Below, one piece after another: positions 1 to 41,926 of a stretch of 41,926 nucleotides of DNA. The number at the start of each line of letters is the position of its first letter. Positions within the stretch are counted from its first letter, which is position 1. Source of the DNA: Hellea sp. (GTDB taxonomy: Bacteria; Pseudomonadota; Alphaproteobacteria; Caulobacterales; Maricaulaceae); NCBI GenBank assembly GCA_023300105.1, contig JALZWM010000067.1, positions 1 to 41,926 of the forward strand. The letters run 5' to 3'. The notes below the pieces were generated by a model that was not told the DNA's origin, did not search any database, and saw only the letters and a program-made list of their open reading frames with translations. Both the position numbers and the translations under genes were made by a program.

Positions 1-655
1 GCTCAAAGTTATAGGTCGATTGCTGTATTTCATTTTGGTGAAAGACATCGCCGTAAAGAACTTCGGGTGTACCGTTGGCCTCATTCGCATCCGTAAAGAC
101 AAGGTCATAAACATTGTCCACGCCCTGCACATACATGGCGAGGCGCTCCAAACCATAAGTTAACTCACCAGAGACGAGGTCGAGGTCTTGTCCGCCGACT
201 TGTTGGAAATATGTATATTGTGAAACTTCCATACCATCGCACCAAACTTCCCAGCCAAGACCCCAAGCACCGACAGTTGGGTTTTCCCAGTCATCCTCAA
301 CAAAGCGGATATCGTGCAAATCCATATCAATACCGATAGCTTCAAGACTGCCCAGATATAGCTCTTGGTAATTGGCAGGGTTGGGCTTCATTATAACTTG
401 GAACTGATAGTAATGTTGCAAGCGGTTTGGGTTCTCACCGTAGCGGCCATCAGCCGGGCGGCGGGACGGCTGAACATAAGCCACATTCCACGGCTTTGGC
501 CCTAATGAGCGCAATACAGTCGCAGGATGAAGTGTCCCCGCGCCGACTTCGGTATCGAAGGGCTGTAAGATCACACAGCCTTGTTCCGCCCAATAATTTT
601 GGAGCGTCAAGATGAGGCCTTGAAAGGAAAGAAATTTATCTGATTTTTTTGCCAT
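1..655 (-). CDS. glyQ: Glycine--tRNA ligase alpha subunit (C-terminus truncated by window edge)
   Basis: Reverse-strand translation [91 protein letters not shown] is characteristic of GlyQ. An in-frame alternative ATG lies at 667. Confidence 0.96.
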
Positions 656-742
656 TAAACTTGCCATTACAAAATGGCCCTGTTGTATTTGGCGCGAACC
701 TAGCCAGAACGCCCCAAATTTCAAGGCTAAAGGTTTAAGCTC

Positions 743-967
743 TTAAGGTTTATGTATTTCCTCACTTAGGCCAGCATCAACAAAAGCCTGACGCGCATCA
801 TCCGCGTCTTCATCGACAACCATCAAGCGGCGGGGGATAATACCGATAGAGCCGTCAATAATGCTCACATTTTGATCCATCAGGAAAAATGGAATATCTG
901 CCTCTTTTAACACGGCCTGCGCGAAGTTAAGGGTGGCAGGGTTCACAGTTTTCAAAATTGCAATCAT
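743..967 (-). CDS. DUF2007-like small putative signal-transducing protein
   Basis: 74-aa ORF MIAILKTVNPATLNFAQAVLKEADIPFFLMDQNVSIIDGSIGIIPRRLMVVDEDADDARQAF has the DUF2007 pattern. Confidence 0.8.
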   Translation of the reverse strand: MIAILKTVNPATLNFAQAVLKEADIPFFLMDQNVSIIDGSIGIIPRRLMVVDEDADDARQAFVDAGLSEEIHKP

Positions 968-1051
968 CTTATGCTCATATGATGCCCCTGCGACAGCAAA
1001 AGCTCTTGTGAGTCACATTATAGACCCCTAAGTTAACTGTACACCAAAAAG

Positions 1052-2110
1052 GTGGGCACAATAAGGTTATCCGTGAACGCACCCGCGCACATCAAACAAG
1101 ACAGCACAACATCTGCTGGCGCTACGCCTGCTGAAAGGCTTTTGGTGATGGCATCAGATGATATGGCCGCTGTTGATGCATTGATTTTAGAACGTATGGA
1201 TAGCCCTGTAGGTATGATTCCTAATCTTGCACAACATCTTGTTGGCGCTGGCGGCAAACGTTTGCGTCCATTGCTCACTGTCGCAACAGCACAGCTTTGC
1301 GGTTATAGAGGCACTAGCCACCATAAACTCGCCGCTGCTGTCGAGTTCATTCACTCTGCCACGCTCCTTCATGATGATGTTGTCGATGAGAGCGAACTTC
1401 GCCGCGGCCAAAAACCTGCAAACCTTATTTGGGGCAATAGCGCCTCTATCTTGGTCGGTGACTTCCTCTTTGCCCGCGCGTTTAATTTAATGGTCGAGAC
1501 CGGCTCTATGGACGCGCTTGGAATATTATCTAACGCCTCCTCTGTGATTGCAGAAGGCGAAGTTCAGCAACTTGCCGCTCTGCGTGATGTGAACATGACC
1601 GAGACCGCCTATATGGAAGTGATCTCTGCCAAGACAGCCGCACTTTTCGCTGCGGCCAGTGAAGTCTCACCCGTAATTGCGGGCTGTGCCGACAAAGAAC
1701 GTCATGCCTTGCGCGATTACGGATTAAAATTAGGCCTCGCCTTTCAGCTCGTTGATGACGCGCTTGATTACGGGGGCTTTGAGTCCGCGCTAGGTAAATC
1801 TATCGGGGATGATTTCCGCGAGGGTAAAATGACACTTCCTGTTATTCGCGCCGTCGCCGCAGCGAATGCCTCAGAAAATACGGTCGAAATAGATTTCTGG
1901 CACCGCGTGATTGTAGATCACAAGCAAACAGATGTTGATTTTGAAACTGCCGTCTCAATGCTTCGTAAAGCCGGCGCGCTTGACGCAACAATGGATATGG
2001 CGCGAAAGTTTTCAGCAGAGGCTAGAGACGCCTTATCTGTTTTCCCAAAAAGCCAATGGCGCGAGACTCTCGAAGACCTCGCAGATTTTGTAGTCGACCG
2101 GATTAATTAA
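1052..2110 (+). CDS. ispB: Polyprenyl (octaprenyl-type) diphosphate synthase
   Basis: Two aspartate-rich motifs, LLHDDVVDESELRRG and LVDDALDYGG, plus GGKRLRPLL. Exact start (GTG 1052 or a downstream GTG) is uncertain. Confidence 0.92.
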   Translation: MGTIRLSVNAPAHIKQDSTTSAGATPAERLLVMASDDMAAVDALILERMDSPVGMIPNLAQHLVGAGGKRLRPLLTVATAQLCGYRGTSHHKLAAAVEFIHSATLLHDDVVDESELRRGQKPANLIWGNSASILVGDFLFARAFNLMVETGSMDALGILSNASSVIAEGEVQQLAALRDVNMTETAYMEVISAKTAALFAAASEVSPVIAGCADKERHALRDYGLKLGLAFQLVDDALDYGGFESALGKSIGDDFREGKMTLPVIRAVAAANASENTVEIDFWHRVIVDHKQTDVDFETAVSMLRKAGALDATMDMARKFSAEARDALSVFPKSQWRETLEDLADFVVDRIN

Positions 2111-2144
2111 CTTTACACCATTAATAGACGCTCATAAATGAACT

Positions 2145-2672
2145 CTAGAGAATAGAGCTCACGGCCGCATCGAATATAGAGTTATCATCATTAACGGCGC
2201 TTATCATCATAGCCCCTTCCAACAATGAAAGTGTTATCTTGGCTTTACTTACAGGGTCAGCATGACCGTAAGCTTCATATTGAGCCGTTAGCCATAAAAC
2301 ATTTCTATCAAAAAAACTTTTTACCTCATGCGTCACGCCCTCTGGTAACCCCGCCGCTTCAGCGCCCAGCACGGCGCAAAGACACACAAGGTTTTGGTCT
2401 TTGAGTTCGGAATTAAAAATACTCGCAAAGGCTTTGATTTTATCTTGAGGTGTTTTTAGCTCTGATGTGTTTTGCTTGACGGCCGCGAAAAAATTTTCTG
2501 AGTAACGCTGCACAAGAGCCACGCCCAAATCTTCCTTTTTAGGAAAATGATAATGTAAACTTGCGCTCTTAATACCAATCTCAGACGCGATATCACGATA
2601 GCTTACTGCATTATATCCCGCTTGCCGCATACGACGCTCGGCGATGTCTAAAATTATATTGGGGCGATCCAT
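2145..2672 (-). CDS. TetR/AcrR family transcriptional regulator
   Basis: N-terminal HTH AERRMRQAGYNAVSYRDIASEIGIKSASLHYHFPKKEDLGVALVQRY is typical of TetR. Confidence 0.93.
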   Translation of the reverse strand: MDRPNIILDIAERRMRQAGYNAVSYRDIASEIGIKSASLHYHFPKKEDLGVALVQRYSENFFAAVKQNTSELKTPQDKIKAFASIFNSELKDQNLVCLCAVLGAEAAGLPEGVTHEVKSFFDRNVLWLTAQYEAYGHADPVSKAKITLSLLEGAMMISAVNDDNSIFDAAVSSIL

Positions 2673-2747
2673 AATAATTGCGTATCAACTTTCCGTGTTT
2701 TGAGCTTCAAAGCATATTTTACGCTTGAAGTTTAGTGAATACAAGAT

Positions 2748-2769
2748 ATCTATCTACTACTAGATAGAT
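2748..2769. promoter_or_regulatory. Putative TetR operator: ATCTATCTA-CTAC-TAGATAGAT
   Basis: Perfect 9-bp inverted repeat with 4-bp spacer between divergent TetR and VOC genes. A half-site (ATCTATCTA) recurs at 2788-2796. Confidence 0.7.
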
Positions 2770-2835
2770 TGGCAAATTAAAAATTATATCTATCTAGCCT
2801 GCTTAAACTCCCAAGTTCTTGAAAGGAACTACGAT

Positions 2836-3198
2836 ATGATCGGATACACAACAATAGGTGTTAAAGACTTAGACGCTGCAAAAAAGTTTTACACTGAGCT
2901 TTTTGATGCTGAGGTTTTAGTTGACGTTGGACGCCTCGCTATGATCGGCAAATCAATTGAGGAGCCTAAAATCGCCGTTTGCACTCCCTTTAACGAAGAA
3001 GCGCCTAGCGTAGGTAACGGCTCTATGGTTGCCTTTCCTGGTGGATCTCGCAAAGGTGCCGAAGATCTTTACCATAAAGCTATCGCACTAGGCGCAACAT
3101 GTGACGGAGAGCCTGGCACACGTATTGAAAACGTATTTTACGGTGCGTATGTCAAAGATCTAGACGGCAACAAGCTTTGCTTCTTTGACTTTAGCTAG
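2836..3198 (+). CDS. VOC (glyoxalase/bleomycin resistance-like) family protein
   Basis: MIGYTTIGVKDLDAAKKFYTELFDAEVL ... YGAYVKDLDGNKLCFFDF is the VOC fold signature. Confidence 0.92.
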   Translation: MIGYTTIGVKDLDAAKKFYTELFDAEVLVDVGRLAMIGKSIEEPKIAVCTPFNEEAPSVGNGSMVAFPGGSRKGAEDLYHKAIALGATCDGEPGTRIENVFYGAYVKDLDGNKLCFFDFS

Positions 3199-3211
3199 TC
3201 CAAATAATTTG

Positions 3212-3235
3212 AACGCAAGCCTAATGGCTTGCGTT
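3212..3235 (+). terminator. Hairpin (AACGCAAGCC-TAAT-GGCTTGCGTT) between the VOC and CmcJ-like genes
   Basis: Perfect 10-bp stem with 4-nt loop followed by a pyrimidine-rich TCTATTCT tract; a likely weak or partial terminator. Confidence 0.6.
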
Positions 3236-3258
3236 TCTATTCTAGGAAAGAGTTTTTC

Positions 3259-4071
3259 ATGACCGCGCAAACAACAGGCCCTATTATAGCTCATCTCAAT
3301 TATATTAAACCTGACACATTAGTTACTCCTGAAGTAACTTATTCTGGCGCGTCTCAACCACAAAAATATAGTGACGCCTACGCTTTCATGCCTGCAACCA
3401 TAAATGATGCGCGTCAGTTAAGCGAAACATTCGACATCCACAAACAGGGCTTTGAGCTAGTCACATCACCAACAGTGAATAATGATTTTGAAGATGATAA
3501 AATCATTAAAGGCCTATATTATGACGAAGTGTCTGCCATTGTTCGCACTTCAACTGGCGCAAAGCACGTGTTCGTATTTGACCATACAGTAAGGATTGGA
3601 AAAAAGGATAGTCTTCGTAAACCAGCTCACCATGTTCACAATGATTATACAGAACATACCGCTATTGTTAGAGCCGAGGAAGTGATTGGGCAAGAAATGT
3701 TTGCTAAAATGAAGGGCAAACGCATGATCCAAATTAATGTCTGGCGGCCATTGGTTGATAAAGTTCAGCGTTCTCCCCTCTCCTTTTGCGATGCCGCCAG
3801 TATCAATCAAAAAGATCTCGTTCCTGCAAAAATTCGTTTCCCAGATACAGACCATATCGGTGAAATATATGCCTTACGTAAATCGGCAGGACAGCGTTGG
3901 TTATATTTCTCAGAAATGACACATGATGAAGTTGCGCTCATCAAAGGCTATGACTCTCTTACTGAAGGCCTTGCGCGATTTACTCCCCACACTGCTTTTG
4001 AATATCCAGATCAAGACCCAAATATTGGCGATCGGAAAAGCATCGAAACGCGCACTTTTGCATTTTATTAA
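3259..4071 (+). CDS. CmcJ/NvfI (AsaB-like) family putative non-heme Fe oxygenase
   Basis: Family-like segments: HHVHNDYTEHTAIVR, KRMIQINVWRPLVDKVQRSPLSFCDAAS, QRWLYFSEMTHDEVALIKGYDS, RFTPHTAFEYPDQDPNIGDRKSIETRTFAFY. ATG at 3259 is preferred over 3229, which lies inside the preceding hairpin. Confidence 0.82.
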   Translation: MTAQTTGPIIAHLNYIKPDTLVTPEVTYSGASQPQKYSDAYAFMPATINDARQLSETFDIHKQGFELVTSPTVNNDFEDDKIIKGLYYDEVSAIVRTSTGAKHVFVFDHTVRIGKKDSLRKPAHHVHNDYTEHTAIVRAEEVIGQEMFAKMKGKRMIQINVWRPLVDKVQRSPLSFCDAASINQKDLVPAKIRFPDTDHIGEIYALRKSAGQRWLYFSEMTHDEVALIKGYDSLTEGLARFTPHTAFEYPDQDPNIGDRKSIETRTFAFY

Positions 4072-4113
4072 GCGAAGTCTGAAAGCCCATCAGGCTTCAA
4101 ATCTAAGATAGCG

Positions 4114-4947
4114 TTATGCCTCACCCAAAAGTGTTGCTGCGCACCACCACTCAGGGTTTTGCGTTTTAATCTTAGCTTCTGCCCGCTTAAGCGCGGTACT
4201 TGTGTCAAAAATTCCAAAGCACGTTGCGCCGGAGCCCGACATGCGGGCCAGCTGACAGCCTTCTTGCGAGGCGAGCGTTCTAAGGACATCGCCAATAATC
4301 GGAGCTTGAGCAATCGCGATTGGTTCCAAATCATTGCGGCCGTCCAAAGCACGGGAGAGCAGATCACCTGATGTTTTCATAGGCCGAGGCGTTTCACGAA
4401 TATTGGAGCCAGCGTCGAAAGCCTTAAAAATTGCACCTGTTGAGACAGCAGTTCCAGGATTTATGAGCAGTGCATATAATTGTCCCATATCAGGTAAAAC
4501 GGCCACGTCTCCACCAATACCTGTCATATGGGCCGTTTGGGATTTCAGGCACACAGGCACATCCGCGCCAAGCCCAACTGCAGTCTCTAAACTATCAACC
4601 TCGCACATACGTAAAACCGCGGCGGCATTCGCGCTGCCCCCGCCAATACCTGCAGATACAGGAAGGTTTTTTTTGAGAGTAACATGACACGCTTTGGACT
4701 TCGTCGATGCCAGAGCTTTTAGAATAAGGTTATCATCACCTACCGTGAGCCCCTCTCCAAAAGGGCCCTCAATTGATAAAGTTGTTTTATCTGCTAAGGT
4801 CATCACAAGACTATCCCCAACATCCGCAAACACAACGAGGCTATCAAGTGGGTGATAACCTAGAAACGGGTCATGCGGGTCTTGAATGACCCGCCCAACA
4901 TGTAGTGTTAAATTTATTTTCGCGCGCGCAAACTCTGTTTTTTTCAT
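4114..4947 (-). CDS. ispE: 4-diphosphocytidyl-2-C-methyl-D-erythritol kinase
   Basis: GHMP kinase: ARAKINLTLHVGRV, LPVSAGIGGGSANAAAVLR, ARMSGSGATCFGIF. Confidence 0.95.
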   Translation of the reverse strand: MKKTEFARAKINLTLHVGRVIQDPHDPFLGYHPLDSLVVFADVGDSLVMTLADKTTLSIEGPFGEGLTVGDDNLILKALASTKSKACHVTLKKNLPVSAGIGGGSANAAAVLRMCEVDSLETAVGLGADVPVCLKSQTAHMTGIGGDVAVLPDMGQLYALLINPGTAVSTGAIFKAFDAGSNIRETPRPMKTSGDLLSRALDGRNDLEPIAIAQAPIIGDVLRTLASQEGCQLARMSGSGATCFGIFDTSTALKRAEAKIKTQNPEWWCAATLLGEA

Positions 4948-4964
4948 ATCAGATACAGACGCGG

Positions 4965-6680
4965 TTATGGCGCTACCGATACAGCTTCTAATCCGCCCTT
5001 GAGTTTCATACTAATTGCCGCGCGCTCTTCTTCTGTTGGGTCATAATCCAAAGCCCGTTCCCATTGATAGCCAGCCTCACGGTAACGTCCGAGTTTCCAA
5101 TATACATCCCCCAAATGATCGATAATTGTTGCAGAACTTGGCGCAAGAACAACCGCATTTTCGAGCTGTACTTTAGCTTCACTATATTGACCAAGTTTAT
5201 AATGTGCCCATCCCAGACTATCAACAATCGCGCCGCTATTGGGTTCAAGCTTAATTGCTTTGTTAATCATCGCAAAGGCTTCGGTCAGGTTTTCGCCGCG
5301 GTCAACCCATGTATAGCCTAAGTAATTTAGCGCATCCGCATTATCAGGTTCAATGGCAAGTACTCGCTTGAAGTCGGCCTCCGCATTGGCCCATTGCTTT
5401 TCACGCTCATGGCAAATACCGCGAAAATAAAGCGGCTGTGTGTTGTCCTTAATTTCCTCTTCGCTCATTGATTTCACAAGCGCGTCATAAATAGGCAGTG
5501 CATCCGTATAATTTTCACGAATAAGGCGCGCACGGCCCAAGGCTTCGCGGGTCACAAAAGATGGGTGCGAAGCATTAATAGCTTCAAAAACTTCCATCGC
5601 TTTATCATCTTTTTCACGCGAGAACCAAATATTCGCTTGAGATAACTTTGTCGAGACAATGTAATCCGAACTTGGCTTGATATCTTCATAAAGCGCCATA
5701 GCTTCATCTTCACGGTCTGTACTTTCAAGCAATGACCCAAGCCATAAACTCGCTTTATCATGGTCAGGGTCTAACGTTAGCGCCATACGCAAAAACACTT
5801 CGCCCGCATCGCGTGCACGGTTGGCAACAAAAAACTGAAAGGCAGGTTCGGTCAATGCCCTTGCTGCTTCTTGTTTTGGCGTTAACAAGCCATCAATCGG
5901 CTCTCCTGCATTTAGTGCGTCTATATATCTGCGAATAGGCCCAGATTCGTAGTTACCATTCTCTTTCGAAAAAGCCTCAAGCTCTTTCAATGCCAGATCA
6001 TTTTCATCAATGCTATGTAGGAATCTCGCTTTAGCCAACCGTGTTTCAATTGGCGCGAGGCCTGATTCTTCGGCTAACTCAAAAGCTGTTCTCGCCGCAT
6101 CAACATTGCCGGCAAGCGCTTCTGCTTTAGCAATTTGTAACCCGCCCAAAGCATCAAAATATGAGCCGCCGCCTATCTCTTCAAATGTCTTACGCGCGTT
6201 ATCAAGATCATTATCTGCAGCATAGCTCCACCCTTTGATAATCCCCATCAAAATACCCATTGTCAGATCACCTGTATCCAGAGTGAGCAGGTCTTGGGCT
6301 TGGTTATGGCGGCCTTCTTCGAAGGCTTTAGTTCCTAAAATTGCGAGCGCCATCGGCTCTTTTTTATCTTTGCGGTGAATATCACCAGCCGTTTGGTGAG
6401 TGAGCTCAAGATCACCTGCCGTCAAAGCAGATGTTAGTGCGCGGCGGCCTAATGAAATATCATTATCGGCGCGAGAAAAAGCACGACTATAATACTTTGA
6501 TCGAGCATCAGACTTTTCAATATAATTGGCATAACTACCTGCAAGATAGTCCCCAAATAGCTTCCCATCTTCTGGCCTATCAGCGCCTAAATATTCTGTT
6601 TGAGCCGTAGTTTGGCAGGATGTCTGACAAGACGCGAGCAAGAGTGCCGCACAAGCTGTCATGTAGTGACGTAATTTCAT
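4965..6680 (-). CDS. TPR-repeat lipoprotein
   Basis: Lipobox-like N-terminus MKLRHYMTACAALLLASC and many TPR motifs (e.g. ADALNYLGYTWVDRGENLTEAFAMINKAIKLEPNSGAIVDSLGWAHYKLGQYSEA). Confidence 0.9.
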   Translation of the reverse strand: MKLRHYMTACAALLLASCQTSCQTTAQTEYLGADRPEDGKLFGDYLAGSYANYIEKSDARSKYYSRAFSRADNDISLGRRALTSALTAGDLELTHQTAGDIHRKDKKEPMALAILGTKAFEEGRHNQAQDLLTLDTGDLTMGILMGIIKGWSYAADNDLDNARKTFEEIGGGSYFDALGGLQIAKAEALAGNVDAARTAFELAEESGLAPIETRLAKARFLHSIDENDLALKELEAFSKENGNYESGPIRRYIDALNAGEPIDGLLTPKQEAARALTEPAFQFFVANRARDAGEVFLRMALTLDPDHDKASLWLGSLLESTDREDEAMALYEDIKPSSDYIVSTKLSQANIWFSREKDDKAMEVFEAINASHPSFVTREALGRARLIRENYTDALPIYDALVKSMSEEEIKDNTQPLYFRGICHEREKQWANAEADFKRVLAIEPDNADALNYLGYTWVDRGENLTEAFAMINKAIKLEPNSGAIVDSLGWAHYKLGQYSEAKVQLENAVVLAPSSATIIDHLGDVYWKLGRYREAGYQWERALDYDPTEEERAAISMKLKGGLEAVSVAP

Positions 6681-6720
6681 TTAAGTCTCTTCTAACCGAA
6701 TAACTATTTTAGGGACTGTA

Positions 6721-8445
6721 TTACATATTCGGATAATTAGGGCCACCGCCGCCTTCAGGTACATTCCACACAATGTTTTTACTTGGATCTTTAATATCAC
6801 AAGTTTTACAGTGCACACAATTTTGAGCGTTGATTTGAAAACGCGGGTTTGAACCGTCATCATCACGTAGAACCTCATAGACACCCGCCGGACAATAACG
6901 CTGAGCAGGTTCGTTGAATTTTGGTAGATTTATATTGATGGGTACAGTCTTATCAAGCAATTGCAAATGGCTGGGCTGTTCTTCACCGTGATTAGTCGCA
7001 GAGAAAGACACGTTCGTTAAACGATCAAAAGATAAAACACCGTCAGGCTTAGGGTAATCAATCGTTTTAAATTTACTCGCATCTTGTGTTGATTGCGCGT
7101 CATCTTTCCCGTGCGGGAGTGTCATAGTAAGTTTCTTAAACTTAATCATTCGCTTTAAACTCATAACGGCGCCAACAATGTGGAGCTTAGTTACAGTCGC
7201 AAACCACATATCCATGCCGCCCAGTAGCATGCCGCCCAACAACGGACCGAAGCGGGCATTAAGCGGGGCTACATTACGAACAGCAGCAAGGTCTTTCCCA
7301 ACAGGCCCGTTAAGCAAGGCCATATCATAGGCCGTAAGTTCATCCGCAGATCGGCCTTCTTTCAAGGCAGCATAAGCCGCCTCAGCCGCATCAATACCTG
7401 AATGCATGGCGTTATGATTACCTTTTATACGCGGTAAGTTTACCAAGCCTGCAGAGCAGCCGAGCAAAGCGCCACCAGGAAAAGAAACTTTAGGAATAGA
7501 CTGCGAGCCACCTTTTGTAACAACGCGCGCTCCATAAGCTACGCGTTTTCCGCCTTCAAGCACTTTTGCGATATCAGGATGATGCTTCCAACGCTGAAAT
7601 TCAGCATAGGGGAAAAGGTTGGGGTTTTTGTAATTCAGGTCAATAATATAACCGAGAAAAACTTGGTTATTCTCAGCGTGATATAAGAATGAGCCGCCGC
7701 CATTTTTCCATCCAATCGGCCAACCCGCCGTATGAACCACAGCGCCTTCGCTATGGTTTTCGGGCTTCACATCCCAAATCTCTTTCATACCGAGGCCAAA
7801 TTTTTGTGGCTCGACGCCCTCGTCTAAATCATATTTCGCAATAGCTATTTTTGACAATGAACCGCGAGCGCCTTCGGAGAGAAAGACATATTTACCATGA
7901 AGTTCCATTCCAGCTTCATAGCCCTCGCCTTTAGATCCATCACTAGAGATACCAAATTCGCCCGCAACAACACCTTTAACACTGCCGTCGGCGCGATACA
8001 CAAGCTGTGAACACGCCATGCCAGGAAAGACTTCGACGCCCAAAGCTTCGGCTTGCTCTGCCATCCAACGGCACGTGTTCCCCATTGAAACAATGTAGTT
8101 GCCGTGATTATTCATCAAAGGCGGCATAATGAAATTAGGGATGCGAAGCGAGCCTCCTTTGCCAAGCATCAAAAGCTTATCTGAGACAACCTTTGTTTTA
8201 ACGGGCGCACCTTTTTCTGCCCAATCAGGCATAAGACGATTAAGCCCACTCGGATCCAAAACAGCACCAGATAAAATATGCGCCCCGACTTCTGAGCCTT
8301 TCTCTAGAACAACAACGCTAATATCATCTCCACCTAATTGTTTGAGCCGAATGGCGGCAGATAGACCTGCAGGGCCTGCGCCAACGATGACGACATCATA
8401 TTCCATGCTTTCACGGCTTGGTGTATTATTATTGCTTTCACTCAT
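6721..8445 (-). CDS. Electron transfer flavoprotein-ubiquinone oxidoreductase
   Basis: N-terminal FAD motif VVIVGAGPAGLSAAIRLKQ and C-terminal Fe-S segment NAQNCVHCKTCDIKDPSKNIVWNVPEGGGGPNYPNM, diagnostic for ETF-QO. Confidence 0.97.
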   Translation of the reverse strand: MSESNNNTPSRESMEYDVVIVGAGPAGLSAAIRLKQLGGDDISVVVLEKGSEVGAHILSGAVLDPSGLNRLMPDWAEKGAPVKTKVVSDKLLMLGKGGSLRIPNFIMPPLMNNHGNYIVSMGNTCRWMAEQAEALGVEVFPGMACSQLVYRADGSVKGVVAGEFGISSDGSKGEGYEAGMELHGKYVFLSEGARGSLSKIAIAKYDLDEGVEPQKFGLGMKEIWDVKPENHSEGAVVHTAGWPIGWKNGGGSFLYHAENNQVFLGYIIDLNYKNPNLFPYAEFQRWKHHPDIAKVLEGGKRVAYGARVVTKGGSQSIPKVSFPGGALLGCSAGLVNLPRIKGNHNAMHSGIDAAEAAYAALKEGRSADELTAYDMALLNGPVGKDLAAVRNVAPLNARFGPLLGGMLLGGMDMWFATVTKLHIVGAVMSLKRMIKFKKLTMTLPHGKDDAQSTQDASKFKTIDYPKPDGVLSFDRLTNVSFSATNHGEEQPSHLQLLDKTVPININLPKFNEPAQRYCPAGVYEVLRDDDGSNPRFQINAQNCVHCKTCDIKDPSKNIVWNVPEGGGGPNYPNM

Positions 8446-8551
8446 GACTAGGACTCGCTTTTCCTTCGGATTTCACTTAACGAATAAACATATTTATACA
8501 GCGAAACAAGCATTCGCTTTTGAATCATTAGGCTCAGTCATAACTAACAGT

Positions 8552-9427
8552 TTGAATATCGCTATTTTAACGGCTGACCCAGCCAATTACTCTAATCGGC
8601 GCATGATAGAGGCAGGACGCAGCCTTGGGCATAACATTTACCCCCTACCCTCACTCGAACAATGCTTAAACGTTGATAACCGCGCCTATGTTGCACAGCT
8701 TGACCCGCTAGACGCTGTTATCCCGCGAATTGGGGTCGCATTATCAGGATTCGGCCAATGCCTCATAACAGCCTTTGAAGAGGCTGACATTTTCAGCACC
8801 ACATCATCTTTCGGCCTTTTTCATTCTCGAGATAAGTTTCTGGCGGGCCAAATATTGAGTGGCAAAGGAATACGCGTTCCTAAAACAATAGCCTTTGCTA
8901 GCTCTAGAAATATTGACAGCGCAATTAGAGCTGTCGGAGGCTACCCTTTCATTTTGAAAAAGCTGAAAGGCACACAAGGCGAAGCCGTGTACCTGATTAA
9001 TGACGTTGATAAAGCCCATAAAAAAATCGATAAATATATTCGAAAACGCAAACCTTTCCTCATTCAGGAATTCATTAAAGAATCTAAAGGCTCTGACCTC
9101 AGGTGTTTTGTGGTCGGAGGACGAGTCGTTGCCGCGATGCGCCGCACCGCAGCGCCAGGTGACTTTCGGGCCAATATCCATGCTGGAGGCAAAGGTGAAA
9201 GTGTCGAACTTACAAATGAAGAACGCAACATGGCGATTCAGGCAGCTGAAGTATTAGATTTACATATTGCGGGCGTAGATATTTTACAAAGCAGCCAGGG
9301 CCCTATGTTACTTGAAGTCAATTCATCCCCTGGGCTTCAAGGAATCGAAAAAGCAACAAATATAGATATCGCAAGGCAAATCATTCAGCATATAGAGACA
9401 CAAGTCACAAGTCAGAATCATGGATAA
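8552..9427 (+). CDS. RimK-family ATP-grasp ligase
   Basis: LNIAILTADPANYSNRRMIEAGRSLGH, PFILKKLKGTQGEAVYLI, LIQEFIKESKGSDLRCFVVGGRVVAAMRR, GPMLLEVNSSPGLQGIE. Likely TTG start at 8552; the upstream part of ORF 8129 is antisense to ETF-QO. Confidence 0.87.
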   Translation: MNIAILTADPANYSNRRMIEAGRSLGHNIYPLPSLEQCLNVDNRAYVAQLDPLDAVIPRIGVALSGFGQCLITAFEEADIFSTTSSFGLFHSRDKFLAGQILSGKGIRVPKTIAFASSRNIDSAIRAVGGYPFILKKLKGTQGEAVYLINDVDKAHKKIDKYIRKRKPFLIQEFIKESKGSDLRCFVVGGRVVAAMRRTAAPGDFRANIHAGGKGESVELTNEERNMAIQAAEVLDLHIAGVDILQSSQGPMLLEVNSSPGLQGIEKATNIDIARQIIQHIETQVTSQNHG

Positions 9428-10226
9428 GGCCCTCAAGTCAGTTTTAGATTGGTGGGACGCGGCAGGCGTTGATGCGCCCAACATCACTTTGCCTCTCAAG
9501 ACAAAACCCACAACACATACTCAAACAAAATCTTTATCACAAACAACCAATGTGCCGCCGTCTTCAAACAAACCTAAAACGCCAATAAAACTGGGCCCAG
9601 AGAATCCGCTAAGCGCCACGCCTATTCTTGATGCAGCACCTATAGCAGCCTCAGCCAAAACACTTGCCGAATTAAGAATTGCGATTAGCAAATATGATGC
9701 AGGCATTTTATCTAGTCGCGCCCGTCAATGTGTTTTTGCACGCGGAAATCCGGAAGCAGACGTCATGATTATTGGTGAGGCCCCAGGCAAAGATGAAGAC
9801 ATAGCTGGCCAACCTTTTGTTGGCCGTGAAGGTCAATTTTTGGACAGCATGATGGCCTCCATTGGACTAACTGATGAGCTGGTTTATATGACAACTATTT
9901 TCAATTGGCGACTCCCACAAAGTAGAAACCCCAAGCTTGAAGAAATTGACGTATGCCGACCGTTTATAAAACGGCATATTGAACTCAAATCGCCTAAAGT
10001 TATCTTACTCGTTGGTGCTGTATCTTTGACAGCCTTAACAGGGCTTACGGGCGTTATGCAGAACAGAGGTCAATGGCAAACAATAGAAGTCGGCGGAACA
10101 GATATTCCCGCACTCCCGATTTATCATCCGTCACTACTGTTAAAGCAACCCGCTCTTAAAAAAGACGCTTGGCGGGATTTACTGGAATTACGTTCAAAGC
10201 TTTTGGCCTTGAATGACATGCCTTGA
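9420..10226 (+). CDS. Uracil-DNA glycosylase, family 4/5-like
   Basis: [54 protein letters not shown]. Confidence 0.9.
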
Positions 10227-10237
10227 ATCAGTAACCG

Positions 10238-11113
10238 TTATTTTTGACGTCTTTTTTTGGAAAAGTTCCACTTCACCCATAAGCTAAATATCAACGGACC
10301 TTCAACCAAATAACGTTTCCACAAACGTTTCGGTTCTGATGCCAATCTAAATAACCACTCGAGACGACATTGTTGCATCCATTTAGGAGCTCGTTTAATG
10401 CGGCCTGCCAAAAACTCTAATGAGGCCCCAACGCACAATCCAAGCCCAATACAATCGCCTCTATCAAGACAGGCTTTAGCGACCATTTCTTGTTGCGGCG
10501 ACCCAACACAAATAAATGTGTAACGTGCTGGATGAAGATGGATAAATTCGGCTGCCGCCGCAACAGCTTTGGGCTTTTTACGTAAACCCATTGGCGGTTG
10601 GTGATGATTAATCGTTGTAAGGCCGTAAATTTCTTTAAGCTTCGCTACAATTTCATCATCAGCGCCAATCACGTTAATTGGTTCAGTCGGCAAAATGACA
10701 TTATCAAATATCTGCCCTGTAAGGTCAGAACCAGGAACAGCTTTAAGAGGAATTCCTGAAAATTTCGCCAATAATTCTAAAATGCGTGAATCGCAAACAG
10801 ATAACCATGATGCCCCATAAAGCGGGCCGTAAACCTCTGGTTCTTTGTGAAGCCTGACGAGGTGATCTACATTCGGGGTTACGATATAGCGAAATCCATG
10901 ATTGCGCGTAATCCACTTTGCACGTGCTAGGGTTTGTATCGGTGTTAAAGGGTCAAATGTAGCCCCAATAAATTCATAAGACCTAGGGTTCACGCGCCAA
11001 TCTGTTTGGTCAACCCGCACATCTTTACGGCGGTCAACGCCGCGCGGTTGCGGTGGTACGATTTTTTTAACGCCGGTCATTGGCTCTGAATCTCTTTTTA
11101 AATTTAATCCCAT
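10238..11113 (-). CDS. WecG/TagA/CpsF family (GT26) glycosyltransferase
   Basis: NVDHLVRLHKEPEVYGPLYGASWLSVCDSRIL, TFICVGSPQQEMVAKACLDRG, GASLEFLAGRIKRAPKWMQQCRLEWLFRLASEPKRLWKRYL. Confidence 0.93.
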   Translation of the reverse strand: MGLNLKRDSEPMTGVKKIVPPQPRGVDRRKDVRVDQTDWRVNPRSYEFIGATFDPLTPIQTLARAKWITRNHGFRYIVTPNVDHLVRLHKEPEVYGPLYGASWLSVCDSRILELLAKFSGIPLKAVPGSDLTGQIFDNVILPTEPINVIGADDEIVAKLKEIYGLTTINHHQPPMGLRKKPKAVAAAAEFIHLHPARYTFICVGSPQQEMVAKACLDRGDCIGLGLCVGASLEFLAGRIKRAPKWMQQCRLEWLFRLASEPKRLWKRYLVEGPLIFSLWVKWNFSKKRRQK

Positions 11114-11167
11114 AAGCCTACTCTAGAACAAATAAATTAGGATAGGGTTTACACGCATCAAATTAAT

Positions 11168-11881
11168 TTAAGCAACTTTACTTTGCTCTGCTTGCTCTTT
11201 CATACGCTCTATAAGCCGTCCCGCCATAGTTTGACGCTGAGGTTCATCTGCTGCATGTCCTGCATAAGGCGGCGGCGCGCCGAGGTTTTCTCTGACCGTA
11301 TCCGTAAGCATAATCGCCGTTTCAACCGCATCTACGCGAGACCCCGTTGACAAAATAACAGGATCAAATTTTGGGTCACGCCTACGTACCGCATCAATCA
11401 TCCAATAGGCCCGCATAAATTGATCACCTGCGGTATCATATGTCAGCAAGCTAACATCCGCCGCCCCAGCGAGACGAACATGCGCAGGGGTACATCCAGG
11501 CGTGGGTACAACAAAGACCCAATCATACGATAAAGATAAAGCAGCCAAACTTCCCAGAGCGGAGTCCAGATCAACTTTACCCGCCGCAACAGCGGTAAAG
11601 TGTTCATTTGACGTCACGTATTTTACATCCCCTAAATCCGCATCATTATATAATGCGTCATAGATCGTTTTATTAAAAATAATTCCAGCGGCTTCCATCA
11701 TTGCCCCATTTTGACAATCTAACATCAAGACAGTCTCACCTAAACTCGCGGCCTTACGGCCTAAAGATAAAGCAAGTTCAACTTGTCCATCAGTTTCTTC
11801 AGCCGCAAAAATAGGAACTAGTCGTCCTGCGGGGTGATGATCACCTTGATAATATCTCTGAGATGACAATCGCCCCTCCAT
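11168..11881 (-). CDS. MinD/ParA (CpsD-like) superfamily protein lacking a canonical Walker A motif
   Basis: VELALSLGRKAASLGETVLMLDCQNGAMMEAAG ... SLSYDWVFVVPTPGCTPAHVRLAGAADVSLLTYDTAGDQFMRAYWMIDAVRRRDPKF follows the MinD/ParA layout, but no GKT/GKS loop is present. Confidence 0.65.
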   Translation of the reverse strand: MEGRLSSQRYYQGDHHPAGRLVPIFAAEETDGQVELALSLGRKAASLGETVLMLDCQNGAMMEAAGIIFNKTIYDALYNDADLGDVKYVTSNEHFTAVAAGKVDLDSALGSLAALSLSYDWVFVVPTPGCTPAHVRLAGAADVSLLTYDTAGDQFMRAYWMIDAVRRRDPKFDPVILSTGSRVDAVETAIMLTDTVRENLGAPPPYAGHAADEPQRQTMAGRLIERMKEQAEQSKVA

Positions 11882-11993
11882 TCTCTTTACACCGGACCTT
11901 ATGGTCTCTTGATAAAAAGGTTATAGGCGGCGCGTCTTAAAGTTACGCAAATAAGAACGGTAAATAAGGCACTAAGATATCCTTAAAATAGAC

Positions 11994-13037
11994 TTAATGA
12001 AGTTTAAGGTTTTCCACATATTGGCTAGGCGTCACATTATACCAACGTTTAAAAGCACGATTAAACGCGGCTTGATCATTATAACACAGCTCTTGTGAAA
12101 TAACTGAAAAGGTGTTGCCCACTTTATAAAGTTCGTGAAATAATTTCTGACGTTCAGATTTTAGTAAACTTCTGTATTTTAAATTAGCGTCTTTTAGAGT
12201 GCGGCGAAAGTCTCGTTCAGTCAAACTCATACGAGTGGCAATATGCGGAACGCTCACTTGTCCTAGGCCCAACGCCGCACGAATAGATTCGCGAACGGCA
12301 CTCTCCAAACTCCCATTAATATGGTGACCTTGTAAAATCTTATCGAGTTTGGAAATAATGACTGTAAATTTCTCAGCATTCTGCGTGATTAAAGGCGCGT
12401 TTATCGCCTCAGAATCAAACTCAACTCCGATTTTTTCTTGAGAAAAATAAAGAGGACACGCATAATATTTATTAAAGACTGACATATCAGAAGGTTTAGT
12501 TTGATTAAAACTCGCTGATTTCAATTCAAGACCAGACCCCCAACTCAACCAATTAAATGTTGTCGCATAAGCGCCCATAACCATATTCAAAACATGGTAA
12601 CAGTCCTTTACATTTTCGTAAGGCGTTAAATTAAGGAAGTGCCCCCGCGCGCCGCTCCACCCCTCATCCTCATAAGAAATTACACCCACATCAATGGCTA
12701 TGCATTGATATTTTGCATTCATATCTATGACTTGTTTAAGATCAGAACAAAACGAATATATTTTTCCTGTTTGGGCATAATGCGCAATTCTAAAACTATG
12801 ACCGACGCACAGTCCTAAGTTTGGGTCATTCAAATAGTGGGCGGCGGCTTTGTATAAAGTTTCGACCAATGTAATATCAATACGTAAGTCTGGGTCATCC
12901 AACTCCGTTTTCGTCAAGTTTAAGAAGGATAAAGACTGCGTATGAGAATAGCCATATTCAGCAAGTTGATCAATTTGCGTTGAAAGATAACGCATTGCCA
13001 TTTTACTTTTTAAATGTGTATTTTCTAACTTTTTCAC
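11994..13037 (-). CDS. AraC family transcriptional regulator with N-terminal arabinose-binding-like domain
   Basis: C-terminal HTH VPHIATRMSLTERDFRRTLKDANLKYRSLLKSERQKLFHELYKVGNTFSVISQELCYNDQAAFNRAFKRWYNVTPSQY. Confidence 0.93.
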   Translation of the reverse strand: MKKLENTHLKSKMAMRYLSTQIDQLAEYGYSHTQSLSFLNLTKTELDDPDLRIDITLVETLYKAAAHYLNDPNLGLCVGHSFRIAHYAQTGKIYSFCSDLKQVIDMNAKYQCIAIDVGVISYEDEGWSGARGHFLNLTPYENVKDCYHVLNMVMGAYATTFNWLSWGSGLELKSASFNQTKPSDMSVFNKYYACPLYFSQEKIGVEFDSEAINAPLITQNAEKFTVIISKLDKILQGHHINGSLESAVRESIRAALGLGQVSVPHIATRMSLTERDFRRTLKDANLKYRSLLKSERQKLFHELYKVGNTFSVISQELCYNDQAAFNRAFKRWYNVTPSQYVENLKLH

Positions 13038-13307
13038 TGCGCCTCACCCTATAAATTACATAAGGGACAATGAATTTATGTCAATAATGACGAATGGAGA
13101 TTAAAAAAGACAAGAAATTTTCGCGCCCAACGACAATACTCATGAGATACTTATCTGTAACTCAGCAAGTAAGTTACTGAGACAACATCTAATTTGTGGA
13201 CGTAAGCAAAGTATGTGAAGAATTACCTTCATCTACTTTGCGCGCAACCTCTTTAAACAAATATTTTTAGACTAGACATTAAGCGGCCCGTTCTCCACAT
13301 CCCATTC

Positions 13308-15131
13308 ATGCGGCCTTCCCAAACAGATTCAACATTCAAAGAGCGAAGCTTGCGGTATCAACTCAAAAGCTTTGGACGTCTGTGGCCATATCTTTGGCCA
13401 AAAGAAAAACCTAGTTACAAAATTAGAACATTCATCGCAATGATATTTACAATTGCGGGACAATTTATTGTTGTTGCCGCACCATTTTTTCTAGGTAGCG
13501 CCATTGATGCTTTAAACCTTCAAATAGAAAACATCGGATTAGGCGCGTTAATTGGATGGGGTATCATCTCTCTCATTCTAGCTTACGGGGGTTTTAGGCT
13601 TTTTTCAGTTCTTTTATCCGAAGGCCGGGAATATATATTCGCGCCAGTCGCTCAATACGCTCAGCGCGCCGTTGCCACCGCAACCTTCGCACATCTTCAC
13701 CGGTTGTCTCTTAGGTATCATTTGGAAAAAAGAACAGGTGGACTATCACGTATTATAGAACGCGGTATCCGCTCGATTGATTTCCTCTTCCGTTTTTTAC
13801 TGTTTAATATAGGCCCAACCCTGCTCCAACTCGCGATTGCAGGAGCGGCATTTTGGATTGCATACAGCTGGGAATTTGCCCTCATCGCTGTCGCAGTCGT
13901 AATCACCTATATCTGGTTTACAATAACGACAACAGAATGGCGATTAAAATTCCGCCGTGAAATGAATAAGCAAGATACTGAAGCCAATGCAAAAGCCATC
14001 GATAGCTTACTCAATTACGAAACTGTCAAATACTTCAACGCCGAAAAATTTGAAACAGACCGCTATGATGGCGCGATGGAGGGTTACCAAAAAGCCGCTA
14101 TTCTTTCGCGGACGTCTCTTGCAACCGTCAATATCGGACAAAGCTTTTTAATGAACCTTGGCCTCGTGGCTTTAGTACTATTGGCCGCGCAACGCGTCTT
14201 GGGCGGCACCATGACTACAGGTGATATATTCGCCATTACTATGGTCATGATGCAGGTCTATCGCCCGCTTAATATTTTGGGATTTGCTTACCGCGAGATA
14301 AAACAAGCTTTGACCGATATGGAAAAAATGTTCGCGCTTTTGGATATCAAGCCGGAAGTTCTAGACAAATCAGGAGCTGTTGATATTCACAATGTAAAAG
14401 GCGCGATTGTTTTTGAGAACGTTACGTTCAGCTATGATGCAGACCGTCCTATATTAAAAGATATCAGCTTTAATATTTCTCCAGGTCAAACAGTCGCTGT
14501 GGTAGGTCCAACTGGCGCTGGAAAATCCACATTATCGCGAATACTCTTTCGCTTTTACGATATTAAAAGCGGCGCTGTAAAAGTAGATGGTTATAATCTG
14601 ACAGACATTACCCAAGACAGTCTACGCAGTTCAATTGGTATAGTCCCTCAAGATACTGTCCTTTTTAATGACACCATTGGTTATAACATTGGTTACGCAA
14701 ATCCTGAGGCTACGCAGAAAGAAATAAATGATGCGGCTAAGGCCGCCCAAATTCATGATTTCATTATGAGCCTTCCAAAAGCCTATGACACAATGGTCGG
14801 CGAGCGCGGCTTAAAGCTCTCTGGCGGTGAAAAGCAGCGTGTTGCGATTGCACGCACATTATTAAAAGGCCCAGCCATCTTAATTCTTGATGAAGCCACC
14901 TCTGCGCTCGATAGCGTCACGGAACAAGAGATTCAGACCGCTTTAGATAATGCCGCGAAGAACCGGACGACGCTTGTTATCGCGCACAGGCTGTCCACGA
15001 TTGTGGATGCTGACAATATTATAGTCATGAACAACGGAGCCATCGCTGAGCAAGGTAATCATAAAGCCCTGCTTAAGAAAGGTGGTCTTTATTCAAAGCT
15101 TTGGAAACAACAAGAAAAGACGAGTGTTTAA
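13308..15131 (+). CDS. Atm1/HMT1-type ABC transporter (permease and ATPase fused)
   Basis: Walker A GPTGAGKST, signature LSGGEKQRVAIART, Walker B ILILDEATSALD; N-terminal TM domain with LWPYLWPKEKPSYKIRTFIAM. Confidence 0.93.
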   Translation: MRPSQTDSTFKERSLRYQLKSFGRLWPYLWPKEKPSYKIRTFIAMIFTIAGQFIVVAAPFFLGSAIDALNLQIENIGLGALIGWGIISLILAYGGFRLFSVLLSEGREYIFAPVAQYAQRAVATATFAHLHRLSLRYHLEKRTGGLSRIIERGIRSIDFLFRFLLFNIGPTLLQLAIAGAAFWIAYSWEFALIAVAVVITYIWFTITTTEWRLKFRREMNKQDTEANAKAIDSLLNYETVKYFNAEKFETDRYDGAMEGYQKAAILSRTSLATVNIGQSFLMNLGLVALVLLAAQRVLGGTMTTGDIFAITMVMMQVYRPLNILGFAYREIKQALTDMEKMFALLDIKPEVLDKSGAVDIHNVKGAIVFENVTFSYDADRPILKDISFNISPGQTVAVVGPTGAGKSTLSRILFRFYDIKSGAVKVDGYNLTDITQDSLRSSIGIVPQDTVLFNDTIGYNIGYANPEATQKEINDAAKAAQIHDFIMSLPKAYDTMVGERGLKLSGGEKQRVAIARTLLKGPAILILDEATSALDSVTEQEIQTALDNAAKNRTTLVIAHRLSTIVDADNIIVMNNGAIAEQGNHKALLKKGGLYSKLWKQQEKTSV

Positions 15132-15148
15132 AATTAGTACTTAAAATT

Positions 15149-15682
15149 TTATAAATTACCAATTTTTGTCATCGCGGCTTCTAACCGCTCAATCATAGAC
15201 ACTTCTTGATCAATTCCCATTTCAAGCGCAATTAACTTACCCTTTTGAGTTAAGTCGAGTGGCTTATCGTCATAATAACGCTCTTTAATACGGTAGTATT
15301 TCACGAGCTTAGTTTGATGTTGCTCCATTCGAATAGTGAGCTGATCCTTGAGCGCGTCAATATCCATGTTTTCTAACGCGTAGAATTTCACCAACATATC
15401 ATCTTTAATGGATGGGTGCTTAGCTGGTTTTGTTGACCAAGACCGAAGCGCTTTCTGTCCGGCAGGTGTCAACGTATGAATAATGCGGTTAGGTTTTCCG
15501 TTCTGGCTTACCTCTTGGCTTTTGACATAACCCTTCTCGCGCAGCCTTCCCAGCTCACGATAGATTTGTTGATGTGAGGCCCGCCAAAAGAATCCGATTG
15601 AGGCATCAAAGTTTTTAGCCAGATCGTAGCCACTCATGGGCCGCTCAGTCAAACAGACCAATATTGCTTCGGCAAGAGCCAT
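15149..15682 (-). CDS. PadR family transcriptional regulator
   Basis: LAEAILVCLTERPMSGYDLAKNFDASIGFFWRASHQQIYRELGRLREKGYV plus C-terminal PadR dimerisation-like helices. Confidence 0.94.
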   Translation of the reverse strand: MALAEAILVCLTERPMSGYDLAKNFDASIGFFWRASHQQIYRELGRLREKGYVKSQEVSQNGKPNRIIHTLTPAGQKALRSWSTKPAKHPSIKDDMLVKFYALENMDIDALKDQLTIRMEQHQTKLVKYYRIKERYYDDKPLDLTQKGKLIALEMGIDQEVSMIERLEAAMTKIGNL

Positions 15683-15709
15683 TCATCATCCCCTCAGACA
15701 GAACTTGTA

Positions 15710-15731
15710 TATATGCAAATAGTTGCACATA
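15710..15731. promoter_or_regulatory. Putative PadR operator: TATATGCAA-ATAG-TTGCACATA
   Basis: Inverted repeat with 9-bp arms and one mismatch, located between divergent padR and SDR genes. Confidence 0.6.
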
Positions 15732-15759
15732 AAGTCATTCAATCTAAGAAACAGGAATT

Positions 15760-16644
15760 TTGATGTCACTTCAAGGTAAAACTATTTTCATGTCTGGCGG
15801 TTCGCGCGGAATTGGACTCGCAATCGCCAAACGTTGCGCGCGCGACGGGGCAAATATTGCCATTGCCGCTAAAACCGAGAAACCGCATCCGAAGTTAGAA
15901 GGAACCATTTACACAGCGGCCAAAGAGATTGAAGCAGCAGGCGGAAATGTTTTGCCCATCATTTGCGATATTCGTGACGAAGAGGCTGTTGATAAAGCTG
16001 TGAATGCTTGTGTGGATAAATTTGGTGGAATTGATATTTGTATTAATAATGCCAGCGCTGTTTCGCCAACCCCGACTACGGCAACACCGATGAAACGCTA
16101 TGACCTCATGAACCAAGTCAATGCACGCGGCACATTTCTCTTGTCGCAAAAATGTCACCCGCATTTGAAAGGGCGCGAGAACCCGCACATCGTCAACCTC
16201 GCGCCGCCGCTTGATATGTCCTCTCGTTGGTTTAAAAACCACACAGCTTATACAATGGCAAAATATGGCATGAGTATGTGCACGCTCGGTATGGCTGAAG
16301 AATTTCGCAAAGACGGGATTGCCGTTAATTCTCTTTGGCCGATGACATCAATTAATACAGCCGCAGTAAGAAATATTCTTGGTGGAAATAGCATGGCTAA
16401 AATGAGCCGCACGCCCGCAATTATGGCGGATGCGGCTTATCTTTTGGTCAACCAAAACGCCAAAGATTACACGGGTCAATTTGTTATAGATGAGTTCATA
16501 CTAGCCTCAGCTGGAGAGACGGACTTCAAACAATATAATCAACCAGGTTATGACGGGCCTCTCGCAGCGGATTTTTTTATCCCAAGTGATTGGGTCGCTA
16601 GATCAAAATCTAATGTTATGGAACACCCTAGCTACAAAGAATAA
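15760..16644 (+). CDS. SDR family oxidoreductase (HSDL2-like)
   Basis: GGSRGIGLAIAKR cofactor motif, NNAS, YTMAKYGMSMCTLGMAEEF; resembles the HSDL2 SDR subgroup. Confidence 0.92.
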   Translation: MMSLQGKTIFMSGGSRGIGLAIAKRCARDGANIAIAAKTEKPHPKLEGTIYTAAKEIEAAGGNVLPIICDIRDEEAVDKAVNACVDKFGGIDICINNASAVSPTPTTATPMKRYDLMNQVNARGTFLLSQKCHPHLKGRENPHIVNLAPPLDMSSRWFKNHTAYTMAKYGMSMCTLGMAEEFRKDGIAVNSLWPMTSINTAAVRNILGGNSMAKMSRTPAIMADAAYLLVNQNAKDYTGQFVIDEFILASAGETDFKQYNQPGYDGPLAADFFIPSDWVARSKSNVMEHPSYKE

Positions 16645-16668
16645 GTTACAAAGAATAAGGCATAATCA

Positions 16669-17085
16669 ATGAGCACCCTTAACGCACTCGACCCGACGCC
16701 CGAACAAATCAAAGCTTTCCTTGCAGGGAGTGAAGACGGTAAACCCGTCTTTATGCTCAATCTTTTAAAGTTCAAAAAGAAGGCCACTTATAAGGATGCC
16801 GAAAACATTTCAGGCCGCGAAGCCTATGCTCGCTATGCCGCCGCCTTGAGTAAAATGGTTGAAGGCCAAGTTGGGTTTGGCGCAGTCTTTGGCGGAAACA
16901 CAAATGCATGGATGATTGGCCAAGGAAAAGGAGAATGGGACGCTGTGGCTATCTTTACCTACCCCGATGCCAAAACCATGTTCGAGACTGTAAGTTCTGA
17001 CGCGTATAGAAAAATTCATAAACACCGCCGCGCAGGACTTGCTGGTCAGCTCTTAATATCATGTGATAATGAAGGCTTATTTTAA
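16669..17085 (+). CDS. DUF1330-like protein
   Basis: GKPVFMLNLLKFKKKATYKDAENISGREAYARYAAAL ... DAVAIFTYPDAKTMFETVSSDAYRKIHKHRRAGL. Confidence 0.8.
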   Translation: MSTLNALDPTPEQIKAFLAGSEDGKPVFMLNLLKFKKKATYKDAENISGREAYARYAAALSKMVEGQVGFGAVFGGNTNAWMIGQGKGEWDAVAIFTYPDAKTMFETVSSDAYRKIHKHRRAGLAGQLLISCDNEGLF

Positions 17086-18170
17086 TGACCCAAACACTTC
17101 TCGTAAATAGAACTGATTTTTCAGATATTGCCCTCGTCACAACAGATGACGGAGACCTTAAAGACGGATTCATCCGCACAAAAGTTGGGCCGTGGGCTCT
17201 CACCTCGAATAACATCACCTATATGGTAACAGGCGATATGATTGGATATTGGCATTTTTTCGAGCCTAAGCATTATGGAATCGATATGGTTGGTTTTGGA
17301 CGCATGCCTGTCTGGGGGTATGCCGAAGTTACAGAAACAAAATGCGAAGACGTTCCAGTAGGCACACTCATTTATGGTTTCTTCCCCATTACCCAATCAC
17401 TTGATATGAAGCCTGTGAAACTCACATCTATTGGATTTCAAGACGGCAAAGGGCACCGCACAAAATTGCATCCCGTATATAACAGCTACACATTTGTTAA
17501 CAAAGACCCCAGTTTTGTAGCCCACCGTGAGCTGCAGCCCGTCCTACGTCCGCTCTTCACAACTAGCTTTTTAATTGATGACTTCTTAGCGGATGAAAAC
17601 TTCTTTACCGCAGAGCAAGTGCTAATTTTATCAGCGTCTTCCAAGACGGCCATGGGCACAGCCTACTGCTTGAAGCAGCGCGGCAGTATTAAAGTCGCTG
17701 GACTAACCTCGGAAGGCAATAAAACTTTCACGCAAAAAACTGGCTTTTATGATGAGGTTTTCACCTATGACAACATCACTAACATGAACCCGGATGTCAA
17801 AACAGTTGTTGTGGACATGGCCGGGAACGGAACTGTTATGGGCACTGTTTATGAACACTTTGAAGAAAATATTGTTTACAACTGCATGGTTGGTAAATCT
17901 CATTGGAAAGGTTCGCCTCCAGTTACGCCGAAGCTTGGCGCGCCTGCAAAAATGTTTTTCGCACCTGACCGCGTAAAATTACGTGTAAAAGACTGGGGCG
18001 GCGAAGGCTTTGCTAAAAATCTTTCAGCTCGCTGGCTTCCTTTTTGCGACAATGCCCAAAATTGGCTCAATATTCAAAGCTCAGAACACGTGACTGATCT
18101 TCTTAAAGTCTATAAAGATTTTTTGGATGGGAAAACCAGCCCCGCCAAAGGCTATATGTTTAAAATTTAG
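17085..18170 (+). CDS. DUF2855 family protein
   Basis: NNITYMVTGDMIGYWHFFEP, PVWGYAEVTETKCEDVPVGTLIYGFFPITQSLDMKPVKL, LILSASSKTAMGTAYCLKQR. Translationally coupled (TAATG) to the preceding gene. Confidence 0.87.
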   Translation: MTQTLLVNRTDFSDIALVTTDDGDLKDGFIRTKVGPWALTSNNITYMVTGDMIGYWHFFEPKHYGIDMVGFGRMPVWGYAEVTETKCEDVPVGTLIYGFFPITQSLDMKPVKLTSIGFQDGKGHRTKLHPVYNSYTFVNKDPSFVAHRELQPVLRPLFTTSFLIDDFLADENFFTAEQVLILSASSKTAMGTAYCLKQRGSIKVAGLTSEGNKTFTQKTGFYDEVFTYDNITNMNPDVKTVVVDMAGNGTVMGTVYEHFEENIVYNCMVGKSHWKGSPPVTPKLGAPAKMFFAPDRVKLRVKDWGGEGFAKNLSARWLPFCDNAQNWLNIQSSEHVTDLLKVYKDFLDGKTSPAKGYMFKI

Positions 18171-18179
18171 GAGCCTCTG

Positions 18180-19016
18180 ATGAGCTATAAATGTTTCGAC
18201 GTTTCAATTGCGGGCAACATCGCCCATATTGTACTCTCGCGTCCAGAGAAGCGCAACGCGATGTCGACTGAATTTTGGAAAGAACTTCCAGAAATCATTC
18301 GAGACATTGACGATAACTCCAAAGCCCGCGTCATTGTCATATCCTCGACAGGACCTGTTTTTTCAGCGGGTATTGATGTGGCAATGTTTAGCCAAGATAT
18401 TGGCTCTATCTCTGATAAAAACGATCCCGCTTATGGCGCGCATTTTTACAACAATAGTGTTACCCCCCTGCAAGATAGTTTTAATGCGATTGAACAATGC
18501 CGCATTCCAGTGATAACCGCAATCCAAGGCGGCTGTTACGGCGGCGGCGTGGACCTTATCACTGCTTGTGATATGCGTTACGGCACCGAGAATAGCTTTA
18601 TAACAATTTATGAAATTAATGTCGGCATGACTGCTGATGTCGGCACTTTCCCGCGTATCTTAAATCATATGCCAGAAGGCATTGTCCGTGAGCTCGCCTA
18701 TACAGGCCGTAAGATGGGCGCGCAGGAATGTAAGTCGCGCGGTTTATTTAATGAGGTTTACGCAGACCACGAAACAATGATGACAGAAGTCATGGGCCTT
18801 GCGGCAAACATCGCAACCAAACCACCCATGGCTGTTTATGGCTGCAAACGCATCATTACATATAGCCGCGATCACAGTACTGCCGATACGCTTGATAATA
18901 TTGCGGTTTGGAATATGTCCATGCTCATCCCAAGCGAGATGATGGAATCAATGGTAGCCGCCAAACAAAAACGTCCAGGGAAGTTTAAAGATCTGCCTAA
19001 AAAGATAGGATCGTAA
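18180..19016 (+). CDS. Enoyl-CoA hydratase/isomerase (crotonase) family protein
   Basis: VLSRPEKRNAMSTEFWKELPE, SAGIDVAMF, AIQGGCYGGGVDLITACDMRY; dienoyl-CoA isomerase-like. Confidence 0.93.
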   Translation: MSYKCFDVSIAGNIAHIVLSRPEKRNAMSTEFWKELPEIIRDIDDNSKARVIVISSTGPVFSAGIDVAMFSQDIGSISDKNDPAYGAHFYNNSVTPLQDSFNAIEQCRIPVITAIQGGCYGGGVDLITACDMRYGTENSFITIYEINVGMTADVGTFPRILNHMPEGIVRELAYTGRKMGAQECKSRGLFNEVYADHETMMTEVMGLAANIATKPPMAVYGCKRIITYSRDHSTADTLDNIAVWNMSMLIPSEMMESMVAAKQKRPGKFKDLPKKIGS

Positions 19017-19110
19017 CTACCCCTTGGCAAATTCTCCGTTTAGGCTATGTTGATTTTTAAATAAGGTTCTTCTACGCGAAGGACTATTGTGAACTGAAGA
19101 CCTAGGCTGG

Positions 19111-20217
19111 ATGATGAAATTATCGATTGAACGCGCCGCGCTTTTAAAAGCACTCGGACATGTCCAAAATGTTGTGGAACGCCGCAATACTATACCTATT
19201 TTGTCAAATGTGCTGATGAGTGCAGAAGACGGCAAAGTGACATTGGTCGCCACAGATCTTGATATTGAAATATCAGAAGACACAACCGCAGAGGTCAGTT
19301 CGCCGGGAAAAATCACAGCTCCCGCACATACTCTTTATGATATTGCGCGTAAATTACCTGATGGCGCGCAAGTCTCTCTACAGATTAACGCCGAAGACCG
19401 CCTTGATGTCGATGCAGGCCGCTCGCACTTTACGCTACCGCTACTGCCCTCTGGTGATTTTCCAAAAATGACGGCTGATGGTTTCACACATAATTTTATT
19501 CTCAAAGCTCCTGCTCTACGCAGACTTATTGATAAAACTCGCTTTGCCATTTCAACCGAAGAAACGCGCTACTACCTGAACGGCATTTATGTCCACGCAT
19601 ATGACGGCTTGCTACGCGCTGTCGCAACGGATGGTCACCGCTTAGCCTTAGCCGAAATGAAACTCCCTGCAGGCGCAGATGGGCTACCGGGTGTAATTAT
19701 TCCGCGTAAAACAATAGCTGAAATTCGCCGCCTCATAGACGGCGGTGATGGTGATGTTACGCTGTCAATCTCTGAAGCAAAAATTCGTTTCCAATATGGG
19801 TCAGCCGTTCTGACATCAAAACTCATAGACGGCACGTTCCCAGATTATGAGCGCGTCATTCCTAAAGGTAATGAAAAAGAGCTAACGATTGATAATAAAG
19901 TCTTCGCAGATGCTGTTGACCGTGTTGCCACAATCTCTGCCGAGAAATCTCGAAGTATCAAAATTTCGCTGACCCAAGATAACCTTGCCCTAACAGTCAA
20001 TAATCCTGAAAGCGGTAACGCCCATGAGGAATTAATGGTAGATTATAATGCGGATGCTTTAGAAATCGGCTTTAACGCAAAATATCTTTTGGACGTTGCA
20101 AGTCAAATCGAAGGCCGCGATGCGACATTCTTCTTGGACAGTCCTGCCTCTCCAGCTCTTGTTAAAGACGCTGAAGACCCTGGCGCTTTATTTGTCTTAA
20201 TGCCGCTACGCGTCTAA
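19111..20217 (+). CDS. dnaN: DNA polymerase III beta sliding clamp
   Basis: MKLSIERAALLKALGHVQNVVERRNTIPILSNVLM ... YLLDVASQIEGRDATFFLDSPASPALVKD ... FVLMPLRV. Confidence 0.98.
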   Translation: MMKLSIERAALLKALGHVQNVVERRNTIPILSNVLMSAEDGKVTLVATDLDIEISEDTTAEVSSPGKITAPAHTLYDIARKLPDGAQVSLQINAEDRLDVDAGRSHFTLPLLPSGDFPKMTADGFTHNFILKAPALRRLIDKTRFAISTEETRYYLNGIYVHAYDGLLRAVATDGHRLALAEMKLPAGADGLPGVIIPRKTIAEIRRLIDGGDGDVTLSISEAKIRFQYGSAVLTSKLIDGTFPDYERVIPKGNEKELTIDNKVFADAVDRVATISAEKSRSIKISLTQDNLALTVNNPESGNAHEELMVDYNADALEIGFNAKYLLDVASQIEGRDATFFLDSPASPALVKDAEDPGALFVLMPLRV

Positions 20218-20236
20218 TCACACCTGCGCGGCCAAG

Positions 20237-21367
20237 ATGGTTTATATCTCGAGCTTGCGCCTAACTAATTTTCGCTCTTATAGCGCTCTTGATCTCTCAC
20301 TAACAGATAAACCCGTTGTGTTTTACGGCGCGAATGGTGCAGGCAAAACCAACCTCATGGAAGCCGTGTCTTTTCTATCGCCCGGACGTGGTTTACGACG
20401 TGCCCGTATGGAAGATTTAGCGCGACGCGAGAGCGGCATAGCCGCAGCGGCTTGGGGCGTAAATGCTATTATTCAGAGCACAGAAGATGACGACGTCCGT
20501 ATCTCAGTTGGCCAAGTCCCCGAACATCCTAAACGCCGCATCATTAGAATCGATGGGAAAAATACAACAGGCGCGCAACTCGGACAGCAGCTGACTTTAA
20601 TGTGGTTAACCCCTGCTCAAGACCGCTTGTTCACAGGGCCAGCCTCTGACCGCAGAAAATTTTTAGACCGCTTTTCTCTTATTCACTCCCCCTCCCATGG
20701 TATGTCGAGCTTACGTTATGAAAAAGCACGTTCAGAACGCAATCGCTTACTCTCGGACGGCATCACAGATAAAGGCTGGTTCGAGGCGCTAGAAAAAGAC
20801 ATGGCGCTCCACGGCGCTAATGTTGCACAGGCCCGCGCGCATACCGTTTCTCGCCTCATTGAAGAAATTGAGAGCCGCGCGGAGGATAAAGCTAATGATG
20901 TTTTTCCAAAGTCTATAGTCACTCTAGAAGGCGCCGCCGAAGAAAAATTTCAAAGCGGGTTAGATTTTTTTGATGTCGAAGATTTTATTCGTGGTGACCT
21001 CGCAAAAAATCGTTCCTTAGATCAACGCGCAGGACGGACACTACGCGGCATTCACCGCTCTGATTTACGCGTGCGGCACGCGGCCAAAGATATGCCGGCT
21101 GAAGATTGCTCGACGGGCGAACAAAAAGCGCTTTTAATTGGTCTTACCCTCGCACATGCACGCGCGCAGGCCGCCTTAAAGCCTATCCTTTTACTTGATG
21201 AAGTCGCCGCCCATCTGGATATTAACCGACGCGCAGCTTTGATTGAGGAATTAACGGCTCTCGGAACCCAACTCTTTATGACAGGCACAGACGCCTCACT
21301 ATTTGAGGCTTTTAAGGGACGGGCACAATGCTTTGAAGTTAGCGGCGGGACTATCTTAGAAAAGTAA
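20237..21367 (+). CDS. recF: DNA replication and repair protein RecF
   Basis: SLRLTNFRSYSALDLSL, Walker A GANGAGKTNLMEAV, LTPAQDRLFTGPASDRRKFLDR, STGEQKALLIGLTLAHA, LLLDEVAAHLD. Confidence 0.97.
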   Translation: MVYISSLRLTNFRSYSALDLSLTDKPVVFYGANGAGKTNLMEAVSFLSPGRGLRRARMEDLARRESGIAAAAWGVNAIIQSTEDDDVRISVGQVPEHPKRRIIRIDGKNTTGAQLGQQLTLMWLTPAQDRLFTGPASDRRKFLDRFSLIHSPSHGMSSLRYEKARSERNRLLSDGITDKGWFEALEKDMALHGANVAQARAHTVSRLIEEIESRAEDKANDVFPKSIVTLEGAAEEKFQSGLDFFDVEDFIRGDLAKNRSLDQRAGRTLRGIHRSDLRVRHAAKDMPAEDCSTGEQKALLIGLTLAHARAQAALKPILLLDEVAAHLDINRRAALIEELTALGTQLFMTGTDASLFEAFKGRAQCFEVSGGTILEK

Positions 21368-21395
21368 TTGAGATAAGCTACCTAAAATTAAAGCA

Positions 21396-21419
21396 CCTCG
21401 TTATCCGAAGATAACGAGG
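21396..21419. terminator. Strong hairpin CCTCGTTATC-CGAA-GATAACGAGG downstream of recF
   Basis: Perfect 10-bp stem with tetraloop in a convergent intergenic region; no T-run follows on either strand, so factor-independent termination is not assured. Confidence 0.5.
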
Positions 21420-21561
21420 CTACGATATCGAAACGGGGCGCAATGTCCGATACCGATTATGGGTTAGGGCCCACACCCTAAATCAATGGATAATATTTAT
21501 GGTTATACAGATGAACCTAAGTTGAACAGTACTTAAAAGCCAATGTTGCAAGGCTGCCTAA

Positions 21562-22767
21562 TTAATTAACTGCGCGTAGCAAACTCGGTAACTCCCCGAT
21601 TTGTCCCGACGCTTCTTTCATAAAGAAGGCTTTCGCCATATCGCTCCGGTTAACAACGGCAAGGCCAAGACGTCGCGCATGTCTTAGCGGAGCAATATTA
21701 TTCGAAAACAATCCATTAAGGATATCGGTGCTTAATGCGAGCATTTGGTTATCAAAATGTCGCCATGTGCTATATGCGCCCAAATTAGCGCCGCCAATAT
21801 CAAGACCAAGCGCGCGTGCTTGTGCAATTACATCAGCCAGAGCCGCCGCGTCGCGAAGTCCCATATTTAGTCCCTGCCCTGCAAGCGGATGAATAGCATG
21901 CGCGGCATCACCAACAAGAACTAACCGCGTATCCGTATAAGCTTCTGCCATTTGCAGGCTAAGCGGATAGGATTGGCGCGGCGCACAAAGTGTGATTGGT
22001 CCTAAAAAATCTCCCATACGACGAGCAAGCTCAGCAAGAAAAGCCTCTTCAGGAAGCGCAATGGCCGCTTCAATAGCGGCGACCTTATCAGACCAGACTA
22101 TACTCATGCGCCTTCCCGTTAGAGGCAAAAGCGCTAAAGGGCCGCCCTGGAAGAAAATTTGATGCGCCACACCGTAATGAGGACGTTCATGGGTAAATGT
22201 CGTCACCAAAGCCTTTTGTGAATAGTTGCGTTTGGAGATGTCGATGCCCGCCGATTTACGCAGTGTTGAATTTCGTCCGTCAGCCGCAACTAACAATGCC
22301 CCTGTAATTTGCGTTTTATCTTTAAGTGTGACTTTTACTTCCGCGCTAGCGCGATCTACCGTTACAAACTCTGAGGGGGCAATGAGGTCAATTTTATCTT
22401 CCTCCTCGATAGAGTCAACAAGCGCCAGTCGCAAAAGCTTATTTTCAATCATATAACTTGTCGGTCCGCCAACATTTTGGCTATCGAAATGTAGCGTCAA
22501 CGAAGAAACGTCTCCAACGCCGCCATCAGCAATCAACATATCTGTAATGGGTTGAATATTTTCTTTGATACGGCCAGCTACACCTAAAGTTTCCAGCATA
22601 TGGAGGCTACTCATGGCTACCGCTGATGCGCGTCCATCAGGCACGGTTGTCTTTGGATCAACAGCATCAATTAACGCAATAGAAGCGCCTTTATGCGCGC
22701 AAGCCAACGCTGTGGTGAGGCCAACAAGGCCTGCACCCACGATGATGATATCATAATTCGTTTTCAC
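21562..22767 (-). CDS. UbiH/UbiF/VisC/COQ6-type FAD-dependent hydroxylase
   Basis: DIIIVGAGLVGLTTALACAHKG, LVAADGRNSTLRKSAGI, LVLVGDAAHAIHPLAGQGLNMGLRDAAALAD. Confidence 0.94.
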   Translation of the reverse strand: MKTNYDIIIVGAGLVGLTTALACAHKGASIALIDAVDPKTTVPDGRASAVAMSSLHMLETLGVAGRIKENIQPITDMLIADGGVGDVSSLTLHFDSQNVGGPTSYMIENKLLRLALVDSIEEEDKIDLIAPSEFVTVDRASAEVKVTLKDKTQITGALLVAADGRNSTLRKSAGIDISKRNYSQKALVTTFTHERPHYGVAHQIFFQGGPLALLPLTGRRMSIVWSDKVAAIEAAIALPEEAFLAELARRMGDFLGPITLCAPRQSYPLSLQMAEAYTDTRLVLVGDAAHAIHPLAGQGLNMGLRDAAALADVIAQARALGLDIGGANLGAYSTWRHFDNQMLALSTDILNGLFSNNIAPLRHARRLGLAVVNRSDMAKAFFMKEASGQIGELPSLLRAVN

Positions 22768-22914
22768 CTGCGCAATATATAGGCTGCATAAAGTTTTGGC
22801 TATGAGACGTTTTTGCTATTTATTTAAATTTTCCTGAAATTTATAAAGCCGTCTTAACACCATATTTACGTCCATTGTTCACATTCTCTTAACGAATAAT
22901 GAGATGAGGACACC

Positions 22915-25344
22915 ATGCCGCCTAGCGCCACTGCAACCGAATATGATGCCGGATATGCCCACGCTTTGATGGAGGACTTAAACATGTCCGCAGGCGGGGC
23001 TTTGAAACGCGCCCTCTTATCACTCTTCTTATGCGGGGTTGGAGCCATTATATTCATCTCAGTCATGTCTTATAACCCTTTTGATTCAACGGGGGATACG
23101 GCAGGAATTGGCCAAGTCCAAAATCTTTTGGGACGGCCCGGCGCAAACCTGTCTAATATCTTACTACAAATTTTAGGTTGGGGCAGTGCTTTAGCGGGCG
23201 GTTTAACGTTCTTTGCAGGAATACGCGGAATTTTCAGACCGCAACCTAAAACGTCAAAGCTTGACACTTTTACACGTTTTCTTCTCTGGCTTGGTATCGT
23301 CATTTTTGGAACGGCTACCCTATCCGCTTTCCCTATCCCCCAAAGCTGGCCCCTTGCTAGCGGTCTTGGAGGCTGGATTGGTGATGGTATCTATCTAAAC
23401 GTCAAAGGCGTGTTTGATCACTTCAACCTGCCGATTGCCGGTGTTGTCGTCGCTCTACTTACATTCATTGCCGCAGGATTTTGCTTAGGACGATTTCTGC
23501 GCATTGTCGCCAAAGATCTAGTGGATGTCATAGACGCTTTCGGACTTGTTTGGGCTTATATCCGTATGGGTATAGATAAGATGACCATCTTTTTCACTAA
23601 ATTATTCCACCGACTCTTCCGAAAGAACTATGTAGAACCGCTAAGATCATCAGACTCTATTGATAACCTTTACCGTGGTATTCCAGATGAACCAATAGCT
23701 ACCCCTAAACCACGTATTATCCGTTCTTCAAAAGCTGCCGCAGCAACCGTAGCCGTTGCAGCGGCCGCAACTACCACCGCGCCAAAGGTCGTTAAAAAAC
23801 GTAAGTCTAAATCTAAGAAAGCTGAGTTTAATTTCCCGGCAGGTTCAGACTTCATCTTGCCTGGTGTTGACCTTCTCAAAGTTCCACCGCCACGTTCAGC
23901 CATTACGGATGAAGGCGCGTTAATTCGAGCCTCCACTAACCTACATAAAGTTATGGGTGATTACGGTATTGAAGGTGAAATGGGCGCGGTTAGTCCCGGC
24001 CCTGTCGTGACTCTGTTTGAGTTTGAACCTGCGCCCGGCGTTAAGTCACAACGCGTTATCAACCTCTCTGATGATATCGCCCGTAACATGAGCGCGCAAT
24101 CCGCGCGGATTGCCGTTGTCCCTGGCCGTAACGCCATGGGTGTCGAGCTGCCGAACCGCCGCCGCGAAACAGTTTGGCTCCGTGATATGCTGAACTCTGA
24201 AACCTTCGTAAATTCCGAAGCCGCACTTCCGCTAATCCTCGGCGAAGACATTGGCGGCGTACCGTTTGTTACTGACCTTTCAAAGATGCCGCATTTGCTT
24301 ATCGCGGGTACGACGGGATCTGGTAAATCCGTTGGCGTCAACGCCATGATTCTCAGCTTGATGTATAAGCTGACGCCCGAAGAATGTAAGTTCATCATGA
24401 TTGACCCGAAGATGCTTGAACTGTCTGTTTATGACGGCGCCCCGCATTTGTTGGCCCCTGTTGTAACGGAACCAAAAAAGGCTGTTGTCGCGCTAAAATG
24501 GACCGTACGGGAAATGGAAGACCGTTACCGCAAAATGGCCAAGGTCGGCGTACGGAACATGGCCGGCTTTAACGAAAAAGTCGCAGAGTTCAAAGCTAGC
24601 GGCGAGACCCTCTCGCGCACAGTAATGACGGGTTACAATAAAGAGTCTGGTGAGCCAGAATATGAAACAGAAGAATTAGTATATGAACCAATGCCGTTTA
24701 TAGTCGTTATTATTGACGAAATGGCCGACCTTATGATGGTTGCCAAGAAAGATATCGAAGGCTCAGTCCAGCGCCTCGCGCAAATGGCGCGGGCGGCGGG
24801 TATTCATATGATTATGGCCACGCAGCGCCCGTCTGTAGATGTTATCACAGGGACAATTAAAGCCAACTTCCCCACGCGTATCTCTTTTCGTGTTGGGTCA
24901 AAAATTGATAGCCGTACGATCTTGGGCGAACAGGGCGGCGAACAGTTGCTAGGTAATGGCGACATGCTCTTTATGGGTACAGGCCGTCCGCGCCGTTTCC
25001 ATGGCCCCTTTGTATCTGATGCTGAAGTCGAAAAAATAGCTTCATTCGTCAAAGCACAAGGCGCGCCAAGTTACTTGGCTGATATCACAACAGAGCGCGA
25101 AGAAGGTCCAAGCGACGCTAAACTCGCAGGCGGTGGCAGTGACGGTAATTCCCTCTTTGACCAAGCCATTGCTATCGTGGCCCGTGACCGCAAAGCCTCA
25201 ACAAGCTACATCCAGCGTAAATTATCTATCGGCTATAACCGCGCCGCTGACCTGATTGAACGGATGGAAGATGAAGGCATGATCGGCCCAAGCGGGTCAG
25301 GCGGAAAACGCGAAATCTTTCTGCCTGAAGAGGCAGAGTTTTAG
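22915..25344 (+). CDS. ftsK: DNA translocase FtsK
   Basis: N-terminal TM segments, HLLIAGTTGSGKSVGVNAMILSLMY, IDEMADLMMV, ATQRPSVDVITGTIKANFPTRISFRVGSKIDSRTILGEQGGEQLLG, and C-terminal gamma domain. Confidence 0.98.
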   Translation: MPPSATATEYDAGYAHALMEDLNMSAGGALKRALLSLFLCGVGAIIFISVMSYNPFDSTGDTAGIGQVQNLLGRPGANLSNILLQILGWGSALAGGLTFFAGIRGIFRPQPKTSKLDTFTRFLLWLGIVIFGTATLSAFPIPQSWPLASGLGGWIGDGIYLNVKGVFDHFNLPIAGVVVALLTFIAAGFCLGRFLRIVAKDLVDVIDAFGLVWAYIRMGIDKMTIFFTKLFHRLFRKNYVEPLRSSDSIDNLYRGIPDEPIATPKPRIIRSSKAAAATVAVAAAATTTAPKVVKKRKSKSKKAEFNFPAGSDFILPGVDLLKVPPPRSAITDEGALIRASTNLHKVMGDYGIEGEMGAVSPGPVVTLFEFEPAPGVKSQRVINLSDDIARNMSAQSARIAVVPGRNAMGVELPNRRRETVWLRDMLNSETFVNSEAALPLILGEDIGGVPFVTDLSKMPHLLIAGTTGSGKSVGVNAMILSLMYKLTPEECKFIMIDPKMLELSVYDGAPHLLAPVVTEPKKAVVALKWTVREMEDRYRKMAKVGVRNMAGFNEKVAEFKASGETLSRTVMTGYNKESGEPEYETEELVYEPMPFIVVIIDEMADLMMVAKKDIEGSVQRLAQMARAAGIHMIMATQRPSVDVITGTIKANFPTRISFRVGSKIDSRTILGEQGGEQLLGNGDMLFMGTGRPRRFHGPFVSDAEVEKIASFVKAQGAPSYLADITTEREEGPSDAKLAGGGSDGNSLFDQAIAIVARDRKASTSYIQRKLSIGYNRAADLIERMEDEGMIGPSGSGGKREIFLPEEAEF

Positions 25345-25355
25345 GGTTTAATTCT

Positions 25356-26321
25356 TCAAGGTAAAGTCGTCGGTAAAGTTGAGAGCCCTTTTTCGCTCAT
25401 CTCTAGAATAACTTCGATTAAAGCGTCCGCCGATTGGCCACCTTTATAGGTATCACCATTTATAAAGAATGCAGGAACACCTTGAACCTTGGCCGCTGTC
25501 GCGCGGTCGCCATTGGTGTGAATATGGCTAAGGCTTTCCACGTCTTGAAAGCAGGCTTGAATAGCCTCCTCATTTTCAAGGCCAGCAAGTTTTCCAACCT
25601 TATTATATTCTTCGCGCACTTTGCCAATTTCCGCTTGTTTGAACATCTCCAATTGGTTTTCCATTTGATATTGGACGACATCAAAGTAATCCTTAGACGG
25701 GGCGCATTCTGCCATCATGAATCCAACCATAGACATTTGCTGCGGCTGTGTAGGAAGCTCACGGAAGACAAAACGGATTTTACCGCTATCAATCAAATCT
25801 TTTTTAACAGCTGGCCATTCATTAGTGAACCATTCAGAGCAATGCGAACAGGTTACAGAGGCATAAACAATCATGGTAATCGGCGCTTTGTCATCCCCAA
25901 GCACATGATCGTCAGGCGCTTCGGTTAATGCAAAAGGCGTATTATCAACAGTCCGAGCTGCAACAAGCGGGACTGGCGCCTTAGCAGCATGATCGTGACC
26001 GCTATGGTCGCCGTCATCTGCCTCGTTTTTTTCGTCTGTGTTGTCATCCATTAAGGGAATAACAATAGGTATTGGCACAGGCTGAGGACTTTCCTCTAAC
26101 GGTATCGGGACTGGTGCAGGTTGAGATTGAAGCTCTGATTTCGCGCTAGCATCCAGAAGTTTTTCTTCGGAAGTAGAGTTTTCAGATTCTGAATCAAGTT
26201 CAGAATCAACACTAACGGATTGCGCCCAAGCGGTAGACTGTATCGCAGTCGACGTCAGACAACTTGCCGCCAATAAAGAAAAAATAATTTTCATATTAGG
26301 TTTCATCACTTTTGCTCTCAT
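25356..26321 (-). CDS. DsbA family thiol-disulfide oxidoreductase, secreted, with acidic/Pro-rich linker
   Basis: Signal-peptide-like N-terminus, MIVYASVTCSHCSEWFTNEWPAVKKDLIDSGKIRFVFRELPTQP (CxxC), VQGVPAFFINGDTYKGGQSADAL. Confidence 0.93.
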   Translation of the reverse strand: MRAKVMKPNMKIIFSLLAASCLTSTAIQSTAWAQSVSVDSELDSESENSTSEEKLLDASAKSELQSQPAPVPIPLEESPQPVPIPIVIPLMDDNTDEKNEADDGDHSGHDHAAKAPVPLVAARTVDNTPFALTEAPDDHVLGDDKAPITMIVYASVTCSHCSEWFTNEWPAVKKDLIDSGKIRFVFRELPTQPQQMSMVGFMMAECAPSKDYFDVVQYQMENQLEMFKQAEIGKVREEYNKVGKLAGLENEEAIQACFQDVESLSHIHTNGDRATAAKVQGVPAFFINGDTYKGGQSADALIEVILEMSEKGLSTLPTTLP

Positions 26322-26850
26322 AGCTTAATTCATCACTGAGTACGCCGCGCCCAAGCTTCGTTAAGGCTTGTTTTAAACTACCTTCAGGTAAATTTGAAAG
26401 CCCCTCTTGCAGGTTATTTTCTTGCCGAGGTGACAGGCCTTTTTTTATCCCTGAGGTCTTAGCCTCTGTTTTTAATTTATTTTGGATAAGACGAAGTTTC
26501 ATGACGTGCCCCGCGCCCAAATGCGTGTTGAGGCGTTCAATAATTGGCCCGCTCGCGGCCATGATAAGAGTGGCCGCCGCGCCCGGAGCCGATATCACAA
26601 GAGTTCGCCCTTCACGGCCGCCAGTGAATTTTAACGGAGTGGATATTTTCGCCCAGCGTGTACCGACAATGTCGGACCAATTTTTTTGGAGCATCGTCGC
26701 TGACGAACCACCACTATATTTTTTTGATAATGGCCGCACAACTTTATTCACAGCAACACCAACTATTGGCGTAGGGCGGTATTGCGGTTTTCCCCGCTGA
26801 CCTTCGAGCCAGTGAATAATCGATTGCTTATCTTTACGCGACAGACTCAC
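26296..26850 (-). CDS. DUF721/DciA family protein
   Basis: LQKNWSDIVGTRWAKISTPLKFTGGREGRTLVISAPGAAATLIMAASGPIIERLNTHLGAGHVMKLRLIQ matches the DUF721 layout. Confidence 0.87.
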   Translation of the reverse strand: MSLSRKDKQSIIHWLEGQRGKPQYRPTPIVGVAVNKVVRPLSKKYSGGSSATMLQKNWSDIVGTRWAKISTPLKFTGGREGRTLVISAPGAAATLIMAASGPIIERLNTHLGAGHVMKLRLIQNKLKTEAKTSGIKKGLSPRQENNLQEGLSNLPEGSLKQALTKLGRGVLSDELSYESKSDET

Positions 26851-26972
26851 GCCCGCTCCTAGTTATGAAATTCAGTTATATGGCTTACTCAATGACGGAT
26901 AAGGCCTCGCAGGTAAAGGGTACCTTACTTAAAAGACTTTCATAAATCATGGCATGATTTAAACGGAGGTCT

Positions 26973-27518
26973 ATGCCAGATAATATGACAATCATAAACC
27001 AGACCCAAAAATGGCTTTCAACAGTTGTAATTGCTCACACGCTCTGCCCCTTTGCCAAACGTGAATATGATAACAACCGCATTCATTATGAAGTGGTTGA
27101 GGCGGCTGATTTACAGACTCAGCTAGAGCAACTTATCTTACAATGCGCCGCACTGGATAAAACCTCGGACCGAGAAACTAGCTTGTTAATATTTTCTCCC
27201 GCGCTATCTGATTTCGAAGATTATTTAGACGTGCTTGAAACCGCGAAAAGCGTGCTCAAAGGCCAAGGCTATGAAGGCATCTATCAACTCGCGAGTTTTC
27301 ATCCCGACTACCGTTTCGAAGATACACCCGCTGATGACCCGAGTAATTATACAAACAGGTCGCCCTATCCGATGCTTCACATTTTACGCGAAACGAGTGT
27401 TGAAGCAGCCCTAAGAACCTATCTTGATCCCGCAAAAATTCCAAAGCGCAACATACAACTCACGCAAGATTTAGGCTTAGAGATGATGCGGTCATTATTA
27501 AATATGTGTTATAAATAG
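26973..27518 (+). CDS. DUF1415 family protein
   Basis: WLSTVVIAHTLCPFAKREYDNNRIHYEVVEA ... LASFHPDYRFEDTPADDPSNYTNRSPYPMLHILRE. Confidence 0.9.
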   Translation: MPDNMTIINQTQKWLSTVVIAHTLCPFAKREYDNNRIHYEVVEAADLQTQLEQLILQCAALDKTSDRETSLLIFSPALSDFEDYLDVLETAKSVLKGQGYEGIYQLASFHPDYRFEDTPADDPSNYTNRSPYPMLHILRETSVEAALRTYLDPAKIPKRNIQLTQDLGLEMMRSLLNMCYK

Positions 27519-27719
27519 ACAAAACTTTGTATGCTTCCAGCCATGCTCAGCCAGCATATCAGACATGATTTCTGCCTTGGCTATATCTCTAATATTATCT
27601 ACGTGGCTAAAAAAGCTCGCAATCCAGACGGCGCAGCCAACAAAAAGAGCGTTGATAGCATAAACGTAACGCCCAGCCCTATAGGCGAGCAACAAACCTA
27701 CGCCAACAAATACAAGCAT
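27498..27719 (-). CDS. Small hypothetical membrane protein
   Basis: MLVFVGVGLLLAYRAGRYVYAINALFVGCAVWIASFF contains two TM-like stretches; the frame is open upstream of the ATG. Weak evidence. Confidence 0.4.
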   Translation of the reverse strand: MLVFVGVGLLLAYRAGRYVYAINALFVGCAVWIASFFSHVDNIRDIAKAEIMSDMLAEHGWKHTKFCLFITHI

Positions 27720-27869
27720 GTATAAAAAGGTACGAATATTTTCCGGCGCTTCATAGCCAAACGGCGCGTCTCTAATGCTACCAGTTTGGGACGCACAACT
27801 TCATTACAATAGTTTTTAAGGGAAGAAATCTCTGTCCTATTTTCCCAATTTCTGTTCGGTTCCAACTCT

Positions 27870-29279
27870 CTACCCCGTAGGAATAATCACATTAAATATC
27901 GTCCCTAGAGCACTTGTACTTTCTAATATCAAATCACCGCTTTGATCTTGGGCAAGTTCTTTGGAAATCGTGAGGCCAAGGCCTGTATTACCGTTTCCTG
28001 TCGAACCCGCAAAAGCTTTGAAGAGATTATTTTTAGATTTTTCAGGCATGCCAGGGCCTGTATCTATCACGCGGATAGTAATGTTTTCTCCTGAAGGAAT
28101 AGCTTCAACCGTTAAATTACGCTCAATATTATCTTCGCGGACACCCGCCATAGCCTGAGCCGCATTACGAAAGAGGTTCTGGAAAATACGGTAAGCGTGG
28201 TCAGGGTCCGCCATAACCGTCACATCAGTTGCAACGTTATTAATGAAATTAATCTTACGCGGTCCTCCGCCAAAATTCCCCAAGGTGTCTCCTGCTGCTT
28301 CGCCCAACAAAAGAGATATCCGGACAGGTTCGAGCGCTGGTGCGACACCACCGCTTTGACTATAATTCAGAACTTCACCCGTGAGTTTAACGCCCCTGTC
28401 AATCGCACGGGTGAGACGCCCCCCCATTTTCGACACACGCTCATCTTGGTCGGAGGCCAAACGGTCAGATACAAGCGAAGCGGAGGTCAAAACATTACGC
28501 AAATCATGATTTATTTTGGCAACAGCCATTCCGAGTGTGGCGAGACGTTCTCGCTGCCTAAAACTGGCACGAACACTTTCTTTCATAGTGTGGAACTCGC
28601 GTTGGAGCTGTCCAATTTCATCACCGCGTTTTGTTGGCTCCACGTTTGATCCGCGCAATTCGGGATTCTCCCTAAAATCAACAAGGCCTTTTGCTAGTTT
28701 TTCTATTGGCCTGATAATCAAAGCCAACATCGCCAGATAAATTAATAGCCCTGTAATTATAGCAATAGCGAGGGAGAGCCAAAAAATACTTATGAAATAA
28801 TTGCGCATTGCTGCACGTAACTTCGCCTCAGGGATGATAACTTCAATTGCGTCCTGCCCCTTAACTGGAGACGGGTATAAAATACGTATCAAGCTATCAT
28901 CTTGCGCGAAGAACGCACGAAATGCATCCCGATAACGCGGAAGGCGTCTCGCCTCACGCAAATCAACAACAATAAATTTTTCTGTTATTGGTGCATGTCC
29001 GAGTACAAATGTACTCATACCATCAAGCTTGACCGACATCATCGTAACGTCGGTATTATGCATAAATTGTTCAGTTAGGACTTCGCTGGCTTCGTAATCA
29101 GGTACGCCTGTTAAAGCTTGAGCCAATAACGCAGACTGTTGTGCGCGTTCCATCAACCAATCCTGCCGAAAAGTAGCGGCAGAAGGTATAAATATGACAA
29201 GTTCAGCCAACATCACAAAGCCGATAGTCATCAACAGCAATTTACCAGATAAACGCCTTGAAATAAGTCCCACAATCAT
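27870..29279 (-). CDS. Membrane sensor histidine kinase (TM-HAMP-HisKA-HATPase)
   Basis: KINHDLRNVLTSASLVSDRL (H-box), LFRNAAQAM (N-box), DTGPGMP, GLGLTISKELAQDQ; HAMP-like IRPIEKLAKGLVDFRE. Confidence 0.94.
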   Translation of the reverse strand: MIVGLISRRLSGKLLLMTIGFVMLAELVIFIPSAATFRQDWLMERAQQSALLAQALTGVPDYEASEVLTEQFMHNTDVTMMSVKLDGMSTFVLGHAPITEKFIVVDLREARRLPRYRDAFRAFFAQDDSLIRILYPSPVKGQDAIEVIIPEAKLRAAMRNYFISIFWLSLAIAIITGLLIYLAMLALIIRPIEKLAKGLVDFRENPELRGSNVEPTKRGDEIGQLQREFHTMKESVRASFRQRERLATLGMAVAKINHDLRNVLTSASLVSDRLASDQDERVSKMGGRLTRAIDRGVKLTGEVLNYSQSGGVAPALEPVRISLLLGEAAGDTLGNFGGGPRKINFINNVATDVTVMADPDHAYRIFQNLFRNAAQAMAGVREDNIERNLTVEAIPSGENITIRVIDTGPGMPEKSKNNLFKAFAGSTGNGNTGLGLTISKELAQDQSGDLILESTSALGTIFNVIIPTG

Positions 29280-29338
29280 AGCACTATAAATACCAGCAGG
29301 TTTTGAAAATTTCTAGTCCTTTTCAAACGAAATTAGAC

Positions 29339-30778
29339 TTAGTGAAATTTCGCAAGGAATCCAGCTATCTTACGCGTACGGTCACTAAAGAGTGCGTCCG
29401 TGTACCATGAACTCGCGGCGCGTTTGACGGCCTCGCTTCGAGTCGGATATGGTGAGATGATTTGCGCGAGGCCAGAAATTTTAACTTTATTTGTCATCGC
29501 AACGGATAGCATGTGAATAATCTCACCAGCCCCCTCGCCAACAATTGAGCCTCCAAGGATTTTACCTTTTGTGGTAGCAACAATTTTTACGCCGCCGTGA
29601 TTATTACGTTCAGCAATAGCGCGGTCATTTTCTTCAAAATCCCACGTGACGCAACGCACCTTGTGGCCTGCCTTAATAGCTTCAGCTTCGGTCATGCCAA
29701 TGCTTGCAAGTTCAGGTTCTGAATAGGTCGCAGCAGGCATACGTACTGTATTTGCTTTCCCAAGCATGTCGCCCATGAAAGGCGGGGAGAAATAGAAATT
29801 ACGAATTAATTGACCCGCATGATAGCCCGCCGCGTGGGTCAAGCCGCCCATGCCTTTGGCGACATCGCCTGCTGCATAAACGCGTTTATTAGATGTGCGC
29901 AGGCTATCTGTAACGTCAACGCCACGACGATCGAATTTGATACCTGCATTTTCAAGGCCAATTCCGTCTATGTTAGGTGCGCGGCCAGCCGCGACCAAGA
30001 GATGAGTACCTGTCAAAACAGTTCCATCTTCAAGATCAATAGCAACGCCTGTTTTAGTCTTGCGAATTTGTTTCGTTTTAACAGGTGCATGAAATGTAAC
30101 ACCTTCGGCTTCTAACGCCTCAACGAGTACCTTTGCATGTTCAGGCTCAGAGCGGCCGAGTGGCGACGAGATGTCAACGATTTCAACTTTGGTGCCAAGA
30201 CGCGTAAACGCTTGTCCTAGCTCCATGCCGATAGGGCCCGCGCCAATTATCAACAGGTGTTTAGGCTGGCTCTCAACAGTAAATATATTCTCATTCGTGA
30301 GATAAGGCGTTTCACTAAGCCCGGGAATTGGCGGTGCTGAAGCTCTAGAGCCTGTACAAATTACAAAGCGCTTGGCTTTAACTTCTGTTGTTGCCGACTC
30401 GACCGTATTCGCATCTTTGAATTTTGCGAACTCACGGATAACCGTACACCCCAAACCCTCAAAACGTTCTTGGCTATCAACAGGAGCAATATGGTCAATA
30501 ATACCCTGCACATGGGCTTGAACAGTTTTAAAATTCACAGTGGGTTTTGCAGGTTTAACGCCAAAGGCTTCGCCACTACTGAAAGCATGAGCATGTTTGC
30601 CCGCTGCGATTAAAGCTTTGGACGGCACACAACCTGTGTTCAAGCAATCTCCGCCCATATCTTCAGCTTCGAATAAAACGACTGAGCGGCCGAGCTGCGC
30701 CGCACCTGAGGCGACGGATAGTCCAGCTGAACCAGCGCCGATAACGCAAATGTCAACGTCATATGATGTCTTGGTCAT
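29339..30778 (-). CDS. FAD-dependent pyridine nucleotide-disulfide oxidoreductase (Lpd/MerA-like)
   Basis: VIGAGSAGLSVASGAAQLG, GGDCLNTGCVPSKALI redox-active site, HLLIIGAGPIGMELGQAFTRLGTKVEIVD, RVYAAGDVA. Confidence 0.95.
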   Translation of the reverse strand: MTKTSYDVDICVIGAGSAGLSVASGAAQLGRSVVLFEAEDMGGDCLNTGCVPSKALIAAGKHAHAFSSGEAFGVKPAKPTVNFKTVQAHVQGIIDHIAPVDSQERFEGLGCTVIREFAKFKDANTVESATTEVKAKRFVICTGSRASAPPIPGLSETPYLTNENIFTVESQPKHLLIIGAGPIGMELGQAFTRLGTKVEIVDISSPLGRSEPEHAKVLVEALEAEGVTFHAPVKTKQIRKTKTGVAIDLEDGTVLTGTHLLVAAGRAPNIDGIGLENAGIKFDRRGVDVTDSLRTSNKRVYAAGDVAKGMGGLTHAAGYHAGQLIRNFYFSPPFMGDMLGKANTVRMPAATYSEPELASIGMTEAEAIKAGHKVRCVTWDFEENDRAIAERNNHGGVKIVATTKGKILGGSIVGEGAGEIIHMLSVAMTNKVKISGLAQIISPYPTRSEAVKRAASSWYTDALFSDRTRKIAGFLAKFH

Positions 30779-30805
30779 GATAGTAGTTCTCTCTTTTAGT
30801 CGGAC

Positions 30806-31531
30806 TTATGCCGATACAGCTGATTTTTTAAAGAATTTTTTGTAAATAATGGGAATTAAAGCCACGGCGATCAACATGCCAAATGCCGGGAGCATATTCA
30901 CAAAGGTTGCTCCCATAAGCTCCCCCACATTAATGTTCTCAGGGTCAGCACCAGCATCTTTTAAAGTTTCGCGCAAACCATGTCCAATGAAAGAATAAGC
31001 GACTGTCCCAGGTATAATACCCAGCGCTGTTGTTATGACGTAATCTCTAAATTTCGCACCCAATAATGCAGGAGCAATATTAGACACAGCAAATGGGAAA
31101 ACAGGAATTAATCGCAATGTAAAGAGATAAGAAAATGGGCTTTCATTATACTCTTTTTCCATCTTAGAAATGAAGGGTCCTGCAATACCCTTCAGCATGT
31201 CTTGCAAGGATGTCTTGGCCGCAAAAAATAGCCCGCAAGCGCCGATAGTTGCACCAACAACAACCGCCGGCGCACCAACATAAGCACCGAAAAGAAAACC
31301 ACTTGCTACAGTGAGAATACTCGCCGGTAACATAAAGACTGTGAGAATGGCGTAAAGCGCGATAAAACCCAATAAAACGAGGAGGAAATTATCACGGACT
31401 AAATTTTGTAAATAATCCGCATTTTCTACAAGCAATTGCGGGTTTAGATATTTGAACCAGCCCATGAAATAAGCCAATGCAAATCCGCCAACTATAACCA
31501 ATAAAGGCAACCATTTTTTTAGTTTAGCCAT
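30806..31531 (-). CDS. TVP38/TMEM64 (SNARE-associated/DedA-like) membrane protein
   Basis: ASILTVASGFLFGAYVGAPAVVVGATIGACGLFFAAKTSL ... FTLRLIPVFPFAVSNIAPALLGAKFRDYVITTALGIIPGTVAYSFIG. Confidence 0.93.
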   Translation of the reverse strand: MAKLKKWLPLLVIVGGFALAYFMGWFKYLNPQLLVENADYLQNLVRDNFLLVLLGFIALYAILTVFMLPASILTVASGFLFGAYVGAPAVVVGATIGACGLFFAAKTSLQDMLKGIAGPFISKMEKEYNESPFSYLFTLRLIPVFPFAVSNIAPALLGAKFRDYVITTALGIIPGTVAYSFIGHGLRETLKDAGADPENINVGELMGATFVNMLPAFGMLIAVALIPIIYKKFFKKSAVSA

Positions 31532-31637
31532 GATATTATTCTCCTAAGAGGAAGGATGACTTATTAGACAAGTCAACGCCCGAAATTTATAAAGCTATGG
31601 GGCCATACCCCCAAAGCGTGATTTAATAAAACGGTTT

Positions 31638-32699
31638 CTATTCGTTGAGAGACCAGTCATACCCATAATCGACAACCTGGGCGCCATTATCAATGGCCTG
31701 CGCAAGTTCAGGGCGGGCATGTTTACGGATGTGTTGTAGTAAACCTGAGTTGCCGCCAAAATCACCTTTAAACCATTTAAAAATTGAGGAAACTTTCAAG
31801 CCTTTTGATGTGATTTGAACACCGCGCGGGGAATTAATATAATCTGCGGCCGCTTGTTCTTTAACGCGATCAAGAGAGCTTGCTTCCCAAGCTGAATTTA
31901 GCAAATTTGGACAACCAACACTGGCACAGTTAACCATATAATGGACGTATGGCGATGGGAATTGCTTACGTAGAATATCATGCTCTACAGCATTCAAACT
32001 TGAAGGCTCACCATTAAGTGTGAACAACTTCTTCTTCCAAGGTCCAGAACCAAGAGGTCCAAGCTTTTTAATCGACTTAACAGGGTAATTATCAACAATA
32101 ACCTGAACCGTTACCGCATTATAAAGGTTTGCATAAAATGCAATGGCTTCATTTTGCGGCAAGTTATTAGGATTAACGCCCTCTAGGTCTTTAATATAAT
32201 TATCTAGCGCGGCTTTATCCGCGCCATTAGCTTTAAGGCCGTTATAATTAAAATGAGTCAAACCTTGACCGTCAGGCGCGCTAACATATTTACTTAATAT
32301 ACCAGTAAAAGCCGCATGTGGTGAGGCCTTTACGCTTGCTTGAGCCGTACCCGAACCATAATTATTTTGAACTTCTTTAATAGCCACGGTATTTTCTACA
32401 CGTTGAGGTGTCTCAATCTGCTGTATAATAGAGGGAGATACTTGCGTTAAAGGTTGTGCTATAGGTTGCGTTAAAGGCGCAACAGACAGGGACGCAGGGG
32501 TTATCTGTTGTTGAGGAGAGACATAAACAGCTACCGTTTGAACCACAGGGGACTGCTGAGCTTGTTGTGCTGCCATTTTTTTGTGTAAAGGGCAATCTGG
32601 GTTTCCAGCATAAGCTGGAGTAGTTATTAGAATCAGTCCAGCGGTCATTAATAGCATGGATTTTTTAAATGTAGACTTCTTCGTTAAAAGGCGTGGCAT
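31638..32699 (-). CDS. DUF547 domain secreted protein
   Basis: Signal peptide; NEAIAFYANLYNAVTVQVIVDNYPVKSIKKLGPLGSGPWKKKLFTLNGEPSSLNAVEHDILRKQFPSPYVHYMVNCASVGCPNLLNSAWEA is DUF547. Confidence 0.93.
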   Translation of the reverse strand: MPRLLTKKSTFKKSMLLMTAGLILITTPAYAGNPDCPLHKKMAAQQAQQSPVVQTVAVYVSPQQQITPASLSVAPLTQPIAQPLTQVSPSIIQQIETPQRVENTVAIKEVQNNYGSGTAQASVKASPHAAFTGILSKYVSAPDGQGLTHFNYNGLKANGADKAALDNYIKDLEGVNPNNLPQNEAIAFYANLYNAVTVQVIVDNYPVKSIKKLGPLGSGPWKKKLFTLNGEPSSLNAVEHDILRKQFPSPYVHYMVNCASVGCPNLLNSAWEASSLDRVKEQAAADYINSPRGVQITSKGLKVSSIFKWFKGDFGGNSGLLQHIRKHARPELAQAIDNGAQVVDYGYDWSLNE

Positions 32700-32864
32700 A
32701 GTAGCTCTCCGTTAATTTCAATTATTCTATAACTTAAGTGATTTATAAAATCTTCACACGCTATCTCACTTTTCTGTGCGTGTTGGTGAACAACAAAGTT
32801 AGATGACGTGAGGTCAAATGATAACGCGACCCTATCATCTAGATAGAATTCTCATAACGGGCGC

Positions 32865-32893
32865 TTGACTTAGGCTTTTCCCGCGCTTAATGG
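32865..32893 (+). promoter_or_regulatory. Possible sigma70-type promoter for rpmH (TTGACT-17-TAATGG)
   Basis: Good -35 hexamer and acceptable -10 about 60 bp upstream of the rpmH start. Confidence 0.4.
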
Positions 32894-32949
32894 GTGCCTC
32901 TTGAAATGACTGCGGGTTAAATCCGCCCTATATATATAAAGAGCTTACG

Positions 32950-33084
32950 ATGAAACGTACTTTTCAGCCTTCAAACCTTGTTCGCGCCCGTCGTCACGGA
33001 TTCCGTGCCCGTATGGCAACTAAAAATGGCCGTGCTGTATTAGCACGCCGCCGCGCAAAAGGCCGTAAGGTTCTTTCTGCCTAA
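32950..33084 (+). CDS. rpmH: 50S ribosomal protein L34
   Basis: 44-aa [44 protein letters not shown]; absent from the supplied ORF track, probably because of a length cutoff. Confidence 0.98.
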
Positions 33085-33113
33085 GACGCCGCCTTCGGCG
33101 TGTCTTAACGCGC

Positions 33114-33485
33114 GTGAGTGTTATGAAAAAATTAGGAAAACTCGGATTGCTGAGAAAGCGCTCCGAGTTTTTGTTTGTTCGGGAGGGGCGTTATCAAGCC
33201 CGAAGCGGTGTAGTCATCCAAGCCCGCGAAAACCCCGATCATAATGACATTCGCGTCGGGTTCACAGCGACTAAGAAAATTGGAAATGCTGTTATCCGTA
33301 ACCGCGCAAAACGCCGCCTTCGAGCCGCTTGCCAAGACATTTTACCACAATTAGGGCAAGCAGGAACCGATTACGTCTTTATCGCACGTGACAAGACGGT
33401 GGCCCGGCCTTATGAGGCATTGCTTGACGATACTGAAAAAGCCTTAAAGCGACTTGAAAAACCTCGCCCAAGCCCCGAATTATAA
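33114..33485 (+). CDS. rnpA: Ribonuclease P protein component
   Basis: VRVGFTATKKIGNAVIRNRAKRRLRAACQDILP-type RnpA motif (DIRVGFTATKKIGNAVIRNRAKRRLRAA) directly after rpmH. GTG at 33114 or ATG at 33123. Confidence 0.96.
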   Translation: MSVMKKLGKLGLLRKRSEFLFVREGRYQARSGVVIQARENPDHNDIRVGFTATKKIGNAVIRNRAKRRLRAACQDILPQLGQAGTDYVFIARDKTVARPYEALLDDTEKALKRLEKPRPSPEL

Positions 33486-33544
33486 TGTACTAACAAAGCA
33501 CACTAAGACTTAAGACCAAACAAACTAAGAACGGCTGATATATA

Positions 33545-35308
33545 ATGGACGATCAGAAAAATTTTTTCACGGCGATGTTCCTCTCAGGCCTTGTCCTGCT
33601 CGGATATTGGTTCTTTTTTGGTAAACCCATGGCAGAAAAAGCCCGTGCCCAACAACTTCTTGACGCTGAGAAAGCAGCGGTCGTGCAAATTGAGGCCGCG
33701 CCCACACCTATTGAATCCCGTGAAGTTTTAGTCACCCGCGGCGACCGCATACAAATTGACAGTCCGGGATTTACAGGGTCATTCCTGACCACGGGGTCAC
33801 GCTTTGATGATATCGCCCTTAAAGAATATGATGAGACGCTCGACCCTGCCGATGGCTTCGTGCACTTGCTAACGCCAGAAGGCGCCGAAAAATCTGCCTA
33901 TATCATGGACAACTGGGCGCCCGTTGACGGCGGCAATGGCGCGAACTCACCCTGGCAACGCATTTCAGGCGAGACGCTAACGCCTGAAACACCAGTTGTT
34001 TTAGGTTATCAAGCTAACGAGCTTTCTTTTGAACGTATAATTTCAGTTGACGATAGGTTCCTCATTACCCTCTCTGATAAGGTGACAAACACATCATCAG
34101 GCGAGAAAACAATCTCCCGTAAAGGCGTCGCCCGTCAACATAGTCTTCCGGACGGCTTAACAAATTTCTTTATCTTGCAAGAAGGTCCGATTTCTATCGT
34201 CGATAATAAATATCACGACATGAAATATAAGGGACTGAGCAAAAAGGGAAGCTATCGCGGAACGGGAGAAAGCGGCTGGGTTGGCCTGACAGATAAATAT
34301 TGGCTGCTCGGGTCAATTGCGCCGCAAGGCAAAATGATGACGGCCGATTACACGTACCGCACAATCAATGACCAAGAGGTCTATGAGGTCTCTTATGTCC
34401 TTAACCCAACCACGTTAACGGCAGGCGCATCCATTGAATCTGTCGGACATATTTATGTCGGCGCAAAAGAACGCAAACTTCTTAAGTCATATGAAACAAA
34501 CCTTGGCCTTGCTCAAATGGAACGCGCGATTGATTGGGGTTTAATGGGTATCTTCGTAAAACCTATTAGTTGGACTCTTTCGAAGTTAGGCGAAATTTTA
34601 GGTAATTACGGCCTTGGTATTCTAGCCCTGACTTTGGGTATTAAAATCATTCTCTTCCCGCTCTTTAACAAACAATATGAGAGCCAAGCCAAGATGAAAA
34701 AAGTTCAGCCTAAACTAAAGAAAATTCAAGCGCTTTATAAAGATGACCGCGCGAAGCTTCAGCAAGAGATGATGGGGCTTTATAAAAAAGAAGGCGTAAA
34801 CCCTGCTGCAGGGTGCCTCCCCATTATCCCGACAATTTTTGTCTTCTTTGCACTTTATAAATCAGTCTTCATAGACATTGATTTACGCCACCAACCTTTC
34901 TTTGGCTGGATCAAAGATCTATCAGCTAAAGATCCTCTATCAATTTTAAACGGATTTGGTCTTTTGCCTTGGGAGGCAGTGCCTCTACCCTTCTTGGCTT
35001 TCTTCGCTATTGGCCCGCTCGCGCTCATGTACGGCATCTCTATGGCTTTGATGTATACGCTAACACCTCAGAATGCGGGCGGCGGCGAACAAGCTGAAAT
35101 GATGGCAAAAATGATGAAATTCATGCCGTGGATATTTATGTTTATCCTCGCGCCTTTTGCGACTGGTTTGTTGGTGTACTGGGTTTGGAACAACGTCCTA
35201 TCTTTCGGTCAACAATATTACATCACGCGGAAATTCAAAGTCGACACACCTGTTGACGTGTTCTTTCGTAAAATAACTGGCAAAGAAAAGCCTGCCCCTT
35301 CAGAATAA
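33545..35308 (+). CDS. yidC: Membrane protein insertase YidC
   Basis: MDDQKNFFTAMFLSGLVLLGYWFFF, NYGLGILALTLGIKIILFPLFNKQYESQAKMKKVQPKLKKIQALYKDDRAKLQQEMMGLYKKEGVNPAAGCLPIIPTIFVFFALYKSV. Confidence 0.98.
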   Translation: MDDQKNFFTAMFLSGLVLLGYWFFFGKPMAEKARAQQLLDAEKAAVVQIEAAPTPIESREVLVTRGDRIQIDSPGFTGSFLTTGSRFDDIALKEYDETLDPADGFVHLLTPEGAEKSAYIMDNWAPVDGGNGANSPWQRISGETLTPETPVVLGYQANELSFERIISVDDRFLITLSDKVTNTSSGEKTISRKGVARQHSLPDGLTNFFILQEGPISIVDNKYHDMKYKGLSKKGSYRGTGESGWVGLTDKYWLLGSIAPQGKMMTADYTYRTINDQEVYEVSYVLNPTTLTAGASIESVGHIYVGAKERKLLKSYETNLGLAQMERAIDWGLMGIFVKPISWTLSKLGEILGNYGLGILALTLGIKIILFPLFNKQYESQAKMKKVQPKLKKIQALYKDDRAKLQQEMMGLYKKEGVNPAAGCLPIIPTIFVFFALYKSVFIDIDLRHQPFFGWIKDLSAKDPLSILNGFGLLPWEAVPLPFLAFFAIGPLALMYGISMALMYTLTPQNAGGGEQAEMMAKMMKFMPWIFMFILAPFATGLLVYWVWNNVLSFGQQYYITRKFKVDTPVDVFFRKITGKEKPAPSE

Positions 35309-35318
35309 GGGTTGAATA

Positions 35319-35954
35319 ATGGCTGATCTTTCCAAATCTCAGGTGGAAGCTGGTAGACTGCTCTTTGCTCGCGATGTCACATTTATGCTCAGCGCAGTTA
35401 GTCTAGAGACTTTGCCGCCTGCACGCTTACCTGAAATTTGTTTTGCGGGCCGGTCCAATGTTGGTAAATCAAGCCTGATTAACGCACTGACAAACCGCAA
35501 AGGCTTAGCCCGAGCATCCAACACACCGGGCCGTACGCGAGAGCTCAATTATTTCAATGTTGATGAGCGCCTCTTTGTTGTAGACTTGCCCGGTTATGGT
35601 TACGCCAGAGCGTCAAAAACGGACATTGCGCGCTGGACAAAACTAACACGGCAATTTCTCTTTGGCCGCGCTTCATTGCGCCGCGTATTTCTCTTAATTG
35701 ATAGCCGTCATGGTCTTAAAGAATCTGACTTAGAACTTATGGCGATGCTCGATGAGACGGCCGTGACCTATCAACTTATCCTCACCAAAGTCGATAAGCT
35801 TAAAAAAGGGGAACTTGATAAAGTTGTTGAACGCACTGAAAAATCCGTCGCAAAGCGCCCTGCAGCCTTCCCAAAGATTATAAATACGTCATCTGAGACT
35901 AAAAATGGGCTTGATTTGCTACGCGCTGAAATTGCGAGCTTGGCGCTTCCATAA
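35319..35954 (+). CDS. engB: Ribosome biogenesis GTP-binding protein (YihA/YsxC)
   Basis: EICFAGRSNVGKSSLINALTNRKGLARASNTPGRTRELNYF, VDLPGYGYARASK, LTKVDKLK. Confidence 0.97.
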   Translation: MADLSKSQVEAGRLLFARDVTFMLSAVSLETLPPARLPEICFAGRSNVGKSSLINALTNRKGLARASNTPGRTRELNYFNVDERLFVVDLPGYGYARASKTDIARWTKLTRQFLFGRASLRRVFLLIDSRHGLKESDLELMAMLDETAVTYQLILTKVDKLKKGELDKVVERTEKSVAKRPAAFPKIINTSSETKNGLDLLRAEIASLALP

Positions 35955-35993
35955 TTTTTCTTATAACAGCCTAAATAATATTAGGAATATTAC

Positions 35994-36857
35994 ATGCTTA
36001 AGCGGCGAAAAAATGAAACAGGCTGGACTAGTGCTCAGACATTATCTGAAGCTTTACCCTTCATTCAGCGCTATTCTGGCCGCCCTATCGTTATAAAGTT
36101 TGGCGGCAATGCCATGGGCGATGCAGAGCTTACTCAAAAATTTGCACATGACGTTGTACTCTTAAAACAGTTTGGCCTACGCCCCGTTATTGTACACGGC
36201 GGCGGTCCCCAAATTGGCTCAATGCTTAAAAAACTAAATATAAAATCTGAATTTGTTGACGGCCTTCGGGTCTCGGACATGGAAACAGTAGGCGTCGCAG
36301 AAATGGTACTCTCTGGCGCAATTAATAAATCTATTGTTCAAGCGATTAACTTAGAAGGCGGGCGCGCTGTTGGCCTCTCCGGTAAAGATGCCAACCTCAT
36401 TACGGCCAAAGCCAAGGATGCAAAATTAGGGTTCACTGGAGAACCCGTAAGCATAGATGTTTCTGTTATTGATGTGCTTGCATCCGCAGACCCAGGATTT
36501 ATCCCTGTTATTTCCCCGATTAGCGGCGGAGAAGACGGCGCCTCATATAATGTCAATGCAGATACAGCCGCAGGCGTTTTAGCTGCCGCTTTAAAGGCCT
36601 CTCGTTTGATGCTACTGACAGACATCGAAGGCGTCATGGATAAAGACAAAAATTTACTCACAAATTTATCGATTCAAGATGCTTTAGGGTTAATCGAAGA
36701 CGGCACAGCGCAAGGCGGCATGATACCAAAACTAACAACTGCGACAGACGCAGTAAAAGCAGGTGTAGAAGCTGTAGTTATTTTAGATGGCCGACGCGCA
36801 CATGGCTTACTTGTAGAACTCTTTACAGACCAAGGCGCGGGAACTCTTATCCGATGA
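35994..36857 (+). CDS. argB: Acetylglutamate kinase
   Basis: [81 protein letters not shown]. Confidence 0.97.
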
Positions 36858-37939
36858 CGGTGAAAATTTTTGCCATATTAAGTTCATCCTGTTACCTCGC
36901 GCTTAGCTTTTCTTTGAATGCGGCAGCACAAGCACCTGATTTACGTTTAGATACGGACGCCGCCCTAGCCGAGTTGCAGAGTTGGGAAGTTTGTAACGAA
37001 ACCTCATTTATCGTTCGATTAGCAAATGCCGTTATCCGCAATGGAAAGATAAACCCGAAAGGTTGGGACCGCGTAAAACCAGGACAATGTCTTCCACTTG
37101 ACGCCCCCAATAATTCCCCGCGATACATTTTTGCTGAAAGCAGCCCTGCCCACCAAGGTGGCATTCGGGAGTGGACGGGCAAAACCCCTATTTGCGTGTC
37201 TGAGAATGATTTCACAGCTGATGCAACAAAAAGCTGCCAATTACAAAATTTAGAATCAAGGAATTACCTTTCCGTAAACCCCGCTGAACAGCGCACGACT
37301 TTGATTGAAGCAGATAACTTCGGTAGCAAATCAGATATTGCAGGTATTCAGCGCCTTTTGAGCGATATAGGATATAAAATCACTCGGATTGACGGTATAA
37401 CAGGCCGAAGAACAAACAGGTATATTCGCGAATTTAAGAAAAAATCCAACTTACCCGCAAGCGCATCCAATAGCGACCTCATAGACGCTTTGGCTATTGC
37501 GGCTCAAAAAAAACAATCAAATATTGGATTTGAACTTTGTAATAATTCCAGCGCAAATATTTGGGCAGCTATGGCGACTCGAGACAATGGCGCTTGGCAA
37601 TCTAGGGGGTGGTGGACCGTTACAAAAGACGCATGCATACGGCCCTCGACAACTTCGCTTAAGGGCGCAGAAGCTCATTTTTTTGCCCTACAAGAAAACA
37701 TAATCGAAACTGAAACGGGTAAAACCTTTGGGCCCGATAAACGGTTGCGCTCTGTTGCAACAACGCCCACACAATTTTGTATAGGAGAAGCTAAATTTTC
37801 CGCGTTAGGCCGAGAATATTGCGCAGAAGCGGGTTACGCAATCGCAACTTTCAGGCCTTTACCAACAGAAACAGATGGCGCTAAAGTAAATCTAACAGAT
37901 CAAGACTTCGCTGTCCCTAATGCAGTTGGACTAAGATAA
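36854..37939 (+). CDS. Secreted protein with two DUF1036-like repeats flanking a peptidoglycan-binding-like segment
   Basis: Signal peptide; repeat 1 [17 protein letters not shown]...[10 protein letters not shown]; repeat 2 [36 protein letters not shown]; middle [44 protein letters not shown] overlap with argB. Confidence 0.8.
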
Positions 37940-37946
37940 AGCGTCT

Positions 37947-38645
37947 ATGATGGCACAACAAACAGCTTCTCTAAGTCATATCCAAAATTGGATATTTGAT
38001 CTCGACAATACGCTTTACCGTGCTGACGTTGCGTTTTTTTCTCAAATTGATAAAAAAATGACTAGCTTTATTAGCCGTTACCTTTCGCTTCAGCATACTG
38101 ACGCTCGCAAAATACAAAAAGAATATTTAGCAGAGTACGGAACATCTCTCTCTGGTCTCATGGCCGTTCACGGCATGGACCCTACTGAATTCCTCGACTA
38201 TGTTCATGACGTCGACTTAGAGATGCTTCAACCCGACCCTAAACTTCGCACACAAATTCAAACCTTACCTGGCCGTAAGTTCATATTCACTAATGGTTCC
38301 AAAGGCCATGCCCGAAATGTAGCGAGCCATTTGAACCTTTTTGATCTCTTTGATGGCAGTTTTGGCATTGAGGACGGGGATTATGTACCAAAACCGAAAC
38401 CTAGCCCTTATATAAGGTTTTGTGATATTTTCGATATTGACCCTAAAACAGCTATATTTTTCGAAGATGGACTACGTAACCTCGAAGTCCCTAAACATAT
38501 GGGAATGACGACAGTTCTCGTGACATCAGAAGCAGATTGGTCAAATGAACCAGAAATAACGCGTCCTGCAGGTAGTTCCACTCACGCAGATTATGTCGAT
38601 TTTATAACCAATAATCTGACAGCATGGCTCGAAAAGTACAGCTAA
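37947..38645 (+). CDS. HAD-superfamily pyrimidine 5'-nucleotidase
   Basis: WIFDLDNTLYRADVAFFSQIDKKMTSFI ... FIFTNGSKGHARNVASHLNL ... KPKPSPYIRFC ... AIFFEDGLRNL. Confidence 0.93.
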   Translation: MMAQQTASLSHIQNWIFDLDNTLYRADVAFFSQIDKKMTSFISRYLSLQHTDARKIQKEYLAEYGTSLSGLMAVHGMDPTEFLDYVHDVDLEMLQPDPKLRTQIQTLPGRKFIFTNGSKGHARNVASHLNLFDLFDGSFGIEDGDYVPKPKPSPYIRFCDIFDIDPKTAIFFEDGLRNLEVPKHMGMTTVLVTSEADWSNEPEITRPAGSSTHADYVDFITNNLTAWLEKYS

Positions 38646-38817
38646 TACCGCTAGCGACACGTTAAACATACTTAACGAATTGCAAACAGCGCTTTAATCA
38701 AATTCTAAGGCTCATTGTGTAACAGGATGGTTCACTGAGATATGAAAACTCATATCAAGGGTGAGGTCAGGTCTGTAACAGGTTTGACGATTGGTTTGGA
38801 ACGGTATAGTTAGCGGT

Positions 38818-39015
38818 ATGAATAATACTCCTAAAGATGCAGCTCCAGGAAAAGTTTTAAGCCCCGCAGCTAAGCGGGCTTTGAACGAAGCTGCGGCGCG
38901 CCGAAAGGCAAAGGCCGGAGATACTGATCGTCCTCCTGAGAAAGCCGGACCCAATGGTGCGGAACCCACGCGTTTTGGCGACTGGGAACGCGGCGGAATA
39001 GCTTACGACTTTTAA
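38818..39015 (+). CDS. DUF1674 / succinate dehydrogenase assembly factor 4 family protein
   Basis: 65-aa protein ending GPNGAEPTRFGDWERGGIAYDF, the SDHAF4 signature. ATG at 38818 preferred. Confidence 0.9.
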   Translation: MNNTPKDAAPGKVLSPAAKRALNEAAARRKAKAGDTDRPPEKAGPNGAEPTRFGDWERGGIAYDF

Positions 39016-39091
39016 GCTTTCTACCGATTTTCGCATCACTATTTTAATTCAGGCCGGTTCCGGTCATATTTAACGTTGGGAGACGCGAGAG

Positions 39092-40036
39092 ATGCGTATC
39101 AAAGTTTCAATATTGGCCGCCCTGAGTGGTTTAAGTTTAGCAGTCATATCTACGCCAGCTATGGCAGGCGGATGTGGTTATGGCGCGCCAGTGAATTGTA
39201 ATGCTGGAGTAAATGTTATTCCAACTGAAGCTCCCAGTTTTGGCCCTATGACTGTTGCAAATAACAACCCTTTGGGTCACTTGCGGACAATTAATTTTCA
39301 ACGCTCACCGCATGTCTCTATTACACGCATCCACGGTATGGCTCCAACAGCTTCCTTGGCTGACGCCCCGTCAGGTTTCACCGGCGGATGCCATCCGTCA
39401 TCAACACAATATTGCCGTGCCAATGCAGGGCAACCCGTTTCAGTCCAATTGAATACGCCTATAGCTCCAGCGCCTGTACAACAATTGCGAACATGGGTTG
39501 GAAAAGGATATGATCCGTCCAAGTTTGCACCGCGTCAATACGGTGATAATACATTCACACCTGGTATTGCGCATATTCCAACATCAATTGTCGACCGCAG
39601 TCCCATCAATGCACAAGCCGCGCTTAATTCCGGCCGCGCAGTCTCTCAACCTATTGTAAGTCCTTCGAACTATAATTTCGCAGCCGCTCCGAGCGCCTCT
39701 TATGCAACCAATAATTACGCTTCTAGCGCATACGGTTCTCAACCAAGTGCCCCTGTAGCCGTTGGTAACGGCATCTACGGGTCTAATGTAGGCGCGGATG
39801 GAACATATTGGGAAAAAACTTCAGGACCAACAATGTTAGGCAGCGCAGTCGCAACACAAGTTATTTGTAAGCGTCAATTACCGCGCCAAGTCGTAAATCC
39901 AATTATTAACGTTCCAGTCGCAGTACCGACACCTGTCGCTATAGCCGCTCCGGTTTGCCGTCCAGTTCCGTTTGGCGGACAACAAAATCTTCAAACCCGC
40001 TACGGCGCGGCTCAAGGATCAAGCTGGGTTAATTAA
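39092..40036 (+). CDS. Secreted hypothetical protein with PTPVAV-type C-terminal motif
   Basis: Signal peptide MRIKVSILAALSGLSLAVISTPAMAGG; Cys-containing GGCGYGAPVNCNAG; C-terminus VICKRQLPRQVVNPIINVPVAVPTPVAIAAPVCRP. Confidence 0.75.
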   Translation: MRIKVSILAALSGLSLAVISTPAMAGGCGYGAPVNCNAGVNVIPTEAPSFGPMTVANNNPLGHLRTINFQRSPHVSITRIHGMAPTASLADAPSGFTGGCHPSSTQYCRANAGQPVSVQLNTPIAPAPVQQLRTWVGKGYDPSKFAPRQYGDNTFTPGIAHIPTSIVDRSPINAQAALNSGRAVSQPIVSPSNYNFAAAPSASYATNNYASSAYGSQPSAPVAVGNGIYGSNVGADGTYWEKTSGPTMLGSAVATQVICKRQLPRQVVNPIINVPVAVPTPVAIAAPVCRPVPFGGQQNLQTRYGAAQGSSWVN

Positions 40037-40064
40037 AACAGTAAATCTTCAGTGGGGGGAGAAG

Positions 40065-40098
40065 AGAGCGGTACATTTGGGGGTGAATGCACCGCTCT
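40065..40098 (+). other. Long hairpin AGAGCGGT-A-CATT...AATG-C-ACCGCTCT between the two secreted-protein genes
   Basis: 13-bp stem with one mismatch, G-rich 8-nt loop (TGGGGGTG); no downstream T-run. Confidence 0.6.
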
Positions 40099-40128
40099 TC
40101 CCTCGTCCACACTATAAATCTTGCAAAA

Positions 40129-40149
40129 GATTCACCTCTTGGGTGAATC
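40129..40149 (+). other. Hairpin GATTCACC-TCTTG-GGTGAATC in leader of the second secreted-protein gene
   Basis: Perfect 8-bp stem, 5-nt loop, 62 nt before the ATG at 40212. Confidence 0.6.
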
Positions 40150-40211
40150 ACTTTGCTTTGGCACGTGTCTTGCTGTGGAGTAAGGCAAATGTATCATTAC
40201 GAAAGGTCGTT

Positions 40212-40886
40212 ATGTCCCGTATTTTCACTACCGTTGCCGCTCTTGCCGCAACAACACTTATGTCTAGCGCCGCTTTTGCGGGCTGCAGTTCTGGTACTTA
40301 CTGTAGCGGAGGATCATCTCTCGCGCCTTTGAGTAGCTGGTCAGGGTCTGCTTCAACAGGTTCCACTTTCGCGGCTCCAACATATTCAAGTCCGTCTTAT
40401 TCTTCTGGTTATTCATCTGGAACAACTTACGGGTCAGGTTCGAGTTATGCCTCTGGTGGAAGTTCATATGGTAGTTCATATGGCGGCGTAATGTCTTCAT
40501 CTGCAGCTGATGCAACATACGGAACGGGATCAATCTCTTCAGCATATGCTGGCCGTGATGTTGAAATGTACGCTTTTTCTGGTTCAACAAGCTCAGTGCC
40601 GGGCCTAGGATCTAATGAGAGCTTGCAGTCAACAGATTGCCCAGTGAATGTTTATAACCCAACAGGTGCCCGCGTCTTAGGATGCTATAATGTTGTAAAA
40701 CAAGTTCCACAGACAAATTATGTCCGTGTTGTTCGCCCTATTATTTATGTGCGCACGCCAGTGCCAACACCGGTTGCTGTGCCATATTACGCTAATCAGC
40801 AGCAGACAGCTTGTGGTGCGCAAAACATACAATATTCACGGTATGTAAACCGTCCTCAACAAAACAGCTGTGGCAACAGATGGTAG
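40212..40886 (+). CDS. Secreted S/G/Y-rich low-complexity protein with PTPVAV-type C-terminal motif
   Basis: MSRIFTTVAALAATTLMSSAAFAGCSSGTYCSGGSS; YSSPSYSSGYSSGTTYGSGSSYASGGSSYGSSYGG; RVLGCYNVVKQVPQTNYVRVVRPIIYVRTPVPTPVAVPYY. ATG at 40212 gives a clean signal peptide; ORF start at 39972 overlaps the preceding gene. Confidence 0.78.
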   Translation: MSRIFTTVAALAATTLMSSAAFAGCSSGTYCSGGSSLAPLSSWSGSASTGSTFAAPTYSSPSYSSGYSSGTTYGSGSSYASGGSSYGSSYGGVMSSSAADATYGTGSISSAYAGRDVEMYAFSGSTSSVPGLGSNESLQSTDCPVNVYNPTGARVLGCYNVVKQVPQTNYVRVVRPIIYVRTPVPTPVAVPYYANQQQTACGAQNIQYSRYVNRPQQNSCGNRW

Positions 40887-40916
40887 TCTGTTAGTCCTAC
40901 CAACATCTAAAAGTGG

Positions 40917-40943
40917 CCTCTCACGAAAGTGAGAGGTTTTTTT
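40917..40943 (+). terminator. Rho-independent terminator CCTCTCAC-GAAA-GTGAGAGG-TTTTTTT
   Basis: Perfect 8-bp stem, GAAA tetraloop, 7-T tract, just after the S/G/Y-rich gene and overlapping the pyrF stop codon. Confidence 0.92.
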
Positions 40944-41628
40944 ATGCCTGCATATTTTTAAGAATAGCCAGAGCTGCAACTCTTGGATCGCTAGCAGCTG
41001 TAATTGGGCGGCCGACAACAATGTGCGATGCGCCAAAGCCCAGAGCTTCGCCCGGTGTCGCGACACGTTTTTGATCGCCCTTATCTTCACCTGGCATACG
41101 TACGCCAGGTGTAATAACTAAAAAGTTATTCGGCACTTGCGCGCGAATACGTTCTGCCTCAAGCGGGCTAGAGACGACACCGTCAATTCCAGCTTCGATT
41201 GCTTGAGCCACGCGGCGCATTACTAATTCCTCAGCGGTCATATAATAACCAATATCGTCCAAGGCTTGCTGATCAAGAGAGGTCAAAACTGTGACGCCCA
41301 AAACTTTCAACCCGCTATCATCACGCCCGGCAGCTGCCGCCCGCATGACATCTGGCCGCGCATGAACCGTTAAAAGGTCTGCGCCAAGAGTCGCAATTGA
41401 CCGCGTCGCTTTTTCAACTGTGGCGTCAATATCGTGGAGCTTAAAATCATAAAAGACGTTTTTGCCTTGCGCTTTAAGCCGTTGCCCAAATTCAGCACCG
41501 CCCACTGGAAGTAACTGCAAGCCAACTTTATAGCTGATAACGGCGTCCCCAATACGGTCCACCATATCTTGTGCAGCCTCAACAGATGTAAGGTCGAGCG
41601 CAACATATAATCTTGGATCTGCGGTCAT
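40942..41628 (-). CDS. pyrF: Orotidine 5'-phosphate decarboxylase
   Basis: MTADPRLYVALDLTSVEAAQDMVDRIGDAVISYKVGLQLL, NVFYDFKLHDIDATVEKATRSI, VITPGVRMPGEDKGDQKRVATPGEAL, ASHIVVGRPITAASDP. Confidence 0.97.
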   Translation of the reverse strand: MTADPRLYVALDLTSVEAAQDMVDRIGDAVISYKVGLQLLPVGGAEFGQRLKAQGKNVFYDFKLHDIDATVEKATRSIATLGADLLTVHARPDVMRAAAAGRDDSGLKVLGVTVLTSLDQQALDDIGYYMTAEELVMRRVAQAIEAGIDGVVSSPLEAERIRAQVPNNFLVITPGVRMPGEDKGDQKRVATPGEALGFGASHIVVGRPITAASDPRVAALAILKNMQA

Positions 41629-41632
41629 TATA

Positions 41633-41926
41633 TTATCCTTTTTGGCTTGTCTTGGCTGCACTGCTTTGGCGAACGCGGTGCGAATTACTCGCCATCAATT
41701 TCTGTGCGGTACGGCTTGGCAGCGCGCGGTTAAGCAAGGCCAGAAATTTATTCACCCCGCCAGGAATAAAAACGGCGCGATTACGTTCGCAGGCCTCAAC
41801 GGCCTGCTCCGCGCAGTCCTTGGCCTCCATAAACATAAAGCTTGGTAATTTACTCACCGCGCCGCGAGTCCCGTTCACGTCATGAAATTCTGTAAAAACA
41901 AACCCCGGGCAGAGCGCGCTTACATG
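41633..41926 (-). CDS. Short-chain dehydrogenase/reductase, C-terminal fragment (truncated by window edge)
   Basis: Reverse-strand translation HVSALCPGFVFTEFHDVNGTRGAVSKLPSFMFMEAKDCAEQAVEACERNRAVFIPGGVNKFLALLNRALP: the SDR CPGfvxTeF motif and tail. Confidence 0.85.
   Translation of the reverse strand, partial: HVSALCPGFVFTEFHDVNGTRGAVSKLPSFMFMEAKDCAEQAVEACERNRAVFIPGGVNKFLALLNRALPSRTAQKLMASNSHRVRQSSAAKTSQKG

Follow-up and report, generated by a model that had tools for sequence, protein, structure and literature searches.

Adjacent secreted proteins P1 and P2 of a Hellea sp. with a common cysteine-flanked C-terminal module and a predicted sigma-54 promoter of P2

Consecutive genes for two secreted proteins

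Two consecutive genes of Hellea sp. encode secreted proteins (termed P1 and P2) that resemble each other at both ends, raising the question of whether they are related, when they are produced and which structure of the cell they may serve. The window analyzed, i.e., a stretch of 41,926 nucleotides, represents contig 67 of a genome 2.4 Mb in size, for which protein searches revealed relatives in the genus Hellea and elsewhere in the Caulobacterales, Algimonas arctica among them. Orthologues of P1 and P2 were sought in a panel of 137 genomes of the family from 19 genera, some of these genomes being incomplete. Both P1 and P2 are real genes lying one after the other on the + strand; P2 truly begins with the ATG at 40212, whereas the mechanical ORF list extends it to an in-frame TTG further upstream (39972). 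The two genes and the segments of their products are as follows:

39092..40036, + strand: P1, secreted protein of 314 amino acids (ORF; orthologues)
39092..39166, + strand: signal-peptide-like N-terminus of P1, residues 1-25, ending in AMA (sequence reading)
39167..39199, + strand: N-terminal Cys motif of P1, GGCGYGAPVNC (alignment of orthologues)
39269..39418, + strand: conserved block 1 of P1, residues 60-109, with C100 and C108 (alignment, segment conservation)
39494..39604, + strand: conserved block 2 of P1, residues 135-171, GYDPSKFAPRQYG..TPGIAHIPTSIVDRSP (alignment)
39860..39958, + strand: C-terminal module of P1, VICKRQ..PVAVPTPVAIAAPVC (module profile match, E 8.1e-6; profile comparison)
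40212..40886, + strand: P2, secreted protein of 224 amino acids (ORF; orthologues)
40212..40280, + strand: signal-peptide-like N-terminus of P2, residues 1-23 (sequence reading)
40281..40304, + strand: N-terminal Cys motif of P2, GCSSGTYC, with C25/C31 (alignment)
40305..40496, + strand: Ser/Gly/Tyr-rich variable stretch of P2, residues 32-95 (composition, conservation)
40674..40796, + strand: C-terminal module of P2, VLGCYNVVK..RVVRPIIYVRTPVPTPVAVPYY (module profile match, E 2.0e-16)

A sequence-only reading of the window had described a consecutive pair of secreted proteins with a common architecture. Indeed, both ORFs are in place, the hydrophobic, signal-peptide-like N-termini close in AxA and are followed by a pair of cysteines, and a Cys-flanked Pro/Val module lies near each C-terminus. 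Mature P1 contains six cysteines (at 28, 36, 100, 108, 259 and 289), as does mature P2 (at 25, 31, 143, 158, 201 and 220), and the pair in the N-terminal motif of P1 (C28/C36) is retained in most P1 orthologues. The low-complexity middle ascribed to both proteins applies to P2, in which Ser, Gly and Tyr make up 70 % of the poorly conserved residues 32-95, but not to P1, the middle of which comprises blocks conserved across genera according to alignment and conservation by segment.

The same reading had recognized no named family, in agreement with searches of Pfam and NCBIfam, which yielded nothing significant for P1 or P2 (a single match at E 0.036 arose among 18 P1 orthologues), and with a PDB sequence search, likewise without significant match (best E 0.87 and 0.078). 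AlphaFold models obtained from shallow alignments reached mean pLDDT values of 33.9 and 42.1, i.e., very low confidence and too low for a fold search.

P1 has orthologues in 56 of the 137 genomes, spread over 8 of the 19 genera, and P2 in 52, spread over 7 of them; both genes are present in Algimonas arctica. The P1 profile had no match outside the family among 249 sampled genomes of the order, and a profile of the C-terminal module run across 289 genomes of the class gave no match beyond this family, the own genome alone scoring. The set formed by P1, P2 and a third protein, P3 (see below), is best read as lineage-specific and restricted to this family among the families sampled.

The gene order P1, P2, pyrF is found in several genera. 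Directly before P1, here as in the orthologues read, ends a gene whose product terminates in ...GDWERGGIxYDF* and which we take to be DUF1674/SDHAF4-like. In three Hellea genomes (G003, G006 and G008) P1 and P2 are located far apart or on different contigs; P2 then stays beside pyrF, and in G006 P1 remains behind the DUF1674 gene (the DUF1674 query being in the wrong frame). Such retention of P2 with pyrF and of P1 with DUF1674 upon separation fits separate promoters for the two genes. P2 was not found in genome G004 (88 % complete).

Shared C-terminal module and a third architecture

The C-terminal module follows the pattern Cys, then [RQ]VVxPxxxVxxPVPTPV, then again Cys, often succeeded by RYG. 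Comparison by hhalign of profiles built from 18 P1 and 17 P2 C-termini resulted in a probability of 94-95 and a score of 42-44, whereas none of 150 column shuffles exceeded 19.7 and the reversed profile reached 19.4; hence the likeness of the C-termini, already noticed by the sequence-only reading, exceeds an effect of composition. P2 orthologues were also matched directly by the P1 profile (E 9.8e-8, 1.9e-7 and 2.5e-6, each from a search of a single genome). Relatedness of the two modules beyond composition appears well supported, and confidence in it is high.

A convergent origin, in which unrelated secreted proteins would have acquired tails rich in Pro/Val and flanked by Cys owing to a common pressure on composition, could draw on the shortness of the strongly aligned, proline-rich core (20-27 residues), on the parts upstream of the module, which did not align within the C-terminal regions compared profile to profile, and on the AlphaFold models, which lend no structural support, but is improbable given that the scores of the shuffled and reversed controls stay below half that of the real alignment, that Cys, VVRP, PVPTPV and Cys recur in this order in P1, P2 and P3, and that the P1 and P2 genes are adjacent in many genomes, as expected after duplication.

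A search with the profile of the module only retrieved nothing besides P1 and P2 from the own genome, and revealed P3 in five Hellea genomes (G003, G004, G006, G007 and G008). In P3, the signal peptide is followed by a short Cys motif, the middle is repetitive and of the VTVMKPVTTMKP type, and the C-terminal end reads VVRPVVxVPYPVPxPxxC. By eye, the middles of P1, P2 and P3 look unlike one another. As its ends match those of P1 and P2 while its middle differs, P3 strengthens the earlier idea of one module carried on different middles; the module is shared above chance by P1 and P2 (with P3), as would suit members of one family.

Modular exported proteins are known in which one C-terminal sorting or assembly module is combined with differing middles, and P1 and P2 may be compared to these in the way they work. 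Unlike such proteins, they show neither a C-terminal anchor helix nor a signature of the LPXTG or PEP-CTERM type, the module being instead Pro/Val-rich and Cys-flanked, nor did a sorting enzyme come to light.

Sigma-54 promoter and palindrome upstream of P2

The following features were located between P1 and P2 and downstream of the latter:

40065..40098, + strand: intergenic hairpin AGAGCGGT..ACCGCTCT after P1, without T-run (read in the sequence)
40129..40149, no strand assigned: palindrome GATTCACC-TCTTG-GGTGAATC (= GATTCACCTCTTGGGTGAATC), candidate activator site (conserved upstream of P2)
40159..40173, + strand: predicted sigma-54 promoter of P2, TGGCACGTGTCTTGC (strict-site scan; conserved in orthologues)
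40915..40938, + strand: intrinsic terminator 3' of P2 (terminator scoring)

The site TGGCACGTGTCTTGC provides the -24/-12 elements TGGCAC-N5-TTGC upstream of P2 and is the sole strict sigma-54 site in the window. When regions upstream of P2 from 30 genomes were scored in comparison with the strongest other site of the respective locus, a clear site at similar distance was apparent in all six Hellea genomes with P2, as well as in most genomes of genera g9, g2 and g6 with readable upstream region. The promoter is thus kept in four genera (g1, g2, g6 and g9), surpassing the best site elsewhere in the locus; genus g12 carries P2 without a recognizable sigma-54 site in the scored upstream region. 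No sigma-54 site is present upstream of P1, neither here nor in its orthologues. In case of P3, a site is located shortly upstream in all four genomes whose upstream region lies on the contig. A sigma-54 promoter of its own appears well supported for P2 (with high confidence as regards the motif), and P1 is probably transcribed separately, the hairpin at 40065..40098 representing a possible transcription end.

Strict sigma-54 sites were also observed before other conserved, exported-looking genes of Hellea (loci L154, L156, L158, L169, L170, L175, L176 and L179), among the products of which are a lipoprotein, a secreted protein of ~493 amino acids and several that resemble type I-secreted repeat proteins.

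The palindrome is situated directly upstream of the sigma-54 site. With at most one mismatch, TTCNCC...GGNGAA precedes 17 of 26 P2 orthologues compared to 2.3 % of random 170-base pieces from the same loci and to 2 of 17 regions upstream of P1 orthologues, and perfect copies occur in 6 of 26 versus 0 of 474 random pieces; the counts are not independent, since the P2 orthologues are related, and the enrichment is partly circular, since some of these promoters had served to derive the motif, a circularity limited by the random-position and P1-upstream controls. In genus g12 (loci L112, L116, L120 and L122) a palindrome of the TTTTCCCC..GGGGAAG type is found upstream of P2 in the absence of a sigma-54 site. 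The palindrome of the window also scores as a weak terminator-like hairpin; a function as mere terminator was discarded, because a good T-run is missing and g9 genomes have a separate T-run hairpin before it (by eye).

Both ends of the palindrome constitute GANTC sites in this genome (at 40129 and 40145), the only ones between 37576 and 41388. Across the window, 63 GANTC sites were counted versus ~161 expected from base composition, an avoidance that would fit a CcrM-type methylating genome.

XRE gene and candidate activators

Scanning 59 family genomes for the right arm of the palindrome (GGGGAA) followed by a sigma-54 site yielded one match in the own genome, located before an XRE regulator gene; with the GGTGAA arm, a scan of the own genome gave two (P2 and one other), the reversed-pattern control giving none in both versions. 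The same layout before the XRE gene was read in six further genomes (G006, G009, G061, G072, G073 and G128). The sigma-54 genes under TacA control in Caulobacter include staR, which encodes an XRE protein, and TacA also governs the formation of the stalk there (PMC10274813, PMC5590869). Assignment of the present gene as StaR was dropped, since several similar XRE proteins exist in Caulobacter, with CdxA being the widely conserved, class-wide one (PMC10688885); it is therefore referred to as StaR/CdxA-type and may be CdxA-like.

Two AAA+ activators with a GAFTGA-type loop are encoded in the genome, namely a TacA-like response regulator, the loop of which reads GSFTGA, and a LuxO-like regulator on contig 57. 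No GAFTGA was seen in NtrX and NtrC of the own genome, and a PspF-like activator (L194 3697-4737, contig 91, beside a pspA-like gene) has FGKTFMDS at this position, leaving the TacA-like and LuxO-like regulators. Identification of the TacA-like protein as FlbD was rejected, its 329 bits being far below the FlbD cut-off of 750; it is also below the other named family cut-offs shown. The C-terminus of the TacA-like protein reads SA here and AG in a relative from the family (G023), AG being the degradation end of Caulobacter TacA (PMC7010744).

The TacA-like protein shares 85-92 % identity with its counterparts in the six other Hellea genomes with P1, and the three Hellea genomes without P1 and P2 (G001, G002 and G005) also have no TacA-like protein. 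This co-occurrence of P1 and the TacA-like protein (7 of 7 versus 0 of 3; Fisher p = 1/120) has to be read in view of the small size of the latter three genomes (1.8-2.0 Mb), as genome reduction may by itself account for the genes being missing together. Genera g4, g5, g8 and g15 possess the TacA-like protein, and P1 and P2 were not found in them; the P1/P2 set is thus not needed for a TacA-like programme in general. Judged from these sequence comparisons, the TacA-like response regulator is the best candidate for the activator of P2 and P3, with about an even chance of being the right one.

Possible function in the stalked cell

Should the TacA-like regulator be the activator, the proteins would be made during swarmer-to-stalked differentiation. 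Hellea forms stalks (PMC7179689). The explanation preferred here, held tentatively at slightly below an even chance, is that P1, P2 and P3 together form a set of secreted proteins particular to this lineage and belonging to the envelope or the extracellular space, with P2 and P3 produced via a developmental sigma-54 programme and the stalk as a plausible destination. P1 and P2 would most likely be exported by Sec and form disulfide cross-links within the envelope or beyond it. The shared C-terminal module may join them to a common extracellular or envelope structure, and the protein-specific middles would give each protein its own role. Expression of P1 would proceed separately from that of P2, which (together with P3, where present) would be made when the sigma-54 programme fires, plausibly upon differentiation of the swarmer into the stalked cell. 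The plausible site is the stalk (prostheca) or the stalked pole, a location proposed with lower confidence than activation by the TacA-like regulator. Doubtful as a whole is the more specific version, in which P1, P2 and P3 would be structural parts of the prostheca or of a surface structure at the stalked pole, their Cys-flanked PVPTPV modules fixing the differing middles to one disulfide-linked scaffold, with P2 and P3 driven by the TacA-like regulator and sigma-54 and possibly tuned via GANTC methylation at the palindrome.

Likeness to the TacA/sigma-54 stalk regulon of Caulobacter (ShkA-ShpA-TacA phosphorelay, target staR) comprises the sigma-54 promoter, the TacA-like regulator, the StaR/CdxA-type XRE gene with similar promoter layout and the stalk-forming host genus. 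The difference resides in P1, P2 and P3 themselves, for which no match beyond this family was obtained. Under the stalk reading, their role would be comparable to that of StpA-StpD and StpX, known stalk components of Caulobacter (PMC5590869), to which they are likened by role only. According to the literature, the genetics of prosthecae is poorly defined, and their presence is not robustly predictable from genomes (PMC12700997). P1 and P2 are testable candidates for parts of the stalk or cell surface; if the preferred explanation is true, P1, P2 and P3 would be concrete genes to delete and tag, and possible genome markers of stalk formation in marine relatives of Hellea. Newly described are P3 as a third architecture, the conservation of the sigma-54 promoter and of the palindrome preceding P2, and a connection with a regulator of developmental type.

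The same sigma-54 programme could alternatively operate at settlement and supply secreted matrix, adhesion or holdfast-associated proteins of an attached lifestyle rather than stalk parts, with repetitive, Ser/Gly/Tyr-rich middles serving cohesion outside the cell. Such a function is possible but unlikely: export, the abundance of cysteines and the composition of the P2 middle would suit it, as would the occurrence of other Hellea sigma-54 sites before conserved secreted genes and the fact that the XRE group to which the regulators with the shared promoter layout belong acts in Caulobacter as a repressor of the holdfast inhibitor hfiA (PMC10688885), but family searches disclosed no known adhesin or holdfast domain in P1 or P2, and holdfast genes were not found nearby in the window.

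Even less is to be expected from envelope-stress or nutrient-response proteins activated with sigma-54 through the LuxO-like instead of the TacA-like protein. The LuxO-like regulator does combine an intact GAFTGA loop with a neighbouring hybrid histidine kinase; however, within the genus the presence of P1 tracks the TacA-like protein exactly, and no LuxO-like match at E 1e-20 was among those listed for the P1-bearing genomes G004, G006 and G007 (the last being incomplete).

Several further genes were noted. A secreted gene starts 17 bases after the TacA-like gene (L191 1407-2519, contig 50), its product containing two CPSGTxxQSDGTC motifs; a similar motif was seen by reading in some P2 orthologues (L051, L054 and L055), and the succession of a TacA-like activator gene and a secreted gene recurs in G006, G009 and G010. 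Within the window, a thioredoxin-fold protein with a CSHC motif (25356-26321, - strand), presumably of the DsbA-like family, is a possible disulfide catalyst. A further secreted protein (31638-32699, - strand) has a Cys shortly after the signal peptide, followed by a Gln/Pro/Val-rich stretch and then a conserved-looking domain.
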